Source: Candidatus Fimenecus excrementavium (lineage in GTDB: Bacteria; Bacillota; Clostridia; Oscillospirales; Acutalibacteraceae). From it: a stretch of DNA of 64,000 nt. This document shows, piece by piece, positions 1 through 64,000 of this stretch (position 1 is its first letter; every line of letters begins with the position of its first letter). The notes beneath the pieces were generated by a model. The model did not search any database. It had not been told where the DNA came from and saw nothing but the letters and a program-made list of their open reading frames with translations. The position numbers were made by a program, and so were the translations under genes. The stretch spans positions 1 to 64,000 of the forward strand of contig DVGI01000033.1 of the NCBI GenBank assembly GCA_018712805.1, in the 5' to 3' direction.

Positions 1-317
1 CGGTTATCTACATAATCGGAAAGCCATTTGCCACCGAACTCACTGTGCGTCTGCAATCTCCACATTGCGAGCTTTCCCATATTAAGTTTTACATCCTCAG
101 AGAACAGAAACAAAAGATTGGTGTGTCCTTCGCTTTCAAATTTAAGGCAGTTTTCTGCTTTGAATTTTGTACCATCAAGCAAAACATCCGACTTTGTAAG
201 CATTTTGTTTATTCCGTCTACCCATTCGTCAATACTTCCGCCGCACCCCTGTAAAATCAAGCCCTCTTCGCCTTTCATTCTGCGAAGTTCTTCTGCTCGG
301 ATTTGCTTAATACTCAT
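1..317 (-). CDS. Conserved accessory protein of a mobile element, 3' end cut off by window edge
   Basis: The reading frame starts at ATG 317 with MSIKQIRAEELRRMKGEEGL and runs open for 105 codons to the window edge without a stop, so the C-terminus is missing. The start overlaps the stop of the upstream gene (ATGA), indicating translational coupling. The text GLILQGCGGSIDEWVDGIN and the later LAMWRLQTHSEFGGKWLSDY look like a conserved family that I associate with clostridial conjugative elements, but its function is not known to me. No catalytic motif, signal peptide or membrane segment is visible in the part present. Confidence 0.7.
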   Translation of the reverse strand, partial: MSIKQIRAEELRRMKGEEGLILQGCGGSIDEWVDGINKMLTKSDVLLDGTKFKAENCLKFESEGHTNLLFLFSEDVKLNMGKLAMWRLQTHSEFGGKWLSDYVDN

Positions 318-1378
318 AACTGCATACCTCCGCTTTGCTGCGATTCATCTTGTGTTTCTTCGAATTCGCCTTGCATATATTCTCCTAATGTCATTTCTTC
401 ACCCATAAAATTCAACTCTGTATCTTCGACAAATGTGATAAATCCCTGTTCACCAAAATCTATCGGTTCATCGGTAATGACGGAGCCTGCATGATTGACT
501 GTGACCTTCAGCTCAACAGTTGCAAACCTGCCGCCAACGCTCTCACGCAGATCATAGCAATAAAGACCTTTCGGAATATCCGCATCGGTTAATCTTTCGC
601 TTGTAAACAAAGCAGGCTTCCCGAAAAGCTCAATCAAATCATATTCTTCATTTTCGATATTAACATATCCGTTTTCCGCTTTATTGAGCATTAACGCAAG
701 ATCGCTAGGATCGTAGTCCCAAATACGGCAGGCAAATTCAATGGCTTCTTTTTGGTTCTCTGGATAATAATCCTCAGTGCATACTCCGCCGCTATAACAC
801 TTGCGTCCGCAGTTTGCGCCCAAATCTTCATCCGCCCACTCATGCTCAAAGCTGATGTCTGGATACATTTGGCCTAATTTTTGGATAACGGGATGCGGAG
901 CAGTCCACGCTGTCTGGAAATGTAATTTATCGCTTGCACTGTAGTCTATGCCGTCTTCATAACCGTAGGCGTTCCATTTTGTACCCCAATTCTTGGTACT
1001 CCACTCATACCAAGTGGGAAAGCCGTAATTTTGAATGTTATTCCAAGCGATCTTGCCAAGCTCCCATTCGTCGATTTTGACATCTGTTCTTTGCCGTAAA
1101 AATACATCTTCGCTTTCTTTGGATATATTTTGAATTGCATTTAATACATCTTCAGCATTTCTACCGAAAACATAAACATCAATAAAATCGCAGTATGCTT
1201 TCAGTCCTCTGTCCGTTCTGCTGCCTGCTTCAATATTCAATCTTTCAGGCATAGGGATGATCTTGTTAAAATCTACCGTACCTAAGCCGTAATCATCATT
1301 CTTGATTGCTTCAAGCATTTCACGGATTTTCCTTTCATCACCCTTTAAGGCAATAATATTTTCTACATGATTCGGCAT
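314..1378 (-). CDS. YubB ferredoxin-like / LPD28-type accessory protein
   Basis: A 354-residue soluble protein. The N-terminus (MPNHVENIIALKGDERKI, then a WxxxNWGTKWNAYG-like stretch near residues 130-140) resembles the YubB ferredoxin-like domain found on plasmids. Residues about 250-320 (LFGKPALFTSERL, then GLYCYDLRES) resemble large-polyvalent-protein-associated domain 28. Both are typical of conjugative elements and are not assigned an enzymatic role. The start at ATG 1378 is preceded by AGGAGG. The gene overlaps the next gene by four bases. Domain assignment is from remembered motifs and should be treated as likely, not proven. Confidence 0.75.
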   Translation of the reverse strand: MPNHVENIIALKGDERKIREMLEAIKNDDYGLGTVDFNKIIPMPERLNIEAGSRTDRGLKAYCDFIDVYVFGRNAEDVLNAIQNISKESEDVFLRQRTDVKIDEWELGKIAWNNIQNYGFPTWYEWSTKNWGTKWNAYGYEDGIDYSASDKLHFQTAWTAPHPVIQKLGQMYPDISFEHEWADEDLGANCGRKCYSGGVCTEDYYPENQKEAIEFACRIWDYDPSDLALMLNKAENGYVNIENEEYDLIELFGKPALFTSERLTDADIPKGLYCYDLRESVGGRFATVELKVTVNHAGSVITDEPIDFGEQGFITFVEDTELNFMGEEMTLGEYMQGEFEETQDESQQSGGMQL

Positions 1379-1380
1379 TT

Positions 1381-1524
1381 ATTTTTCCTCCTGTTCATAA
1401 TATATTTCTTTTATTTTCTGTCAGATAGTCGATATGACTGGAGCGATTCCTGCGCCCCCACTATTTTATACAGTCGACGGTCTTTAAGTCCGGAACGAGA
1501 TGCGCCTATCCCTACGAACACATC
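1381..1524. other. Intergenic stretch of the element, no supported gene
   Basis: Between the LPD28-type gene and the terminator of the DUF4314 gene. A minus-strand frame of about 36 codons opening with GTG near 1520 is free of stops but has no ribosome binding site and begins immediately after a terminator. I do not call it as a gene. Confidence 0.4.
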
Positions 1525-1552
1525 AAAAAATCGGATTGCCATAGCAATCCGA
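1525..1552 (-). terminator. Intrinsic terminator after the DUF4314 gene
   Basis: A perfect 9-bp stem TCGGATTGC/GCAATCCGA with a CATA loop, followed on the minus strand by six T. It separates the DUF4314 gene from the two coupled genes to its left. Confidence 0.8.
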
Positions 1553-1583
1553 CTGCCTTTATCTATATATTTTTCGTGCCACC

Positions 1584-1880
1584 TCACATTCCGAGGACAG
1601 GGGTGTTACCTTCGTCCATATTTTCATTTTGTTCTTCCGCAAGTTCCTCATCGGTGAGTTTGCGGAAGCTGTCCTCGCCGTGGACAAGGGCAAGGGTTCT
1701 GCCGTTATCCCATTTCATATGGATTTGCGCGGCATCATCTACATGGACAACTGTGCCTTTTGTTCCGCTCGGTACCGGGGCATAGGGATCATCCATACTT
1801 AAAAGCACTAATCTCGTACCGGGCGGATAACACCTTTTCATATGCTCGGTAAATTTTCTTTCTGATTCAAATTTGTTCAT
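1584..1880 (-). CDS. DUF4314 domain protein
   Basis: A 98-residue protein. Residues about 17-72 carry the pattern YPPGTRLVLLSMDDPYAPVP, then GTKGTVVHVDD and HMKWDNGRTLALVHGEDSFRK, which matches the DUF4314 family, a small beta-rich, SH3-like domain common on clostridial conjugative elements. The C-terminus is acidic and probably disordered. AAAGGAG lies 10 bases before ATG 1880. Its function is unknown; its value here is as a marker for the mobile element. It is followed by its own terminator. Confidence 0.85.
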   Translation of the reverse strand: MNKFESERKFTEHMKRCYPPGTRLVLLSMDDPYAPVPSGTKGTVVHVDDAAQIHMKWDNGRTLALVHGEDSFRKLTDEELAEEQNENMDEGNTPVLGM

Positions 1881-1917
1881 CGTCTTGCATCTCCTTTGGT
1901 TTTAAAATATATAAAAT

Positions 1918-1963
1918 GAAAAAAGCCAACCGTTGAATGATTTCCATTCTTAAACGATTGGCT
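1918..1963 (-). terminator. Terminator-like hairpin 3 of 3 behind tRNA-Ala
   Basis: An 11-bp stem with one mismatch (AGCCAACCGTT with AACGATTGGCT), followed on the minus strand by a T tract. It lies directly before the DUF4314 gene. Confidence 0.6.
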
Positions 1964-1976
1964 ATGTATATATACG

Positions 1977-2012
1977 AAAAAAGGCAGATAGATTTTTTAA
2001 TTTCTATCTGCC
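1977..2012 (-). terminator. Terminator-like hairpin 2 of 3 behind tRNA-Ala
   Basis: A perfect 10-bp stem GGCAGATAGA/TCTATCTGCC with six T following on the minus strand. No gene lies between it and hairpin 1. Confidence 0.7.
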
Positions 2013-2053
2013 TGATTCTATAGATATTTAATTTTACGAGAATGAAAGTCAGC

Positions 2054-2089
2054 AAAAAAAGACTGCGTTTTTATTCGCAGTCTTTTTTT
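2054..2089 (-). terminator. Terminator of tRNA-Ala (hairpin 1 of 3)
   Basis: A perfect stem GACTGCG/CGCAGTC with a run of seven T on the minus strand, starting a few bases after the CCA end of the tRNA. A T run on the other side means it could work in both directions. Confidence 0.85.
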
Positions 2090-2092
2090 ATA

Positions 2093-2168
2093 TGGTGGAG
2101 ACGGTCGGGATCGAACCGATGACCTCCACACTGCCAGTGTGGCGCTCTCCCAGCTGAGCTACGCCCCC
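2093..2168 (-). tRNA. tRNA-Ala (anticodon GGC)
   Basis: A 76-nt cloverleaf including an encoded CCA end. The acceptor stem GGGGGCG/CGTCTCC has the G3-U70 wobble pair that is the alanine identity element. The D-arm is GCTC-AGCTGGGA-GAGC, the anticodon stem CCACA/TGTGG holds the loop CTGGCAG (anticodon GGC, decoding GCC), and the T loop is TTCGATC. The 3' end faces the mobile-element genes, the usual geometry of tRNA-targeted integration. Confidence 0.96.
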
Positions 2169-2260
2169 ATATCTTCGCATACCGTTGATTTTATTGTGTT
2201 TCGGCATGCTTTTTATATTCAATTGTTCAATGCGTTTCGGGGTAGTTTACCTGTCGGCTT
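2169..2260. other. Spacer between the tRNA remnant and tRNA-Ala
   Basis: AT-rich sequence with no open reading frame of note. It lies where the rest of the first tRNA would be expected and shows no recognisable anticodon or T arm. Confidence 0.5.
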
Positions 2261-2285
2261 GCGCTCCCAGCTGAGCTATACCCCC
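2261..2285 (-). pseudogene. Truncated 5' half of a tRNA, probably alanine type
   Basis: On the minus strand the sequence GGGGGTATAGCTCAGCTGGG plus AG matches the acceptor 5' strand and D-arm of the neighbouring tRNA-Ala except at two bases. It then departs: the closing D-stem is lost and no anticodon or T arm follows. A good promoter lies just upstream, so this is probably the dead first gene of a former two-tRNA transcript. Confidence 0.7.
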
Positions 2286-2303
2286 GTATAACCGACGGTA
2301 TGT

Positions 2304-2332
2304 ATCATAGCACAGAAATCCGGTTTTCGCAA
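2304..2332 (-). promoter_or_regulatory. Promoter of the tRNA-Ala transcript
   Basis: On the minus strand TTGCGA (2332-2327), 17 bp, TATGAT (2309-2304). The start of transcription would fall near 2297, about 12 bases before the truncated tRNA and 130 before tRNA-Ala(GGC). Confidence 0.65.
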
Positions 2333-2501
2333 GGCTTTTTTCAAAAAATTTTGGCTTCTTTTTTCGATTTTGAAATTATGCAAGTTGCATAAATATGGAT
2401 TTGATATTTTAGATTTTGGCACAAAGATTGCTCCGCTGCGTTCCATTTTCTTCCGTTTTGTGCTATACTGATAAAACTATCTACTGTTAGGGGATAAGTT
2501 T

Positions 2502-3599
2502 ATGGAGTTTTTGACCAACGAATTTACCTTTAAGTCCGCTTCCGGGCTTTGTGATATTTTCGCCCAAAGTGCCGCACCCGCCGATTTCGGCGCCGTCCGC
2601 GGCATCGTGCAAATCGCCCACGGCATGGCTGAGTATTCCAACCGCTATGCGCGGTTTGCTATGGAACTTTGCAAAAAGGGGTTTGCGGTTTATATCAACG
2701 ACCATTTAGGCCACGGCTCTTCCGTCGCCAATGAAAACGAACTCGGCTTTTTCGGCGACGACGGCGCCAACAGCCTTGTGGAAGATATGAAACAGTTGAC
2801 CGACATTGCGCGGCAGGAATATCCGAACGTGCCGGTTTTTCTGTTCGGGCACAGCATGGGCTCGTTTTTGGCGCGCAAATACACCGCAAAATACGGCCAT
2901 CTGCTTGACGGCGTCATTTATTGCGGGACAAGCGGTCCGAACCCGGCGGTGGACATCGGGATTTTGCTCGCCAACTACTTAACCAAAACCGACGGAATGT
3001 TATATCGCTCCACATTCCTCGATTCCATGGCGTTCGGCAGCTATAACAAAAAGACGGCGAAAAACACCAAATTCGACTGGCTTTCCCGCGACGAAAAGGA
3101 AGTCCAGAAATATATTGACGACAAAAACTGCGGCTTTGTGTTTACCGTCAACGGCTTTAAAACGCTGTTTTCTCTGCTGAAGGAAATCTCCGGCAAGGTT
3201 TGGTACAACACCGTACCGACGGATTTGCAAATTCTGATGATTTCCGGTGACAAAGACCCGGTCGGCGAATACGGCAAGGGTGTGGCGGAGGTTTACAAAA
3301 CGCTGCGCAAAACCGGTCACACCAACACGCTTTTGAAGCTGTACCCCGAAGCGCGGCACGAACTTTTAAACGAATTAAACCGCGACGAGGTTACCGCGGA
3401 TATTTTACATTGGCTCGAAGCGCGCTTGGAGACACTGGAGCCGAAAGCGGTGGCTGTTGACGCGGAAGCGGAATCTGAAAATACTACCGAGCCGAAAGCG
3501 GCGGAAGAACCCGCAAAGACGGAAGAAAAAGAAGCGGTCGCGGCGGGAAAAGCACCTGCCGAAGAAGCCCCGGAAAAAGCTGTGGAAAACGCACAGTAA
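2502..3599 (+). CDS. Alpha/beta hydrolase, monoacylglycerol lipase / lysophospholipase-like
   Basis: A 365-residue predicted cytoplasmic serine hydrolase. The nucleophile elbow GHSMG is at residues 116-120 (Ser118), the likely acid is Asp252 in SGDKDPVG and the likely base is His286 in ARHE. IAHGMAEYSNRY at about 38-49 provides the HG oxyanion-hole motif of the serine aminopeptidase S33 / Hydrolase_4 family, so a carboxyl- or lysophospholipid esterase activity is expected. Residues after about 313 form an Ala/Glu/Lys-rich tail without predicted fold, longer than usual for the family. It is a single gene; ATG follows TAGGGG. The substrate cannot be told. Confidence 0.85.
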   Translation: MEFLTNEFTFKSASGLCDIFAQSAAPADFGAVRGIVQIAHGMAEYSNRYARFAMELCKKGFAVYINDHLGHGSSVANENELGFFGDDGANSLVEDMKQLTDIARQEYPNVPVFLFGHSMGSFLARKYTAKYGHLLDGVIYCGTSGPNPAVDIGILLANYLTKTDGMLYRSTFLDSMAFGSYNKKTAKNTKFDWLSRDEKEVQKYIDDKNCGFVFTVNGFKTLFSLLKEISGKVWYNTVPTDLQILMISGDKDPVGEYGKGVAEVYKTLRKTGHTNTLLKLYPEARHELLNELNRDEVTADILHWLEARLETLEPKAVAVDAEAESENTTEPKAAEEPAKTEEKEAVAAGKAPAEEAPEKAVENAQ

Positions 3600-3686
3600 A
3601 CCCCTTGTCAAAATTCACAAAGGCGGCTTTGAAAACCACGGGAAGTTGTCAAACCCTCCAATCTTCGGATTTCACCGCGTTTCCTC

Positions 3687-3715
3687 TTGATTTTCTTTGT
3701 CAAAAAAAGTAAAAT
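3687..3715 (+). promoter_or_regulatory. Candidate promoter of the purine operon
   Basis: TTGATT (3687-3692), 17 bp, TAAAAT (3710-3715). Transcription would start near 3722, giving a leader of about 215 nt before purE. Confidence 0.5.
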
Positions 3716-3747
3716 TATATTGTGATTTTATTTTGGAGGTATGCGCT

Positions 3748-3885
3748 GTGTCGGTTTTTCAGAAACTGTTTGGCCTTGTTTCGGGCCGCTTTCCGGTCAC
3801 CCAGCGGCGCAGTCTGCAAATCGGCGGTATGCAAGCGGCCGGTCACGAAAAAAATATACTGTCCTGTAACAACGGCGTAGTGTAA
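3748..3885 (+). CDS. Possible 45-residue leader or small protein upstream of purE
   Basis: A GTG start 10 bases after GGAGG opens MSVFQKLFGLVSGRFPVTQR and ends NNGVV at 3885. The stop codon lies inside the loop of the terminator hairpin. I recognise no family, signal peptide or membrane segment. The strong ribosome binding site argues for translation; overlap with a base-paired stem and the terminator argues for a leader RNA. It could be a regulatory leader peptide for the purine operon, but it has no obvious run of regulatory codons. Confidence 0.35.
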   Translation: MSVFQKLFGLVSGRFPVTQRRSLQIGGMQAAGHEKNILSCNNGVV

Positions 3886-3901
3886 CCTACGCCGTTTTGT
3901 G
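3871..3901 (+). terminator. Terminator hairpin inside the purE leader
   Basis: A perfect 10-bp stem AACGGCGTAG/CTACGCCGTT with a TGTAAC loop, followed by TTGTGTTTTT. It lies 40 bases before the purE start, so it either ends a short transcript or attenuates the operon. Confidence 0.75.
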
Positions 3902-3936
3902 TTTTTATTTTTGAAATTTGTGTGAGGTGTCTTTTT

Positions 3937-4428
3937 ATGAAAAAAGTTGCAATCATTATGGGCTCTGACAGCGATTTACCGATTGCCGAAAAAGCCGCGG
4001 CGCAGTTAAAGGCGCTCGATATTCCGTTTGAAGTGCATGTCATGTCGGCGCACCGCACGCCCGACGAAGCGTGTGCCTTTGCAAAGAGCGCGAAAGAAAA
4101 CGGCTTCGGCGTGCTCATTTCGATTGCCGGTATGGCGGCGCACTTAGGCGGTGTCCTCGCCGCCAACACCACCTTGCCGATTATCGGCGTACCGGGCAAA
4201 TCCTCGTTTGAGGGGTTAGACGCGTTGCTTGCCACCGTACAGATGCCCTCCGGCATTCCCGTGGCAACCGTCGCGGTCAACGGCTCGAAAAACGCAGCCA
4301 TTCTCGCGGCGCAGATGCTCGCGCTTTCCGACGAAGAACTGGACAAAAAGCTTGTCGCCATGCGGCAAGAAATGGCGGACGAAGTGCGGCGCAAAGATGA
4401 AAAAATCTGTGCGCAGTTTCGTGACTAA
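3937..4428 (+). CDS. purE: N5-carboxyaminoimidazole ribonucleotide mutase
   Basis: PurE, 163 residues, carries out the carboxyl-shift step that makes CAIR in purine synthesis in the cytoplasm. GSDSDLP at residues 9-15 binds the substrate phosphate. SAHRTP (37-42), AGMAAHL (64-70) and PSGIPVATVAVN (104-115) are the usual PurE active-site blocks, and the length is normal for class I PurE. The ATG at 3937, seven bases after GAGGTG, is preferred to an in-frame GTG at 3922 that lies within that ribosome binding site. No purK is in this window. First gene of the purine operon. Confidence 0.96.
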   Translation: MKKVAIIMGSDSDLPIAEKAAAQLKALDIPFEVHVMSAHRTPDEACAFAKSAKENGFGVLISIAGMAAHLGGVLAANTTLPIIGVPGKSSFEGLDALLATVQMPSGIPVATVAVNGSKNAAILAAQMLALSDEELDKKLVAMRQEMADEVRRKDEKICAQFRD

Positions 4429-4473
4429 GTGAAAAGCAACTTAAAATACAACAAGAAAAAGGAGATTAAAACC

Positions 4474-5184
4474 ATGGAAAAACTCGAACAACTGTATGAA
4501 GGCAAGGCAAAGAAAGTTTTTAAAACCGACGACCCGGAACTTTTGATTGTAGATTACAAAGACGACGCCACCGCATTTAACGGTGAGAAAAAAGGCACGA
4601 TTATGGGCAAAGGCGTTGTCAACAACCGCATGACCAACCACGTGTTCGCAAAGCTCGAAGAAGCGGGCGTTCCGACCCACCTTGTTAAAGAACTTTCCGA
4701 CCGTGAAACGCTTGTGAAGAAAGTCAAGATTGTTCCGCTGGAAGTCATCGTGCGCAATGTTGCCGCCGGCAGTTTCTCGAAGCGCATGGGTGTTCCGGAA
4801 GGCACCGAACTTCTCTGCCCGATTTTGGAATTCAGCTATAAAAACGACGAGCTCGGCGACCCGTTCATCAACGACGACTACGCGCTGGCGCTCGGTCTTG
4901 CAACGCAGGAAGACATTGACACCATCAAAAAATACACCCGCAAGGTCAACGAATTCCTGAAAGGCTATTTCCTGAACGCCGGGATGAAGCTCATCGACTT
5001 CAAAATCGAATTCGGTAAGACTTCGGACGGTACAATTATTCTTGCGGACGAAATTTCGCCGGATACCTGCCGTTTGTGGGATGTCAACACCAACGAAAAA
5101 CTCGACAAAGACCGTTTCAGAAGAGACCTCGGCAACGTGGAAGAAGCTTACAACGAGGTATTTAAGCGTTTGGGTCTTGCGTAA
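4474..5184 (+). CDS. purC: SAICAR synthetase
   Basis: Phosphoribosylaminoimidazole-succinocarboxamide synthase, 236 residues, joins aspartate to CAIR using ATP. The N-terminus YEGKAKKVF and the central [14 protein letters not shown] and KIEFG...[15 protein letters not shown] blocks are typical PurC signatures. The start is ATG 4474 after AAAGGAG; an upstream in-frame extension to 4429 has no ribosome binding site. It lies 45 bases after purE in the same operon. Confidence 0.97.
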
Positions 5185-5219
5185 AAAGCGCTTTTTATTC
5201 TGAAACAAAGAGGGACACT

Positions 5220-6662
5220 ATGTTCGACAGTATTCATGAAGAATGCGGCGTATTCGGCATTTACAGTGACAAAACCACTGACGTTGCCTCCAGCGCCTAT
5301 TACGCACTGTTCGCGCTCCAACACCGCGGGCAGGAAAGCTGCGGCATCGCCGTCAACGACGACGGCGTGATTCATTGCCACAAAAGCCCGGGGCTTGTCA
5401 ACGACGTGTTTAAAAAAGACACGCTCGAAACGCTGGGTCAAGGGCAGATGGCCGTCGGTCACGTCCGTTACGGCACCACGGGCAGCAACGCGCCCCAAAA
5501 CGCGCAGCCGATGGTGGTTAACCACATCAAAGGCAGCATGGCGCTTGCGCACAACGGCAACCTGACAAACGCCGCCGAGCTGCGCCGGGAACTGGAAATG
5601 AACGGCTCGATTTTTCACACGACCAGCGACACCGAAGTCATTTCCTATATCATCACCAAAGAGCGGATTTCCGCGCCATCGATTGAAGCGGCGGTCTTTT
5701 CCGCAATGTATCATCTCAAAGGCGCCTATTCGCTGATTATCATGTCCCCGACAAAGCTTATCGCGGCGCGCGACCCGCTGGGCTTCCGCCCGCTTTGCAT
5801 CGGCGAAAAAGACGGTCAGATTTTGTTCGCGTCGGAGACCTGCGCGCTCAACACTTTGGGCGCAAAATATGTCCGCGACGTAAAACCCGGCGAGATTGTC
5901 GTGGTGGACAAATACGGGATGCGCTCTATTGAGGGGCACTGCACCGACGGCAAAAAGGCGCTTTGCGTATTTGAGTATATCTATTTTGCCCGTCCCGACT
6001 CGGAAATTGAGGGCTGCTCGGTGCATTTGGCGCGGCAGAAAGCCGGCGCATTTTTAGCGCAGCAGCACCCCGTGGACGCAGACGTCGTCATCGGCGTGCC
6101 GGATTCCGGCATTGACGCGGCGATGGGCTACGCCGCTGAATCCGGGATTCCTTACGGGCTCGGCTTTATCAAAAACAAATATATCGGGCGTTCGTTCATT
6201 CAGCCGACACAGGCGCAGCGCGAAAGCGATGTCCGTATTAAGCTGAATGTCATCCCCTCGACGGTAAAGGGCAAACGCGTGATTATGATTGACGACTCGA
6301 TTGTACGCGGCACGACAAGCGCGAGAATCGTCAAACAACTGCGTCAAGCGGGCGCTACCGAAGTGCACGTGCGCGTAACGGCGCCGCCGTTCCGGCACGC
6401 CTGCTATTTCGGCACCGACATCGACTCCCCCGAAAATTTGATTGCAAATAACCACTCGATTGACGAAATCTGCCAAATCATCGGCGCGGATTCCTTAGGC
6501 TATTTAAGCGTGGAAAGCGTACTCCACTTGGCGGACGGCTGTCCGTTGGATTTCTGCGCGGCATGTTTTGACGGCAATTATCCCGTCGAGCCGCCCAAAG
6601 CCAATGCAAAATCGAAATTTGAAACCAAAATCAGCCAAAAGAAGGCAGGAGGCAAGCAATAA
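5220..6662 (+). CDS. purF: Amidophosphoribosyltransferase
   Basis: PurF, 480 residues, makes phosphoribosylamine from PRPP and glutamine, the committed purine step. The N-terminal glutaminase nucleophile would be Cys9 in [10 protein letters not shown] after removal of an eight-residue propeptide, and HVRYGTTG lies near residue 81. The PRPP loop [14 protein letters not shown] is at 354-367. Cys249 plus the HAC and CAAC cysteines near the C-terminus fit the four ligands of the Bacillus-type 4Fe-4S enzyme, so oxygen-sensitive stability is likely. The final 25 residues are a Lys-rich tail. The stop overlaps the purM start (TAATG). Confidence 0.97.
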
Positions 6663-7699
6663 TGGAAAGCAGTTTTTCTGAAAGCTACAAGGCGGCCGGC
6701 GTCGACATTACCGCGGGCTATAAATCTGTTGAATTGATGAAACAGCATATCGCAAAAACGCTCACGCCCGGGTGCGTCTCAGACATCGGCGGCTTCGGCG
6801 GTCTTTTCGCGCCCGACCTTGCGGGTATGAAAGCGCCGGTGCTCGTCAGCGGCACGGACGGTGTCGGCACGAAGCTGAAAATCGCGATGCTGCTTGACAA
6901 ACACGACACCATCGGCATTGACTGTGTCGCGATGTGCGTCAACGACGTCATTTGCTGCGGCGCAAAGCCCCTGTTCTTTTTGGATTACATTGCCTGCGGC
7001 AAGAATTATCCCGAAAAAATTGCCGCGATTGTTTCCGGCGTGGCCGAAGGCTGCGTGCAGGCGGGCGCCGCGCTCATCGGCGGCGAAACCGCTGAGCACC
7101 CCGGCATGATGGCGGACGACGACTATGACCTTGCGGGCTTCACCGTCGGCATTGTCGACAAAGAAAAGATTTTTGACAACAAAACCGTCAAAAAAGGCGA
7201 CGCTATTATCGCCCTGCCCTCTTCGGGCGTGCACTCCAACGGCTTTTCGCTGGTGCGCAAGGTTTTGGATATTGAAAACCGCGAATTGAACATCTATTGT
7301 GAGGATTTGGGCATGACGCTCGGCGAATGCCTTTTAACCCCGACGCGCATTTACGTCAAGCCCGTTTTGGCGCTTGCCGAAAAAATGCCGATCAAGGCGG
7401 TTTCCCACATCACCGGCGGCGGCTTTTATGAAAACATTCCGCGCAGCATTCCGAAAGGCTTTACGGCAAAAATCGACGCCGCTGCGCTTCGCATTCCGCC
7501 GATTTTCCCCGTTTTGCAGCGTGCCGGCGATATTCCCGAACGCGACATGTTCAACACCTACAACATGGGCGTCGGCATGAGCCTTGTTGTGGACAGCGCG
7601 CTTGCGGACGAAGCGGTAAAAGTGCTTAAAGCGAACGGCGAAGACGCTTATATCATCGGTGAAATCACCGAGGGCGACGAAGCCGTTGTCATCGCGTAA
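6662..7699 (+). CDS. purM: Phosphoribosylformylglycinamidine cyclo-ligase (AIR synthetase)
   Basis: PurM, 345 residues, closes the imidazole ring of AIR from FGAM with ATP. The signature blocks are [14 protein letters not shown] (about residues 60-73), a nucleotide-binding region with [30 protein letters not shown] and [13 protein letters not shown]. The length is normal. It is translationally coupled to purF by a one-base overlap and followed after 37 bases by purN. Confidence 0.97.
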
Positions 7700-7736
7700 A
7701 TTTAATCCCCAAACTTACAAGAAAAGGGCGAGTAAT

Positions 7737-8366
7737 TTGAAAAAAATTGTTGTGTTGGTCTCCGGCGGCGGAACCAATTTGCAGGCGCTCATTGACGCCG
7801 AAAAACGTGGAGAAATCCCGAACGGCAAAATCACCTGCGTCATTTCTTCCAAGCCGGACGCCTATGCTTTAACGCGCGCCAAAGAAAACAACATTCCCAC
7901 CCGCGTATTGGACCGCAAAGCTTACCCGGATATTGCGTCGTATTCGCGCGCGATGGTCGAAGCGCTGCAGGAAGAAAAAGCCGACCTTGTCATTTACGCC
8001 GGCTTTATGACCATTTTGGACGAGCAGGTTGTGCGCGCGTTCCCTAATAAAATGATGAATGTGCACCCGGCGCTGATTCCCTCGTTTTGCGGGAAAGGCT
8101 TTTACGGGCTGCACGTGCACGAGGCGGTGCTCAAAAGCGGCGTGAAGCTCACCGGCGCAACCGTGCATTTTGTCACGGAAGTTTGCGACGGCGGACCGAT
8201 CATTCTGCAAAAGGCCGTTCCCGTTTATAACACCGACACGCCGGAGATTTTGCAAAAGCGCGTCATGGAGCAGTGCGAATGGAAACTGCTGCCGAAAGCC
8301 GCCGCACTTTTCTGCGACGGAAAAATCACCGTCAAAGACGGAAAAACCTGGATTGAGGAAGTGTAA
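7737..8366 (+). CDS. purN: Phosphoribosylglycinamide formyltransferase
   Basis: PurN, 209 residues from a TTG start, transfers formyl from 10-formyl-THF to GAR. VLVSGGGTNLQALI at the N-terminus is the phosphate-binding loop. NVHPALIPSF and GATVHFVTEVCDGGPI contain the catalytic Asn-His-Asp triad. The TTG at 7737 is chosen because the protein then begins MKKIVVLVSGGG as in the family and AAAGGGCGAG lies just before it. A reading frame extending back to 7659 overlaps purM and has no homologous-looking residues. Confidence 0.95.
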   Translation: MKKIVVLVSGGGTNLQALIDAEKRGEIPNGKITCVISSKPDAYALTRAKENNIPTRVLDRKAYPDIASYSRAMVEALQEEKADLVIYAGFMTILDEQVVRAFPNKMMNVHPALIPSFCGKGFYGLHVHEAVLKSGVKLTGATVHFVTEVCDGGPIILQKAVPVYNTDTPEILQKRVMEQCEWKLLPKAAALFCDGKITVKDGKTWIEEV

Positions 8367-8369
8367 ATC

Positions 8370-9083
8370 ATGAAAACGTTAGACATTGCAACTTTACTTC
8401 GTGAAAACGCCTATCCCGGGCGCGGCATCATTCTCGGCAAAACCCCCGACGGCAAAAACGCCGTGATTGCCTATTTTATTATGGGCAGAAGCGTAAATTC
8501 CCGCAACCGCATATTTGAAGCAACCGCGGACGGCATTCGCACCAAAGCCTTTGACGAATCCAAACTTTCCGACCCGCACCTGATTATTTATTCCCCGGTG
8601 CGCGTGCTCGGCAACAAAACGATTGTCACAAACGGCGACCAGACCGACACGATTTATGACCACATGGACCGGCAGGAAACCTTTGAACAATCACTTCGCA
8701 CCCGCGAATATGAAGACGACGCGCCGAACTACACCCCGCGCATTTCCGGCATTGTGCATATGGAAGACGATTCTTTCAACTATGCGATGTCGATTTTGAA
8801 ATCCGCCGACGGCAACCCCGACAGCGTCCATCGTTTCACCTTCAGCTACAACAATCCGCTGTGCGGCGAAGGGCATTTCATTCACACCTATATGGGCGAC
8901 GGCAACCCCCTGCCCTCCTTTGAAGGCGAGCCGGAGAAAATCGCCACGGTAGACGACATTGACGCCTTTACCGATATGCTTTGGAACAGCTTAAACGAAG
9001 ACAACAAGGTTTCGCTGTTTGTGCGCTATATCAATATAGAGACCAAACAGGCGACCGACCGTATCGTCAATAAAAATCAATAA
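8370..9083 (+). CDS. PurO-type IMP cyclohydrolase
   Basis: A 237-residue protein with the character of the archaeal-type IMP cyclohydrolase family (PurO): N-terminal LLRENAYPGRGIILGKT, YFIMGRSVNSRNRIF at about 32-46, then YSPVRVLG and NPLCGEGHFIHTYMGDGNPLPSF. It would close FAICAR to IMP, the last step of the pathway. It sits four bases after purN and immediately before a transformylase that lacks a cyclohydrolase domain, which supports the role. The family assignment is from remembered sequence patterns. Confidence 0.88.
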   Translation: MKTLDIATLLRENAYPGRGIILGKTPDGKNAVIAYFIMGRSVNSRNRIFEATADGIRTKAFDESKLSDPHLIIYSPVRVLGNKTIVTNGDQTDTIYDHMDRQETFEQSLRTREYEDDAPNYTPRISGIVHMEDDSFNYAMSILKSADGNPDSVHRFTFSYNNPLCGEGHFIHTYMGDGNPLPSFEGEPEKIATVDDIDAFTDMLWNSLNEDNKVSLFVRYINIETKQATDRIVNKNQ

Positions 9084-9097
9084 TCGGAGGGTAAAAG

Positions 9098-10276
9098 ATG
9101 AAGGAACTGGAACTGAAATACGGCTGTAACCCCAATCAGAAGCCGGCAAAAATTTTCATGCAGGACGGGCGCGACTTGCCCGTTACCGTATTAAACGGCA
9201 AACCCGGTTACATTAACTTTTTGGACGCTTTCAACAGCTGGCAGCTGGTGCGCGAACTCAAAGCCGCGCTGCATTTACCGGCAGCCGCTTCTTTTAAACA
9301 CGTCAGCCCCGCCGGCGCAGCGGTCGGGCTTCCGCTTTCCGACACACTGAAAAAAATCTACTGGGTCGATGATTTGGAAGAACTTTCGCCGCTTGCTTGC
9401 GCTTACGCGAGAGCGCGCGGCACCGACAGAATGTCCTCGTTCGGCGACTGGATTGCGCTTTCCGACGTCTGCGACGTGCCCACCGCAAAGCTGATTAAGC
9501 GCGAAGTGTCCGACGGCATCATTGCTCCCGGCTACACCGACGAAGCACTTGAAATTTTGAAATCGAAACGCAAAGGGACTTACAACATCGTTGCGATTGA
9601 CGAAAACTATGTCCCCGCCCCCGTTGAGCACAAAGACGTGTTCGGCGTGACCTTTGAGCAGGGCCGCAACGAGCTGAAAATCGACGCGAGCTCACTTGAC
9701 AATATTGTCACCGAAAATAAAGATTTGCCCGAAAGCGCAAAACGCGATTTAATTATTTCGCTGATTACCCTCAAATACACGCAGTCGAACTCCGTCTGCT
9801 ATGCAAAAGACGGCCAGACCATCGGTGTCGGCGCAGGCCAGCAGTCGAGAATTCACTGCACCCGTCTTGCCGGCAACAAAGCGGATATTTGGCATCTCCG
9901 CCAGCATCCGAAGGTGCTCGGCCTTGACTTTATCGACAGCATTTCCCGCCCGAACCGCGACAACGCGATTGACGTTTACATTTCGGACGAATACGAAGAC
10001 GTCATCGGCGACGACGTTTGGCAGAATACGTTTAAAACCCGTCCCGAAGTGCTGACCAAAGAAGAAAAACAGGCGTGGCTTTCGCAGTTCCACGACGTTT
10101 CGCTCGGCTCGGACGCGTTCTTCCCGTTCGACGACAACATTGAGCGCGCAAGACGCAGCGGCGTTTCCTATATCGTCCAGCCCGGCGGCTCGATTCGTGA
10201 CGACATTGTCATTGACTGCTGCAACAAGCACGGGCTTGTCATGGCGTTCACCGGCATTCGCCTGTTCCACCATTAA
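9098..10276 (+). CDS. Stand-alone AICAR formyltransferase (transformylase half of PurH)
   Basis: A 392-residue enzyme that formylates AICAR to FAICAR with 10-formyl-THF. It begins LKYGCNPNQKPAKIF, contains KHVSPAGAAVG (about 67-77), YTQSNSVCYAKDGQTIGVGAGQQSR (two overlapping active-site blocks near 227-250), and SDAFFPFDD. These are transformylase-domain motifs of PurH. The MGS-like IMP cyclohydrolase domain that normally precedes them in bifunctional PurH is absent; the PurO-type gene just upstream supplies that activity. AUG follows CGGAGGG. Confidence 0.94.
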   Translation: MKELELKYGCNPNQKPAKIFMQDGRDLPVTVLNGKPGYINFLDAFNSWQLVRELKAALHLPAAASFKHVSPAGAAVGLPLSDTLKKIYWVDDLEELSPLACAYARARGTDRMSSFGDWIALSDVCDVPTAKLIKREVSDGIIAPGYTDEALEILKSKRKGTYNIVAIDENYVPAPVEHKDVFGVTFEQGRNELKIDASSLDNIVTENKDLPESAKRDLIISLITLKYTQSNSVCYAKDGQTIGVGAGQQSRIHCTRLAGNKADIWHLRQHPKVLGLDFIDSISRPNRDNAIDVYISDEYEDVIGDDVWQNTFKTRPEVLTKEEKQAWLSQFHDVSLGSDAFFPFDDNIERARRSGVSYIVQPGGSIRDDIVIDCCNKHGLVMAFTGIRLFHH

Positions 10277-10285
10277 AATAGCCTA

Positions 10286-10325
10286 AAATACAGGTGTACC
10301 GTTTCGGCGCACCTGTATTTCCCGT
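10286..10325 (+). terminator. Hairpin between the transformylase gene and purD
   Basis: A perfect 11-bp stem AAATACAGGTG/CACCTGTATTT with a 13-base loop, followed by CCCGTTTTT. It could be a partial terminator or a processing or stability element within the operon. Confidence 0.6.
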
Positions 10326-10358
10326 TTTTGCATATCATCAAAGAAAGGTTTTTAGAGC

Positions 10359-11636
10359 ATGAAAATTCTGGTTGTCGGCGGTGGCGGCCGCGAACACGCC
10401 ATTATTAAAAAGTTAAAGGAAAACCCCAAGGTGACCGAAATTTTTGCCTGCCCCGGCAACGGCGGCATCGCAAAAGACGCCACCTGTGTGGACATCGGGG
10501 CGAAAGATATTCCGGCGATTACCGATTTTGCCGTAGAAAACAAAATCGACTTCTGCGTTGTCGCGCCGGACGACCCGCTGGTACTCGGCTGTGTGGACGC
10601 GCTCGAAGCGAAAGGCATCCCCTGCTTCGGCCCGAACAAAAACGCCGCCATTATTGAAGGCAGCAAGGTGTTTTCCAAAAACCTGATGCAGAAATACAAC
10701 ATTCCTACGGCCGACTACGCTGTGTTTGCCGACCCCAAGGAAGTTATTGCGTATATCCGAAAGAAAAACGAATTCCCGACGGTCATTAAAGCCGACGGCT
10801 TGGCGCTCGGCAAAGGCGTTATCATCGCGCAGAATCTCGAAGAAGCCGAAGACGCCGTCAAATCCATTATGGAAGACAAAATGTTCGGCGAAAGCGGCAA
10901 CCACGTGGTCGTTGAAGAATTTTTAACCGGCCCCGAGGTTTCGGTTTTGGCGTTCACCGACGGCAAAGCAATGGTGCCGATGGTTTCCTCCATGGACCAC
11001 AAACGCGCGCTCGACGGCGACAAGGGTTTGAACACCGGCGGCATGGGTACCGTCGCGCCGAACCCCTATTACACCAAAGAAGTTGCCGACACCTGTATGG
11101 AGACCATTTTCCTGCCGACGATGCGGGCGATGAACGCCGAGGGCAGAACCTTTAAAGGGTGCTTGTATTTCGGCTTGATGCTCACGCCGAAAGGACCCAA
11201 GGTCATTGAATACAACTGCCGCTTCGGCGACCCGGAAACCCAGGTTGTGCTCCCGCTTCTCAAAACCGATTTGCTCACCGTTATGCAGGCGGTGCACGAC
11301 GAAACGCTTTCCGAACTTTCTGTTGAGTTTTCCGACGAAGCTGCGGCGTGCGTGATTGTCGCTTCGGGCGGTTACCCGAAATCTTATAAAAAAGGCTGTG
11401 TTATGGACTTCGGAAAAGCGGAAGAGCTTCCCGATGTCACCGTATATCACGCCGGTACGGCGCTGAAAGACGGCAAGCTTGTCACGTCCGGCGGGCGTGT
11501 GCTCGGCGTAACGGCAACCGGCAAAGATTTGGAAACCGCGCTGCAAAAAGCCTATGCGGCGGTCGAAGAAATCCACTTTGACGGCGCATTTTACCGCAAA
11601 GACATCGGTCAGCGCGCACTCGCGGCACGCAAATAA
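10359..11636 (+). CDS. purD: Phosphoribosylamine-glycine ligase
   Basis: PurD, 425 residues, an ATP-grasp ligase that joins phosphoribosylamine and glycine to GAR. It opens with MKILVVGGGGREHAIIKKL, the ATP-grasp core shows PTVIKADGLALGKGVIIA and VVEEFLTGPEVSVLAF, and GGMGTVAPNPYYT and IEYNCRFGDPETQVVLPLL are GARS signatures. Full length. It is separated from the transformylase gene by 82 bases containing a hairpin and is followed 10 bases later by purL. Confidence 0.97.
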   Translation: MKILVVGGGGREHAIIKKLKENPKVTEIFACPGNGGIAKDATCVDIGAKDIPAITDFAVENKIDFCVVAPDDPLVLGCVDALEAKGIPCFGPNKNAAIIEGSKVFSKNLMQKYNIPTADYAVFADPKEVIAYIRKKNEFPTVIKADGLALGKGVIIAQNLEEAEDAVKSIMEDKMFGESGNHVVVEEFLTGPEVSVLAFTDGKAMVPMVSSMDHKRALDGDKGLNTGGMGTVAPNPYYTKEVADTCMETIFLPTMRAMNAEGRTFKGCLYFGLMLTPKGPKVIEYNCRFGDPETQVVLPLLKTDLLTVMQAVHDETLSELSVEFSDEAAACVIVASGGYPKSYKKGCVMDFGKAEELPDVTVYHAGTALKDGKLVTSGGRVLGVTATGKDLETALQKAYAAVEEIHFDGAFYRKDIGQRALAARK

Positions 11637-11646
11637 GGAGGGCAAC

Positions 11647-14600
11647 ATGGTTTACAGAATTTATGTAGAAAAGAAAAAGAAATTCGCGGACGAGGCGGCG
11701 ACGCTCCTTTCCGACATTCGTTCGCTTTTGATGATTGACGCGGTTTCCGACCTTCGTCTTTTCAACCGCTACGACGTGGAAAACATTGACGAAGCGCTGT
11801 TCAAAAAATGTGAAAAGACCGTGTTTTCCGAGCCGCAGCTCGACAACACTTACGCCCACCTGCCGCAAACCGACGCCATTGTATTCGCAACAGAATACCT
11901 GCCCGGTCAGTTTGACCAGCGTGCGGATTCCTGCGCGCAGTGCATTCAGTTCGTTTCACAGGGCGAAAAGCCGCTGGTGCGCACCGCGAAAGTCTATATG
12001 ATTTTCGGCAAGGTTACGCCCGCGCAGTTGGACGCGATTAAAAAATATGTCATCAACCCCGTGGAAAGCCGCGAAGCTTCGCTCGACCGCGTCGAAACGC
12101 TGAACGTGCCTTACGACATCCCCACCGAAGTGGAAACGCTCGACGGTTTCACTTCGCTTTCCAAAGCGGAGCTTGCCGATTTCGTGCAGAAATATGCGCT
12201 CGCCATGGACAACGCGGACATCGCTTTCTGCCAGGATTATTTCAAAAGCGAACACCGCGACCCGACCATTACGGAAATCCGCATGATTGATACCTATTGG
12301 TCTGACCACTGCCGCCACACCACGTTTTTGACGACGATTGACGGCGTGGAAATTCACGACCCGACGGTTCAAAAAGCTTACGACCGCTATGTGGCAATCC
12401 GCAAGGAATTGGGGCGCACGAAGCCCCAGAATCTGATGGATTTGGCGACCATCGGCGCGCGGTATTTGAAATACACCGGGCAGCTGAAAAATTTGGACGA
12501 ATCCGAGGAAATCAACGCCTGCACCGTGAAAATCAAGGTAGACGTAGACGGCAAAGCGGAAGACTGGCTGTTCCTCTTTAAAAACGAAACGCACAACCAC
12601 CCGACCGAAATTGAGCCGTTCGGCGGCGCGGCGACCTGTATCGGCGGCGCGATTCGCGACCCGCTGTCAGGCCGCGGCTATGTGTATCAGGCAATGCGTG
12701 TGACCGGCGCGGCTAACCCGTTAAAACCGGTCAAAGACACCATGCCCGGCAAACTCCCGCAGAGAAAACTTGTCACCACCGCGGCGGCGGGTTACAGCTC
12801 CTACGGCAACCAAATCGGTCTTGCAACAGGGCAGGTCGATGAAATTTATCACCCCGGCTATGTCGCCAAGCGTATGGAAATCGGCGCGGTCGTGGGTGCG
12901 GCGCCGGCGGAAAATGTCCGCCGTGAAGTGCCTGTCCCGGGCGACATTATTGTGCTGCTCGGCGGCAGAACCGGCCGTGACGGCTGCGGCGGTGCAACCG
13001 GCTCGTCTAAATCCCACAAGCTTTCTTCGCTCGAACAGTGCGGCGCGGAAGTCCAAAAAGGTAACGCGCCCGAAGAGCGCAAGCTGCAAAGACTGTTCCG
13101 CAATCCGAATGCAACCAAGCTTATTAAACGCTGCAACGACTTCGGCGCAGGCGGCGTTTCCGTGGCCATCGGCGAGCTTGCCGACGGGCTGCACATTGAT
13201 TTAAACAAAGTCCCGAAAAAATATGAAGGTCTTGACGGCACCGAACTTGCCATTTCCGAATCGCAGGAACGCATGGCGGTTGTGTTGGACCCCAAAGACG
13301 TAGACGCCTTTATGGCGCTCGCCGCCGAGGAAAACCTTGAAGCAACGGTCGTTGCCGAAGTCACCGAAAACCCGCGTCTTACCATGGAATGGAACGGCAA
13401 GAAGATTGTCGACATTTCCCGCGATTTCTTAAACTCCAACGGTGCGGAAAAACACACCCGTGTTTTGGTTGAGGCGGCGAAGCCTGTTGAAAAAACAGTC
13501 GAAGGCAAAACCAACGCCGAAAAATTCCGCGCGCTCGCCGATGACTTAAACGTCTGCTCGAAACGCGGCCTTGCCGAACGCTTTGACTCGACGATCGGTG
13601 CGAACACCGTTTTGATGCCGTTCGGCGGCAAATATCAGCTCACCCCGGCGCAGGCGATGGCGGCGAAAATCCCGGTCCTCAACAAAGACACCAAGACCTG
13701 TTCCGTGATGGCGTGGGGCTACAACCCGTTCATCACCGAGAAAAACCAGTTCCTCGGCGCGTATTACGCAGTTGTGGAATCGGTTTCCAAGCTGATTGCA
13801 ACCGGCGCGGACCTTGCCACCTGCTATTTGACGTTCCAGGAATATTTTGAACGCATGACCGAGGACGCCTCCCGATGGGGCAAACCGGCGGCCGCTTTGC
13901 TCGGCGCGCTGACTGCCCAGTTGGAATTGGGCATCGCCTCCATCGGCGGCAAAGACTCGATGAGCGGTACATTTGAAGACATCGACGTACCCCCGACGCT
14001 GGTTTCCTTTGCGGTTTCCGTTTGCAATTCGGACAACATTATTTCCCCCGAATTCAAACTGCCCGCGTCTAAACTTTACTATATCGCCCCCGAAAAGAAC
14101 GCGGACGGCACGTTGAACACCGAAAGCCAGCTTGCGGTTTACAAAAAGGTAGCAAAGCTCATTGCCGACAAGAAAGTGCTTTCCTGCTTCACACCTACCT
14201 ACGGCGGCATTGCCGAAGGGCTTATGAAAGCGGCGTTCGGCAACCACATCGGCTTTAAGTTAGACCGCGGCTTCCCGCAGGATGCGCTTTACAGCTATGA
14301 TTACGGCGCGTTTGTGCTCGAAGCTTCCGAAGAACTTGAAGGGCTGACGCTCCTCGGCGAAACCACTTATGACTACGCGCTGAAAATCGGTATTGAAACC
14401 ATAGATTTAAGCGAGCTTTCTGACATTTACGAAAACAAGCTTGAAAGCGTGTTTGCCTGCAACAAACCGACAAGCAGCAAGCCGGTTGAAACGATTTCTT
14501 ATGAAGCAAAAACCCGCGTTGCGCCGAAAATCGGCGTGGCAAAGCCGAAAGTGCTGATCCCCGTGTTCCCCGGCACCAACTGTGAATATGACACGGCGCG

Positions 14601-15342
14601 CGCACTTTCGTGGGCGGGTGCAGAACCGAAAATTATGGTCATTCGCAACCTGTCTGCGCAAGACATTGCCGAAAGCGTAAAGGCGTTCGCCAAAGAACTG
14701 CGCGACAGCCAGATTGTCTTTGTGCCCGGCGGCTTCTCCGGCGGCGACGAGCCGGACGGCAGCGGCAAGTTTATTACGGCGTTCTTCCGCAGCCCGTTAA
14801 TCACAGAAGAAGTCCACAAGCTGTTGAAAGAGCGCGACGGCTTAATGGCGGGTATCTGCAACGGCTTCCAGGCGCTTATCAAACTCGGGCTCGTGCCTTA
14901 CGGCGAGATTATTGAGCCGAACGCCGACACCCCGACGCTGACCTTTAACACCATAGGTCGCCACCAGTCAAGACTGGTCAACACCCGCATAGCGTCGAAC
15001 AAATCCCCGTGGCTTTCGGGAAGCTCTGTCGGCGACATTTACACCGTCCCGATTTCCCACGGCGAAGGTCGTTTCGTCTGCCCGCCGGAATTGCTGCAAA
15101 AGCTCATTGACAACGGGCAAATCGCGACGCAGTATGTGGACGAAAACGGCAACCCGACCATGGAAATCCGTTATAACCCGAACGGCTCCGACCTCGCGAT
15201 TGAGGGTATCACCTCCCCCGACGGCCGCGTCTTCGGCAAAATGGGGCACTCCGAACGGTATTCTGATAACGTATATAAAAACGTGGACGGCAACAAAGAC
15301 AACGGTATGTTCAAAAACGCTGTTGATTACTTCAAAATCTAA
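11647..15342 (+). CDS. purL: Phosphoribosylformylglycinamidine synthase, single-chain
   Basis: A 1231-residue FGAM synthase that uses ATP and glutamine to convert FGAR to FGAM. The large chain combines a PurS-like N-terminus, two AIR-synthase-like halves (SDHCRHTTFLTTI near residue 220, KNETHNHPTEIEPFGGAATCIGGAIRD near 315) and a C-terminal class I glutaminase with the nucleophile Cys in AGICNGFQALIKLG and upstream PGGFSGGDEPDG. This is the clostridial single-chain clade, distinct from the PurLQS complex. ATG 11647 follows AGGAGG. Last gene of the purine operon. Confidence 0.97.
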   Translation: MVYRIYVEKKKKFADEAATLLSDIRSLLMIDAVSDLRLFNRYDVENIDEALFKKCEKTVFSEPQLDNTYAHLPQTDAIVFATEYLPGQFDQRADSCAQCIQFVSQGEKPLVRTAKVYMIFGKVTPAQLDAIKKYVINPVESREASLDRVETLNVPYDIPTEVETLDGFTSLSKAELADFVQKYALAMDNADIAFCQDYFKSEHRDPTITEIRMIDTYWSDHCRHTTFLTTIDGVEIHDPTVQKAYDRYVAIRKELGRTKPQNLMDLATIGARYLKYTGQLKNLDESEEINACTVKIKVDVDGKAEDWLFLFKNETHNHPTEIEPFGGAATCIGGAIRDPLSGRGYVYQAMRVTGAANPLKPVKDTMPGKLPQRKLVTTAAAGYSSYGNQIGLATGQVDEIYHPGYVAKRMEIGAVVGAAPAENVRREVPVPGDIIVLLGGRTGRDGCGGATGSSKSHKLSSLEQCGAEVQKGNAPEERKLQRLFRNPNATKLIKRCNDFGAGGVSVAIGELADGLHIDLNKVPKKYEGLDGTELAISESQERMAVVLDPKDVDAFMALAAEENLEATVVAEVTENPRLTMEWNGKKIVDISRDFLNSNGAEKHTRVLVEAAKPVEKTVEGKTNAEKFRALADDLNVCSKRGLAERFDSTIGANTVLMPFGGKYQLTPAQAMAAKIPVLNKDTKTCSVMAWGYNPFITEKNQFLGAYYAVVESVSKLIATGADLATCYLTFQEYFERMTEDASRWGKPAAALLGALTAQLELGIASIGGKDSMSGTFEDIDVPPTLVSFAVSVCNSDNIISPEFKLPASKLYYIAPEKNADGTLNTESQLAVYKKVAKLIADKKVLSCFTPTYGGIAEGLMKAAFGNHIGFKLDRGFPQDALYSYDYGAFVLEASEELEGLTLLGETTYDYALKIGIETIDLSELSDIYENKLESVFACNKPTSSKPVETISYEAKTRVAPKIGVAKPKVLIPVFPGTNCEYDTARALSWAGAEPKIMVIRNLSAQDIAESVKAFAKELRDSQIVFVPGGFSGGDEPDGSGKFITAFFRSPLITEEVHKLLKERDGLMAGICNGFQALIKLGLVPYGEIIEPNADTPTLTFNTIGRHQSRLVNTRIASNKSPWLSGSSVGDIYTVPISHGEGRFVCPPELLQKLIDNGQIATQYVDENGNPTMEIRYNPNGSDLAIEGITSPDGRVFGKMGHSERYSDNVYKNVDGNKDNGMFKNAVDYFKI

Positions 15343-15360
15343 CGTCCCGCAACATACAGA

Positions 15361-15405
15361 AACCCCGCCTTTCCGAAAAAGGAAAGGCGGGGTTATTTGT
15401 TTTAT
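15361..15405 (+). terminator. Terminator of the purine operon
   Basis: A perfect 14-bp stem AACCCCGCCTTTCC/GGAAAGGCGGGGTT with a GAAAAA loop, followed by ATTTGTTTT. It lies between the convergent purL and the 15418 gene and can serve both. Confidence 0.85.
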
Positions 15406-15417
15406 GCGGATTTTATT

Positions 15418-15864
15418 TTACGCGTTCGGCAAAGCTTCAAGGGTATTTTCCTTTTCCACCCACTGCGTTTTCACGCTGTCGCCGTCGGCGAACACCCAAA
15501 GTTCCACGGTTTTCTCCCCTGCCGGCACATATTCGCCGCCGCTCTCTGCCGTGGCGTTGTGCATAAGCTCGGTTCTGATTTCCACCACCGACAAATGGGT
15601 GGTTTCGGACACCACGCGGATATGGTTGAAATGCAATATATCTTGGTCGTAATACGGCTCAAACTGCGCGAGATAGTCGGCGACTTCTTGGTTGAGCGCG
15701 GTTTTACAGGTTTCCCCGCCGCGCACATAGGTCGCCTGCAACGAAGATACGCCCGCTTCCCATTTGACAGCCTTAGATACAGGCAAATGCGGCCAGACAA
15801 GCAGCGCGCCGATGAGCAGCACCTGCACGACAAGAATTGCCGTAAAGACTTTTAACCCTTTCAT
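15418..15864 (-). CDS. Membrane-anchored protein of unknown function
   Basis: A 148-residue protein with one N-terminal membrane segment or uncleaved signal (residues about 4-24, LKVFTAILVVQVLLIGALLVW), followed by an outside domain of about 120 residues rich in beta-type sequence (HLSVVEIRTELMHNAT, KTVELWVFADGDSVKTQWV). I recognise no family. Its start overlaps the stop of the upstream gene (ATGA). The two neighbours have the same architecture and probably act together at the cell surface. Confidence 0.75.
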   Translation of the reverse strand: MKGLKVFTAILVVQVLLIGALLVWPHLPVSKAVKWEAGVSSLQATYVRGGETCKTALNQEVADYLAQFEPYYDQDILHFNHIRVVSETTHLSVVEIRTELMHNATAESGGEYVPAGEKTVELWVFADGDSVKTQWVEKENTLEALPNA

Positions 15865-16322
15865 TGCGCCGCCTCCTCACTCATATTTTTCACAAGTACC
15901 TGCGGCGTGTCGCCGGTTATGACCCAAACTTCCCAAACCGCGCCGTTTTTTGCACCGGAAATAGAATAACAGAAATCATCGCCGGCACAAGCAAGCCTTG
16001 TCAAAACAAGGTCGCTGTCCGCGCCGTTTTCCCGAAGATATTGTGAAGAAACGGTTTGTAAAGTCTCCTGCAAATACTTGTCCGCCACCGCGCGGGTACC
16101 CGTTGCCGCGCCGTCACGCACCGTAAAGCGGTAAAACGCCGGTTCATATGCGCGAATGGTTGCTGCCTGCATACCGCCGTCCGCCGTTTTGAATGTCGCC
16201 GCCGCGTTTTCCGTCACGCGCATACCGATTGGAAGCTGCGGTATAAGCAATGACAGCAAAACGGCAAACAGCAAAATCTGTGCCAAAACAAGGAACACCT
16301 TTGAAGCTCTGTTCATTCCCAT
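15861..16322 (-). CDS. Membrane-anchored protein of unknown function
   Basis: About 153 residues from ATG 16322, which lies seven bases after AAAGGGG; a slightly longer frame begins at a TTG six bases upstream. An N-terminal hydrophobic segment (KVFLVLAQILLFAVLLSLLI) is followed by an extracytoplasmic domain with two Cys (LACAGDDFC) that could form a disulphide. No family recognised. It is the first gene of a two-gene operon with 15418 and has similar topology and size. Confidence 0.75.
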   Translation of the reverse strand: MGMNRASKVFLVLAQILLFAVLLSLLIPQLPIGMRVTENAAATFKTADGGMQAATIRAYEPAFYRFTVRDGAATGTRAVADKYLQETLQTVSSQYLRENGADSDLVLTRLACAGDDFCYSISGAKNGAVWEVWVITGDTPQVLVKNMSEEAAQ

Positions 16323-16385
16323 AAGCAAACCCCTTTTCTTTTCATTTCATTTAAAAATTGAAAAATGTAGCCCTCCTATAATTTG

Positions 16386-16415
16386 AATATAACATAAGGA
16401 TTGATTACCTGTCAA
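16386..16415 (-). promoter_or_regulatory. Promoter of the 16322-15418 operon
   Basis: On the minus strand TTGACA (16415-16410), 18 bp, TATATT (16391-16386). Confidence 0.65.
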
Positions 16416-16543
16416 TAAAGCTTTTTATATTTCTCTTTGCCGGTTCGGTCTTTGTTTTTCTTCTGTTGCATATTCCAAAATCTTTTGTGCCGACACGGTA
16501 GTTTGATTGCCGACAAATTTCTCAAATATTTCCCTGCCGCCCC

Positions 16544-16572
16544 TTGATTTTTGAAGGATGTTCTTATATAAT
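16544..16572 (+). promoter_or_regulatory. Promoter of the DUF1846 gene
   Basis: TTGATT (16544-16549), exactly 17 bp, TATAAT (16567-16572). The transcription start should fall near 16579, only a few bases before the hairpin at 16582. Confidence 0.75.
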
Positions 16573-16581
16573 GAATAGTGT

Positions 16582-16629
16582 CACACTTCGGAGTTGTGGT
16601 GTCGCCACCGCCGAAAGTGTGTTTTTTTT
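16582..16629 (+). terminator. Terminator-like hairpin at the 5' end of the DUF1846 transcript
   Basis: CACACTTCGG pairs with CCGAAAGTGTG with one bulged base. An inner GTGG/CCAC stem stacks on it, and eight T follow (16622-16629). There is no plus-strand gene upstream that it could terminate, so it is either an attenuator or a 5' stabilising structure with an accidental U tract. Confidence 0.6.
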
Positions 16630-16660
16630 GTGAATTTGGAATGTTTGGGAGAACGAGAAA

Positions 16661-18142
16661 GTGAAAATTGGGTTTGACAACGACAAATATTTGAAAACGC
16701 AGTCTGCGCACATTCGTTCTCGGATCAATGCGTTCGGCGGCAAACTGTATTTGGAATTCGGCGGCAAAATTTTTGACGATTATCACGCGTCGCGCGTGCT
16801 GCCCGGCTTTTTGCCCGACAGCAAAATGAAAATGCTTTTGGAGCTTCGGGATGAAGCGGAAATCATCATCGTGATTAACGCGAATGACATTGAAAAAAGC
16901 AAGGTGCGCGGGGATATCGGCATTACCTATGACCAGGATATTTTGCGGCTTTTAGACACTTACTCGGCGTTTGGGCTTCCGGTGTGCGGCGTGGTGATGA
17001 CGCAATACGGCGCCCAGCCTTCAGCGGTGGCGTTTGAAGAGAAGCTTCACAAGCTCGGCGTGCGCGTTTGGCGGCATTATACGATTGAGGGCTACCCCGC
17101 CAACATTCCGCTGATTGTCAGCGACGAAGGATTCGGCAAAAACGATTATATTGAGACCACGCGCTCGCTCGTCGTTGTGACGGCGCCGGGTCCGGGCAGC
17201 GGCAAAATGGCGGTTTGCCTTTCCCAGCTTTACCACGAACACAAACGCGGTATTCAGGCGGGCTACGCCAAGTTTGAGACGTTCCCGATTTGGAACCTGC
17301 CGTTAAAGCACCCCGTTAACCTCGCGTATGAAGCGGCGACGACCGATTTGAACGACGTCAACATGATTGACCCGTTCCATTTGGAGGCTTACGGCAAAAC
17401 CACGGTCAACTACAACCGCGACATTGAAATTTTTCCGGTGCTCAACACCATTTTTGAACAGATTTACGGCACTTCGCCTTATAAATCCCCGACCGATATG
17501 GGCGTCAACATGGCGGGCAACTGCATTGTGGACGACGAGGTCGTGCGCGAAGCGTCCAAACAAGAGGTCATCCGCCGCTATTATAAGGCGCTCGTCGCGG
17601 CGAAAAACGGCGAAAATGTGGCGGACCAGATTTTGTCTTTAGACCTTTTGATGAAACAGCTTGAAATCACGCCCACCTATCGCAAATGCGTGCAGAAAGC
17701 ATTGGACGTTGCCGAAGCAACCGGTGAACCCGCGGCGGCTATGGAACTTGATGACGGCCGGATTATCACCGGCAAGACAAGCGATTTGTTGGGCGCCTCG
17801 TCCGCGCTGATTTTGAACGCCTTAAAGGCGCTCGCGGGCATTAACGCCGACATCGATTTGGTTTCCCCGGTGGTCATCGGACCGATTCAGGACCTGAAAG
17901 TCAACCACCTCGGCAACAAAAACCCGAGGCTTCCCACCGACGAAGTGCTTTTGGCACTTTCGATTTCGGCGGCGACCAACCCGACGGCGGAAAAAGCCAT
18001 GCAGGCGCTCGAAAATTTGCGCGGGTGCGAAATGCATTCCACCGTGATTTTGGCGGACGTGGATATGCACACTTTCTCGAAGCTCGGCGTGCACGTCACC
18101 TGTGAGCCGACGCGGCAGAGAAAGGCTTTCTATCACAAATAA
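16661..18142 (+). CDS. DUF1846 domain protein
   Basis: A 493-residue cytoplasmic protein matching the DUF1846 family from start to end, with motifs [40 protein letters not shown] and [20 protein letters not shown] (a glycine-rich phosphate-binding-like loop near 183). The family has solved structures but, as far as I know, no established reaction. The start is GTG 16661 with GGGAG about 10 bases upstream. It lies 32 bases upstream of pyrG on the same strand and may share its transcript. Confidence 0.9.
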
Positions 18143-18174
18143 TTTTGTATTCTCATTCCAAAGGAGTTTTGTTT

Positions 18175-19782
18175 ATGGCGGCTAAATACATCTTCGTTAC
18201 CGGCGGCGTGGTGTCCGGCCTCGGCAAGGGCATTACGGCGGCTTCCCTCGGCAGGCTTCTGATTGACCGCGGTTTGCAGGTCACCGTTATGAAGCTGGAC
18301 CCGTATTTGAACATTGACCCGGGCACGATGAATCCCATTCAGCACGGGGAGGTGTTTGTTACCGACGACGGCGCGGAGACGGACCTCGACCTCGGGCATT
18401 ATGAGCGTTTTATGGACGTCAGCTTAACCAAAAACAGCTCCTGCACTTCGGGCAGCGTTTATTACAACGTCCTTTCCAACGAGCGCAAAGGCGTTTACGG
18501 CGGTCAGACCGTTCAGATTATTCCGCACATCACCAACGAAATCAAACGCCGGATTGCGCTCAACGAAACGGAGGGCATTGACGTTGTTTTGGTTGAAATC
18601 GGCGGCACGGTCGGCGACATTGAAAGTCAGCCGTTTTTGGAGGCCATTCGCCAGTTTGCCCAGGAACGCGCGGGCGACTGCATGTTTGTGCACGTCACAC
18701 TGGTACCTTATCTCGGCGCGTCGATGGAACTGAAAACCAAACCGACCCAGCACTCCGTCAAAGAACTGCTCGGCATCGGCATTCGCCCCGACATCATCGT
18801 TTTGCGCACCGAGCACGAAATCAGCCAGGACATTAAAGATAAAATCGCACTGTTCTGCAACGTGCCGTCGGAAAATGTTATTGAAAACCGCGATATGCCG
18901 ACACTGTATCAAATTCCGATGGAACTCGAAAAAGAGGGCATTGCGAATATCGTTGTTAAAAAGCTTAAATTAAACTGCAAGGCGCCCGACCACACCGACT
19001 GGCTTAAAATGATGGAGAGAAATGCGTCACTTAAGAAAGACGTGAACATCGCGCTTGTCGGCAAATATGTCGAACTGCATGACTCGTATTTGAGCGTCAA
19101 CGAAGCGCTCAAACACGGCGGACTCGCACACGACGCAAAAGTCCACATTGACTGGGTGGATTCCGAAACGCTGAATGACGATAACGCAGCGGAAATTCTC
19201 GGAAAAGCCGACGGCATTTTGGTGCCCGGCGGGTTCGGTACGCGCGGCATTCCGGGTAAAATCTGCGCGGCGAAATATGCGCGGGAAAACAAGGTCCCCT
19301 ACCTCGGCATTTGCTTAGGGCTTCAGGTCGCCGTCATTGAATTTGCGCGCGACGTGTTGGGGCTTGCCGACGCGAACACCACGGAAATCGACCCCGACAC
19401 GAAAGACCCGGTGATTTACCTGATGCCCGACCAATACGACGTCACAAACCTCGGCGGCACCATGCGTTTGGGCCAATACCCCTGCGTTTTGGCGGAGGAT
19501 TCCAAAGCGTATCAGGCTTACGGCCAACAGCTCATTCACGAACGGCACCGCCACCGTTACGAAGTCAACAACGACTATCGCGACCAGCTCGAAGCGAACG
19601 GTATGCACATTTGCGGCGTTTCGCCGGACAAGCACATTGTGGAAATGGTCGAGCTCAAAGACCACCCGTGGTTCTTGGCTTCGCAGGCGCACCCCGAATT
19701 TAAATCACGCCCGACAAGACCGCATCCGCTGTTTTCAGGTCTTATCGGCGCGGCACTCGAATACAAAGAAAACAGAAAATAA
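18175..19782 (+). CDS. pyrG: CTP synthase
   Basis: PyrG, 535 residues, aminates UTP to CTP with glutamine and ATP. The N-terminal amidoligase half begins [23 protein letters not shown] (P-loop) and has the [14 protein letters not shown] block. The C-terminal glutaminase has VPGGFGTRG and the nucleophile in YLGICLGLQ, and the His-Glu pair in AHPEFKS. ATG 18175 follows AAAGGAG. An upstream extension to 18145 lacks a ribosome binding site. Confidence 0.97.
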
Positions 19783-19799
19783 AAATAAGAACAGAAAAA

Positions 19800-19834
19800 A
19801 GCTCCGGCAGTGTGTCTGCCGGAGCTTTTTTTGT
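19800..19834 (+). terminator. Bidirectional terminator after pyrG
   Basis: An 11-bp perfect stem AGCTCCGGCAG/CTGCCGGAGCT, a TGTGT loop and seven T. An A run on the left makes it usable on the minus strand for the TPM gene as well. Confidence 0.9.
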
Positions 19835-19848
19835 TTTAAAATCAATTT

Positions 19849-20655
19849 TTAAAATCCGCGGGAACTTCCGCCGCCGCCAAACGAACCGCCACCGCCGGAG
19901 AAGCCGCCGCCGCCGGAAAAACCTCCGCCGCCGCGGAAAGAACCGCCTCCATAGAAGCCGCCGCCGTAAAATCCGCCGCCGTGCCCGCCGGTGCCTCCGC
20001 CGCCGATATGTTTTGCAAAAATGCGACTTAAAATAACCAACAAGACAACGAAGCCAAGCGGAAGAAAAAGTACAATCTGACTGCCGAGCGAGGGCGAGCC
20101 GTCGTATTCATCTGTGTTCGCTAGAACGGTCATGCCTTCACCGGTTGTGGTCTCCATGCCGTATTCCGCATAGACTTCATTCACAAGCGCGGCGTAAGCC
20201 CCACGGAGTCCGGTTGAAAAATCATTGTTTCTTAAATAGGGCATGGCGTAATTGTCTAAAATTCGCCCGGTTTTGCCGTCGGTAAGTCTTCCCTCGAGCC
20301 CATAGCCGACTTCTATGCGCACTTCACGGTCGCCGGAAGAAAGCAAAAGCAAAACGCCCGAATCGGTTTCTTCGTCGCCGATGCCCCATTCACGCCCGAG
20401 GCCAATGGCATAATCTTCAATCGATTCGCCGTCGAGGCTTTCGACCGTAACCACAACCACCTGCGCTTTGGTCGCTTTATAAAGCGCTTCGCCGAGACTT
20501 TGCATATAAGCGGCGTCATCACTCGAAAGACAGCCGGCAAAATCGTTGACGAAAAAGTCCGTTGTCGGCTTTGGGTATTCGGTTTTTGCCGCCGCGGGCA
20601 GGCAAAGCATTGCGAGCAGCAGCGCAGCGCCAAGCAGGGATAAAAGTTTTTTCAT
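19849..20655 (-). CDS. TPM-domain membrane protein, YgcG family
   Basis: A 268-residue exported protein. A signal peptide (residues 1-23, ending LPAAAKT) precedes a TPM domain at about 30-160 with VNDFAGCLSSDD, VVTVESLDGESIEDYAIGLGREWGIG and LLLSSGDREVRIEVGYGLEGRLTD. A membrane segment (IVLFLPLGFVVLLVILSRIF, near 205-225) is followed by a Gly-rich tail with repeated SGGGGF units. TPM proteins have been linked to photosystem repair in plants and have weak phosphatase activity; the bacterial role is unclear. It commonly neighbours LemA, as it does here. Confidence 0.9.
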   Translation of the reverse strand: MKKLLSLLGAALLLAMLCLPAAAKTEYPKPTTDFFVNDFAGCLSSDDAAYMQSLGEALYKATKAQVVVVTVESLDGESIEDYAIGLGREWGIGDEETDSGVLLLLSSGDREVRIEVGYGLEGRLTDGKTGRILDNYAMPYLRNNDFSTGLRGAYAALVNEVYAEYGMETTTGEGMTVLANTDEYDGSPSLGSQIVLFLPLGFVVLLVILSRIFAKHIGGGGTGGHGGGFYGGGFYGGGSFRGGGGFSGGGGFSGGGGSFGGGGSSRGF

Positions 20656-20688
20656 GTTTTACCTCCGCAAAACAAAATCGGCGGTCGC

Positions 20689-21264
20689 TTAATCAAAATT
20701 TACGCTCGGCACGGTTTGGGATTCTTCCGCTGCCTCAAAATATTCCGCCGCGTCAAAGCCGAAGAGATTGGCCAAAATGACTGTCGGGAACTTTTGAATT
20801 TTGGTGTTATAATTTTGCGCAATTTCGTTGTAATCCTTGCGCGCCTGGGCAATCCGGTTTTCGGAACCGGCAAGCTCATCTTGCAGGTTGATAAACTGCG
20901 AATCCGCTTTGAGTTCGGGGTAATTTTCCACCACAACAAGCAAGCGGGAAAGCGCCGAGTCGAGCGCCGCGTTCGCTTCGTTCATTTCATCCACGGTGTT
21001 CGCGCCCGCAAGCGCTGCACGCGCGTCCGCAAGGGCGGTATAGACTTCTTCTTCGTGCGAAGCATAGCCTTTTACGGTATTCACAAGGTTCGGAATCAAG
21101 TCTGCGCGCCGCTGCAAATAGGTTTCGACGTTCGCCTGCGCCGCGGTGACCTGTTCACGGGTGTCGACAAGGCCGTTGTAAGAGGAAACTACGCTGCCGA
21201 CCAAAATCGCCAGCACGACGACCACAACTGCCAAAACAATCCAAACGGTCTTTTTCTTTTGCAT
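20689..21264 (-). CDS. LemA family protein
   Basis: About 191 residues from ATG 21264 (MQKKKTVWIV) after AAAGGAG. One N-terminal membrane helix (residues about 7-29) is followed by a helical domain with VETYLQRRADLIPNLVNTVKGYASHE, the family signature, and ENRIAQARKDYNEIAQNYN. LemA proteins are membrane-anchored coiled helical bundles of unknown biochemical role, often next to TPM proteins. The pair is probably one functional unit. Confidence 0.93.
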   Translation of the reverse strand: MQKKKTVWIVLAVVVVVLAILVGSVVSSYNGLVDTREQVTAAQANVETYLQRRADLIPNLVNTVKGYASHEEEVYTALADARAALAGANTVDEMNEANAALDSALSRLLVVVENYPELKADSQFINLQDELAGSENRIAQARKDYNEIAQNYNTKIQKFPTVILANLFGFDAAEYFEAAEESQTVPSVNFD

Positions 21265-21309
21265 AATAGTACTTTCTCCTTTCAAAAAGGGGGACTCTCG
21301 TGTGCTTCC

Positions 21310-22329
21310 TCAATCGTCAAAGCCGTTGGGGTTTTGGCTTTGCCAACGCCAGGAATCTTCGCACATTTCCTGCAAATCGCGCTTGGCTTCCCAACCGAGC
21401 ACTTCTTTTGCCTTTGTGGGGTCGGAATAGCAGGTTGCAATATCGCCGTCACGGCGGCCGACAATTTTATAAGGGATTTTCACGCCGCTGGCTTTTTCAA
21501 ACGCCTTGACAATATCCAAAACGCTATACCCTTTGCCGGTGCCGAGGTTGAAAATCTGAACACCTTTTTTGCCTTCCAGAATGTTATCCACCGCTTTGAC
21601 GTGGCCTTCCGCTAAGTCAACCACATGGATATAATCGCGCACGCCGGTGCCGTCGGGGGTGTCGTAATCGTCGCCGTAAACGGAAAGCTCCGGCAGTTTG
21701 CCGATTGCCACCTGGGTGATATAAGGCATCAGGTTATTGGGAATCCCGTTGGGATTTTCCCCGATTCTGCCGCTCTTATGCGCACCGATGGGGTTGAAAT
21801 AACGAAGCAGGGTGACGTTCCAGTCGTTGTCGGCTTTGTAAAGGTCCTCCAAAATGATTTCTATCATATATTTGGTTGTGCCGTAGGGGTTTGTTGTACC
21901 GCCGGTTTTCATCGTTTCTTTGAGCGGCGAGACGTTGTTCATGCCGTACACGGTTGCCGACGAGCTGAACACGATATTTTTGCAGCCGTTGTCGCGCATG
22001 ACTTCGCAAAGCGCCAAAGTGCCGCCGATGTTGTTGTCGTAATATTCCAGCGGCTTGTGGCAGGATTCCCCGACCGCCTTGAGACCTGCGAAATGAATGA
22101 CCGCGTCAATTTTGTTTTCTTGGAAAACGCGCTGCATCCCCGCTTTGTCGCGGATGTCGCATTCATAGAACTTCAGCTCTTTGCCGCAAAGCTCGTTGAT
22201 GCGCGCTAAGGATTTGGGGCTGGAATTGTAGTAGTTGTCTACAATCACGACGTCATACCCCGCCTCGGTTAACGAAATGCAGGTGTGGGAACCGATAAAG
22301 CCGGTGCCGCCCGTAACAAGAATAGCCAT
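21310..22329 (-). CDS. galE: UDP-glucose 4-epimerase
   Basis: GalE, 339 residues, interconverts UDP-glucose and UDP-galactose with bound NAD. TGGTGFIGSHT near the N-terminus is the Rossmann glycine motif. SSSATVYG supplies the Ser and YGTTKYMIE the YxxxK catalytic pair. The ending YCYSDPTKAKEVLGWEAKRDL-type block is also standard. It lies 24 bases downstream of the SpoIID-domain gene, so it may supply sugar nucleotides for envelope polymers. Confidence 0.96.
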   Translation of the reverse strand: MAILVTGGTGFIGSHTCISLTEAGYDVVIVDNYYNSSPKSLARINELCGKELKFYECDIRDKAGMQRVFQENKIDAVIHFAGLKAVGESCHKPLEYYDNNIGGTLALCEVMRDNGCKNIVFSSSATVYGMNNVSPLKETMKTGGTTNPYGTTKYMIEIILEDLYKADNDWNVTLLRYFNPIGAHKSGRIGENPNGIPNNLMPYITQVAIGKLPELSVYGDDYDTPDGTGVRDYIHVVDLAEGHVKAVDNILEGKKGVQIFNLGTGKGYSVLDIVKAFEKASGVKIPYKIVGRRDGDIATCYSDPTKAKEVLGWEAKRDLQEMCEDSWRWQSQNPNGFDD

Positions 22330-22353
22330 ACTGAAAATCCTCCTGAATTTTTA

Positions 22354-24495
22354 TTATGCTGTCAGCGTTGTACCGCTGTAGTATTTGGAAAGAATCTGGA
22401 CGTAAGTCGAGCCGGTCGCCGCCATTTTGTCCGCGCCCATTTGGCTCATGCCGACGCCGTGGCCGATGCCGTAAACGGTAAAGGTGAATTCGTCGGTCGG
22501 GGTGTTGTATTCCACTGAGAAGCATTCCGACGGCATATTTTTGCCCGCCATAACTTTGTTGACAAATTCCATGCCGGAAATTTCTTTGCCGCCGACGGAA
22601 ACGGTCTGAACATAGCCGACGCCGGTGTTGACCGCGCCGCTGTGTGCCGTGACCTTAATCCACTCGTTCGGGTCGTCGCCGAGGGTCAGCGTTTCATCAT
22701 AGGCGGTGAGGAGCGCTTTGACATCTGCCGAAGAGAAAATCAAATCGGTTTTGTAACCCTCCTGGGTTCTGTCGGAAAGGCTGTCGACCGCGCGAAGATA
22801 CGGGTAGGATTTACCGAACACGGTTTCCGCCGCCACGGTTTTGCCCGCGGAAAGTTTGAAGAACGGCGTAAACGCGGGGGCGTTGTTAAAGCTCAAATAT
22901 TCGCCGAACACTGCGCGCACGGCGTTGTAAACCTCGTCGCTGTATTCGTCGGCAAGCGTCACGCCGGTGATTTTCCAATTCGTGTTGCGGTATTTGAGAT
23001 AGGTATAGACGACAACCGTCTGCGCCTTAATCGCTTCTTCGTTATAAGTGTTGTCCATTTCCGCTTCGACCATACGCGCAACCGCTTCTTTGGCGTCTAA
23101 CGTCTCGCCATTGACGATAATTGTGTCGGGAATGGTCGAAGTCGTAGCAGGTGCTGTGTTAGACGTGTCAATCGCCGAACCGTCTGCGCTCGCCGTGGTA
23201 ACTTCGGCAGGGGTTTCGGTGATGCCGTTGACCGCTTCGTTATAAATGAACTGCGAAAGCGGCACGGTGTCGACCACCGGCTTTGCAATTTCTGTCGTGG
23301 TTGCCGACGTTGCGGTTGCTGCTTCGGCCACCTGTCTGGAAGCCTCCTCGGCCGCGAGCGCTTCGCGTGCGCGTTTTTCTCTGACAAAGAATATAGAGCC
23401 GGTCACAATCGCCGCGACTAAAACAATCGCGATAATCGAAACGGTGATTTTGCCGGATTTTTTAGAAAGGAAGCCGCCCTTCTTTTCGTTGGTATCTACC
23501 GAAGCGACTTCAATGCCGACCGCGCCTTTGCCCGCAGCTTTTTCGCCGATGAGTTCCACAAGTTCTTCGGCGGCGTCATACAGGAAAGCTTCGGTGGTTT
23601 CGTCGTCTTCACGATAGAGTTTGCGCACCAGCGCGGTTTTTTCGTCGGCAACGGTAATATACACGCTGTCGCCGCCATCGCTTGTGCAGATTTCCGAAAT
23701 GCACGCCCCGTAAGGCGCGCCCGCCAGTTCCTTTGCGGATTTGGCAAGCAACGCGGCGTAATCGGTCAAATTGTAATCGCCCTTGTCTTCGACGTGGGGG
23801 GTGAAAATGAAGAACCGGTCAAAATCCACCGTGTTTTTGGTTGCCAGCGCTTTTATGTAAGACGAAGTCGGCGTGCTGCTGACCGCCACCGTCTGATTGT
23901 TTTCGCGCAAAATATTGATTGTGCGCTGAAGCACGCTGTCGGCAAACGGGTCTGTCGGCTGCGGCAAAACCTTATCCGGTTTTTTCTCCGGCTCGGCAGG
24001 TTTTTTGGCACTTTGCTGCATTAAGAACGGCACCACGCCGCCTTTGAGCTCACCGTCTAAGCGTTCCGAATCCAGCGGCAAAAAGAAGATAATCTGTTTG
24101 CCTTTTTTCACAGCAAAACCCGGATACATGCCGTCGCCGGAAGCGAAGATTGCCGCGCCTTTCGGCACAACCGCATGTTTGTGCATGACTTCTTCTTCGG
24201 CGTCGGATTTTTTGGAAATCAAATCATAAAGCCGCTTGTCTTCTGCGGTTTCAAGCGCCAACGCCGCACAAAGCTTGGCGCGCACGTTGTTGTATTTGCT
24301 CTTTTGGATTGCCAGCACAATCCCCTGGCTTGTTTTCAGCGCTTCGGCGAACGGCGGCAGCAAGGTTTTCAAGCTGTCATAAACCGCAAACTCGGTTTCA
24401 TCCGCGAAGCCGGAAAACGCCCCGGAAATGCGGGCAAGAATTTTAGAGGTTCCGGCATCCCCTTGCGCAGAAAGCGCAAGCATTTTCAAATTCAT
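22354..24495 (-). CDS. Membrane protein with C-terminal SpoIID/LytB domain
   Basis: A 713-residue protein. Residues 1 to about 340 are predicted cytoplasmic and have no family I recognise (a phosphatase-2C-like feel from GIVLAIQKSKYNNVRAKL is too weak to use). One membrane helix follows near 345-368, then a Thr/Ala-rich linker. The C-terminal part (about 460-713) has AVARMVEAEMDNTYNEEAIKAQ, the conserved entry of the SpoIID/LytB family, and ends HGVGMSQMGADKMAATGSTYVQIL. SpoIID is a lytic transglycosylase that acts on peptidoglycan lacking stem peptides. The fusion to a large cytoplasmic half is unusual. Confidence 0.85.
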   Translation of the reverse strand: MNLKMLALSAQGDAGTSKILARISGAFSGFADETEFAVYDSLKTLLPPFAEALKTSQGIVLAIQKSKYNNVRAKLCAALALETAEDKRLYDLISKKSDAEEEVMHKHAVVPKGAAIFASGDGMYPGFAVKKGKQIIFFLPLDSERLDGELKGGVVPFLMQQSAKKPAEPEKKPDKVLPQPTDPFADSVLQRTINILRENNQTVAVSSTPTSSYIKALATKNTVDFDRFFIFTPHVEDKGDYNLTDYAALLAKSAKELAGAPYGACISEICTSDGGDSVYITVADEKTALVRKLYREDDETTEAFLYDAAEELVELIGEKAAGKGAVGIEVASVDTNEKKGGFLSKKSGKITVSIIAIVLVAAIVTGSIFFVREKRAREALAAEEASRQVAEAATATSATTTEIAKPVVDTVPLSQFIYNEAVNGITETPAEVTTASADGSAIDTSNTAPATTSTIPDTIIVNGETLDAKEAVARMVEAEMDNTYNEEAIKAQTVVVYTYLKYRNTNWKITGVTLADEYSDEVYNAVRAVFGEYLSFNNAPAFTPFFKLSAGKTVAAETVFGKSYPYLRAVDSLSDRTQEGYKTDLIFSSADVKALLTAYDETLTLGDDPNEWIKVTAHSGAVNTGVGYVQTVSVGGKEISGMEFVNKVMAGKNMPSECFSVEYNTPTDEFTFTVYGIGHGVGMSQMGADKMAATGSTYVQILSKYYSGTTLTA

Positions 24496-24528
24496 AGTCC
24501 TTCATCCATCCCTTATATCCGTTTTGTC

Positions 24529-26061
24529 TTATTGCAATGTCCATTGTGCCGCACCGGCAAACGGATTGGTTTTGCCGTTTTTGTCATACCACGCCTGCGG
24601 ATAGCGCGGGTTGGGGTTGGCAACCGCCAACGTTGTGTCCACCGAGGCATCTTCCCCGTCACGCACCATGCGGCCGATAATCACAAGCCGCGCGTCGGAA
24701 AATTCATAGGTGCAGGTCGAAAGCGTCAACAGCTTGTCATCCGGCTGAATATCCACGCCGGTGGTGTAGAGCTTGCGCTCATCCACCGCGGCAATATAGC
24801 TCGTGAAATTCGCCTCCGAGCCGAAGTCCGGAACGGTGTAGTTGAAGATATAACCGTTGTCGTCCTCTTCTTTGCTGTTGGTAATCATTACCGCGTAAAT
24901 TTTGAATTTGTAGCTTCTGTAAAGCGTGTCAAACTCCATAATCGGGGACTCTTTAAAGCCGTCGATGGTTTTATATTTTTTCAAGTCGGCAAATACAAGC
25001 CCGTCGCTCATGTGGTGACCGTAAATAATCGTATTTTGGTTTAAGTATTTCGGGTCGTTGCGGTAGTCCATATACGGGCAGCCGTAACGGCTGTAATTGC
25101 CGTAGAAGTCCGTTTTCAAATAGGTTTGGTTGTCGCCCGCCTGCACAACCTGCATATCAATCGTGGAGTTCGGAATTTTGACCCAGCCGACCAAATCCTG
25201 GTTAATCGCATACAGATAGGCGTATTTCGCCATGATGCCCTCGGGCAGCTGAATGTTCGGGTATTTGGAAATGAAGTCCGCCCAAACATCGCTTTCGCTG
25301 AGCACGTCGGTATCGTCAATAATTTGGCCCTTTAAATCCTCGTGCTGTCTTTCCGCCTTCCAGTTCTGCACGGCGAACATGCAGAAATACACCGCGCAGC
25401 CGACAAGCGCCACAATCGACAAATCCATAATGACCTTACGCAGCCGCTCGCCGACGCTGTCGGTTTTGTTCGGGAAAATTTTACGAAAACCGTCTTTGAA
25501 AATTTCATTAAACGTCCGATACTGCTTTTCCTCGACCGGCGCTTTGGCTTTGTCGCTGTCTGCGGGCGCGTCGTCGGAAGCAGCTTTCGGCGTTTCAGCC
25601 GTTTTATCCGTTTCCGCTTTTTCCGCTGTCGTTTCGGTTTTCGGCGCTTCCTTTACGGGCGTCACCGGGAGGACCGGCTTTTCTTCGGGGTGCTCACGCA
25701 CGTCGCCGTAATCCTGATAAGCCTCGGTCACGTCAACAAACTGGTCGCCGTCGGCAAGAAAACGATTTTTGCGACTGGTGGTCTCTTCATTGGTTTTGCC
25801 CATAACCGACCGCATGACGTCGTCGTAAATGCTTTGGTAATCCTCACCGGACGCGTCTTGCGCTTTTTCCTCGCTTTCGTCCGTGTCCGGCGTTTTTTCA
25901 TCTTCGGGCTCCTCAGGCGCAATATCGCGCAGCGTGGAAAGCAGCGATTCCACTTCGGGGTCCGTGTCGCCGTTTTCGTCCGCGACCTTGTTTTTCAGTT
26001 CCTCAAAGGACAGCATTTTTTCCTGGTTCTCTTCGGGCTTTTGCTTTTTCTTTCGTGCCAT
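24529..26061 (-). CDS. Class B sortase with long cytoplasmic N-terminus
   Basis: A 510-residue cysteine transpeptidase. Residues 1-180 are charged and low in complexity (Glu, Asp, Lys, Ala and Pro rich). A membrane helix lies at about 211-232, and the sortase domain follows. The catalytic Cys450 is in TLSTC, Arg458 follows at the family position, and the His is in YGHHMSDG. Sortases anchor or polymerise surface proteins outside the membrane; class B is inferred from the domain insertions and length. The long acidic N-terminus is atypical. No substrate with an obvious sorting signal lies in this window. Confidence 0.88.
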   Translation of the reverse strand: MARKKKQKPEENQEKMLSFEELKNKVADENGDTDPEVESLLSTLRDIAPEEPEDEKTPDTDESEEKAQDASGEDYQSIYDDVMRSVMGKTNEETTSRKNRFLADGDQFVDVTEAYQDYGDVREHPEEKPVLPVTPVKEAPKTETTAEKAETDKTAETPKAASDDAPADSDKAKAPVEEKQYRTFNEIFKDGFRKIFPNKTDSVGERLRKVIMDLSIVALVGCAVYFCMFAVQNWKAERQHEDLKGQIIDDTDVLSESDVWADFISKYPNIQLPEGIMAKYAYLYAINQDLVGWVKIPNSTIDMQVVQAGDNQTYLKTDFYGNYSRYGCPYMDYRNDPKYLNQNTIIYGHHMSDGLVFADLKKYKTIDGFKESPIMEFDTLYRSYKFKIYAVMITNSKEEDDNGYIFNYTVPDFGSEANFTSYIAAVDERKLYTTGVDIQPDDKLLTLSTCTYEFSDARLVIIGRMVRDGEDASVDTTLAVANPNPRYPQAWYDKNGKTNPFAGAAQWTLQ

Positions 26062-26063
26062 GC

Positions 26064-27068
26064 TTATTCAATTCCTTTCGGATACCACTTTTCATCGTTA
26101 ATGTAGGGGTTCGGAATGTTGTATTTATCATACCACAGCTGTGGGTATTTCGGATTTTCGTTGACCGTGGCAAGTGAGGTGTCAACCGGAGCGTCCTCCC
26201 CGTCGCGCACCAACCGTGCCATCACGACGCAGCGCGCGTCCTCTTGTTTGCTGCGGCTTAAATCCATGTCACGCGTGCAGGTGGAAAGCGTCAGGATTTT
26301 GTCGGTCGGCAGCACTTCCACGCCGGTGTGATAAAGGCTTCGTTTTTCAACTTCCGCAATAAATTCGGTGAAGTTCTCGTCGGTCATCGCGGGGTAAATG
26401 TAATTAAACACATAGCCGTTGTCGAGTTCCGGCGACGCGGTGGTCAAAAACACCGCAAACACCTTCCACTGATAATCCTTGTAAATTGTATTGAATGTAA
26501 TCACGGGCGCAGTTTTATAAAATTCAATATCCTTGTATTTTTCCAAATCGGAAAACATGGTGGAATCGAGGTAATTGTGCCCGTAGAGGATTGTATTTTT
26601 GTCGAACGGGTCAACGGAGTTTCGGTAATCCATAAACACCGTGCCGCGGCGGTAATATTCTTTATAGAAATTGTGCCGCAGGTAAAAATTGTTGTCGTCG
26701 CTTTGCATGACCGGGTGGTTAATGGTCGTATTGGGGACCGTAATCCAGCCGACCAAATCGTTGTTTTCGTTATAGGCTTTGCGATATTTCGGTTGGACTT
26801 CGGCGGGCTCCGAAGGGTAGCCTTCCGTCGGCTCGGTCACAAGCTCGGAAATTTCTTCCGCCTGTTCTTTCGCGCCGTAAATATCCATAAAATACCGCAC
26901 GCAGATTGTACCGGAAATCAGCAAGACAAAAACCGCAATCACTGTAATGATTACATTGACAGTCCGGCTGAATTTCGAAGGCTTCTTCTTTTTCTTTTTG
27001 AGTCTTGTTTCAGCCGGCGTTTTTTCGGGTTCGGTCAAATTATCGGGCGTATTGGGATTTTCACACAT
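26064..27068 (-). CDS. Class B sortase
   Basis: A 334-residue paralogue of the next gene. A short Lys-rich N-terminus precedes a membrane helix at about 36-58. The catalytic residues are Cys264 in TLSTC, Arg279 in EDAR and the His in YGHNYLDS. Its C-terminal tail (NPKYPQLWYDK, then NPY) matches the tail of the neighbouring sortase (NPRYPQAWYDK, then NPF), indicating tandem duplication. The stop is two bases from the start of the next sortase. Its start overlaps the end of the CinA-type gene. Confidence 0.92.
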   Translation of the reverse strand: MCENPNTPDNLTEPEKTPAETRLKKKKKKPSKFSRTVNVIITVIAVFVLLISGTICVRYFMDIYGAKEQAEEISELVTEPTEGYPSEPAEVQPKYRKAYNENNDLVGWITVPNTTINHPVMQSDDNNFYLRHNFYKEYYRRGTVFMDYRNSVDPFDKNTILYGHNYLDSTMFSDLEKYKDIEFYKTAPVITFNTIYKDYQWKVFAVFLTTASPELDNGYVFNYIYPAMTDENFTEFIAEVEKRSLYHTGVEVLPTDKILTLSTCTRDMDLSRSKQEDARCVVMARLVRDGEDAPVDTSLATVNENPKYPQLWYDKYNIPNPYINDEKWYPKGIE

Positions 27069-27552
27069 CGTTAAGCCACCTCCGAATCCAATCTAAAGCA
27101 AACTGCGCGGCAGCGTTTCGGTTTTGCTCGCGCACATTATTCGTAAACGAGTTACAGATTTTCTGCACCTTTGTCGTTTTGCCGTCGCTTAATGCGATAT
27201 AGACAAGCCCCACCGGTTTGTCGGTCCCGTCGGCGTCCGGTCCGGCGATTCCCGTGACGGAAACCGCAAGGTCCGCGCCGGAGATGCGCAAAGCGCCCTC
27301 CGCCATTTCGCGGGCGGTCTGTTCGCTGACTGCGCCGTAAGCTTTCAGCGTTTCCTCGCGCACGCCGAGCACTTTCGACTTGATGCGGTTCGAGTAGCTG
27401 ACAATGCCGCACTCAAACACCGCCGAAGCGCCGGGCACGTCGGTGATGCGTTTCGCGATAAGCCCGCCCGTGCAGGACTCCGCCGTGGCAAGCGTTTTAT
27501 TTTGTTTTAAAAGGCTTTGCACAACGGCTTCTTCGGGGGTCATTTCTATCAC
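27061..27552 (-). CDS. Stand-alone CinA C-terminal domain, nicotinamide-nucleotide amidohydrolase
   Basis: A 163-residue protein of the PncC/CinA-C family that deamidates NMN to nicotinate mononucleotide in pyridine nucleotide salvage. The motifs are TLATAESCTGGLIAKRITDVPGAS (nucleophile Ser region), FECGIVSYSN and SVTGIAGPDADGTDKPVGLVYIAL. It lacks the N-terminal MoCF-like domain of long CinA, which is normal for PncC. The start overlaps thiI by four bases. Confidence 0.92.
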   Translation of the reverse strand: MIEMTPEEAVVQSLLKQNKTLATAESCTGGLIAKRITDVPGASAVFECGIVSYSNRIKSKVLGVREETLKAYGAVSEQTAREMAEGALRISGADLAVSVTGIAGPDADGTDKPVGLVYIALSDGKTTKVQKICNSFTNNVREQNRNAAAQFALDWIRRWLNDV

Positions 27553-28724
27553 GCATTCCTTATCAGTTCAAATCTTGCGCCCTGCGCCGCACGTTCTACG
27601 AGTTCTTCGACCGGCAACGCTTCTTCCGCCTTTTCCAAAAGCTCCAAATTGGGCCTTGTGCGCGGGTGCCGCGGGGTGAACACCGTGCAGCAATCCTCGT
27701 AAGGTCTTATGGAGATTTCAAAGGTTTCAATTTTACGGGCGCGTTCAATAATTTCTTCTTTATCCATGCCGATAAGCGGCCGGAACACCGGCATTTCGGC
27801 AACCGCGTCGGTACAGCCGAGCGACAAAATCGTTTGGCTTGCGACCTGCCCGACGCTTTCACCGGTGATGAGCGCCGCGCATTTTTCGCGTTTTGCAATC
27901 ACGTTGGAAATGCGCATCATAAACCGGCGCATAACCAGTGTAAACAGCTCTTCCGGGCAGTTGTCGCGAATCTGCTCTTGAATTTCGGTAAACGGCACGG
28001 TGTAAAGCGCAATATCGCCGCTGTATTTCGCCACCTGCCGCAAAAGGTCGTGGACTTTCCACTCCGCCTGGGGGGAAGTGAACGGCGGGGACGCAAAGTG
28101 AATCGCGTCTAAAACGATGCCGCGTTTTGCCATCATCCAGCCGGCGACCGGGCTGTCAATCCCGCCCGAAACGAGCAGTGCGGCTTTGCCGCCGGTGCCG
28201 ACGGGCATGCCGCCCGCGCCTTTAATCTGGTTGCCGTGGATATAGGCGAAGTGCTCGCGCACCTCGACCATGACGATAATATCCGGGTGGTGCACATCGA
28301 CGCGCAAATGCGGGAAAGCTTCCAGAAGCTTGCCGCCCGCTTCGGCGCTGATTTGCGGGGAAGTCAGCGGGAACGTCTTGTCGGACCGCTTCGCTTCGAC
28401 CTTGAACGTGTGAAGGCCCGAGAGTACGTCGCGCAGATATTCCGGCGCCGCAGACAAAATCGCGTCCATGGATTTTTCGACGGCCGCCGCGCGCTCAAAA
28501 CCGGCAATGCCAAACACGCGCGAGAGGCGGTCAACTGCCTCTTCCATGTCAAACGAATCGTCCTGTGGTTCTATTGTAAGGGTAGATTGTGAACGGGTTA
28601 TTACGAATTTGCCTAAACCGTGCATTCTTCGCTTGATATTTTTTACCAATACGCTCTCAAACGAGGAACGGTTGAGACCTTTGAGCGCAAGCTCGCCGTT
28701 TTTGATTAAAATAATTTCCTGCAT
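27549..28724 (-). CDS. thiI: tRNA 4-thiouridine synthase ThiI
   Basis: ThiI, 391 residues, thiolates U8 of tRNA. It has an N-terminal ferredoxin-like plus THUMP region (to about 165) and a PP-loop ATPase with SGGIDSPVAGWMMAKRG near 185. The C-terminal rhodanese domain found in E. coli ThiI is absent, as in other short Firmicutes enzymes, so sulfur must come directly from a desulfurase. The gene encoding that partner is three bases upstream. Confidence 0.95.
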   Translation of the reverse strand: MQEIILIKNGELALKGLNRSSFESVLVKNIKRRMHGLGKFVITRSQSTLTIEPQDDSFDMEEAVDRLSRVFGIAGFERAAAVEKSMDAILSAAPEYLRDVLSGLHTFKVEAKRSDKTFPLTSPQISAEAGGKLLEAFPHLRVDVHHPDIIVMVEVREHFAYIHGNQIKGAGGMPVGTGGKAALLVSGGIDSPVAGWMMAKRGIVLDAIHFASPPFTSPQAEWKVHDLLRQVAKYSGDIALYTVPFTEIQEQIRDNCPEELFTLVMRRFMMRISNVIAKREKCAALITGESVGQVASQTILSLGCTDAVAEMPVFRPLIGMDKEEIIERARKIETFEISIRPYEDCCTVFTPRHPRTRPNLELLEKAEEALPVEELVERAAQGARFELIRNA

Positions 28725-28727
28725 ACG

Positions 28728-29861
28728 TTATCCTTTTTTTCGAAGCTGCACAACCGCTTCTTTGAGCATTTGTGCGCAATATTCGATTTCTTCTTTGGTG
28801 GTTTCGTGGGAAAGGCTTATGCGAACGGCGCTGTCGATTTGTTTCGGGTCGAGCGCCATCGCCTGCAAAACCGGACTTCTATGCCCTTTCGAGCAAGCGG
28901 AGCCCGCCGAAACGTAAACGCCGTGCATCGAAAGGAAATTGACGCTCACCTGCGAGGGAATTTCGGCAAGCGAAAGGTTGACGATATAAGGGAGCGCGTC
29001 AGCGGGGGAGTGAATCTGCACACCCGGGATTTCCGACACCAGTGTGAGCAGTTCGTCGCGCAGCGCCGTCACCTTTTTCAGGTTTTCCTGCGTGCTGCCG
29101 AACGCCCCGACCGCCGCCGCAAAGCCGGCGATAGCGGGCATCCCTTGTGTGCCGGAGCAAATGCCCTCTTCCTGCCCGCCGCCGAGCACATACGGCTTAA
29201 TGCGCACGCCTTTGTTTATGTAAAGCGCGCCGACGCCTTTCGGGCCGTGGATTTTGTGGGCGCTGACGCTCAACAAATCAATTCCGCAGCGTTTCGGCAC
29301 AATGGGCAGTTTCAAATACCCTTGCACCGCGTCCACGTGCAAAAGCGCGGGCGCTTTTTTGCGGCGAATGATTTCTTTGATTTTGTCAAACGGCAAAATC
29401 GTACCCACTTCGTTGTTGACCGCCATAAGGCTTACCAAAATCGTGTTTTCAGTAATCGCCGCTTCAAATTGTTCTGGCGTAATATGACCGGCTTTGTCCG
29501 GCTGTATCCGCACAACTTCAAAGCCTTGTTCTTCCAAACGGTCCATGCAAACGGACACGCTCGGGTGCTCTATCGCCGTGGTCACCACACGGTTGCCGGC
29601 GCGGCGGTTTTGCATAACGGCGCCGAAAATTGCGGTGTTATTTGCCACTGTGCCGCTCGGCGTAAAATAAATTTCACGCGGTTCGGCCGAAAGGCTTTTC
29701 GCAACAGCGGCGCGGGACGCTTCCAGGAGTTTCAGCGCCGCAAACCCGTGGTTGTGCAAAGACGAGGGGTTGCCGAACGTCGTTGTCATCGCCTCTGCCA
29801 CGGCTTCAACCGCAGCTTTGCACGGTTTGGTTGTCGCGCTGTTGTCGAGATAGCTTTCCAA
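28728..29861 (-). CDS. Cysteine desulfurase, NifS/IscS family
   Basis: A 377-residue PLP enzyme that takes sulfur from cysteine. It begins SYLDNSATTKP, has TPSGTVANNTAI and the PLP lysine in LLSVSAHKIHGPKG, and the active Cys loop SAGSACSKGHRSPVLQAM. Its position directly before a short ThiI suggests it is dedicated to tRNA 4-thiouridine formation, as in the Bacillus NifZ-ThiI pair. The start is TTG 29861, 10 bases after GGAGG; a longer frame to 29894 begins within the leader. Confidence 0.93.
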   Translation of the reverse strand: MESYLDNSATTKPCKAAVEAVAEAMTTTFGNPSSLHNHGFAALKLLEASRAAVAKSLSAEPREIYFTPSGTVANNTAIFGAVMQNRRAGNRVVTTAIEHPSVSVCMDRLEEQGFEVVRIQPDKAGHITPEQFEAAITENTILVSLMAVNNEVGTILPFDKIKEIIRRKKAPALLHVDAVQGYLKLPIVPKRCGIDLLSVSAHKIHGPKGVGALYINKGVRIKPYVLGGGQEEGICSGTQGMPAIAGFAAAVGAFGSTQENLKKVTALRDELLTLVSEIPGVQIHSPADALPYIVNLSLAEIPSQVSVNFLSMHGVYVSAGSACSKGHRSPVLQAMALDPKQIDSAVRISLSHETTKEEIEYCAQMLKEAVVQLRKKG

Positions 29862-29902
29862 GGTGTTTGCGCCTCCAAAAACACAGATTTTCACAAATAT
29901 TT

Positions 29903-29931
29903 ATTATACACGAAAGAACGCGCTTTGGCAA
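29903..29931 (-). promoter_or_regulatory. Promoter of the desulfurase-thiI-cinA-sortase operon
   Basis: On the minus strand TTGCCA (29931-29926), 17 bp, TATAAT (29908-29903). All minus-strand genes down to galE follow with short gaps or overlaps and could be read from it. Confidence 0.75.
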
Positions 29932-30009
29932 ATAAAACAACGCATTTTTTCGTTGATTTTTCTGTATATTTTATAATTTTTCGTAAAATCTAATGCCGAG
30001 GTGAAATAT

Positions 30010-31353
30010 ATGGAAAAAACCATGTCCAAACGCAGCAAAATCCGCGCGTTTTCCTTTGCGGCGGCGGTGCTTTTAACGCTGTCCGTTTTCGCAATTTCCG
30101 GCACGGTGCGCGCGAACCGCTTGCAGCGCCAGCTTCGTGTGACCGGCGAACGGGCGCTTTGTGATTTAGATACCTATCTCAATAATATTCAGGTCAATTT
30201 GGAAAAAGGCGTTTACGCAAACACGCCGCCGATGATCGGCACGGTGGCAACTGACCTTTGGCGGGAGGCGACCGGCGCAAAAAGCAGCCTTGCCGCTCTG
30301 CCGCTTAACGAAGCGCGGCTTGACAACACCTATAAATTTTTGTCGCAGGTCGGCGATTTCGTCATGGCGCTCAACAAAAAAGTCGAGCGCGGCGAAACCA
30401 TTACCGACGAAGAACGCACCAATATGCAAAAGCTTTTAAGCTTTGCCCAAAGCCTCTCTGCGGAAGTCTCCGCCATGCGGCAGGAGTTGTTTGACGGCGT
30501 TTTAAACTTTGAAAATGCCGAAAGTACGCTCGACACCAATGCGAATGAAATTTCGTCGCTTTCCGCCGATATGGAAAGCGCAGAGCAAGCGCTGACGGAC
30601 TACCCGACACTTATCTACGACGGTCCGTTTTCCGACCATATCAACCAAACTCAGTCGGTGCTTTTGGAAAATGCCGCGGAGATAAGCCAGGACGAGGCAA
30701 TGAAAAAGGCGGGCGACATTCTCGGTGTGGCGACCGATGAAATCGAGTTTTTCGCGGATGAAGACGACAACTCCGCCGCCTTTTGCTTCCAGTGCGGCGA
30801 CACCACAATCGCCATTACCCGGCGCGGCGGCTACCTTTTGTATATGCTGTCGTCCAAATATGTCGGCGAAGAAAAGCTCAATTATGAAGATGCCAAGCGC
30901 TACGCCGCCGAATTTTTGGAGAAAAACGGTTTTCACGATATGCAGGAAAGCTATTACTCGGTTTCCGACGGCATTTGCACGCTGAACTTTGCTTACACCG
31001 ACGGGGAATATGTCTGTTACCCGGATTTGATTAAGGTCAGCGTCAGTTTGGAGGACGGCAAAATCCTTTCGGCGGACTGCCGCGGCTATATTATGAACCA
31101 CAAAGACCGCACCATTCCCGTTCCGGCGATTACCGCCGCCGAGGCACAGAAAAATATAAGTCCCCTGCTCACGGTGATGCGCACGCGTCTTGCGGTCATT
31201 CCGACTAACAGCCAAACTGAAAAATACGCTTATGAATTCCACTGCAAGAATGCGGACGGCGCGGAATTTTTGGTCTATATCGACACGACGACCGGCTATG
31301 AAGACGACATTTTGCTGTTGCTTTACGCCGACGGCGGTGTTTTGACAAAATAA
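30010..31353 (+). CDS. ypeB: Spore germination protein YpeB
   Basis: A 447-residue protein with an N-terminal membrane anchor (about residues 8-28), an extended helical domain (20-200, with FLSQVGDFVMALNKKVERGE) and C-terminal PepSY-like repeats (EAMKKAGDILGVATDEIEFF, YEDAKRYAAEFLEKNGF, and a final AAEAQKNISPLLTV). YpeB is needed for assembly and stability of the cortex-lytic enzyme SleB in spores. ATG 30010 follows CGAGGTG; the in-frame GTG at 30001 is part of that site. sleB, its usual neighbour, is not in this window. Confidence 0.92.
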   Translation: MEKTMSKRSKIRAFSFAAAVLLTLSVFAISGTVRANRLQRQLRVTGERALCDLDTYLNNIQVNLEKGVYANTPPMIGTVATDLWREATGAKSSLAALPLNEARLDNTYKFLSQVGDFVMALNKKVERGETITDEERTNMQKLLSFAQSLSAEVSAMRQELFDGVLNFENAESTLDTNANEISSLSADMESAEQALTDYPTLIYDGPFSDHINQTQSVLLENAAEISQDEAMKKAGDILGVATDEIEFFADEDDNSAAFCFQCGDTTIAITRRGGYLLYMLSSKYVGEEKLNYEDAKRYAAEFLEKNGFHDMQESYYSVSDGICTLNFAYTDGEYVCYPDLIKVSVSLEDGKILSADCRGYIMNHKDRTIPVPAITAAEAQKNISPLLTVMRTRLAVIPTNSQTEKYAYEFHCKNADGAEFLVYIDTTTGYEDDILLLLYADGGVLTK

Positions 31354-31418
31354 CGGTATAAAAATGACATTTTGGCGCACACTAAAGGCGTCCGAAAACT
31401 TTGGAAGAAGGAATCAAA

Positions 31419-31733
31419 ATGAAAAAAACAGTTTTGCTGGTTGCGGCGCTTTTGGCGCTGACTGCCGTTTTGCTTGTAGCGTGCGGCAAGACAGAAGATG
31501 AAATGGAAAGCACCGCCAAAGACGCGGTTTCCGAGATGTCCTCGGACGTGTCGCGCGATGTTTCCGACGCCGGTGATAAAGTCGGTGACGTTGCCACAGG
31601 TGTTGGCGACGCAGTCGGCGACGTGGTGACGGGCGCGGGCGACCTTGCAGGTGACATTGTGACCGGTGCCGGCGACCTTGTAAACGACGCAGTGACCGGC
31701 GCGGGCGATGTCGTTTCCGACGCGGTTCGATAA
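31419..31733 (+). CDS. Small lipoprotein with 11-residue repeats
   Basis: A 104-residue protein. The lipobox LVAC places the lipidated Cys at about residue 22. The mature part is a regular string with an 11-residue period, each unit like GDIVTGAGDLV, repeated about four to five times after a Glu/Ser-rich start. The matching DNA is a 33-bp tandem repeat from about 31585 to 31730. Such 11-mers form amphipathic helices lying on membranes or on other helices. No family recognised. ATG 31419 follows AAGAAGGA. Confidence 0.8.
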   Translation: MKKTVLLVAALLALTAVLLVACGKTEDEMESTAKDAVSEMSSDVSRDVSDAGDKVGDVATGVGDAVGDVVTGAGDLAGDIVTGAGDLVNDAVTGAGDVVSDAVR

Positions 31734-31747
31734 CACACAACAACAAA

Positions 31748-31779
31748 AAAGCACCCGGCAACAGTCGGGTGCTTTGTTT
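31748..31779 (+). terminator. Terminator after the lipoprotein gene
   Basis: Stem AAAGCACCCG/CGGGTGCTTT, then GTTTT. It is also a T tract on the minus strand and can end the thiamine transporter operon. Confidence 0.85.
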
Positions 31780-31803
31780 TGCTTGCTTTTCAAAAAGCGA
31801 GAG

Positions 31804-32562
31804 TTACACAATCAAGTTTTCGGAAATCTTGCGCTTGTACGCCAAAAATTCGGGCGTGAGCGAGAAATCGTGCGCGCGCGGGCGCGGTTCGGTGACCGGG
31901 ATTTCGGTCACAATATGACCGGGTTTTTCCGCCAAAATACAAATCCGGTCGGAAAGCTTGACCGCTTCGTCCATGTCGTGCGTGATAAACAGCGTCGTCA
32001 AATGGATTTCACGCATAATGTCGAGATACCACTCATGCATCGCGCTTTTCGTAATCGTATCGAGCGCGCTGAATGGCTCGTCCAAAAGCGCCACGCCGTC
32101 GGAAGCGAGATACGTGCGCAGAAGCGCCGCACGCTGGCGCATACCGCCGGAGAGCATATGCGGGTATTTTTTCTCCGTCCCCGAAAGCCCGAACTGCTCA
32201 AAATACGACGCCGCTTTTTCGCGCGCCTGTTTTTTCGGTTCGCCGCGCACAAGCAACGGCAGCGCGACGTTGTCGACCACCGTGCGGTAGGGAAGCAGCA
32301 AATCTTTTTGCAGCATATAGCTGATTTTTCCGGGCTTGCCGGTGATTTCTTCCCCGCGCAGGTACACGTTGCCTTTGTCCGGCTGCATAAGCCCCGAAAG
32401 GATATTAAACAGCGTGGTTTTGCCGCCGCCGCTCACGCCGAGAATGCAGACAAGCTCCCCGGGTTGCACGGTTAAATTCACGTTTTCAAGCACATGGTTA
32501 TTTCCAAAGCTTTTTGAAATGTTTTCAGCTGTTAAAACAGCTTTTTCAGGAAAGATATTCAT
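31804..32562 (-). CDS. Thiamine-precursor ABC transporter, ATP-binding protein
   Basis: A 252-residue ABC ATPase. Walker A GVSGGGKTT is at 42-50, the signature is LSGGMRQRAALLRTYL, Walker B VALLDEPFSALD and the switch His is in FITHDMDEA. It resembles the nitrate/taurine/HMP-type importers. It is the last gene of a TPP-riboswitch operon with an NMT1-type binding protein and permease, so it is best read as ThiZ, powering uptake of a thiamine pyrimidine precursor. It overlaps the binding-protein gene by 17 bases. Confidence 0.9.
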   Translation of the reverse strand: MNIFPEKAVLTAENISKSFGNNHVLENVNLTVQPGELVCILGVSGGGKTTLFNILSGLMQPDKGNVYLRGEEITGKPGKISYMLQKDLLLPYRTVVDNVALPLLVRGEPKKQAREKAASYFEQFGLSGTEKKYPHMLSGGMRQRAALLRTYLASDGVALLDEPFSALDTITKSAMHEWYLDIMREIHLTTLFITHDMDEAVKLSDRICILAEKPGHIVTEIPVTEPRPRAHDFSLTPEFLAYKRKISENLIV

Positions 32563-33565
32563 TGGTAAAGCCCGTCCCTGCGGGAAGCTCCTTTTCGATT
32601 AACTGGTTGTCCCAAAGCCATTGATAGAATGCGTCCCAGCGCGCGGGGTCAATGTAGCCCCACTGCTCGACTTCCGCTTTATACTGCCCGGAAATCCATT
32701 TCTGGCTTGCGGTGACCAGTTCGAGGGAATCTTTCAGAGAGCCCGTAGTGTCGCCGTCTACCAAAATCTGTGCAGCTTCTTCGGGGTTCGCAATGGCATA
32801 TTCATAGCCTTTTTTGAGCGCCGCAAGAAGCGCTTTCGTGCTGTCGGGATTTTGTTCCATATAAGCGTTGTTGCCGATTAAAATCGGGGTGTAGTAATCG
32901 AAAACGGGGTCGATGTCGATAAAGCTGAAATAGTCAAAATCCAACCCGCTTAATTCTGCGGCAATGCCGCTCCAGCCGTAATAAATCCAAACCGCGTCGG
33001 TCTGGTGCGCTTTCAATGCGCCGGCTTCGTCGGTGATGTTGTTCGGAATCAATTTGACCTTCGAGAAATCGCCGCCGTCCTTTTCTACGACCGCTTTGAG
33101 CATCGCAAGTTCAATCGGCGAATCCCAAGTGGAATAGGTGTGGTTTTCAAGCCCCTTCGGGCGGTCCATTCCCTCGCCTTTGCGGGAAATGATGCCGGAG
33201 GTGTTGTGCTGTAACAGCGCCGCAACTGCGGTAACGCCCAACGGTTCATCGGTGGTGAATGCCGCCGCCAAAGTGTCCTGCGCTTCCACGGCAAACTGTG
33301 CCTGCCCCGCCGCGCACATCGCCGCGGAGGTGCTTTCCGACGGCTGAACAACCGTCACGTCAAGACCGGCTTCTTTGAAATAGCCTTTCGCAAGTGCAAC
33401 ATAAATCCCGGTGTGGTTGGTGTTCGGGGTCCAGTCGAGGCAAAGGGTGATTTTTTCAAGGTCCTCGCCGTTTGCGTCGCCTTGCGACTTGTCCGCGCAG
33501 GAAGCAAAGCTCAGCAACATACCGGCGCAAAGGAACACGGCCAAAATTTTCTTTAAAGTTTTCAT
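32546..33565 (-). CDS. Thiamine-precursor ABC transporter, substrate-binding lipoprotein
   Basis: About 339 residues from ATG 33565. The signal peptide ends in a lipobox FASC with the lipidated Cys at 23. The mature protein begins ITLCLDWTPNTNHTGIYVALAKGYFKEAGLDV, the entry of the NMT1/THI5-like family that binds HMP and formyl-aminopyrimidine precursors of thiamine. It acts outside the membrane and delivers substrate to the permease encoded just upstream, with which it shares an ATGA overlap. Riboswitch control by TPP supports the ThiY-like role. Confidence 0.9.
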   Translation of the reverse strand: MKTLKKILAVFLCAGMLLSFASCADKSQGDANGEDLEKITLCLDWTPNTNHTGIYVALAKGYFKEAGLDVTVVQPSESTSAAMCAAGQAQFAVEAQDTLAAAFTTDEPLGVTAVAALLQHNTSGIISRKGEGMDRPKGLENHTYSTWDSPIELAMLKAVVEKDGGDFSKVKLIPNNITDEAGALKAHQTDAVWIYYGWSGIAAELSGLDFDYFSFIDIDPVFDYYTPILIGNNAYMEQNPDSTKALLAALKKGYEYAIANPEEAAQILVDGDTTGSLKDSLELVTASQKWISGQYKAEVEQWGYIDPARWDAFYQWLWDNQLIEKELPAGTGFTNEYLS

Positions 33566-34338
33566 TTCTTTTCTTTCTCCTTCTTTTCCCAGGGCATACA
33601 CACCTTTTTAAGCAGGGTGACGCCCCACATCAGCAAAAGACTGATGAGCGTAATAAAAATGATGACGGAAAACATCTTGTCAAATGCATACGCCTTGCGC
33701 ACGCGCGTCATATAGACGCCGAGGCCCTCAAACCCGCCGAGCCATTCGGCAATCACCGCGCCCACCACCGCATAGGAAGCGGACACTTTAAGCCCCGCAA
33801 AAAACGAGCCGACCGCCGACGGCAGCTTGATATAGCGGAAAATCCGCATACGCCCCGCGCCCATGCTCCGAAGCAGGTTAATCGCGTCCGGGTCCGCACA
33901 GCGATAGCCGTCCAAAAGACTTACGGCAATCGGGAAAAAGGTGGTGATGACCACCAGCGTGATTTTCGGCGCCATACCGAACCCCTGCCACAGCACCAAC
34001 AGCGGCGCGACGGCAATCGTCGGCACGGTTTGAGTGATGACCAAAAGCGGGTAAAACGCCTTGTAAAGCAGGTTGAAGCGGTCCATAAGCGTTGCGAGCA
34101 CAAACGCAAGCACAACGCCCAGCAGCAAACCGGCAAACGCCTCAGTGAGCGTCACGGCGGCGTGCTGCATTAACAGCGGAAAATCGCCGACAAACGCTTC
34201 AAACACGCTTTGGGGCGAGGGCAGCATAAACGAGGGTACCAAATCAAAGCCCGTTGCCGCTGCCCAAATGAGCACGACGATAGCGAGCGTAATCGCCGGC
34301 GAAAGCTTACTGATGATGCTTTGTAATTTTTTGGTCAA
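33562..34338 (-). CDS. Thiamine-precursor ABC transporter, permease
   Basis: A 258-residue inner-membrane permease of the binding-protein-dependent family. About six membrane helices are visible (for example AITLAIVVLIWAAATGF, LLLGVVLAFVLATLM). The EAA-type cytoplasmic loop for ATPase contact is present as LLRSMGAGRMRIFRYIKLPSA. It fits ThiX of the ThiXYZ type. It overlaps its neighbours on both sides, so all four genes of the operon are translationally linked. Confidence 0.9.
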   Translation of the reverse strand: MTKKLQSIISKLSPAITLAIVVLIWAAATGFDLVPSFMLPSPQSVFEAFVGDFPLLMQHAAVTLTEAFAGLLLGVVLAFVLATLMDRFNLLYKAFYPLLVITQTVPTIAVAPLLVLWQGFGMAPKITLVVITTFFPIAVSLLDGYRCADPDAINLLRSMGAGRMRIFRYIKLPSAVGSFFAGLKVSASYAVVGAVIAEWLGGFEGLGVYMTRVRKAYAFDKMFSVIIFITLISLLLMWGVTLLKKVCMPWEKKEKEKK

Positions 34339-34606
34339 TGGTCAGAACACCGCCCTCCGGCTTGTAGGAAATCTTGACATAAGCCGACACAGAAGGCGCA
34401 CCGGCACGAATTGCAACATGCTGACATTCTTTCACAATGTCCAGAAGCTGGTCGTAATCCTCGCCCTCAATGGTGGTCTCAAACGGGCCGACCGAATAGT
34501 GAAGCCCTGTGCTTTTGATGTAGTCGATGACCTCATCGACAATTCGCACAAGCTCGTCCGTGTCGGAAACGCCGGGCAAAACCTGAATGGCTACGCTTGC
34601 CTGCAT
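34307..34606 (-). CDS. Thiamine-binding-fold protein, MTH1187/YkoF-like
   Basis: A 99-residue protein from ATG 34606, eight bases after GGAGG. QASVAIQVLPGVSDTDELVRIVDEVIDYIKSTG and SVGPFETTIEGEDYDQLLDIV fit the MTH1187 (DUF77) ferredoxin-like family, members of which bind thiamine or HMP. It is the first gene of the TPP-riboswitch operon and may hold or sense the imported precursor in the cytoplasm. A longer upstream frame is inside the riboswitch and is not used. Confidence 0.85.
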   Translation of the reverse strand: MQASVAIQVLPGVSDTDELVRIVDEVIDYIKSTGLHYSVGPFETTIEGEDYDQLLDIVKECQHVAIRAGAPSVSAYVKISYKPEGGVLTIDQKITKHHQ

Positions 34607-34641
34607 AAAACATTCCTCCGTTTTCAAAAATGGAATAAAAT

Positions 34642-34674
34642 AAGCCTTACGATATCCTGAATACCGTAAGGCTT
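34642..34674 (-). terminator. Expression-platform terminator of the TPP riboswitch
   Basis: The inverted repeat AAGCCTTACG.../...CGTAAGGCTT with a central mismatch-containing region lies between the TPP aptamer and the first gene, followed on the minus strand by ATTTTATT. It is the expected OFF structure. Confidence 0.75.
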
Positions 34675-34689
34675 TTTGTATGTATCGTT

Positions 34690-34790
34690 TCAACAAGCTC
34701 CCTACGGCGGCATTACCCGCATCAGGTAAAGGGTCAAAGAAACGTCTATCTTTATCTCAGCCGGCTTTTGCGCCAGCCCCCCTGTGGTGT
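34690..34790 (-). promoter_or_regulatory. TPP riboswitch (THI element)
   Basis: The minus strand shows the two invariant blocks of the TPP aptamer: GGGGGGCTGG with GGCTGAGAT, and GACCCTTTACCTGATGCGGG followed by TAATGCC and GTAGGGA. Thiamine pyrophosphate binding should favour the downstream terminator and turn off precursor uptake. Confidence 0.97.
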
Positions 34791-34815
34791 ATTTGGATTT
34801 TCTTAAGGCAGAATC

Positions 34816-34844
34816 AGTATAGTACGACAAGCCGAATTTGTCAA
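34816..34844 (-). promoter_or_regulatory. Promoter of the TPP riboswitch operon
   Basis: On the minus strand TTGACA (34844-34839), 17 bp, TATACT (34821-34816). The -35 box touches the stop codon of the preceding DUF2804 gene. Confidence 0.85.
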
Positions 34845-35866
34845 TAGCGATTGTGCACGCGTTCGGCAAAAACCAGCTTATTTTGCACTTGAATTTCCGT
34901 GCCGTCGTCCAGCACCGCCGTGCCGCAAAGCCGCCCGAACACCTGATGTGCATCTTGTGAAATAATCAGCGCGGAAATATCCGTTCGGTGGTCAAAAATC
35001 GGCATAAAATCCATTTCAAACCGGTGGTTGGTTTCGGTGAACTTCCAGGGCTGCATAATATCGCCGCCGGGAATTAAAAACTCCACGCGGTCAAGCTTGT
35101 GACATTTTCCGTCGTAAAACAACATATTTTCGCTTGCCGCGGAGGTGTCACCGAAGCCGCAGCCGATGTTGAACCCGAACGCGTGCCCGTCGATGTCGGC
35201 GTTGCCCGAACCCCAATACCAGGTATTGTCATAGGTCCAGACGCCGCGCCCCCAGTCGAGCGTGCCGAAATCGGTTTCCGGCGAAAAAGTATAGCGCTGT
35301 CCGTTAAAAACACAGTACCCCTCCGCGCGCATACAGTTGATTTTTTGGTTGTAATAAAAGGCTTTTGGGTCTTCTTTCCACGGCGTTGCAATCACCATGG
35401 TATCCATTTTAGGCTGGTGCAGAAAAATATCGCAGTTGAAGTTCTTGCCGAACGGCAGCTGATAATCACACATCAAATGCCTTCCGCCGTCAGTCAAAAT
35501 ATAGCGAAAATCACAGAACCGATTTTTAAAAATCACGTCGCCTTTGCTGCTGTCGGTCGGCAGGTGCAGTTTTCCCATCGGGAAAAGCAGCGGCACCAAA
35601 AAGTCAAACTTTTTGCCGTTGTGAATGTCGAGAAACGCCGCATTCACAAGCCCCATATAGCGGTTGTCGGCAATGCACAACGACAAGGCGTATTCCCCGC
35701 TGTCGCTTAAAATGATGTAGTAATCCCATTCCTTGATGCGAATCGGGTTTGCACGGACCGCTTTCGGGTCATAGGCGTAAACCAAATCTGTTGCCCAGCC
35801 CGGGCAGGTTAAGTGCCCCTGTTCATTGAGCAGCGGCGCGCATTTGGTGATTTTTCGTTGCTGCAT
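34841..35866 (-). CDS. DUF2804 domain protein
   Basis: A 341-residue protein. CPGWATDLVYAYDPKAVRANPIRIKEWDYYII near the N-terminus and FGTLDWGRGVWTYDNTWYWGSGN near residue 200 are marks of the DUF2804 family, a beta-rich fold related to carotenoid 1,2-hydratase or lipocalin-like proteins. Its biochemical role is not established. No signal peptide, so it is probably cytoplasmic. ATG follows GGGAGG. It is a single gene with its own promoter, divergent from the 36043 gene. Confidence 0.85.
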   Translation of the reverse strand: MQQRKITKCAPLLNEQGHLTCPGWATDLVYAYDPKAVRANPIRIKEWDYYIILSDSGEYALSLCIADNRYMGLVNAAFLDIHNGKKFDFLVPLLFPMGKLHLPTDSSKGDVIFKNRFCDFRYILTDGGRHLMCDYQLPFGKNFNCDIFLHQPKMDTMVIATPWKEDPKAFYYNQKINCMRAEGYCVFNGQRYTFSPETDFGTLDWGRGVWTYDNTWYWGSGNADIDGHAFGFNIGCGFGDTSAASENMLFYDGKCHKLDRVEFLIPGGDIMQPWKFTETNHRFEMDFMPIFDHRTDISALIISQDAHQVFGRLCGTAVLDDGTEIQVQNKLVFAERVHNRY

Positions 35867-35901
35867 ATATTTTTCCTCCCTTTTCTTCTTACTCTAACGC
35901 A

Positions 35902-35930
35902 ATCGTATCACACTTTCCCGGGAAATACAA
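35902..35930 (-). promoter_or_regulatory. Promoter of the DUF2804 gene with palindromic spacer
   Basis: On the minus strand TTGTAT (35930-35925), 17 bp, TACGAT (35907-35902). The spacer contains the perfect palindrome TTTCCCGGGAAA (35914-35925), a possible repressor site. Confidence 0.55.
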
Positions 35931-35983
35931 CGAAAGCGCCTGTATTTCGGCAGACTGCCCAAATGGAAAGCCCGAATCTTGTA

Positions 35984-36012
35984 TTGACGGCAAACGCAAA
36001 ATCCTGTACTAT
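35984..36012 (+). promoter_or_regulatory. Promoter of the PYGQ-repeat protein gene
   Basis: TTGACG (35984-35989), 17 bp, TACTAT (36007-36012), 30 bases before the ATG. Confidence 0.6.
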
Positions 36013-36042
36013 GATAGAGAAGAAAGAAAGGGAGGGATTGCC

Positions 36043-37197
36043 ATGGCAGATTTTCAAAATGATTTTTTCCATTCGACGGATACACCGCCGACGGAGAAAC
36101 CTGTGACACCACAGGCAGAACAGACCGGGGCACCGCAGGAAAGCGCACAGACGATTTCGCCGGAGCAGACACCCGTTTCTCCGGGAACGCCCACGCAAGG
36201 TGCGAGCCCTCAACCGAGTGCGCCGGATTCAGTTGCGCCGCCGACAGCGCCGATAACGCCGAAAGAACAGGTTGTCCCGCCCCCCGCATCGCCGTATGCG
36301 CCGAGCACCGTGCCGCCCGTACCGAATGCCGCACCTGTGCCGCCTTACGGGCAAGCGCCATACGGACAGCCGCAAACCCCGCCGCCTTATGGTCAGCAAT
36401 TTTACGGGCAATCCCAAACCCCGCCGCCCTATGGACAACCGCAAGCACAACCGCCTTACGGGCAACCGGCTTACGGGCAAGGGGCTTATCCCCCGTCGGC
36501 GCCCTACCCGGTTTATCCGCCCGTGCCGCCAAAAAAGCGCATGAGCACCGGCAAAATTATCGGGATTGTGCTCGGCTGTGTTTTCGGTGTTTTCCTGTTG
36601 CTGGTCGCAGTCGGCGTTGCGTCTTTTGTATCGATGACCAATCCGGACAAACACCTCGAAGCCTATCAGCAGTCGGGCGACCTTGCCGACTTGATTGACG
36701 CTTGTGACGCGTATGACACCAAAATTGCCTTTCTCAGCGACACGGTCGAGGCGGAGGCTTGTTTTGCAGAAGCGCTTTCTGACACCAAGGCTTTTCTGCG
36801 GACATTTCCGAACGCAGACTGCGCCGGCCTTTACAGCGACGAGGAAGCCGCTTACAACATATTCATGTCGGATTATTTGTATTTGCTGCTTTTAAACGGG
36901 AAAGAAGAAGAATACACGCAGGTATTCACCCAAAAAATGCTGGAGCGTTCCGCTTCAGGCAATTATTATATGGATTCTTACACGTTTACAGGATTCGTGG
37001 AAGACGGTGTTTTCACCTTGAACGAAGAGCAAAAGCAGGTTGTCTACCAGGGCTTTGATATGCTCGTTGCCGCTTCTTCGACCGCCGAGGAACAGCATTT
37101 GAACTTACAGGAATACTACGACTGCTGTGAAGTGTTCGGCGACTATGACAAAGCGGACGAAATCGAGCAAAGGCTCAACGGAAATACCGCCGCGTAA
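36043..37197 (+). CDS. Membrane protein with Pro-rich PYGQ-repeat cytoplasmic region
   Basis: A 384-residue protein. Residues 1-165 are almost entirely Pro, Gln, Thr, Ala and Tyr, with about eight YGQ units between 101 and 146. A single membrane helix follows at about 172-197, and an outside, mostly acidic helical domain of about 185 residues (AYQQSGDLADLIDACDAYDT, FSDTVEAEACFAEALSDTKAFL) forms the C-terminus. This is the arrangement of low-complexity tail proteins often fused to DUF4190-type anchors, but I cannot assign a family to the outside domain. ATG follows GGGAGG. Confidence 0.75.
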   Translation: MADFQNDFFHSTDTPPTEKPVTPQAEQTGAPQESAQTISPEQTPVSPGTPTQGASPQPSAPDSVAPPTAPITPKEQVVPPPASPYAPSTVPPVPNAAPVPPYGQAPYGQPQTPPPYGQQFYGQSQTPPPYGQPQAQPPYGQPAYGQGAYPPSAPYPVYPPVPPKKRMSTGKIIGIVLGCVFGVFLLLVAVGVASFVSMTNPDKHLEAYQQSGDLADLIDACDAYDTKIAFLSDTVEAEACFAEALSDTKAFLRTFPNADCAGLYSDEEAAYNIFMSDYLYLLLLNGKEEEYTQVFTQKMLERSASGNYYMDSYTFTGFVEDGVFTLNEEQKQVVYQGFDMLVAASSTAEEQHLNLQEYYDCCEVFGDYDKADEIEQRLNGNTAA

Positions 37198-37206
37198 TAC
37201 ATACAC

Positions 37207-37246
37207 AAAAAGCCCCGAAGCGTTCTGCTTCGGGGCTTTTCTTATT
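37207..37246 (+). terminator. Terminator between convergent genes
   Basis: A perfect 13-bp stem AAAAGCCCCGAAG/CTTCGGGGCTTTT, then CTTATTTTTC. The left A run allows use by the lipid-kinase gene on the minus strand. Confidence 0.85.
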
Positions 37247-38213
37247 TTTCTTCAACTTCTTTGGGTGCGCCCTCAAAATCCGGTTCATCTTCGAGCGAGA
37301 CCCACTCGGGTTTTTGGATGATGATGCGCGCCGCGTGTTCAAGGGTTTCCACTTCCACTTCGGTGTGTTCGCCGCCGAATTCCCCGTCTAAAGTAAAGGG
37401 CATCGGTTCGTCAAACATGAATTTCACGTGTTTGCAGTGGCGAATGGTGACCAGTTTGTTGCCCGCGACAGATTGGTGAATCATGTCGTGTGCAAGCGCC
37501 GCCATCTGCGCCGGCGTTTTAAACATTTCGACAAGCACAAGCTCGCTGCGGCCGTCGTCAAATTCCACGCCCATATTATGAAGCACCGGCATGCCGCCGA
37601 CCGAATAGGAATTGGAGACCGCGCCGTAAAAATAGTCGCCCTCAAAAAATTCCCCGTCGGCTTCCACACGCGCGTGAAACGGCTTCATGTGGAAAAATTC
37701 TTTGACCGCCTGTAAATAATAGGCGTTTTTACCGAGCACATTTTTCACTTTTTGGTTGGCGGAATAGGAAATCGCCGTGAAGTTGCCGAACCCCGCCACA
37801 TACATATAATATTCGTCGCCGAACCGCCCGATATCCACCGGCTTCGGTTCGCCGTTGATAATCGCTTCCACCGCTTTATAGACGTCGGTCGGGATATTTA
37901 ACGAATGGGCAAAATCGTTGGTGGAGCCCATCGGCAAATAACCGATCGGAATGTCAAGTCCCAGCTGCATAATCCCGCAGATGGTCTCTTTGAGCGTTCC
38001 GTCGCCGCCGCAGCAGACAATAATGTCAAACTCTTTGCCGCGGTTTTTCACGATTTCATAGGCATTTTTGTCAATCTGCGTGCAGCAGGCGGTTACGCTG
38101 TAACCCGCCTGGTCAAAGCGGTTGACCATTCGCATCATATACTGTTTTGCCAGCTTTTTCCCCGAAACCGGATTGACGACCAACAGCATTTTACGCCGGA
38201 CTGCGTCTGCCAT
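37242..38213 (-). CDS. Diacylglycerol kinase-type lipid kinase (YegS/BmrU family)
   Basis: A 323-residue soluble kinase. LLVVNPVSGKKLAKQYMMRM begins the DAGK catalytic fold. VCCGGDGTLKETICGIMQL (about 66-84) is the GGDGT nucleotide loop, and YLPMGSTNDFAHSLNIP the following lid motif. The likely reaction is ATP-dependent phosphorylation of diacylglycerol or a related lipid, recycling it to phosphatidic acid at the membrane. ATG follows GGAGGGG. Confidence 0.92.
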   Translation of the reverse strand: MADAVRRKMLLVVNPVSGKKLAKQYMMRMVNRFDQAGYSVTACCTQIDKNAYEIVKNRGKEFDIIVCCGGDGTLKETICGIMQLGLDIPIGYLPMGSTNDFAHSLNIPTDVYKAVEAIINGEPKPVDIGRFGDEYYMYVAGFGNFTAISYSANQKVKNVLGKNAYYLQAVKEFFHMKPFHARVEADGEFFEGDYFYGAVSNSYSVGGMPVLHNMGVEFDDGRSELVLVEMFKTPAQMAALAHDMIHQSVAGNKLVTIRHCKHVKFMFDEPMPFTLDGEFGGEHTEVEVETLEHAARIIIQKPEWVSLEDEPDFEGAPKEVEEK

Positions 38214-38236
38214 GAAAATCCCCTCCGTTTCGGTGA

Positions 38237-39619
38237 TTAAAACTGCACTTTCTCTTCAATGTAATTTACAAGGTCGGCAATCGGCAGGCGGACCTGTTCC
38301 ATCGTATCGCGGTCACGAACGGTGACACAGCCGTCTTCCACGCTGTCAAAGTCATAGGTGATGCAGAACGGCGTGCCGATTTCGTCCTGACGGCGATAGC
38401 GTTTGCCGATAGAGCCGGCGTCGTCGTAGTCGACCATGAATTTCTTGGAAAGCATGGTGTAAACTTCGGTCGCCTGTTCGGAAAGCTTTTTGGAAAGCGG
38501 CAATACCGCGGCTTTCATCGGTGCTAACGCCGGGTGGAAATGCATCACGACGCGGGTGTCGTTCTTTTCGGCGTCGACGACTTCTTCGTCATACGCTTCG
38601 CACAAAAATGCCAAAGCAACGCGGTCCGCGCCGAGCGACGGTTCCACAACATAAGGCAGGTATTTTTCGTTGGCTTCCTGGTCAAAATATTCCAAATTCT
38701 TGCCGGAGGTGTTCTGGTGCTGGGTCAAGTCAAAGTCGGTTCTCGACGCCACGCCCCAAAGCTCGCCCCAGCCGAACGGGAACATAAACTCGAAGTCGGT
38801 CGTCGCGTTGGAATAGTGTGACAGTTCTTCTTTTTCGTGGTCGCGCAAACGCAAATCCTCTTCGCGAATGCCGAGGCTTAACAGCCACTTCTTGCAGTAG
38901 TCTTTCCAATAGGCGAACCATTCGAGCTCGGTGCCGGGTTTGCAGAAGAACTCGAGCTCCATTTGCTCAAACTCACGCGTGCGGAAAATGAAGTTGCCGG
39001 GCGTGATTTCGTTGCGGAAAGATTTGCCGATTTGGCAAACGCCGAACGGCACCTTTCTGCGGGTGGTGCGCTGAATGTTCGGGAAGTTGACAAAAATACC
39101 CTGCGCGGTTTCCGGGCGGAGATACAACTCGTTTTTCGCGTCTTCGGTTACGCCCTGGAACGTTTTGAACATCAGATTGAATTTGCGGATATCGGTGAAA
39201 TTGCAGCTGCCGCAGTTGGGGCAGCAGATGTTATGTTCTTTGATGTAGTCGGACATTTCCTCAAAGCTCCAACCGGCCGGATTGACGCCGGTGTCTTCAA
39301 TGAGTTTGTCAGCGCGGTGACGGGTTTTGCAGTCTTTACAATCCATCAACGGGTCGGAAAAGCCGCCGACGTGGCCCGAAGCCACCCAGACTTGCGGGTT
39401 CATCAAAATCGCGCTGTCGAGACCGACGTTATAAGGGTTTTCCTGCACGAATTTCTGCCACCAAGCGCGTTTGACGTTGTTTTTGAATTCCACGCCTAAA
39501 GGGCCGTAGTCCCAGGAGTTGGAAAGGCCGCCGTAAATTTCGCTGCCCGGATATACAAACCCTCTGTTTTTGCAGAGGGTGACAATTTTTTCCATTGTTT
39601 TTTCGGTATTCTTTAACAT
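38237..39619 (-). CDS. glyS: Glycyl-tRNA synthetase, single-chain alpha2 type
   Basis: A 460-residue class II synthetase. It begins with [26 protein letters not shown], has a four-Cys zinc-like set (CKDCKTRH and [10 protein letters not shown]), motif 2 [26 protein letters not shown] and the motif 3 [16 protein letters not shown]. This is the eukaryote/archaea-like dimeric enzyme, not the GlyQ-GlyS tetramer. No T-box is present in the 190-base leader. Confidence 0.96.
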
Positions 39620-39671
39620 AAGTTCCCGTCCTTTGTTCCCCTTTCCGGCTGAAAGGTGTTCTTAAATTCAA

Positions 39672-39700
39672 ATTTTAGACCATATCATAAGATATGTCAA
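39672..39700 (-). promoter_or_regulatory. Promoter of glyS with an inverted repeat in the spacer
   Basis: On the minus strand TTGACA (39700-39695), 17 bp, TAAAAT (39677-39672). CATATC-ATAA-GATATG (39681-39696) fills the spacer and may be a protein-binding site. Confidence 0.7.
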
Positions 39701-39767
39701 GGCGAAATCCAACATTCTGACAAGTGCAGCGCGAAAAAAGCTTTTGTAAATGCCGCAAAATTAACAG

Positions 39768-39796
39768 TTGACATTTTGGAAAGTCGGCGTTATAAT
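39768..39796 (+). promoter_or_regulatory. Promoter of tRNA-Ala(CGC)
   Basis: Consensus TTGACA (39768-39773), 17 bp, TATAAT (39791-39796). Transcription would start about six bases before the tRNA. Confidence 0.9.
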
Positions 39797-39809
39797 CTAA
39801 CTACTGTTT

Positions 39810-39885
39810 GGGCCCGTAGCTCAGCTGGGAGAGCGTACGGTTCGCATCCGTAAGGTCGAGAGTTCGATCCTCTTCGGGTCCACCA
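39810..39885 (+). tRNA. tRNA-Ala (anticodon CGC)
   Basis: A 76-nt tRNA with encoded CCA. Acceptor GGGCCCG/CGGGTCC carries G3-U70, the alanine determinant. Anticodon stem TACGG/CCGTA holds loop TTCGCAT, anticodon CGC, decoding GCG. T arm GAGAG-TTCGATC-CTCTT. It stands alone with a consensus promoter and its own terminator. Confidence 0.96.
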
Positions 39886-39888
39886 AAA

Positions 39889-39926
39889 AACCACCGCAGT
39901 CTTTAAGATTGCGGTGGTTTTCTTTT
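39889..39926 (+). terminator. Terminator of tRNA-Ala(CGC)
   Basis: A 13-bp stem AACCACCGCAGTC/GATTGCGGTGGTT (one wobble), then TTCTTTTTG. It may also serve the radical SAM gene on the minus strand. Confidence 0.85.
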
Positions 39927-39934
39927 TGTTTGCT

Positions 39935-40831
39935 TTATTTCTCTTTGCCCTGTTTTTTCTTTGCCGAGGGGATAATTTCCTCATGGAAGAAATAGTTGAC
40001 CACAATCGGCGGGGCATCGAACGGGCGTTTGATAGAGTCGTCGTCGCGGACATACCAAAGCCCCTCATCGGCGCAAAACTGCCGCATTTGCGCGTCCAAA
40101 TCTGCCCAATAGCTGCGATCGCCTTTTTTATAAATCGCGTCGTACAGCGGCACCAAGTCGGGGTGTTTTTCTGCGATATAGTCGAGAATGGTCTGTTTGT
40201 AGCCGCCGCGCAGGTTGAGGTTTTCCAGCCAAATTAAATTGCACTGCGCTTTCGCACGGCGGATGATGGCGGGAATGTCGGTAATGCCGGGGAAAATCGG
40301 CGAAATAAAACAGGTGGTGCGCACGCCGGCGTCGTGAAAGGCTTTCATTGCCGCAAGACGGCGCTCGATACTTGCCGCGCAATCCATATCGGCGCGGAAA
40401 TTTTCGTCCAACGTATTGATGGACCACGAAACACGGGCGTTCGGAAACGTTTTAATCAAATCCAAATCCCGAAGCACCAAATCGGATTTCGTGGCAATGC
40501 TCAGACTGCAGCCGCTGCCCTGCATTTGCTCCAAAAGCGCGCGGGTGCGGAACGCGGTTTCTTCCAATGGCTGATAAGGGTCTGTGACCGAGCCGAGGAA
40601 AAGCTCTTTGCCCGCATAGCGTTTGGGATTTTTAATATCGGGCCAGTGCTTAATATCGACAAAAGTGCCCCAAGGTTCCGGGTGACCGGTAAACCGCTTC
40701 ATAAAAGATGCGTAGCAATATTTGCACGCGTGCGCGCAGCCCACATAAGGGTTGACCGAATAGTCCGACACCGGCAGATTGGATTTGGTCAAAACGCTTT
40801 TCACGTCCACATGGTTTACAATCGTTTGCAT
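39935..40831 (-). CDS. SPL-family radical SAM protein
   Basis: A 298-residue iron-sulfur enzyme. The 4Fe-4S-binding motif C-x3-C-x2-C is at Cys32, Cys36 and Cys39 (YVGCAHACKYCYAS). The following FLGSVTDPYQPLEE, IATKSDLVLRDLDLI and SWSINTLDE blocks are typical of the radical SAM proteins annotated as spore photoproduct lyase-related (Rv2578c-like). It is shorter than true spore photoproduct lyase, and the substrate is unknown. ATG follows AAGGAAG. Confidence 0.88.
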   Translation of the reverse strand: MQTIVNHVDVKSVLTKSNLPVSDYSVNPYVGCAHACKYCYASFMKRFTGHPEPWGTFVDIKHWPDIKNPKRYAGKELFLGSVTDPYQPLEETAFRTRALLEQMQGSGCSLSIATKSDLVLRDLDLIKTFPNARVSWSINTLDENFRADMDCAASIERRLAAMKAFHDAGVRTTCFISPIFPGITDIPAIIRRAKAQCNLIWLENLNLRGGYKQTILDYIAEKHPDLVPLYDAIYKKGDRSYWADLDAQMRQFCADEGLWYVRDDDSIKRPFDAPPIVVNYFFHEEIIPSAKKKQGKEK

Positions 40832-40895
40832 TTTTGTTCACTTCCTTTTGCTCTTATGGCTTTCGCTGTTTTGGTTTATCTTGTTCTTCTTGCGG

Positions 40896-41570
40896 TTATC
40901 GATTTAAAATCCACCGAATCCCCGCCGCCGCCCGCAGCGCGGCGTCTTGAAAGTGGTTGCCGGGGTTTAATTGAAAGGTTGTGGCAATTCCTTGCTGTTT
41001 GTAAAAGTCTTCCATTTCCTCGGTGTTTTGTCGGACGGTTTGCAAAAACGGATTTCGCGTTTTGTGTTCTTTGTCGCCTAAAGAAAAATAGATGCAATCC
41101 GGGGTTTGTTTCGGCGTGTGCGAGCACACAAACGCGGGAAAATCCGGGAACCACAAAGAGCCGGACACGCTCGCAGCACGGGAAAAGACGTCCGTCCGGT
41201 AAATCGAATATAAGGCGAACAGCCCCGCGAGCGAATAACCGGCAATCCCGCGCCAAAGGGGCGTTCCTAAAACGGTTTCTTCCGCTTGCGGCAGGATTTC
41301 GTTAAGCAGCAGTTCTAAATAAGCGTCCGCACCGCCGGTGCAGGGCGTGTCTTTGGAAGAAATGGACGGAATGTCCCAGGGCACCATGTCATGTTCCCAG
41401 TTTAAACCGCTGATTGCCACCAGCGTGAAATCCAAATCCCCGAACGCACTCAGTTGCCGGAACACCGCTTCGCCCTCGCGGCCGTAGGTGTTCAAATAGA
41501 CAACCGGCCGGTTCGGATTTTCGCTTTGGAAAACATCGACAGTTTTCTGACCGACTTGAAAAGAAGTCAT
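40896..41570 (-). CDS. Alpha/beta hydrolase, putative esterase (IroE/Fes-like fold)
   Basis: A 224-residue cytoplasmic hydrolase. GYSLAG at about residue 119-124 holds the nucleophile Ser, and NPGNHFQDAALR near the end gives the His. WFPDFPAF and YFSLGDKEHKT are shared with the putative esterases related to enterobactin esterases and S-formylglutathione hydrolases. Shorter than usual because the N-terminal region is compact. Single gene; ATG follows GGAGGG. Confidence 0.75.
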   Translation of the reverse strand: MTSFQVGQKTVDVFQSENPNRPVVYLNTYGREGEAVFRQLSAFGDLDFTLVAISGLNWEHDMVPWDIPSISSKDTPCTGGADAYLELLLNEILPQAEETVLGTPLWRGIAGYSLAGLFALYSIYRTDVFSRAASVSGSLWFPDFPAFVCSHTPKQTPDCIYFSLGDKEHKTRNPFLQTVRQNTEEMEDFYKQQGIATTFQLNPGNHFQDAALRAAAGIRWILNR

Positions 41571-41612
41571 CGGTTTTCCCTCCGTTTTGCCTTGACGCGT
41601 GTCTTTTTGAAA

Positions 41613-41640
41613 ATTATACTATATCTAAACAAGAATGCAA
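41613..41640 (-). promoter_or_regulatory. Promoter of the esterase gene
   Basis: On the minus strand TTGCAT (41640-41635), 16 bp, TATAAT (41618-41613). Confidence 0.6.
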
Positions 41641-41794
41641 GCCCGCGGGCAAAAAGAGAAAAACCGGCGCGCCGGAAAAACACAAATTTATAAAATCGGC
41701 ACAAATCGGCGTTTGTGTTGTTCCGTTTTGTTTTAAAATCTTCTATGCTTGTGTTATCAGCAAAGCTGAAATTGAAACACAAGGAGAAATTAAA

Positions 41795-42154
41795 ATGAAC
41801 ACAGACAAAATTTATGCGGAAGCCATTGCGAAGGAATACGCGCCGAAACGCGCCTCGAAAGTGGTTGCTTTAAAAAAGCTTGACCAAAAGGCAAAGCGGA
41901 AAGCCAATATTTTCACCTACACATTTGGCGTTGCGGCAACCTTGCTGTTGGGCGTAGGTATGTGCCTTGCCATGCACGTCATCGGCGGCGGAGGCGTTTT
42001 CGCAATGGGCTTCGGGATTGTAATCGGCTGTGTCGGAATTGCCGGCATTATCGCAAATTACCCGATTTATCAAAAACTTCTTGCCGCCGGAAAACAAAAA
42101 TATGCGTTTGAAATTATGCAGCTTGCAAAAGAAATCAGCGAAGCGGCAGAATAA
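41795..42154 (+). CDS. Small membrane protein of unknown function
   Basis: A 119-residue protein with a Lys-rich helical N-terminus (AKEYAPKRASKVVALKKLDQKAKRKA) and two membrane helices (about 39-60 and 63-88), ending in a short helix. No family recognised. It precedes a TetR regulator by 18 bases on the same strand, so it may be part of the unit that regulator controls. ATG follows AAGGAG. Confidence 0.75.
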   Translation: MNTDKIYAEAIAKEYAPKRASKVVALKKLDQKAKRKANIFTYTFGVAATLLLGVGMCLAMHVIGGGGVFAMGFGIVIGCVGIAGIIANYPIYQKLLAAGKQKYAFEIMQLAKEISEAAE

Positions 42155-42172
42155 ACCACAGGGGGCCGACTT

Positions 42173-42790
42173 ATGAACAAAGCCGAAAGCAAATATTTTC
42201 ACACCGCCGCGCGCATGGACGAGGCGCTGATTGCCCTTTTGGAAAAGAAAGATTTGGAATATATCACCGTGAAAGAAATTTGTGAGAAAGCGGGCGTGAA
42301 CCGCTCCACCTTTTATCTGCACTATGAAACGATTGCCGATTTGGTGAACGAAACCGCGGAAAGGATTAACGAGCGTTTCCTTTCTTGTTTTTCGCAAAAC
42401 GAAAAAGCCGCCGGTTTTCCGCAAAAAATCAATAACCAATCCCCGGAAAATCTGATTCTGATTTCCAAAGAATATTTGCTCCCCTATTTGCAATTTATCA
42501 AAGACAACAAACGGATTTACCGCGCGGCGTTCCGAAACCCGAGCGCGATGCTTGCAGACGCACGATACCGGGATTTGCAAAAATACATTTTGCTGCCGAT
42601 TCTCAGAAAGTTCGGCGTGCCTGCTCGTCATCAGCCCTATTATGTTGCCTATTATATTGAAGGCGTTATGGCGATTGTGAAAGCCTGGCTCAAGCAAGAT
42701 TGCACGGACGAAGTGGAGATGATTGCCGGAATTATTGAAGCGTGCGTCCGGCCGGAAAGCGGAGAATATGAAAAAACGACAAAATTGTAA
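42173..42790 (+). CDS. TetR/AcrR family transcriptional regulator
   Basis: A 205-residue regulator. The N-terminal helix-turn-helix is clear: ALIALLEKKDLEYITVKEICEKAGVNRSTFYLHYETIADLV. The remaining helical domain, which usually binds ligand, ends with KAWLKQDCTDEVEMIAGIIEACV, as in the C-terminal TetR domain found with short-chain or dihydroxyacetone regulators. It overlaps the next membrane-protein gene by 23 bases and likely regulates the 41795-43442 unit. Confidence 0.9.
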   Translation: MNKAESKYFHTAARMDEALIALLEKKDLEYITVKEICEKAGVNRSTFYLHYETIADLVNETAERINERFLSCFSQNEKAAGFPQKINNQSPENLILISKEYLLPYLQFIKDNKRIYRAAFRNPSAMLADARYRDLQKYILLPILRKFGVPARHQPYYVAYYIEGVMAIVKAWLKQDCTDEVEMIAGIIEACVRPESGEYEKTTKL

Positions 42791-43442
42791 AATGAAGCTT
42801 CCCTTTTCCAAACTGTGGAATTTAGAATACGTTTATAAAACTTTGATCAGTTCTGCGTTTTCCGTCGGCTGCACCATTTTGTTCGCGCTATATAACGGAT
42901 ATTTAGGCATTCGCCTTTTCTCGGCTTGGCATATCAGTGCGTTTGTATTCTATCTTTTTCTGATTCTTATTCGCGGATGCATTCTGTGGACGGAAAAGCA
43001 AAATCGTAATCGAAGTGAATCCGAACAGCAATTCTGCCGCCGCAGGACGTTCCTAAAAACGGCTGTACTGCTTCTTTTGCTGAATTTGGCGCTGATTCTG
43101 CCGATTTCCTTAATGGTTGTCTTAAAAAGACCTGTCCATATGAAACTGATTCCCGCGATCGCAATGGCGGCGTATACAACCTATAAAATTACGGTCGCTT
43201 CTGTTCATATTCGAAAACGAAAGCGAACCGGAAATCTTCTTGTTGCCGAACTTCGAACCGTAAATTTCATTGACGCGCTGGTGTCCGTTTTGCTTTTGCA
43301 AAACACGCTGATTATGGTAAATCAGCCGGCACAAAACGAAAGCAGCATGCTTGTTCTTACCGCAATTTCCAGCGCAGTCATTTACATTGTTATTGTTATC
43401 GTTTCCGTTCATATGCTGATAAAAGGCATAAAGCAAAAATAG
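42768..43442 (+). CDS. Multi-pass membrane protein of unknown function
   Basis: About 224 residues from ATG 42768, which follows GGAG inside the end of the TetR gene. Six hydrophobic segments are visible, in two groups separated by a basic loop (WTEKQNRNRSESEQQFCRRR). It ends with a final helix and GIKQK. No family recognised. The overlap with the TetR gene implies coupled translation, and a shared function with 41795 is likely. Confidence 0.7.
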   Translation: MKKRQNCKMKLPFSKLWNLEYVYKTLISSAFSVGCTILFALYNGYLGIRLFSAWHISAFVFYLFLILIRGCILWTEKQNRNRSESEQQFCRRRTFLKTAVLLLLLNLALILPISLMVVLKRPVHMKLIPAIAMAAYTTYKITVASVHIRKRKRTGNLLVAELRTVNFIDALVSVLLLQNTLIMVNQPAQNESSMLVLTAISSAVIYIVIVIVSVHMLIKGIKQK

Positions 43443-43493
43443 CCGCCCGTGTTGTTCGTGACGCTCTTTTTCACGAAGTTCTCTTGTGCCAAA

Positions 43494-43530
43494 AACACAG
43501 CTCCGTTATTTCGGAGCTGTGTTTTTTATT
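43494..43530 (+). terminator. Terminator between convergent genes
   Basis: A perfect 12-bp stem AACACAGCTCCG/CGGAGCTGTGTT with a TTATTT loop and four T. It overlaps the end of the 4Fe-4S gene on the minus strand. Confidence 0.85.
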
Positions 43531-44239
43531 CGTCTAAAATTCTGCCGTCGGTGGAAATGGTCACAACCCGCCACGGGATGAATTTGCCGCTTGTATGCAA
43601 CGCGTTTTTCACCGCGCGTTCAATCCCGCCGCAGCAAGGCACCTCCATGCGCACGACAGTGACACTTTTTATTGCGTTGTTTTTGAGAATTTCGGTCAGC
43701 TTTTCGGTGTAGTCGCCCTCGTCAAGCTTCGGGCAGCCGATTAAGGTAATATGATTGCGGATAAACGCATTGTGATAATTGCCGTAAGCGTAAGCGGTAC
43801 AGTCCGCCGCCACCAAAAGGTTCGCGTTGTCAAAATAGGGCGCGTTCACGGGCACGAGCTTAATTTGCACCGGCCACTGCGAAAGTTGGCTGTCGGGCGG
43901 GGCGATTGACGCGGCGGCGGGAGTCGGGCGGCGAAGTGTTCTTGACTGCGAACCGGGGCAGCCGCAGGGCAGCGGTTCGGCGCCGTGCGCGTTTTGCACC
44001 TTTTGGGCTTTTGCCGCCAAGACTGCCGCTTCGTTATAAGCGGGGGCTTCGCGTTCTTCAAAGTGAATGGCGTCTACCGGGCACGCGGGCAAGCAGTCGC
44101 CGAGCCCGTCGCAGTAGTCCTCACGTGTGAGTTTTGCTTTCCCGTTGACCATTTCGATTGCGCCCTCGTGGCAAGCCGCGGCACACGCGCCGCAGCCGTT
44201 GCATTTTTCTTCGTCGATATGAATGATTTTGCGAATCAT
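43526..44239 (-). CDS. 4Fe-4S ferredoxin-domain protein
   Basis: A 237-residue protein with an N-terminal two-cluster ferredoxin domain: Cys13, 16, 19 and 23 in CNGCGACAAACHEG and Cys43, 49 and 53 with CPVDAI. Two further groups follow, CGCPGSQ near 94 and PCCGGIERAVKNAL near 208, plus IGCPKLDEGDY. This pattern matches the ATP-binding or 4Fe-4S proteins found next to Crp/Fnr regulators and hydroxylamine reductase in clostridia. It is transcribed divergently from such a regulator. Confidence 0.88.
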   Translation of the reverse strand: MIRKIIHIDEEKCNGCGACAAACHEGAIEMVNGKAKLTREDYCDGLGDCLPACPVDAIHFEEREAPAYNEAAVLAAKAQKVQNAHGAEPLPCGCPGSQSRTLRRPTPAAASIAPPDSQLSQWPVQIKLVPVNAPYFDNANLLVAADCTAYAYGNYHNAFIRNHITLIGCPKLDEGDYTEKLTEILKNNAIKSVTVVRMEVPCCGGIERAVKNALHTSGKFIPWRVVTISTDGRILDE

Positions 44240-44332
44240 GTGAAAAACTCCTTTTTATACAAATTCTGCTGCCGCCGGCCGTGGGTGGAAAATCCGATTT
44301 CTCACGCCGCGCGGGTTGAAAGTCTTGATTTC

Positions 44333-44381
44333 TTGACTTTACAATCGAATTATAATAAAATCATTACAACAAGTCTGTTGT
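44333..44381 (+). promoter_or_regulatory. Promoter and operator-like repeat of the Crp/Fnr gene
   Basis: TTGACT (44333-44338), 17 bp, TAAAAT (44356-44361). Just downstream is the inverted repeat ACAACA-AGTC-TGTTGT (44366-44381) at the expected transcription start, the geometry of an autorepressor site. Confidence 0.6.
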
Positions 44382-44403
44382 TTTTACAACGAAAGAGGAT
44401 TTT

Positions 44404-45063
44404 ATGAAACAATATATTCCCGTTTTAAGAAAAACAAAAATGTTTTCGGGCGTGGGCGACGAAGAAATCGAGTCTATGCTCTCCTGTTTAAACGCCCGGG
44501 TGCAGCATTATAAAAAAGGGGAATATGTTCTGCGGACGGGCGGGCATTTGCGGGATATTTTAATTTTGGTCGAGGGCAGTTTGCACATTCAAAAAGACGA
44601 TTACTGGGGCAACCGGAGCCTGCTCGGGCAATTGGGCGCGGGCGAAATGTTCGGGGAAGCGTATGTCGCGCCCGAAAGCGGCGCGCTGATGAACGACGTG
44701 GTCGCCGTGGAAGACAGCGCCGTGATGTTTTTCGACTTACAGCGGCTTTTGACGACCTGTTCCTCCGCCTGTCGGTTTCACGCCGTGGTTGTGCAAAATC
44801 TGTTTTTCGCCATTTCCGAAAAGAACCGAAAGCTTGTGCAAAAACTCGGGCATATGTCGAAGCGTTCGACTCGCGAAAAGCTGATTTCTTATTTGTCGGA
44901 AGAAGCCAAGCGGCAAAACGGCGCGCGGTTTTCGATTCCATTTAACCGCCAACAGCTTGCCGATTTTCTGTCGGTTGACCGAAGCGCGATGTCCAACGAG
45001 CTTTGCAAAATGCGCGACGAGGGGCTTTTGCGCTTTCATAAAAATCATTTTGAATTGCTGTAA
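44404..45063 (+). CDS. Crp/Fnr family transcriptional regulator
   Basis: A 219-residue regulator with an N-terminal cyclic-nucleotide-like beta barrel (about 20-130, GEYVLRTGGHLRDILILVEGSLHI and GEMFGEAYVAPES) and a C-terminal winged helix (RFSIPFNRQQLADFLSVDRSAMSNELCKMRDEGLL). No Fnr-type Cys set is at the N-terminus, so direct oxygen sensing by an iron-sulfur cluster is not supported. Divergent from the 4Fe-4S gene, which is the likely target along with itself. Confidence 0.93.
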   Translation: MKQYIPVLRKTKMFSGVGDEEIESMLSCLNARVQHYKKGEYVLRTGGHLRDILILVEGSLHIQKDDYWGNRSLLGQLGAGEMFGEAYVAPESGALMNDVVAVEDSAVMFFDLQRLLTTCSSACRFHAVVVQNLFFAISEKNRKLVQKLGHMSKRSTREKLISYLSEEAKRQNGARFSIPFNRQQLADFLSVDRSAMSNELCKMRDEGLLRFHKNHFELL

Positions 45064-45168
45064 AAACAGTTTTAAAATTTCAAAACTTTTTGAAAGGATT
45101 TCGCCCGCACAATCGTATTATAAGTAGAAAAGCAAAAAAGCTTTTTGAAACGATTGGAGGCGTAAACC

Positions 45169-45402
45169 ATGAAAAAGAAAATTTTACTGGTCGTTTTAGC
45201 CGGCGTGCTCACTCTTACTTTGGGAACGGCCACGGCGTTTGCGGCGTCGGAAAATTTCACGGACCAAAACAACGACGGTGTTTGTGACAACTACCAAAGC
45301 GCCACCCGCCCGCTGGACGGCACAGGCAGCCAATACAGACAGTGCGGCGGCGCGCAGAACGGTTCCGGCAACGGAAACGGCAACCAATACGGCAAGAAAT
45401 AA
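45169..45402 (+). CDS. Small secreted protein with an EF-hand-like loop
   Basis: A 77-residue protein with a signal peptide (residues 1-25, ending TAFAA). The mature part has DQNNDGVCDNY, which spaces Asp, Asn, Asp and Asp like a calcium-binding EF-hand or dockerin loop, then a Gly/Asn/Gln-rich tail. The two Cys (about residues 45 and 65) could form a disulphide. No family recognised. ATG follows TTGGAGG. It lies between the Crp regulator and a flavodoxin-fold gene. Confidence 0.75.
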   Translation: MKKKILLVVLAGVLTLTLGTATAFAASENFTDQNNDGVCDNYQSATRPLDGTGSQYRQCGGAQNGSGNGNGNQYGKK

Positions 45403-45414
45403 AAAGGAGCTTTT

Positions 45415-45984
45415 ATGAACAACGTATTATTCATCAACGCTTGTGCGCGCCCCGATTCGCGCACCCGCTTTTTGGCGGAAAAAGTCCTTGCGAAGCTGGG
45501 CGGACAGGCAGAAAATTTAAATTTATATGCGGAAAATCTTTTGCCTTTGACTTATGAACAGTTAGAAGAACGCAATCGCCTTATCGCGGCGGGCGATTTT
45601 TCCGCGCCGCTGTTTCAGTTTGCCCGCCAATTTGCAGAAGCCGACGAAATCGTGATTGCCGCGCCTTACTGGGACCTCTCGTTTCCGTCGGTATTGCGCA
45701 TTTATTTAGAGCACACCACCGTTACGGGCCTTACCTTTCGCTATTCGGAAACCGGCGTGCCGGTCGGGCTTTGTAAGGCCAAGCGCTTAATTTATGTCAC
45801 CACGGCGGGCGGACCGATTGGGGACAGAAACTTCGGCTTCGACTATGTAGAAGCGCTTGCAAAAACCTTTTACGGCATCCCGCAGGTTTTGTGTTTTCAG
45901 GCGGAAAACCTCGACATTTGGGGTGCGGACGCGCCCGGTATTTTGGAAAATGCGGCAAAGGAAATCCAAAACAGCGCCCTTTAA
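45415..45984 (+). CDS. Flavodoxin-fold NAD(P)H dehydrogenase-like protein
   Basis: A 189-residue cytoplasmic protein of the Flavodoxin_2 group. It starts NNVLFINACARPDSRTRFLAEKV (phosphate-binding loop for FMN), and APYWDLSFPSVLRIYLEHTTVTGLTFRY and YVTTAGGPIGDRNFGFDYVEALAKTFYG are its flavin-site blocks. NAD(P)H-dependent quinone or azo reductases of this type act on small electrophiles. It is 12 bases downstream of the small secreted protein and possibly read with it. Confidence 0.88.
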   Translation: MNNVLFINACARPDSRTRFLAEKVLAKLGGQAENLNLYAENLLPLTYEQLEERNRLIAAGDFSAPLFQFARQFAEADEIVIAAPYWDLSFPSVLRIYLEHTTVTGLTFRYSETGVPVGLCKAKRLIYVTTAGGPIGDRNFGFDYVEALAKTFYGIPQVLCFQAENLDIWGADAPGILENAAKEIQNSAL

Positions 45985-46002
45985 AAAGCAAAAATAAAAA
46001 AC

Positions 46003-46044
46003 ACCCCCGGCGGACAGTCGTTGTCTGCCGGGGGTTATGTTTTC
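46003..46044 (+). terminator. Bidirectional terminator
   Basis: An 8-bp GC stem CCCCCGGC/GCCGGGGG extended by GACA/TGTC, followed by TTATGTTTTC and preceded by A tracts. It serves the flavodoxin-fold gene and the convergent 46062 gene. Confidence 0.8.
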
Positions 46045-46061
46045 TGTTTTTTCTTTTGATT

Positions 46062-46691
46062 TTAGCCGAAAATAAACCAAAGAATATCCCCAAGGAAATC
46101 CAATAAGAACCACTCGCCCCGGGTGAGTTTTGTCGGGTCATAATCCGGCTCGTCACATTCGCGCGGGTTGTTGCGCGGGTTGATGTCTAACATCAGCGTA
46201 CGCATGGCGTCTTCGTCTTTTGTGGTGACCAAAAACGACGTGTCATAGCACACAAAGCGATAGACATTTTCTTTTGCAAAATTGAGGCTTTTCAGGCGTT
46301 CTGAATTGCTGACTTCTTCGGGCATAACTTTTTCAATTTTGTGGATATCGGGTTTCCACACGCGAAAAAACATGCGCGGCGCAAAAAACACCCAAACGGC
46401 GTTTTCCCGCACAAAAATGCGGTTAAAGAAAAGCCCCGTACCCGAAAGAAAAAGCAGGAAAAGCCCCAAAAGCGCGAAAAGCAAAATCCCTATGCCACAA
46501 AAGACCGCCATCAGAATATTGGTGCCGCCCGCCGCGTCCGCTCGCAAAAGCAAAAGGCCGGCAAGCAAAAATGCACGCCCCTTACCGAACAGAAAGAAAT
46601 AAAAACAGGCAAGAACGCAAAGAAAGACAATCGCGCTGATAAAACGAAACCGCCAAGAACGGCAAAGCCGAATGGAATAAGTACTGCCCAA
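46062..46691 (-). CDS. Membrane protein of unknown function
   Basis: A 209-residue protein from a TTG start seven bases after AAAGGGGGG. Two or three membrane helices lie between residues 15 and 88, then a cytoplasmic domain of about 110 residues with a PH-like look (NAVWVFFAPRMFFRVWKPDIHKIEKV, VYRFVCYDTSFLVTTKDEDAM). It could be a bacterial PH-domain membrane protein but I cannot confirm that. It is 28 bases downstream of the glycosidase gene. Confidence 0.65.
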   Translation of the reverse strand: MGSTYSIRLCRSWRFRFISAIVFLCVLACFYFFLFGKGRAFLLAGLLLLRADAAGGTNILMAVFCGIGILLFALLGLFLLFLSGTGLFFNRIFVRENAVWVFFAPRMFFRVWKPDIHKIEKVMPEEVSNSERLKSLNFAKENVYRFVCYDTSFLVTTKDEDAMRTLMLDINPRNNPRECDEPDYDPTKLTRGEWFLLDFLGDILWFIFG

Positions 46692-46719
46692 GAAAACGCC
46701 CCCCTTTTTCTAAAATCCT

Positions 46720-48684
46720 TTAAGTTTCCGCTGTTTCCGAAAACGCTTCCAATACGGCTGCCCCTTTGCGCACAAACGCGGCAAACTGCGAAAGCGGAAC
46801 GGCTATGCGGTGAAATCCCGAAGAATACACTTTGCCCGTGGCGGTATGCACCCACTCGCCCGCCGGCAAATACACGTCTTTTTCGGTCTGACCGGCCGTG
46901 ACCACCGGCGCAAACAAAATATCGTCACCGAACATATACTGTTCGTCGAGCGTCCAGCAAACCGGGTCGTCCGGGAAATCAAAAAACATCGGGCGCATCA
47001 CCGGCCAGCCTTTTTCGGAAGCAATATGCATATGTTTTTCAATGTATGGCCGCAGGCGTTCGCGCAGAAGCACCAAAGATTTTAAAATTTTGAAATTCTC
47101 TTCTCCAAAGCTCCAAAGTTCGTTGGGGTCGCCCGACGGCTCAAAGCGCATGTTTGATTCTATATGGCGTTCGCGGTTGCCGTGGACGCGCATCACCGGG
47201 CAGAACACACCGTATTGAAACCAGCGCACAATGAGTTCTCGGAACGCTTCACTTGTTGTATCGCCGCCGTAAAAGCCGCCGATGTCCGTGTTCCACCAAA
47301 CAATGCCGCAAAGCGACATGTGCAGTCCCGAACGAACCTGACACGCGAGACTTTCAAAGGTGGAGGGAATGTCGCCCGACCACACCAGCGCACCGAATTT
47401 TTGACTGCCGAGATAGGCGCACCGCGTGAGGGTAATAATATCGTCTTTGCCCATCGCGCGGTAGCCGTCATACGCCATTTGCACGTGGCAGTAAGGATAG
47501 AGCAGCGCAACCTCGTCGCCGCGCCCGGCGTAATAGAGCAGATTGTCAAAATGAACCGGGTAAAGCTCCGGCTCGCTTTCGTCAAGCCAAAGGGAATCCA
47601 CGCCCTTGTCTAAATAATTTTCGCGCAATTTCCCGAACACAAATTCACGCGTTTCGGGGTTGGTCGAGTCCACAAGCGCCTGCCAGCCGTAAAACCGGAA
47701 CACCCGGTCGCTGCCGCGCGTTGTGCGCACAAGCAAGTTGCGGTCACGCATCATTTCATAGTTTTCACTGTTTTCGTTTACAGTCGGCCAGACCGACACC
47801 ACAAGCTTTGTGCCCAGTTTGTGGAGTTCCTCGGTCATCGCGGGCACGTCCGGCCAATACTGCGGGTCAAAGCGGTAGTCGCCCTGCTCGGTCCAGTGGA
47901 AATAATCCGCCACAATCGCCGCAAGCGGTATGTTTTCGCGCTTGTAACGCCGCGCGACTTCCAAAAGCTGTTCCTGGGTTTCATAGCGCAGGCGGCTTTG
48001 CCAAAAGCCGGTTGCCCAATGGGGCATTTCCGGCGCGTGGCCGGTCAAATCTGCCAATGTTTCCGCGACTCCTTTCGGGCTCCCGCCGATTACGACATAA
48101 TCCACCCGGCGGGTGCAGTCGCTTGTCCACCGTGTGTGGTTATTGGAAAACGCAACCGTCCCCGTGGAAGGGTTGTTCCACAAAAATCCGTAGCCGAGCG
48201 AAGAATAAACAAACGGCACGGCGCATTGCGTGTTGAGGTTTCTCAGGTCAAACGAACAGCCTTTCAAATCCCAGCGGCGGCGTTGGTCGTGGCCGAGCCC
48301 GAAGAAATGCTCGTTTTCCGTCGCGCAAAAGGTCACGCGCGCCCGCCAAAGTCCGCTTTGCAGGCTTTCATATTCCCGAATCCCGTTTTCAAACGCATAT
48401 TCCGGCAGTTCCTCTAAAATCTTTTCCCCGTCACGGAAGAAAAACACTTTGCCGTCGTGGTACATTCTTAATGTCAAACACCCGACCGTCATTTCTACGT
48501 ATCTCTCGGTCTGCGCAATTTCCGCGGGTGCATTTTGGGGCAGCAGTGTAAAATTCTCTTCATCTGCACGCCCTGCAGGAAACGCGGTAAAACGAATCGC
48601 ATTTTTGCCGCAAGGTGCAATGCGCACAAGTTCCCCGGCGTGGGTGAAAAAGATTTTGTTTTCTTGCATTTTCGTATTTTTCAT
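46720..48684 (-). CDS. Glycoside hydrolase family 31 (alpha-glucosidase/alpha-xylosidase)
   Basis: A 654-residue cytoplasmic retaining alpha-glycosidase. FFGLGHDQRRRWDLKG and PHWATGFWQSRLRYETQEQLLEVARRYKRENIPL are family 31 blocks. The catalytic nucleophile Asp is in DSLWLDESEPELY (near 370), and the acid/base region WSGDIPSTFESL follows (near 435). RPYIEKHMHIASEKGWPVMRPMFFDFPDD is also standard. No signal peptide. Whether the substrate is xyloglucan- or starch-derived cannot be decided. ATG follows GGAGG. Confidence 0.93.
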   Translation of the reverse strand: MKNTKMQENKIFFTHAGELVRIAPCGKNAIRFTAFPAGRADEENFTLLPQNAPAEIAQTERYVEMTVGCLTLRMYHDGKVFFFRDGEKILEELPEYAFENGIREYESLQSGLWRARVTFCATENEHFFGLGHDQRRRWDLKGCSFDLRNLNTQCAVPFVYSSLGYGFLWNNPSTGTVAFSNNHTRWTSDCTRRVDYVVIGGSPKGVAETLADLTGHAPEMPHWATGFWQSRLRYETQEQLLEVARRYKRENIPLAAIVADYFHWTEQGDYRFDPQYWPDVPAMTEELHKLGTKLVVSVWPTVNENSENYEMMRDRNLLVRTTRGSDRVFRFYGWQALVDSTNPETREFVFGKLRENYLDKGVDSLWLDESEPELYPVHFDNLLYYAGRGDEVALLYPYCHVQMAYDGYRAMGKDDIITLTRCAYLGSQKFGALVWSGDIPSTFESLACQVRSGLHMSLCGIVWWNTDIGGFYGGDTTSEAFRELIVRWFQYGVFCPVMRVHGNRERHIESNMRFEPSGDPNELWSFGEENFKILKSLVLLRERLRPYIEKHMHIASEKGWPVMRPMFFDFPDDPVCWTLDEQYMFGDDILFAPVVTAGQTEKDVYLPAGEWVHTATGKVYSSGFHRIAVPLSQFAAFVRKGAAVLEAFSETAET

Positions 48685-48720
48685 AAACGTCCTCCGAAAA
48701 TACGGATATACATTTTAAAA

Positions 48721-49257
48721 TCAAACGGGAAAGCCGTAAGTGCCCGTAACCGGGTCTAAAAACAACCCGATGTGCGGCGGGAACGCGGTGAACAGCAGGT
48801 AACAAAGCAGCAAAACCGCAAGCAAAATCCCGCCCGCAAGCCGTTTGCGCGCCGTCGGCGTGCCGCTTTGCGCATACAGTTTTACAAAGAATGCAACAAG
48901 CACCCCGACCACAAACGTCAAAATGTCAATCGGTGCAAGGTTTTTACCGAGCACACCGGAATAGGTGTAAAACAAAACGACAATCGTTGCCGTGCCTGCA
49001 AAAAGCCCCCAAAAAACCGACCACAATAAATTCGGTTTCTTTTTCCCGAAAATCCATTCCAGCACCCAAAAAAGCAGCGCCGGGAAAAACAACAGTTTTA
49101 AGTGCTCCCACGTGCTTTCATTGACCGCGGCAAAAATCCCGACAAGGCGGTTTTCCCCGCTCCAATCAAAAAAGAAATGAGACAGCGTGCCGAGCACCAG
49201 CACAAAGCCGATGCCGAAATAGGTTTGAAAGTTTAGGTTTTCTCTGATTTTCTGCAT
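48721..49257 (-). CDS. DUF6512-like multi-pass membrane protein
   Basis: A 178-residue protein with about five membrane helices. The N-terminal GTLSHFFFDWSGENRLVGIFAAVNESTWEHLKLLFFPAL resembles the DUF6512 family, named from memory. Function unknown. The apparent ribosome binding site AAAGGG is unusually close to the ATG, while a stronger GGAGGG lies upstream beyond a small GGCGG/CCGCC hairpin that could bring it nearer. It precedes the glycosidase gene by 36 bases. Confidence 0.75.
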   Translation of the reverse strand: MQKIRENLNFQTYFGIGFVLVLGTLSHFFFDWSGENRLVGIFAAVNESTWEHLKLLFFPALLFWVLEWIFGKKKPNLLWSVFWGLFAGTATIVVLFYTYSGVLGKNLAPIDILTFVVGVLVAFFVKLYAQSGTPTARKRLAGGILLAVLLLCYLLFTAFPPHIGLFLDPVTGTYGFPV

Positions 49258-49415
49258 ACCCTTTCGGCGGTCAAAGCCGCCCTCCCCTCTTTTATTTAAG
49301 GCTTATATAAGGATATGCAAAAAAGCAAGGGATAAGACGCTAAAAAAGCTTTTTCTTGCGTTCATTGTAGCATAGGCGCTTTGCGCCGTCAACCGCACCG
49401 AAAAAGGATAAAAAA

Positions 49416-49437
49416 GCGCGCAGGTTTCCCCGCGCGC
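49416..49437 (-). terminator. Terminator of the broken small gene
   Basis: Stem GCGCGC/GCGCGC with an AGGTTTCCCC-type loop, and six T on the minus strand (49415-49410). Confidence 0.75.
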
Positions 49438-49449
49438 CCGCTTATTATT

Positions 49450-49736
49450 TTACGCTGTTTCTTCTTCGTCTTTGCAAAAACAAGCTTGGAACAAACCCAG
49501 CTTATTATACAAAATGGTTTCCAGAGACGCAATCTAGCGGACAACCGCTTCCACAGACCGATTGACCTCGAGCATTTCTTCCGCCGATTTCGAGCAGGCG
49601 ACGATTTTTAGAATCTTTTCGCCCTCCGCGTTTAAAATGTGTGAAAGCGCGGTTTGCTCCAACGCCACACTGGTTACAATGTCCGTGATCGCCTGAAAAC
49701 GCTGCCCGTTCCGGACGCAATGACCGGCATACCCAT
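49450..49736 (-). pseudogene. Small clostridial protein gene with frameshift and internal TAG
   Basis: A start at ATG 49736 after GGAGGGG reads MGMPVIASGTG. After a change of frame the sequence continues QRFQAITDIVTSVALEQTAL, then SHILNAEGEKILKIVACSKS and EEMLEVNRSVEAVVR, reaches TAG at 49536-49534, and in the same frame goes on IASLETILYNKLGLFQACFC to a TAA at 49452-49450. The whole reads like one conserved small protein of sporulating Clostridia (pattern SVALEQxALxHILNAEGEKI), so two lesions seem to have accumulated. A strong terminator follows. Sequencing error at the frameshift cannot be excluded. Confidence 0.65.
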
Positions 49737-49820
49737 AATTTTCCCCTCCATGGCAAAGTGTCCGGCTTTTTGTCGGCTGTTTTATTCTATGCCGAAAAAG
49801 AAAAAAATCGTGACAAAAAG

Positions 49821-49847
49821 AAAAACCGGCACGGTTTCCCGTGCCGG
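49821..49847 (-). terminator. Terminator of the transketolase-aminotransferase operon
   Basis: A perfect 9-bp stem CCGGCACGG/CCGTGCCGG with a TTTC loop, then TTTTTCTTTTT on the minus strand. Confidence 0.9.
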
Positions 49848-49859
49848 AAAAAATATATT

Positions 49860-50666
49860 TTATTTCGCCAAGGCGGCAACTTCGAGCATGTAAGTACCGA
49901 TTTGTCCGCCGAATTCAGGCGCACCGTCCATAATCAGGTGGCCTTGTTTTACGGCTTCGAGCATATCGTCCGTGCCGAGCAAGATACCCAGCGCGCTGTC
50001 GAGCGAGTCAAAACGCAAGGTAAAGAACGGCATGGCGCGTTTGTATTCGCCGCGGCCCGCTCTCGACTTGCCCGCCTTAATACGCAGGTAAGCGGAGACC
50101 TGCGGATAGCCGTTGACCGCCCAAGCGTAAACGCGGTCGGGGCTCTTGCTGGTCCAGTCGTGGATATCCTCGTGTCCCATTTTGTTCAGCTGGCTGATGC
50201 CGCTGGACAAAAGATAGAAGAAACACTTCACCATAAGCTCTTTGGTCTCGTCGTCTTTCGGCGGCTCTGTCGCGCTCAGCAGCGACGACATTTTGAGAAG
50301 CGTCATCAAGAACGCTTTGAACGCACCGAAGTTCTTAAGCACCCCGTGCATTTTCGGCAAAGTCGCGGGGCTGATTTTACCTTTGAAAAAGGCATTCATC
50401 GCTTCAACGCTCTTAAACTCCAGCTCCACGTGGGGATTGGGGTCCACCTTATTCAGGTGCACAAGCCACTCGTCGCCGTTGACGACATAGTGCATGCCGA
50501 CCTTTCCGCCTTCGGCGTCCGGGTCGTCCGCCGTGACCTGGATGATTGCGTGCACTTTCGCAAACTGTTTTTTCAGCGACGGCACATCGTTTGCAATCAC
50601 CTTGACCAGCGGCAAGGCAGCGTTGAAGAAGATTTTATTGGAATATAATTCTTCTTTTGTATGCAA
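49860..50666 (-). CDS. SCP2-like lipid-binding-fold protein, copy 1
   Basis: About 268 residues from TTG 50666 (AAGGAG 10 bases upstream; a GTG lies too near that site). The sequence shows two similar halves: ELEFKSVEAMNAFFKGKISP with later MHG, and LRFDSLDSALGILLGTDDML with IMDG. This phrasing (F-S-x-E/D-A, then G) is what I know from SCP2 sterol-carrier folds. The same double arrangement is present in the gene at the other end of the operon, so the two are paralogues. No catalytic motif. It could bind a lipid or hydrophobic intermediate. Confidence 0.65.
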   Translation of the reverse strand: MHTKEELYSNKIFFNAALPLVKVIANDVPSLKKQFAKVHAIIQVTADDPDAEGGKVGMHYVVNGDEWLVHLNKVDPNPHVELEFKSVEAMNAFFKGKISPATLPKMHGVLKNFGAFKAFLMTLLKMSSLLSATEPPKDDETKELMVKCFFYLLSSGISQLNKMGHEDIHDWTSKSPDRVYAWAVNGYPQVSAYLRIKAGKSRAGRGEYKRAMPFFTLRFDSLDSALGILLGTDDMLEAVKQGHLIMDGAPEFGGQIGTYMLEVAALAK

Positions 50667-50740
50667 ATTTTTCACGCTCCTTGAAGCAGGATTTTCGGCG
50701 TTTTCAACCGGGCAACGCCGCGCCCGCAAGCGCGGAGCGC

Positions 50741-51751
50741 TTAAACATCGTCGTCCCAGTTGTCGTCCTCTTCGAAGTCTTTGTGCATGACTTCGCGGAC
50801 CGCTTCGATAATGCCGTTTGCGTCAATGCCGACGATAGACATAATGTCTTCGTGCAAACCGATGGGCGCGAATTTGTCGGGGTGACCGAGCTTTTTGAAC
50901 GCGCAGCCTTTGCCGGATTCCACGACCACTTCCGCGACAGCGGAGCCAAGACCGCCAAGCACACTGTGGTCTTCAACGGTGATAATGCGGCGGGTTTCCT
51001 GAACCGCTTTGAGGATTGCTTCTTTATCAATCGGTTTGATGGTGTGCATATTGAGCACGCGGACTTTTAAGCCGTCGGCGCTCTCTAAGAATTTCGCCGC
51101 TTCGCGCGCCTGGAAGACGCAGGAGCCGCAGGCGATAACGGTAATGTCGGTACCGGGATGGACTTCCACCGCCTTGCCGACTTCAAAGCCGTAATCTTCG
51201 TTATCATAAAGCACACGGTCGAAACCGCGGTTGATGCGGATATAATACGGACCGAAGTTTTCATAAGCCGCGCGCACCGCGTTTGCGGTTTCGTAACCGT
51301 CCGCCGGGCAAATCACGGTGAGGTTCGGCATAGCGCGAGTGACCGCCAAATCCACAATCGCGTGGTGGGTGGAGCCCGCCTGACCGAACGAGGTACCGGA
51401 ATGGGTCGCGATGATTTTCGCGTTGACATTCTGATAGCAAATGTCGGTGTGCAGCTGATCTGCCGCGCGAAGCGAAGCGAATACGGAGAAGGTGGAAGCA
51501 AACGGCACAAGGCCCGCTCTCGCCATACCGGCCGCAACGCCGATCATGTTCTGTTCGGCAATACCGACGTTGAACACACGCTCGGGATAAGCGTTTGTAA
51601 AGTCGGTCAGTTTGGTGGAAGTTGCAAGGTCAGCGGTGACTGCAACAATCTCTTTATGTTCCCCGGCAAGCTGCGCGAGGGTTTTGCCGTAAATTTCCGA
51701 AGTGGAAAGTTCCGGCGTTTCGATAACATTGTAAACAAATCCTCCGGCCAT
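50741..51751 (-). CDS. Transketolase, C-terminal subunit
   Basis: A 336-residue pyrimidine-binding plus C-terminal half of transketolase. EIVAVTADLATSTKLTDFTNAYPERVFNVGIAEQNMIGVAAGMA contains the catalytic Glu that activates TPP, and GLVPFASTFSVFASLRAADQLHTDICY with HSGTSFGQAGSTHH are standard. It pairs with the N-terminal subunit encoded immediately upstream (TAATG overlap). Split transketolases in bacteria include dedicated enzymes of secondary or sugar catabolic pathways, so this is not necessarily the pentose phosphate enzyme. Confidence 0.93.
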   Translation of the reverse strand: MAGGFVYNVIETPELSTSEIYGKTLAQLAGEHKEIVAVTADLATSTKLTDFTNAYPERVFNVGIAEQNMIGVAAGMARAGLVPFASTFSVFASLRAADQLHTDICYQNVNAKIIATHSGTSFGQAGSTHHAIVDLAVTRAMPNLTVICPADGYETANAVRAAYENFGPYYIRINRGFDRVLYDNEDYGFEVGKAVEVHPGTDITVIACGSCVFQAREAAKFLESADGLKVRVLNMHTIKPIDKEAILKAVQETRRIITVEDHSVLGGLGSAVAEVVVESGKGCAFKKLGHPDKFAPIGLHEDIMSIVGIDANGIIEAVREVMHKDFEEDDNWDDDV

Positions 51752-52629
51752 TATTCAAACTCCTTTCCGCAGCGTGCAATGCGTTCTGCGCTGTATTCGT
51801 CCAAATCTTTGGCGGCAACCTTTGCCATTTCTTCATCAATGGCGCCGTAGTGCCACTTGTAGTTGCCCGCGGTCAGTTTGATGCCGACGCCTTTAATTGT
51901 ATCCGCCACGATCACGGACGGCTGGTCTTTGCAGGCGTGCGCCGCGTCAATCGCTTTGCAAAGGTCAACGATGTCGTTGCCGTTACAGGTGATTGTGTTA
52001 AAGCCGAACGCGACGAATTTGTCCGCCAGGGGTTCCAGCTTCATAACGTCTTCGGTGTTGCCGTCAATCATGCAGTGGTTGCGGTCAACAATCGTGATGC
52101 AGTTGGTAAGGTTATATTGACGAATGGTCATTAAACCTTCCCAGTTGGAGCCTTCGTCAAGCTCGCCGTCGCCGGTGACAACATAGGTGGTGTAATCTTT
52201 GCCGAGCACGCGCGCCGCGATGGCGGTACCGGCAGCAATCGGAATGCCGTGACCGAGAGAACCGGTGGAGGCATCGACACCGACAACCTTGTTGGAATCC
52301 AAATGGATACCCATTTTGGAGTTGGTCAGGTTGAAGGTCTTGAGCTGTTCCATATCATTCCAGCCGTAGTCGCACAACACCGGCGCATACGCGATGCCCG
52401 CGTGACCCTTACTGAGAATGAAGCGGTCGCGGTCTTCCCACTTTGGGTCTTCTTTTTTCAGGTTCAAATACCGGTGATACATAACGGTAAGAATGTCCAT
52501 AACGCTCATACCGCCGCCGATATGGCCGCTGCCCGCCCACACCGTGGTTTGCAGACAAAGGTGACGCAGTTCGTTGGCCTTTTTCTCAAGAGCCAACCAT
52601 TCGTCCTTGGTTAAAGGTGCTTTTTGCAT
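51751..52629 (-). CDS. Transketolase, N-terminal subunit
   Basis: A 292-residue TPP pyrophosphate-binding half. GSGHIGGGMSVMDIL at about 34-46, SKGHAGIAYAP at 73-83, and the TPP motif GDGELDEGSNWEG (153-165) with Asn184 in IVDRN are clear. Together with the C-terminal subunit it forms one transketolase that transfers two-carbon units between sugars. The gene is 50 bases downstream of the aminotransferase in the same operon. Confidence 0.93.
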   Translation of the reverse strand: MQKAPLTKDEWLALEKKANELRHLCLQTTVWAGSGHIGGGMSVMDILTVMYHRYLNLKKEDPKWEDRDRFILSKGHAGIAYAPVLCDYGWNDMEQLKTFNLTNSKMGIHLDSNKVVGVDASTGSLGHGIPIAAGTAIAARVLGKDYTTYVVTGDGELDEGSNWEGLMTIRQYNLTNCITIVDRNHCMIDGNTEDVMKLEPLADKFVAFGFNTITCNGNDIVDLCKAIDAAHACKDQPSVIVADTIKGVGIKLTAGNYKWHYGAIDEEMAKVAAKDLDEYSAERIARCGKEFE

Positions 52630-52679
52630 GATGTTCCTCCCTGGTTTAAAATTTATCGATAGCGGTTCCCCGCCGAAGT

Positions 52680-53948
52680 TCAGCCTTTGATTTCCGGATG
52701 ACGTTTTGCAACGACCGAGAACGCGTCTTCCGCAATGTCGATTGCAAGCTTGATGTCGTCATCGGTAACCGCCGCATTCATGAAGTGGTTGTGGTGCGAA
52801 GCCAAGAACAGCCCGCGGCTGACGCATTCGGCAATCCACTCCTGATGCAGCATTAAGCTGTCGTCATTGGCAATGCGCAAATAGAACAGCGCCGGTTCAC
52901 CGGTAACCACCAAATCGAAGCCGTGTTCTTTACCTGCCGCAACGAAACCGTCTGTCAGCTTCTTGCCTTTTTCACGGAACATTTTGGGGGTGTCAAGCTT
53001 CTTCATCTTGTTAATGCAGGCAATACAAGCTGCAAACGGAACAGCGCTCATCCAGTAAGAACCCGTATAAGTTACGCCGGAAACGGTCGCTTTCATATGT
53101 TCGCCGCCGCAAAGCGCAGACATGTTGTAGCCGTTGGCAAGCGCCTTGCAGAAGCAGATAAGGTCGGCTTTGATGCCGTAATAGTGGTCGGAGCCCTGCA
53201 AATCCAGACGGAAGCCGGTGCGCACGTCGTCGAAAATAAGGACCATGCCCTTTTCGTCGCAGAATTTGCGGACCGCCTGCCAATATTCTTTGGAGGCGAC
53301 TTCGTTGTCTTTGAAGTTGCCGTGGTCATACGGCTGGGCGATAAGGCCGGCAACGTCGCCGTCGCAGGCATTGTAAGCGTCTTCGAGCGCCTGGAGGTTA
53401 AACCACGGCACAATCACGTTGTTGGAAACGTCTTCCGGCAAAATACCGGGGTAGTCGACTTTCTGTGCCCACTGGAAGTCGCCGTGATAATAGCCCTTCA
53501 AGAAAAACATTTTCTTTTTATGGGTGTGGGCGCGCGCCGTCATAACCGCAAGGGTCGTTGTGTCGGAGCCGTTCTTTGCAAAGAATGCCCAGTCCGCGGA
53601 AGCGACGGTGTCCACCAGGTTTTCGGCACATTCAACCATGACCTTGGAAGGCGAGGTCGTGCAGTTGCCGAGCTTTAACTGTTTCATCGCCGCGGCGTCG
53701 ACGTCGGGGTCGTTGTAACCGAGCACGTTCGGACCGTAAGCGCACATGAAGTCAAGATATTTATTGCCGTCCACGTCCCAGAAGTAAGTGCCCTGGGCTT
53801 TTTCAGAGAAGAACGGCCATTTGGAAACGGGTACCCAAAGACCCTCCGCCGGGCCGAGGTGACCGTAGATGCCGGACGGGATAACCTTAACGGCTCTGTC
53901 AAAATAGGCGCGGCTTTTATCGTGTTTATATTCCGGATATTTACTCAT
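52680..53948 (-). CDS. Class III aminotransferase, glutamate-1-semialdehyde aminomutase-like
   Basis: A 422-residue PLP enzyme. The Schiff-base lysine is Lys268 in CFCKALANGYNMSAL. FDDVRTGFR (239-247) replaces the more usual FDEV with Asp at the second acidic position, and NGSDTTTLAVM (126 onward) matches the NGSEA block of HemL-like enzymes with Asp for Glu. The N-terminus VIPSGIYGHLGPAEG is also HemL-like. The substrate is unknown; the operon partners suggest transamination of a sugar or a transketolase product. ATG follows GGGAGG. Confidence 0.88.
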   Translation of the reverse strand: MSKYPEYKHDKSRAYFDRAVKVIPSGIYGHLGPAEGLWVPVSKWPFFSEKAQGTYFWDVDGNKYLDFMCAYGPNVLGYNDPDVDAAAMKQLKLGNCTTSPSKVMVECAENLVDTVASADWAFFAKNGSDTTTLAVMTARAHTHKKKMFFLKGYYHGDFQWAQKVDYPGILPEDVSNNVIVPWFNLQALEDAYNACDGDVAGLIAQPYDHGNFKDNEVASKEYWQAVRKFCDEKGMVLIFDDVRTGFRLDLQGSDHYYGIKADLICFCKALANGYNMSALCGGEHMKATVSGVTYTGSYWMSAVPFAACIACINKMKKLDTPKMFREKGKKLTDGFVAAGKEHGFDLVVTGEPALFYLRIANDDSLMLHQEWIAECVSRGLFLASHHNHFMNAAVTDDDIKLAIDIAEDAFSVVAKRHPEIKG

Positions 53949-53963
53949 TGTAGCGGACCTCCC

Positions 53964-54725
53964 TTATGCTAAATACAGCGCAACTCTGTCAAGAATACGG
54001 TTCATGTTATCCACCATGGAAAGCATGCCGCGGATTTCGACCGTGCCTCTGCCGATGCATTCCATTGCATTGATTCTGCCGTTGAACAAATCGTTTGCAA
54101 GTTCCAGCGAATCAAACTGCATAATCGCGCGCGGTTTCTCGGGCGCCTGTTTAATCGCAACCAAGTGATGGTCTTTCACGCGCAGCGTCGCGGCGGGGCC
54201 GTCTTTAATCAAGAAAGCGATGTCGCCGTCAAGCATATAAGAGGCGCTTGCCTGACCGATCTTGTCCTGATTGCCGACCTGCGCGAGCGCAACCGCAATC
54301 GTGTAGAACGTAAGTTTCGTGGAAAGCGCGAAAAATTCCGGGTCTTTAAGCGCTTCCTCGGTCGGGCGCATCAATTCCGTCAAGCGGTCGGTCAGCGCAA
54401 CAAAGGTCTTTAAAAGGAAGCCGATTTTGGTAAAGCCTTTTACCGGAATCGGCGTAACCGTGCCGTCAATCATTCCGTTGAATTTGTCGCAGGAGGCAAA
54501 CGGAATGAGAATGTCGTGCTGCTGTCGCCCGTCCTCCATGCGGCAGCCTTTGGACGTGAATTTGATGGTCGCGCAAGGGCCACCCTTCACATCAAAGCAA
54601 ATGGAAACCGGCTTTTTGAGACCACTGATGAGTTCCTTCGCCTTGCTGTCGAGTTCACAAAGATTTTCGAGCGTGCCCAAAACCGCATACAGGTTTATGT
54701 AGGCGAGAGTTCTTGAATCGGTCAA
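53964..54725 (-). CDS. SCP2-like lipid-binding-fold protein, copy 2
   Basis: About 253 residues from TTG 54725, seven bases after GAAGGAGG; an ATG frame back to 54806 overlaps the promoter and is rejected. Like 49860 it has two similar halves: ILIPFASCDKFNGMIDGTVT and IMQFDSLELANDLFNGRINA followed by GTVEIRG. No catalytic residues or membrane segment. First gene of the operon. Pairing of two paralogues around a transketolase and aminotransferase suggests carriage of a lipid-like substrate, but this is inference. Confidence 0.65.
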   Translation of the reverse strand: MTDSRTLAYINLYAVLGTLENLCELDSKAKELISGLKKPVSICFDVKGGPCATIKFTSKGCRMEDGRQQHDILIPFASCDKFNGMIDGTVTPIPVKGFTKIGFLLKTFVALTDRLTELMRPTEEALKDPEFFALSTKLTFYTIAVALAQVGNQDKIGQASASYMLDGDIAFLIKDGPAATLRVKDHHLVAIKQAPEKPRAIMQFDSLELANDLFNGRINAMECIGRGTVEIRGMLSMVDNMNRILDRVALYLA

Positions 54726-54760
54726 TGTAATTCCTCCTTCGCGGTATAAATAACCGAAAA

Positions 54761-54816
54761 TGCATAGCTTATGCAAACTATAACAGCATGATACCAAATT
54801 TTTCATAAAAAGTCAA
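54761..54816 (-). promoter_or_regulatory. Promoter of the SCP2-aminotransferase-transketolase operon and adjacent inverted repeat
   Basis: On the minus strand TTGACT (54816-54811), 17 bp, TATCAT (54793-54788). The transcript should start near 54781. The perfect inverted repeat TGCATA-GCT-TATGCA (54761-54775) lies just downstream of that point and is a candidate operator. Confidence 0.65.
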
Positions 54817-54901
54817 CGAAAATAAACAACTGTCGAGGAAATTTTTAATGAAAAATCACGCAGATTTTTCCAAAAAAAAGGGTGCTTTTTGAAAGCGTTT
54901 G

Positions 54902-54910
54902 TGATATAAT
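54902..54910 (+). promoter_or_regulatory. Extended -10 promoter of secA
   Basis: TGATATAAT is an extended -10 element. No good -35 box stands at the proper distance. It lies 52 bases before the secA start. Confidence 0.5.
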
Positions 54911-54962
54911 TGTAAATGTATATCGGCGTTTTTCAGAAAACGCAGGAAAGGATCGACCCACC

Positions 54963-57689
54963 ATGTCTTTGATTAAGAAAATTTTCGGGGATTATTCTTC
55001 CCGGGAAGTCAAGCGCGTAATGCCTTTGCAAAAGCAGGTGCTCGCGCTCGACGAAGAATATCAGAAGCTGACCGACGAAGAGCTGAAAGCCAAAACGCCG
55101 GAGTTTAAAGAACGCCTGCAAAACGGCGAAACGTTGGACGATATTTTGCCCGAGGCGTTTGCGGCCTGCCGCGAGGCGGCTTCGCGTGTTTTGAAAATGA
55201 AACACTTCCCCGTCCAGATTATCGGCGGCATCATTCTTCACCAAGGAAGAATTGCCGAAATGAAAACCGGTGAAGGCAAAACGCTCGTCGCGACGTTACC
55301 CGCCTACCTCAACGCACTTGCCGGAAAAGGCGTGCACATTGTCACCGTCAACGACTATCTGGCGCGCCGTGACTCGGAGTGGATGGGCAAACTTTACCGC
55401 TTCATGGGCCTTTCCGTCGGTCTTATCGTGCACGAATGCACCAATGAGGAGCGCAAGGCGGCTTACGCGGCGGACATCACTTACGGCACCAACAACGAAA
55501 TGGGCTTTGACTATCTTCGTGACAACATGGTGCTTTACGCCGAACAGCGCGTCCAGCGCGGTCACAGCTTTGCGATTGTCGACGAAGTGGACTCGATTTT
55601 GATTGATGAAGCGAGAACACCGCTTATCATTTCCGGCGCGGGCGACAAATCCACCGACCTTTACAAAATTGCGGACACGTTTGCAAAGTCCCTGAAAAAA
55701 ATCACGGTAAAAGAGCTCGACACCAAATTCAACGCGGAAGATTTGGTTGACGCCGACGGCGATTATGTCGTGGACGAAAAAGCCAAGACCGCGACGCTGA
55801 CCAAGCAGGGTATTGCTAAAGCCGAAAAATTCTTTAATATTGATAACCTGATGGATGCGGAAAACCTCACCATTCAGCACCACATCGACCAGGCGATTCG
55901 CGCCATCGGCGTTATGAAGCGCGACGTGGACTATGTTGTCAAAGACGGTGAAGTGCTGATTGTCGACGAGTTCACCGGTCGTATCATGCTCGGCCGCCGT
56001 TACAGCGAAGGTCTTCACCAGGCGATTGAAGCGAAAGAAGGCGTCAAGGTTGAGCGCGAATCCAAAACGCTCGCGACCATCACGTTCCAGAACTATTTCC
56101 GTCTTTACGACAAACTTTCCGGTATGACCGGTACGGCGATGACGGAAAGCGCCGAATTCCAGGAAATTTATTCTTTGGACGTCGTTGCGATTCCGACCAA
56201 CAAGCCGATGATTCGTGAAGACGAGCCGGACGTGCTTTATAAAACCGAAAAAGCGAAATTCAACGCGATTATCGAACAGATTTTAGCGTGCCACGAAAAA
56301 GGGCAGCCCGTTTTGGTCGGCACCATCAGCATTGAAAAGAGTGAAGCACTTTCAAAAGCACTTAAAAAACGCGGGATTAAGCACGAAGTGCTCAACGCGA
56401 AATATCACGAAAAAGAAGCCGAAATCATTGCGCAGGCCGGTCAGTACGGCGCGGTGACCATCGCCACGAACATGGCGGGCCGCGGTACCGATATTATTCT
56501 CGGCGGCAACCCGGAATTCATGGCGAAATCCGAAATGCGCAAAAAAGGCTACGCCGAAGAGATGATTGCCGAAGCGACCGGCTTTGCGGAAACCGACAAC
56601 GAGGAAATCCTTGAAGCGCGTAAAACCTTCCGGGAGCTGGAAGACAAGCACAAAGCCGCACTGGCGGACGAAGCCGAAAAAGTGCGCGCGGCAGGCGGTC
56701 TTTATATCATCGGCACCGAGCGCCACGAATCCAGACGAATCGACAACCAGCTGCGCGGCCGTTCCGGTCGTCAGGGCGACCCCGGTCACAGCCGGTTCTA
56801 TCTTTCCGCGGAAGACGATTTGCTTCGTCTGTTCGCCGGCGACCGCTTCTATACCATTCTCGACACGTTCAAGTCGGTCGGAGACATGCCGATTGAAGCG
56901 AAAATGCTTTCCAACATGATTGAAAGCGCGCAGAAGAAAGTCGAAGCGAACAACTTTGCAACCCGCCGCAACGTCTTGAAATTCGACGACGTTATGAACA
57001 AACAGCGTGAAGTCATTTACGGTCAGCGCAACCAGGTGCTCGACGGCGTCGACCTCCACGCAACCATTCAGAAGATGATTCACGACTACTTCACGGTTCA
57101 GGTCGAGTTCTATTGCCCGACCTCTCTGCCGAAAGAAGAGTGGAACATTAAGGGCATGCTCGCGAAACTCGGCTGGGTGCTCGGCGGCGAAGGCGCAGAC
57201 GGCTTAAAGACCCAGCAGGATTTCATCGACCTGTTCTTAAAGCGCGCCGAAAAGAAATATGAAGCGCAAAAAGAAAAATACGGCGAAGCGATTATGGAAG
57301 AGCTCGAGCGCAAGATTCTTTTGCAGAACGTAGACCTGCGCTGGATGGACCACATCGACGCGATGGAAGAGCTCAAGCGCGGCATTTACCTGCGTTCCTA
57401 CGGTCAGCAGGACCCGGTCGTCGCGTTCCGCATGGAAAGCTTCGATATGTTTGACGAAATGACCGCCGCCATTCAGGAGGGCACAGTCACCGGCATTCTC
57501 ACCGTACAGCTTCGCACCAACGAAGAAGTCAAACGTGAACAGCAGGCGAAAATCACCGGCACTTCCGGCGGTTCGGACGGCAGCGAGAAAAAGCAGCCGG
57601 TCCGCAAGGCGAAAAAGCCCGGCCGGAACGATCCCTGCCCCTGCGGCAGCGGCAAAAAGTATAAACATTGCTGCGGCAAAGACGAATAA
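54963..57689 (+). CDS. secA: Protein translocase subunit SecA
   Basis: SecA, 908 residues, the ATPase that pushes unfolded preproteins through SecYEG. Walker A is [24 protein letters not shown] with Walker B in [39 protein letters not shown] is a conserved helicase-type motif and RSGRQGDPG follows. The C-terminus keeps the zinc-binding SEC-C tail [14 protein letters not shown] that interacts with SecB or membranes. ATG 54963 gives the usual MSLIKKIFG start; the longer frame from 54882 is in the promoter. Confidence 0.97.
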
Positions 57690-57702
57690 TTGCATATAAA
57701 AG

Positions 57703-57740
57703 AAAACCCCCGGTGCACTGCACCGGGGGTTTTCTTTTGC
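57703..57740 (+). terminator. Terminator of secA; direct-repeat copy 1
   Basis: A near-perfect palindrome built on AACCCCCGGTGCA and TGCACCGGGGGTT around a central C, followed by TTCTTTTGC. It matches the copy at 58464-58501 at 37 of 38 positions in the same orientation. Confidence 0.9.
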
Positions 57741-57810
57741 AATTTTTGCTCTTTGTGCGGCGCGCCTGCAATTGTTGCCGTTACAAAAGAAAACGCAATT
57801 TCAAATGAGC

Positions 57811-58008
57811 TTAACAGTTGTCGGGACAAAAAAGCTCGTCAACAGTAAGCTGCAATTCTTTTGCAAGGTTAAAAGCCAACGCAAGCGTCGGATCGTATTT
57901 ATTATTTTCAATCGCATTTACCGTCTGTCTTGAAACGCCGCATTTTTTTGCCAACTCTTCTTGTGACAGCCCTAATTCCTTTCGGCGATTTCGGATTCTA
58001 TTTTCCAT
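57811..58008 (-). CDS. XRE-family transcriptional regulator, short
   Basis: A 65-residue helix-turn-helix protein, MENRIRNRRKELGLSQEELA onward, with CGVSRQTVNAIENNKYDPTLALAF. It is a typical short Cro/CI-type repressor of the YozG group. Its start lies one base after the stop of the upstream membrane protein gene and follows GGAGG. It probably represses its own operon through the repeat at 58337-58360. Confidence 0.9.
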   Translation of the reverse strand: MENRIRNRRKELGLSQEELAKKCGVSRQTVNAIENNKYDPTLALAFNLAKELQLTVDELFCPDNC

Positions 58009-58009
58009 A

Positions 58010-58300
58010 TCAGCCTCCGAGCTTTTTCTTATAATATACAAGGGATATAAAGTAGATAATCGCGGCAATTTCCAGTTGAATAAAGGGGTTTACGGTCATG
58101 GGCTGCGCCCTGACAAAATTCTCTATAACGTCCAACACCGTTTTACCGGTCATGGCTAACAAGGTAAAGGAACTGGCTTTCCATACAACAACTTGATTGC
58201 GTTCATCGCCCGGTCTTAACAGTGTCACCAGCATGATGATGTCTAATGCCGCAAACACGGCAAGAACAACCCCTAAAAAAATCATGGCTCCTATCGGCAT
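58010..58300 (-). CDS. Small membrane protein of an XRE pair
   Basis: A 96-residue protein with three membrane helices (about 5-27, 38-58 and 70-90). The two-gene arrangement of a short XRE protein and a small integral membrane protein recurs in Firmicutes, where the membrane protein is often called DUF2178-like or unnamed; I do not assert the family. Its function is unknown. It is the first gene of its operon. Confidence 0.7.
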   Translation of the reverse strand: MPIGAMIFLGVVLAVFAALDIIMLVTLLRPGDERNQVVVWKASSFTLLAMTGKTVLDVIENFVRAQPMTVNPFIQLEIAAIIYFISLVYYKKKLGG

Positions 58301-58336
58301 AATGTTTCACTCCTTAGAAGATTATGTCTTCGGCCG

Positions 58337-58360
58337 AAATGTCAAATTCTTTTGACATTT
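58337..58360 (-). promoter_or_regulatory. Operator-like perfect inverted repeat of the XRE operon
   Basis: AAATGTCAAA (58337-58346), TTCT, TTTGACATTT (58351-58360), a 10-bp perfect inverted repeat. It covers the expected start of transcription. A third half site AAAATGTCAA lies at 58382-58391 over the -35 box. Confidence 0.75.
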
Positions 58361-58362
58361 GT

Positions 58363-58391
58363 ATCATAGCAGAGCAAATTCAAAATGTCAA
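58363..58391 (-). promoter_or_regulatory. Promoter of the XRE operon
   Basis: On the minus strand TTGACA (58391-58386), 17 bp, TATGAT (58368-58363), with a start near 58356 inside the operator. Confidence 0.85.
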
Positions 58392-58463
58392 GAGTTTTTT
58401 ATATTTTACTTTTGCACTGTCCAGAACCAACAGATGAAAAACACTCTATATGCGTCACACATA

Positions 58464-58501
58464 AAAACCCCCGGTGCAGTGCACCGGGGGTTTTCTTTTG
58501 C
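58464..58501 (-). terminator. Terminator of leuB; direct-repeat copy 2
   Basis: The same palindrome as at 57703-57740 except that the centre is G instead of C. On the minus strand it ends GGGGGTTTTT and follows the leuB stop by 16 bases. Confidence 0.85.
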
Positions 58502-58516
58502 TTGTTTTGTTTTTCC

Positions 58517-59587
58517 TTATACCAAAGACGCGACAAGGTCGCCCATTTCAGAAGTAGAGACCTTTTTGAAGCCGTCTTCGTAAATGTCGGGTGTGCGCGC
58601 GGTTTTGAGCGCCGCGTTGACCGCCGCTTCAATCGACGCTGCGGCTTCGGGTTCGTCAAGCGAATAGCGAAGCATCATAGCCGCCGACAAAATGGTGGCA
58701 AGCGGGTTTGCAATGCCCTGCCCCGCAATATCCGGCGCAGAACCGTGAATCGGCTCATAAAGTCCGAATTTGCCCTCGGCCAGCGACGCGGAAGCAAGCA
58801 TACCGATAGAGCCGGAAATCATCGACGCTTCGTCCGACAAAATGTCGCCGAAAATGTTGGAGGTCACAATGACGTCAAACTGCTTCGGGTTGCGCACAAG
58901 CTGCATGGCGCAGTTGTCCACATACATATGGGAGAGCTCGACTTCGGGGTAATCTTTCGCCATTTCCGTGACAGTCTTTCTCCAAAGGCGCGAGGAGTCA
59001 AGCACGTTCGCCTTGTCAACGCTCGTCAGCTTCTTGCCGCGCTTCATCGCCATTTCAAACGCGGTTTTGGCAATCCGGCGGATTTCGGAAACCGAATATT
59101 TTTCGGTGTCGTACGCATATGCTTCGCCGTTTTCTTCGCCGGTGCCGCGTTCGCCGAAATAAATGCCGCCCGTAAGTTCCCGGACAATCAAAATATCCAT
59201 GCTGTCGCCGATAATCTCGTCTTTAATCGGCGAAGCGCTTTTCAGCGGTTCAAAAATGGTGGCGGGGCGCAAATTCGCGTAAAGCCCCAGTGCGCCGCGA
59301 ATGCCCAACAGACCCGCTTCCGGACGGTTGTTGCCGGGCTGGGTGTCCCACTTCGGGCCGCCGACCGCGCCCAAGAATACGCAGTCCGCCGCCTTGCAGG
59401 CGTCCACCGTCTCTTTCGGAAGCGGCACGCCGGTCGCGTCGATTGCCACGCCGCCCATCAGGCGGTAGTCATATTGCATTTGAAAGCCGAATTTTTTGCC
59501 GGCGGCGTCTAAAACCTTAATCGCCTCGTCCACGATTTCAGGGCCGATGCCGTCGCCTTTTAATACAACAATTTTATGCTCGTTCAT
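58517..59587 (-). CDS. leuB: 3-Isopropylmalate dehydrogenase
   Basis: LeuB, 356 residues, oxidises and decarboxylates 3-isopropylmalate with NAD in leucine synthesis. The N-terminus [72 protein letters not shown] and [25 protein letters not shown] are the family blocks with the metal-binding Asp residues. It lies 45 bases downstream of leuA under the same T-box. leuC and leuD are not next to it. Confidence 0.96.
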
Positions 59588-59632
59588 TGTTTTATCTCCT
59601 CTAACGCCAAAAGGGAAATCCCTTTTGTCTTT

Positions 59633-61351
59633 TTATTTTACAAAAATCGGGGGCTGCTCGGCGCGCACGCAGTTTTTCTGGCAGCGGTTTATCGCGCACA
59701 AAACGCCTTTGATAGACGCGTAGTTGATGTTGTGGGAAATACCGATGCCGAACACGTCTTTGCCCTCGGGGCTTTTAATATGGATATAGCTGATTGCCTT
59801 CGAGTCGCTGCCCTTGGAAATGGCGTGCTCGCTGTAATCGACAAACTGGTAATCGCTCAAGCCCACTTTATTCATCGCCTGGCAGAATGCGCCGATAGGA
59901 CCGGAGCCGGTGCCTTCGATTTGAACCGGGTCATCGCCGTTATATTTGAGCGTGCCGGTGAAGTGCACCTTGGTGAGCGCTTCGTTTTCTTCTTTGACTT
60001 CGCTGAACTTGTGGTTCAACAGCTGATACGGGCCGCAGACGTTGCGGTATTCTTCGATAAACAAATCGAAAACTTCCTGCTTTTTAAGCTCTTTGCCTTT
60101 CTTGTCGCAGGCCGCCTGCACAACGGCACCGAATTCGGGGTGCATGGCTTTGGGCATTTTGAAACCGAATTCCTGCATAATAAACGCCGCGCCGCCTTTG
60201 CCGGACTGGCTGTTGATGCGGATAATCGGCTCATATTCGCGCCCGACGTCCGCCGGGTCAATCGGCAAGTAGGGAATTTCCCACCGGTCAGAATGGGTTT
60301 CGTCCATATACGCCTTGCCTTTGTTAATCGCGTCCTGATGCGAGCCGGAGAACGCCGTGAACACAAGCTCGCCTGCATACGGCTGGCGCGGACCGACTTT
60401 CATTTTCGTGGTGCGCTCGTAGACCTCTTTAATATGGTTGATGTTGGAGAAATCCAGTTTGCAGTCGATGTTCTGGGTATACATATTTAACGCAAGCGTC
60501 ACAATATCCACGTTGCCGGTGCGCTCGCCGTTGCCGAACAGCGTGCCCTCAATGCGGTCTGCGCCCGCGAGCAGACCCAGCTCCGCAGCGGCAACCGCCG
60601 TGCCGCGGTCGTTGTGGGGGTGCAGGCTGATAATCGCGCTGTCGCGCCCTTTCAAGTGGCGGCAGAAATATTCAATCTGGTCGGCGTAGCCGTTGGGCGT
60701 GCTGCCCTCGACGGTGGACGGCAGGTTCAAAATGACCTTGTTCTCGGGCGTTGCGCCGAGTTCGTCCAGCACGCGCTGGCAAATTTCGACCGCGTTGTCC
60801 ATTTCCGTGCCGGAAAAACTTTCGGGGGAATATTCATAGCGAATGTTGATGTCGGAATGCTCCATCAGTTCGTCAGACAGCTTTTTGATGAGCCGCGCGC
60901 CGGTGACGGCGATGTCGATAATGCCGTCCATGTCCTTCTTAAACACGACTTTGCGCTGTAAGGTGGAAGTCGAGTTGTAGAAATGGATAATAACATTTTT
61001 TGCGCCTTTGACCGCTTCAAAGGTCTTTTTTATCAAATGCTCGCGGCTTTGCACAAGCACCTGAATGGTCACGTCGTCGGGAATATAATTCCCTTCAATC
61101 AGCGTGCGCAGGATTTCATATTCGGTTTCGGAAGCCGACGGGAAACCGACTTCGATTTCTTTAATCCCGATGTCGACAAGCGTTTTGAACATTTCGAGCT
61201 TTTCTTCCAAATTCATCGGGTCGATCAGCGCCTGGTTGCCGTCGCGCAGGTCAACCGAACACCAAATCGGCGCTTTTTCAATCGTTTTCGACGGCCATGT
61301 GCGGTCGGGGATGTTAATCGGTTTAAAAGGAATGTACTTTTGGGTTTTCAT
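59633..61351 (-). CDS. leuA: 2-Isopropylmalate synthase
   Basis: LeuA, 572 residues, condenses acetyl-CoA with 2-ketoisovalerate, the committed leucine step. SVDLRDGNQALIDPMNLEEKL carries the catalytic Arg-Asp pair and HPHNDRGTAVAAAELGLLAGADRIEGTLFGNGERTGNVD the metal-binding His block. The C-terminal 150 residues form the regulatory domain that binds leucine in the long-form enzymes. The N-terminal KPINIPDRTWPSKTIEKAPIWCSVDLRDGNQ is that of the longer LeuA2-type enzyme. ATG follows AAGGAG. Confidence 0.96.
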   Translation of the reverse strand: MKTQKYIPFKPINIPDRTWPSKTIEKAPIWCSVDLRDGNQALIDPMNLEEKLEMFKTLVDIGIKEIEVGFPSASETEYEILRTLIEGNYIPDDVTIQVLVQSREHLIKKTFEAVKGAKNVIIHFYNSTSTLQRKVVFKKDMDGIIDIAVTGARLIKKLSDELMEHSDINIRYEYSPESFSGTEMDNAVEICQRVLDELGATPENKVILNLPSTVEGSTPNGYADQIEYFCRHLKGRDSAIISLHPHNDRGTAVAAAELGLLAGADRIEGTLFGNGERTGNVDIVTLALNMYTQNIDCKLDFSNINHIKEVYERTTKMKVGPRQPYAGELVFTAFSGSHQDAINKGKAYMDETHSDRWEIPYLPIDPADVGREYEPIIRINSQSGKGGAAFIMQEFGFKMPKAMHPEFGAVVQAACDKKGKELKKQEVFDLFIEEYRNVCGPYQLLNHKFSEVKEENEALTKVHFTGTLKYNGDDPVQIEGTGSGPIGAFCQAMNKVGLSDYQFVDYSEHAISKGSDSKAISYIHIKSPEGKDVFGIGISHNINYASIKGVLCAINRCQKNCVRAEQPPIFVK

Positions 61352-61387
61352 CTAACAACTCTCCTTCTTTTTTTCTACAATAAAAAA

Positions 61388-61424
61388 TCGCCCGAATTTT
61401 ACCGGTTCGGTAAAATAGGGGCGA
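61388..61424 (-). terminator. T-box terminator upstream of leuA
   Basis: ATTTTACCG pairs with CGGTAAAAT and the outer TCGCCC with GGGCGA, followed by six T on the minus strand (61387-61382). It overlaps the region of the antiterminator, as T-box function needs. Confidence 0.9.
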
Positions 61425-61661
61425 GGAACTTTTCCACGCGGTACCACCCTAATTCAGCGGCGAAACGCCGCCCTTAAGCGACCTCCAACAAGGTCTGACC
61501 GAATAACGAGGTCAACCGTCCCGACCTATGCTTTCAGCCGGGCGACTCCGGAATGAGTTATACGCAAATTTGCCGTACTGCCTCGCACCAACCGGCAGCT
61601 CTCTGTAACTTTCCATTTGCCTTGTTTCCTTCACAGTCTTTGCAGGCGATATTTTTATTTG
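61388..61661 (-). promoter_or_regulatory. T-box leader controlling leuA-leuB (leucine specific)
   Basis: The conserved T-box AGGGTGGTACCGCG reads on the minus strand at 61449-61436 followed by the terminator. The stem I region (about 61610-61535) contains GGTGCGAGGCAG and, just before TCCGGAGTC, the likely specifier codon CTC for leucine. Uncharged tRNA-Leu(GAG) would stabilise the antiterminator and turn on leuAB. Confidence 0.92.
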
Positions 61662-61667
61662 CTTTTT

Positions 61668-61696
61668 ATTATAGGTTCCGCGTTTCGGTTTGTCAA
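61668..61696 (-). promoter_or_regulatory. Promoter of the leuA T-box transcript
   Basis: Perfect consensus on the minus strand: TTGACA (61696-61691), 17 bp, TATAAT (61673-61668). Start near 61661. Confidence 0.92.
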
Positions 61697-61730
61697 GAGC
61701 TTTTTTGTCGGGACAATCCGACAAGAAAAG

Positions 61731-61761
61731 AAAAACCTGCGCCGCCAAAAAGCGACGCAGG
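61731..61761 (-). terminator. Terminator of glmS
   Basis: Stem CCTGCGTCGC/GCGGCGCAGG (one wobble) and TTTTTCTTTTC on the minus strand, just before the leuA promoter. Confidence 0.85.
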
Positions 61762-61769
61762 CAAAAAAC

Positions 61770-63596
61770 TTATTCCACAGTAACGGATTTTGCAAGGTTG
61801 CGCGGTTTGTCAACGTCGCACCCACGTTCGAGCGCCATATAATAGGCGAAAATCTGAAGCGGAATGACGTTGACCGACGGTAGCAGCATTTCGGGCGTTT
61901 CGGGGACGCGAATCACGTGGTCTGCGAAGTCGTCCACCTCCCGGTGTTCGCCGGAAACCAATGCGATCACCTTCGCGCCGCGCGCACGCACTTCTTTAAT
62001 ATTGCCGAGCGTCTTTTCAAACAGGCTGTCTTGCGTGGCAATCGCCACAACCGGCGTGCCCGGTTCGATCAGCGAAATTGTGCCGTGTTTGAGTTCACCC
62101 GCCGCATACGCTTCGGAGTGGATATAGGAAATCTCCTTGAGCTTCAACGAGCCCTCCAAAGAAATCGCATAGTCAAGCCCGCGGCCGATAAAGAAGATAT
62201 TTTTCGCCGCGGCAAACTGTTTTGCCAGCGCGTTGAGTTCTTCGTCGAGCCCTAAAAGCTTCTCAATTTCTTCCGGCAGTTTCAAAAGCGCGTCGCAGTA
62301 ATCGCTTTCCGCGTCTTTCGAAAGTTTTCCCGTCGCCACGCCGAAGCGAAGCGCCAAAAGATAAATAACGCTCAACTGCGCGGAAAACGCCTTGGTCGTT
62401 GCCACCGCAATTTCGGGACCGGCCATCGTGTAAATCACATCGTCGCTTTCGCGGGCAATCGTGCTCGCCACGACGTTGACAATAGACACCGTGTGTGCGC
62501 CTTTGCGTTTGGCTTCGCGCAGCGCTGCCAAAGTGTCCGCCGTTTCGCCGGACTGGCTGATGACAATACAAATATCGTCTTTTCGGATAATCGGGTCGCG
62601 GTAACGGAATTCGCTTGCAAGGTCGGTTTCCACCGGAATCCTCGCCGCGGCTTCCAAAATATATTTTGCCGCCATGCCGACGTGCCACGCACTGCCGCAG
62701 GCCACAATGTGAATTTTGTCAATCGCGCGAATTTCCTCGTCGGACAAATGCAGTTCGGGGATAACGACCTGACCGTCCACAATCCGCGGGGAAAGCGTGT
62801 CGCGCACGGCTTTCGGCTGTTCGGCGATTTCTTTTTTCATGAAATGCGCATAGCCGCCTTTTTCCGCCGCTTCGGCATCCCAGGTGACGTTGTAAACGTC
62901 TTTTTCAATCGGCTTGCCGTCCGCGTTGTAGAATTTAATATTTTCGCGCGTCAAAATCGCGATTTCGCCGTCGTTTAACAAATAACAAGTGCGCGTGTAT
63001 TTGAGCAGCGCCGGAATGTCAGACGCTAAGAAATTTTCGCTCTCGCCTTTGCCGATGACCAACGGGCTGTCTTTTTTCGCCGCCACAATGCGGTCGGGCG
63101 CATCGTCGGTGAGCACGGCGGTCGCGTAAGACCCACGCACGGTGCGCATGACGCGGCACATCGTTTCGACCGGGTCGCCCCTGTAATAATAATCGAAGAG
63201 ATGCGCGAGCACCTCGGTGTCCGTTTCGGAAACAAACTTATAGCCCGCTGTTTCAAGCATGGCTTTTAATTCAATATAGTTTTCGATAATGCCGTTGTGC
63301 ACAAGCGTAATGCGGCCGTTGCCGCCCTTGTGGGGATGGGCATTTTCGTCGGTCGGCGCGCCGTGCGTCGCCCAGCGGGTATGCCCGATGCCGACGCTGC
63401 CAGAAAGCGGCGCTCTCTCAGAAAGCTTTTTCTCAAGGTCTGCAATTCGGCCTTTGGTTTTCACAATTTCCGTTCTGCCGCCGTCCAACACGGCGATCCC
63501 GGCCGAATCGTACCCGCGGTACTCCAGCTTTTTAAGACCGTCCAGCAATATCGGAGAAGCACTGTTCTCCCCAATATAACCTACAATTCCACACAT
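61770..63596 (-). CDS. glmS: Glutamine-fructose-6-phosphate aminotransferase
   Basis: GlmS, 608 residues, makes glucosamine 6-phosphate for peptidoglycan. The start at ATG 63596 puts the glutaminase nucleophile at Cys2 (MCGIVGYIGE), as required; ATG 63602 nearer the AAGGA would add two residues before it. The glutaminase domain shows VGIGHTRWATHG and HNGIIENY. Two SIS isomerase domains follow (HIVACGSAWHVGMAAKYILE, ISQSGETADTLAALREAKRKG and IGRGLDYAISLEGSLKLKEI, ending DKPRNLAKSVTVE). Its mRNA carries the glmS ribozyme. Confidence 0.97.
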   Translation of the reverse strand: MCGIVGYIGENSASPILLDGLKKLEYRGYDSAGIAVLDGGRTEIVKTKGRIADLEKKLSERAPLSGSVGIGHTRWATHGAPTDENAHPHKGGNGRITLVHNGIIENYIELKAMLETAGYKFVSETDTEVLAHLFDYYYRGDPVETMCRVMRTVRGSYATAVLTDDAPDRIVAAKKDSPLVIGKGESENFLASDIPALLKYTRTCYLLNDGEIAILTRENIKFYNADGKPIEKDVYNVTWDAEAAEKGGYAHFMKKEIAEQPKAVRDTLSPRIVDGQVVIPELHLSDEEIRAIDKIHIVACGSAWHVGMAAKYILEAAARIPVETDLASEFRYRDPIIRKDDICIVISQSGETADTLAALREAKRKGAHTVSIVNVVASTIARESDDVIYTMAGPEIAVATTKAFSAQLSVIYLLALRFGVATGKLSKDAESDYCDALLKLPEEIEKLLGLDEELNALAKQFAAAKNIFFIGRGLDYAISLEGSLKLKEISYIHSEAYAAGELKHGTISLIEPGTPVVAIATQDSLFEKTLGNIKEVRARGAKVIALVSGEHREVDDFADHVIRVPETPEMLLPSVNVIPLQIFAYYMALERGCDVDKPRNLAKSVTVE

Positions 63597-63639
63597 ATTC
63601 ATTTTTTCCTTTACAAATGAAATTTGTGCTTTGCCTTTC

Positions 63640-63800
63640 CCTCTGTTTCGCACATCGCTGCGCGGTTTTTCGGAAAAGCCTATGGCCCCCGCACTTATGG
63701 GGCAAGAAGCATCCGCCGAAACTTTCGATAACTTCTTCCTCGTCACCTGCCGATTTTGCCGAAAACGGCAACAGTGCAAAAGCAGGCCCGGCGCTATTTT
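63640..63800 (-). ncRNA. glmS self-cleaving ribozyme
   Basis: The minus-strand leader of glmS contains AGCGCC (cleavage between 63795 and 63794), then GACGAGGAAGAAGTTATCGA and TTCGGCGGATGC, which are the conserved core of the glmS ribozyme, followed by pairing elements with GGGGGCC and the final GAGGGAAAGGC. Glucosamine 6-phosphate triggers cleavage, which lowers glmS mRNA. Confidence 0.95.
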
Positions 63801-63882
63801 CGTGTCGCCCGAAAATTTAAAAAGCGCGTTCTCCTTTCTTCTCTGATTCGACGTCCCCTGCACTTGAGCTACGTCTTTGTGC

Positions 63883-63911
63883 ATTATATGAAAGAATCCC
63901 GCCTTTGTCAA
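63883..63911 (-). promoter_or_regulatory. Promoter of glmS
   Basis: Perfect consensus on the minus strand: TTGACA (63911-63906), 17 bp, TATAAT (63888-63883), with transcription starting near 63876 and about 80 bases before the ribozyme cleavage point. Confidence 0.93.
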
Positions 63912-64000
63912 CTGAGATTTTTATGCAAAAATTCCCTGAAAATTACAATTTGCTTTGATTTTACAGAGAAAAACGGCAAGAATAAACATGAAAAAATTTT
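63912..64000. other. Right end of the window, nothing supported
   Basis: AT-rich. A plus-strand ATG at 63987 (MKKF) is too close to the edge and has no clear ribosome binding site. Confidence 0.3.

Follow-up and report, generated by a model that had tools for sequence, protein, structure and literature searches.

Genes and signals of the operon

The window, a stretch of 64,000 nucleotides from Candidatus Fimenecus excrementavium, contains five genes on the minus strand, whose open reading frames follow each other in the order SCPa-AT-TKN-TKC-SCPb (Table 1). The gaps between them are 15, 50, -1 and 74 bases in the direction of transcription and a Shine-Dalgarno-like sequence lies ahead of each gene, which confirms the five-gene operon with short gaps and overlaps, and the gene order, proposed in the initial annotation. 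The closing terminator noted there is clear. The promoter site is also present; yet the scan returned 11 promoter-like sites when 5.6 are expected, and such a consensus match is weak by itself. For two genes the start was moved, since many relatives begin at the new position and a Shine-Dalgarno sequence precedes both: TTG 54725 is the most likely start of SCPa, the earlier start at 54806 being too far upstream, and TTG 50666 that of SCPb. With the corrected SCPa start, the promoter-like site no longer overlaps the first gene but lies about 60 bases upstream of it. None of the five proteins has a 19-residue stretch with a hydropathy above 1.34, and no Rfam match above gathering scores was found over positions 48000-57000.

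Table 1. Features of the operon, listed in the direction of transcription
Feature	Coordinates	Strand	Basis
Promoter-like site TTGACT-17-TATCAT, TG before second hexamer	54788..54816	-	Consensus scan, 10/12 matches
SCPa, apparent tandem SCP2-like protein, 253 aa, TTG start	53964..54725	-	PF02036 in relatives, internal repeat, conserved start and Shine-Dalgarno sequence
AT, FumI-type class III aminotransferase, 422 aa, presumed PLP lysine K268	52680..53948	-	PF00202; nearest solved protein FumI 6hbs
TKN, N-terminal half of split transketolase, 292 aa	51751..52629	-	PF00456, 160 bits; nearest solved protein 6yak
TKC, C-terminal half of split transketolase, 336 aa	50741..51751	-	PF02779, PF02780; nearest solved protein 6yaj; residue comparison
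SCPb, second SCP2-like protein, 268 aa, TTG start	49860..50666	-	Profile match to SCPa
Intrinsic terminator, operon end	49826..49847	-	9-pair stem, 8 GC, T run

The first and last genes had been described as paralogous and SCP2-like. Profile comparison of SCPb with SCPa (96.6%, E 5e-10) bears out the paralogy. The SCP2-like character holds for SCPa at the family level, with PF02036 matched at E<=0.1 by 12 of 19 members (best 2.7e-7; window SCPa 19.3 bits, gathering score 21.3), whereas SCPb barely matches Pfam (1/14 relatives, E 0.0018, and no match for the window protein). The N-terminal and C-terminal halves of SCPa match each other at 95.8%, so that SCPa looks like a tandem repeat, while the same half-versus-half comparison found no internal repeat in SCPb (0.1%). 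Searching solved structures with the SCPa and SCPb profiles gave best E values of 0.35 and 0.16, which is chance level.

Identity of the aminotransferase and the split transketolase

Among solved class III enzymes AT is nearest in sequence to FumI, the aminopentol aminotransferase of Sphingopyxis sp. MTA144 (PDB 6hbs, 6hbv; 39% identity), with 305 bits compared to 159 bits for HemL/GSAM. Sequence searches (6hbs, E 6e-90; best GSAM, 2e-45) and profile searches (4e-112 and 7e-62, respectively) agree with this, and 81 of 112 invariant AT columns are common to FumI while 48 are common to GSAM. K268 and D240, which we take to be the PLP lysine and PLP aspartate, are invariant in 32 AT rows and also found in FumI. 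GSAM/HemL belongs to the same class III family and several of its NCBIfam models match AT, but AT stays below every GSAM cut-off checked (TIGR00713, 183.8 bits for a cut-off of 527.3; PRK00062, 198.8 for 398). These scores rule out that AT is a HemL or GSAM, and the initial label "HemL-like" does not hold in its narrow sense; nor was any haem gene found among the ten other window proteins scanned, which speaks against an ordinary HemL in a haem cluster. Two further class III aminotransferases are encoded in the same genome.

The assignment of TKN and TKC as a split transketolase stands: the ThDP and pyrimidine domains exceed the Pfam cut-offs (PF00456 for TKN, PF02779 and PF02780 for TKC), and the catalytic His and Glu are present. 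NCBIfam equivalog cut-offs, being built for full-length transketolases, do not apply to halves. We take R318, D424, S345, H416 and R474 (human numbering) as the sugar-phosphate recognition set, with D424 presumably equivalent to D469 of the E. coli enzyme. The operon transketolases do not carry the full set of the pentose phosphate type. The aspartate at D424 is lost in 17/17 SCPb-linked enzymes and R318 in 16/17, the one that keeps it being at locus L151; in the window TKC these positions are A and S. Residues H37, H77, H110, H258, E366, S345, H416 and R474 are kept, with S345 and R474 of the phosphate site present in all 17. H110, the histidine presumed to touch the donor's C1 hydroxyl, is kept in all 19 N-terminal halves compared (17 SCPb-linked, the housekeeping copy and the distant G785), and this favours a substrate hydroxylated at C1. 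The housekeeping copy is a second, separate split transketolase in the window genome that keeps both R318 and D424, so the operon enzyme is not the only candidate for the pentose phosphate pathway, and a redundant role there was rejected. A neighbour of the L151 transketolase that resembles an alanine dehydrogenase turned out to be a transhydrogenase subunit and was left out of account.

Conservation of the gene set and association of the SCPa-AT pair with serine palmitoyltransferase

Of the 80 named loci that match best, picked by AT similarity alone, 68 carry these five genes in the same order. The operon is conserved in many gut Clostridia; the initial annotation had proposed to look for it in other Clostridia. 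Locus L110, from Eubacterium coprostanoligenes ATCC 51222, carries it too. SCPa adjoins AT in 79/80 of these loci (the exception, L133, is cut inside AT), in 48/49 loci of a second set (exception L052, a distant AT) and in 8/9 of a third (exception G785, also distant). SCPb, used as the marker of the transketolase (TK) module in genome counts, is found in 52/147 relatives and AT in all 52, the two halves being on different contigs in three; AT occurs in 55/147 relatives overall and in 37/39 genomes of the genus. The gene set is far beyond chance. That an ordinary HemL and a redundant transketolase merely lie side by side is scarcely credible: single domains are indeed common, but such an arrangement is already contradicted by this conservation, as well as by the separate housekeeping transketolase. 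Clustering of open frames over 92 loci revealed no conserved sixth gene. Besides the five genes and overlapping frames, the largest clusters, a family that we read as transporter-like (20/92 loci) and SecA (17/92), look like lineage synteny.

Serine palmitoyltransferase (SPT) uses serine and acyl-CoA. In other families of the order the SCPa-AT pair adjoins or coexists with SPT, and in four genomes, two from one genus (G573, G586) and two from another (G724, G748), it adjoins SPT together with a KdsR-like reductase, in two gene orders. Among solved alpha-oxoamine synthases this neighbouring enzyme is nearest to SPT (3a2b, 436 bits; best non-SPT enzyme, 262), its best NCBIfam model, NF047600, giving 536 bits, below the cut-off of 640. 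The order sample contains 24 AT genomes, 14 with SCPb, nine with SPT and one (G785) with a distant TK pair, and in none do SPT and SCPb occur together. SPT is present in 9/10 AT genomes without SCPb compared to 44/370 genomes without AT; the accompanying Fisher values take no account of kinship. At 1e-30, none of the 19 own-family TK-type genomes searched has an SPT match, including the window genome, which is 97% complete; in the order-sample search SPT occurs in a single genome of the family (G712). Part of the alternation between SPT and SCPb runs along family lines, and G138, counted as having SCPb without SPT, is only 60% complete. In the AT tree the TK-type proteins form one group (support 100/99) while most SPT-type ATs fall outside it beside FumI, where the branching is not resolved. 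One SPT-type AT (G770) is nested within the TK-type group, so AT seems to have changed partner more than once.

A putative route between fatty aldehydes and sphingoid-type bases

We propose that two enzymes of the operon connect a fatty aldehyde with a sphingoid-type base. The split transketolase would transfer a ketol unit of two carbons from a sugar phosphate to a long-chain aldehyde, or in the opposite direction, yielding or using a long-chain 1,3-dihydroxy-2-ketone, a lipid with a ketose head, which the FumI-type aminotransferase would interconvert with a 2-amino-1,3-diol resembling sphinganine. SCPa and SCPb may hold the water-insoluble intermediates for the two enzymes. Synthesis is the direction towards which we lean, and the operon would then supply sphingoid-type bases independently of SPT. 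The substrates, the succession of steps, the carriage of lipids and the direction are what we infer, and the route as a whole, taken with its lean to synthesis, is put forward tentatively, at somewhat less than even chances. A further version, only slightly less likely, is that gut Clostridia resembling Eubacterium coprostanoligenes swapped SPT for a transketolase and build sphingoid-type bases by transferring a C2 ketol unit to a fatty aldehyde and then transaminating the product; this backbone route would stand beside the SPT and polyketide ones and may carry the C3 stereochemistry of sugars.

A long-chain sphingoid-type amino alcohol is preferred over a sugar on the basis of the FumI kinship and of the SCPa-AT pair accompanying SPT in related families. 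The initial annotation had envisaged a dedicated pathway for an amino-sugar or an amino-ketone with a lipophilic partner. Its dedicated pathway is upheld: transaminase and split transketolase would act together on a substrate that is probably lipophilic, and the pathway is conserved in relatives. An amino-ketone with a lipophilic part fits as well. Split transketolases do serve sugar pathways, the operon enzymes retain S345, H416 and R474 of the phosphate site, and G785 joins similar enzymes with a sugar-type GPH symporter; no SCP2-like gene was found nearby, so chemistry of this kind may act on something soluble. However, an amino-sugar or soluble product is improbable for the operon itself, considering the same two associations, the loss of D424 and R318 and the two dedicated SCP2-like proteins.

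More weight is to be given to the catabolic direction, which we regard as somewhat unlikely. AT would deaminate sphingoid bases from diet, host or other bacteria, turning pyruvate into alanine, and the transketolase would split the ketone into a fatty aldehyde and a C2 unit for the pentose phosphate pool. SPT genomes can make sphinganine without AT (44/53 of those in the order sample lack it), so that AT, where present, would most simply deaminate sphinganine already made, which speaks for turnover and against synthesis. In G138 the gene immediately after SCPb encodes an aldehyde dehydrogenase and the one immediately after AT an MFS transporter, while an alanine dehydrogenase that exceeds its NCBIfam cut-off is encoded on the opposite strand, 1.2 kb away from SCPa. 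G785 has an alanine dehydrogenase beside the TK pair, in addition to the symporter. FumI is itself a catabolic enzyme, reported to pass to pyruvate the amino group at C2 of hydrolysed fumonisin B1, a sphinganine-like chain (PMC2933618). Against breakdown, no transporter, hydrolase or regulator is among the five window genes, and the G138 aldehyde dehydrogenase, matched at 1e-20 in 29/147 relatives but not in the genus, was rejected as a general partner. The one ceramidase family searched, PF04734, is absent from the window genome and rare in the genus (4/39); across relatives (27/147 matches, 18 over cut-off) it has no clear link to AT, AT genomes making up 12/27 of the matches and 55/147 overall. 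AT is near-universal in the genus, as a core trait would be, and in the four genomes where it stands beside SPT it would be futile except in turnover. We count the rarity of PF04734, the frequency of AT and the lack of the aldehyde dehydrogenase in the genus for synthesis, as a lean.

Another amino lipid, such as a long-chain base that is 1-deoxy or modified in some other way, or a keto lipid, leading to an undescribed membrane lipid, appears distinctly unlikely. SCP2-like proteins would suit many lipids, SPT genomes need no AT for plain sphinganine, and the FumI substrate, going by its name in a figure legend of the same report, is a 2-amino-3-ol with a methyl C1 (PMC2933618); the conserved H110, in contrast, argues for a C1 hydroxyl.

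Several observations weigh against the proposed route between fatty aldehyde and sphingoid-type base: the many SPT genomes without AT, the family-line component of the alternation, the neighbours in G138 and G785, and a class-sample genome (G464) with SCPa-AT and neither SPT nor SCPb. The R318 of L151 and the intact S345 and R474 would also count against it, if their roles are as we take them. D-erythro sphinganine would require a C3 configuration opposite to the D-threo one. Wild-type transketolases are reported to favour D-threo donors (PMC10787763), which again counts against the route. The same paper reports that the D469T variant of E. coli transketolase has a hydrophobic surface and takes propanal (PMC10787763), and coupled transketolase and transaminase are reported to yield 2-amino-1,3,4-butanetriol in vitro (PMC5813273); both may be counted in favour. 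In the literature surveyed, mostly titles and abstract openings with few subscription papers, we found no transketolase linked to sphingoid bases in bacterial metabolism.

Sphingoid bases move between gut bacteria and their host and act as signals, and bacterial producers are usually recognised by the SPT gene. If bacteria with this operon make or break sphingoid bases by a transketolase, an SPT-based census would miss them. A transketolase that nature has already suited to non-polar substrates would also be of use in biocatalysis.

Comparison with known systems

Every enzyme family in the operon is known already; what is new is the combination and the proposed carbon-carbon bond chemistry on a lipid. 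AT and FumI both have the YGH, KN..D, D.R and HN positions, but FumI works in fumonisin catabolism, whereas the substrate of the clostridial enzyme is a prediction, and we know of no transketolase or SCP2-like partners for FumI. The nearest solved relatives of TKC (6yaj) and TKN (6yak) come from the split transketolase of Carboxydothermus hydrogenoformans, in which the equivalents of R318 and D424, lost from the operon enzymes, are present. The standard de novo route, SPT followed by 3-ketodihydrosphingosine reductase, is accompanied elsewhere in the order by the same SCPa-AT pair, while its SPT was not found at 1e-30 in the 19 own-family TK-type genomes searched. Finally, the engineered transketolase-transaminase cascades for chiral amino alcohols (PMC5813273) take the same two steps to a product of the 2-amino-1,3-diol type; unlike the operon, they are man-made and short-chain.

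Architecture and distribution of the operon

The five genes encoding an SCP2-like protein (SCPa), a class III aminotransferase (AT), the N and C halves of a split transketolase (TKN, TKC) and a second SCP2-like protein (SCPb) look like a single transcription unit. The five-gene operon described in the initial annotation stands, the complete order being found in 68 of the 80 best named loci out of at least 570 confirmed candidates; it placed the starts of SCPa and SCPb too far upstream, as TTG starts with good ribosome sites agree better with the relatives. Among the remaining 12 loci, the sequence breaks off within the operon in seven; the five others (L114, L115, L116, L119 and L122) are SCPa-AT pairs without transketolase genes in the available stretch. 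Hosts include Eubacterium coprostanoligenes ATCC 51222 (locus L110), Clostridium sp. CAG:217 (L091), CAG:678 (L086) and Candidatus Fimenecus (L069). In some relatives (L040, L041, L042 and L044) AT and TKN are spaced by 0.5 to 1.4 kb. Directly after SCPb, one relative each carries a PIG-L type deacetylase (L041, 10011-10751) and a HAD-type phosphatase (L042, 291-1100).

Features of the operon in the window
Feature	Position	Strand
Promoter-like site	54816-54788	-
SCPa	53964-54725	-
AT	52680-53948	-
TKN	51751-52629	-
TKC	50741-51751	-
SCPb	49860-50666	-
Terminator	49847-49826	-

Among 147 relatives, counting the own genome (1.85 Mb, 97% complete), AT was detected in 55 at a cut-off of 1e-40, one of which has a distant enzyme (genome G141, 34% identity). 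It is present in 37 of the 39 genomes of the own genus; completeness is 86% and 68% for the two that lack it. SCPb was detected in 52 of the 147, all of which have AT (52/52); AT without SCPb is confined to G123, G128 and G141. Since G081, G138 and G060 have both SCPa-AT and TKN-TKC-SCPb, but on separate contigs, the operon consists of these two modules. PF02036 matches 12 of 19 SCPa members at E<=0.1 and SCPb is tied to SCPa through profile comparison; for both proteins, lipid binding is assumed.

Sequence features of the aminotransferase and the transketolase

Comparison with solved proteins did not bear out the HemL-like label first given to AT, which scores 305 bits with FumI, the aminopentol aminotransferase of Sphingopyxis sp. 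MTA144, versus 159 bits with the best HemL-type enzyme (GSAM). The AT family profile likewise gives 4e-112 for FumI and 7e-62 for GSAM, and among 112 columns invariant in a 32-row alignment, from which G785 was excluded, 81 are common to FumI and 48 to GSAM. Among NCBIfam models, that of the guanitoxin transaminase GntE ranks first, narrowly above the GSAM models and, like them, far below its cut-off; a FumI model is absent among the 25 matches listed. In the reaction catalysed by FumI, pyruvate receives the amino group from C2 of hydrolysed fumonisin B1 (PMC2933618), and because AT is nearest to this enzyme we considered a sphinganine-like substrate.

For both TKN and TKC the nearest solved protein is the split transketolase of Carboxydothermus. 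Residues were compared, in human numbering, across 17 SCPb-linked pairs and the housekeeping copy of the own genome. In the C halves, D424 is replaced by A or S in 17/17 and R318 by S, A or T in 16/17 (R318 is retained in L151 only), while E366, S345, H416 and R474 are retained throughout, as are H37, H77, H110 and H258 in all 17 N halves. The housekeeping split transketolase retains R318 and D424 and has A in place of S345. Human D424 presumably corresponds to D469 of the E. coli enzyme. PMC10787763 states that wild-type transketolases prefer phosphorylated substrates and D-threo donors and typically require a C1 hydroxyl, and that a D469T variant has a hydrophobic surface and accepts propanal. 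Judged by these residues, the operon transketolases seem to have undergone a change of the D469T kind in the course of evolution, and a sugar phosphate would fit as second substrate, with which the retained R474 and S345 agree.

Partners of the SCPa-AT pair

With the exception of G138, SCPb is missing from the SCPa-AT genomes found in other families of the order. In G573 and G586 (one genus) and in G724 and G748 (another), genes for an alpha-oxoamine synthase and for a short-chain reductase adjoin the pair. The closest relative of the synthase is serine palmitoyltransferase (SPT; 3a2b, 436 bits versus 262 for the best other enzyme), the best NCBIfam model for the synthase being NF047600 with 536 bits against a 640 bit cut-off, and the two reductases scanned are nearest to 3-ketodihydrosphingosine reductase (KdsR; 228 and 218 of 400 bits). 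In an order sample of 394 genomes (cut-offs 1e-85 for AT, 1e-100 for SPT), AT was found in 24 and SPT-like genes in 53; sphingoid synthesis seems commoner in this clostridial order than we knew. AT and SPT occur together in nine genomes, SCPb being absent from all nine; AT and SCPb occur without SPT in 14, among them G138, which is 60% complete, and G750, G811 and G828, judged on SCPb alone. G785 combines a distant AT (47%) with a transketolase pair and lacks both SPT and SCPb.

SPT is present in 9 of 10 AT genomes without SCPb versus 44 of 370 genomes without AT (Fisher p 1e-7, kinship ignored), and at 1e-30 it was found in 0 of the 19 own-family genomes of the transketolase type (TK-type) among 31 hand-picked genomes. 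This alternation is partly family history, because SPT is in any case nearly absent from the own family (in the order sample, G712 alone has it). That reservation applies less to the adjacency of SPT in two gene orders and to the AT tree. In the tree, TK-type ATs form one supported group; most ATs of SPT genomes fall outside it, unresolved beside FumI, and that of G770, which has SPT, is nested within it. The root is unsure because FumI and GSAM are long branches.

In the class sample, G464 (L168), from a different order, has an SCPa-AT pair and neither SPT nor SCPb was found. At nine inspected SPT loci (L169-L172, L191-L195) a KdsR-like reductase lies beside SPT in eight, called by family scan or BLAST and in L172 by eye; L195, and by eye L193, has a DAGK-type lipid kinase.

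Proposed chemistry and its direction

The kinship of AT with FumI and the SPT beside SCPa-AT elsewhere point away from the amino-sugar pathway initially suggested; they uphold its lipophilic part more strongly than the sequence alone could have told. Removal of the C2 amino group from a 2-amino-1,3-diol lipid would give a 1,3-dihydroxy-2-ketone, whose ketose head group would make it a formal transketolase donor. Its cleavage between C2 and C3 would yield a fatty aldehyde and a C2 unit, from which the reverse of both steps would be a synthesis.

Synthesis is slightly ahead of catabolism: the transketolase module occupies the place held elsewhere by SPT, the operon is near-universal within its genus, its genes include neither a transporter nor a hydrolase, and few members of the genus carry the ceramidase PF04734 (4/39 genomes). 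Breakdown of a long-chain base, slightly behind, would agree with FumI's own role, and sphinganine synthesis in SPT genomes needs no AT. It is also favoured by G138, in which an aldehyde dehydrogenase begins about 60 bases behind SCPb (L150, 5367-6749; nearest NCBIfam model MdlD, below cut-off), an MFS transporter lies directly behind AT (L050, 5135-6367) and an alanine dehydrogenase lies 1.2 kb from SCPa, and by the symporter and alanine dehydrogenase in a G785 cluster. Besides the alanine dehydrogenase and the GPH-type symporter (each above cut-off), this cluster (L176, 1057-9204) holds a split transketolase pair, a distant FumI-like aminotransferase and an old-yellow-enzyme-like oxidoreductase; it looks like a catabolic route applying transaminase-transketolase logic to a soluble amino compound.

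The usual configuration of transketolase products is 3S, that of fumonisin 2S,3S and that of ordinary sphinganine 2S,3R; by this stereochemistry the operon product may be other than the ordinary sphinganine isomer. Bacterial sphingolipids are reportedly also made by a polyketide route. We know of no such transaminase-transketolase lipid pathway, and literature searches, mostly of titles and abstract beginnings, found none. An in vitro transketolase-transaminase cascade gives 2-amino-1,3,4-butanetriol (PMC5813273); the operon, we infer, would perform transamination and transketolase chemistry on lipids.
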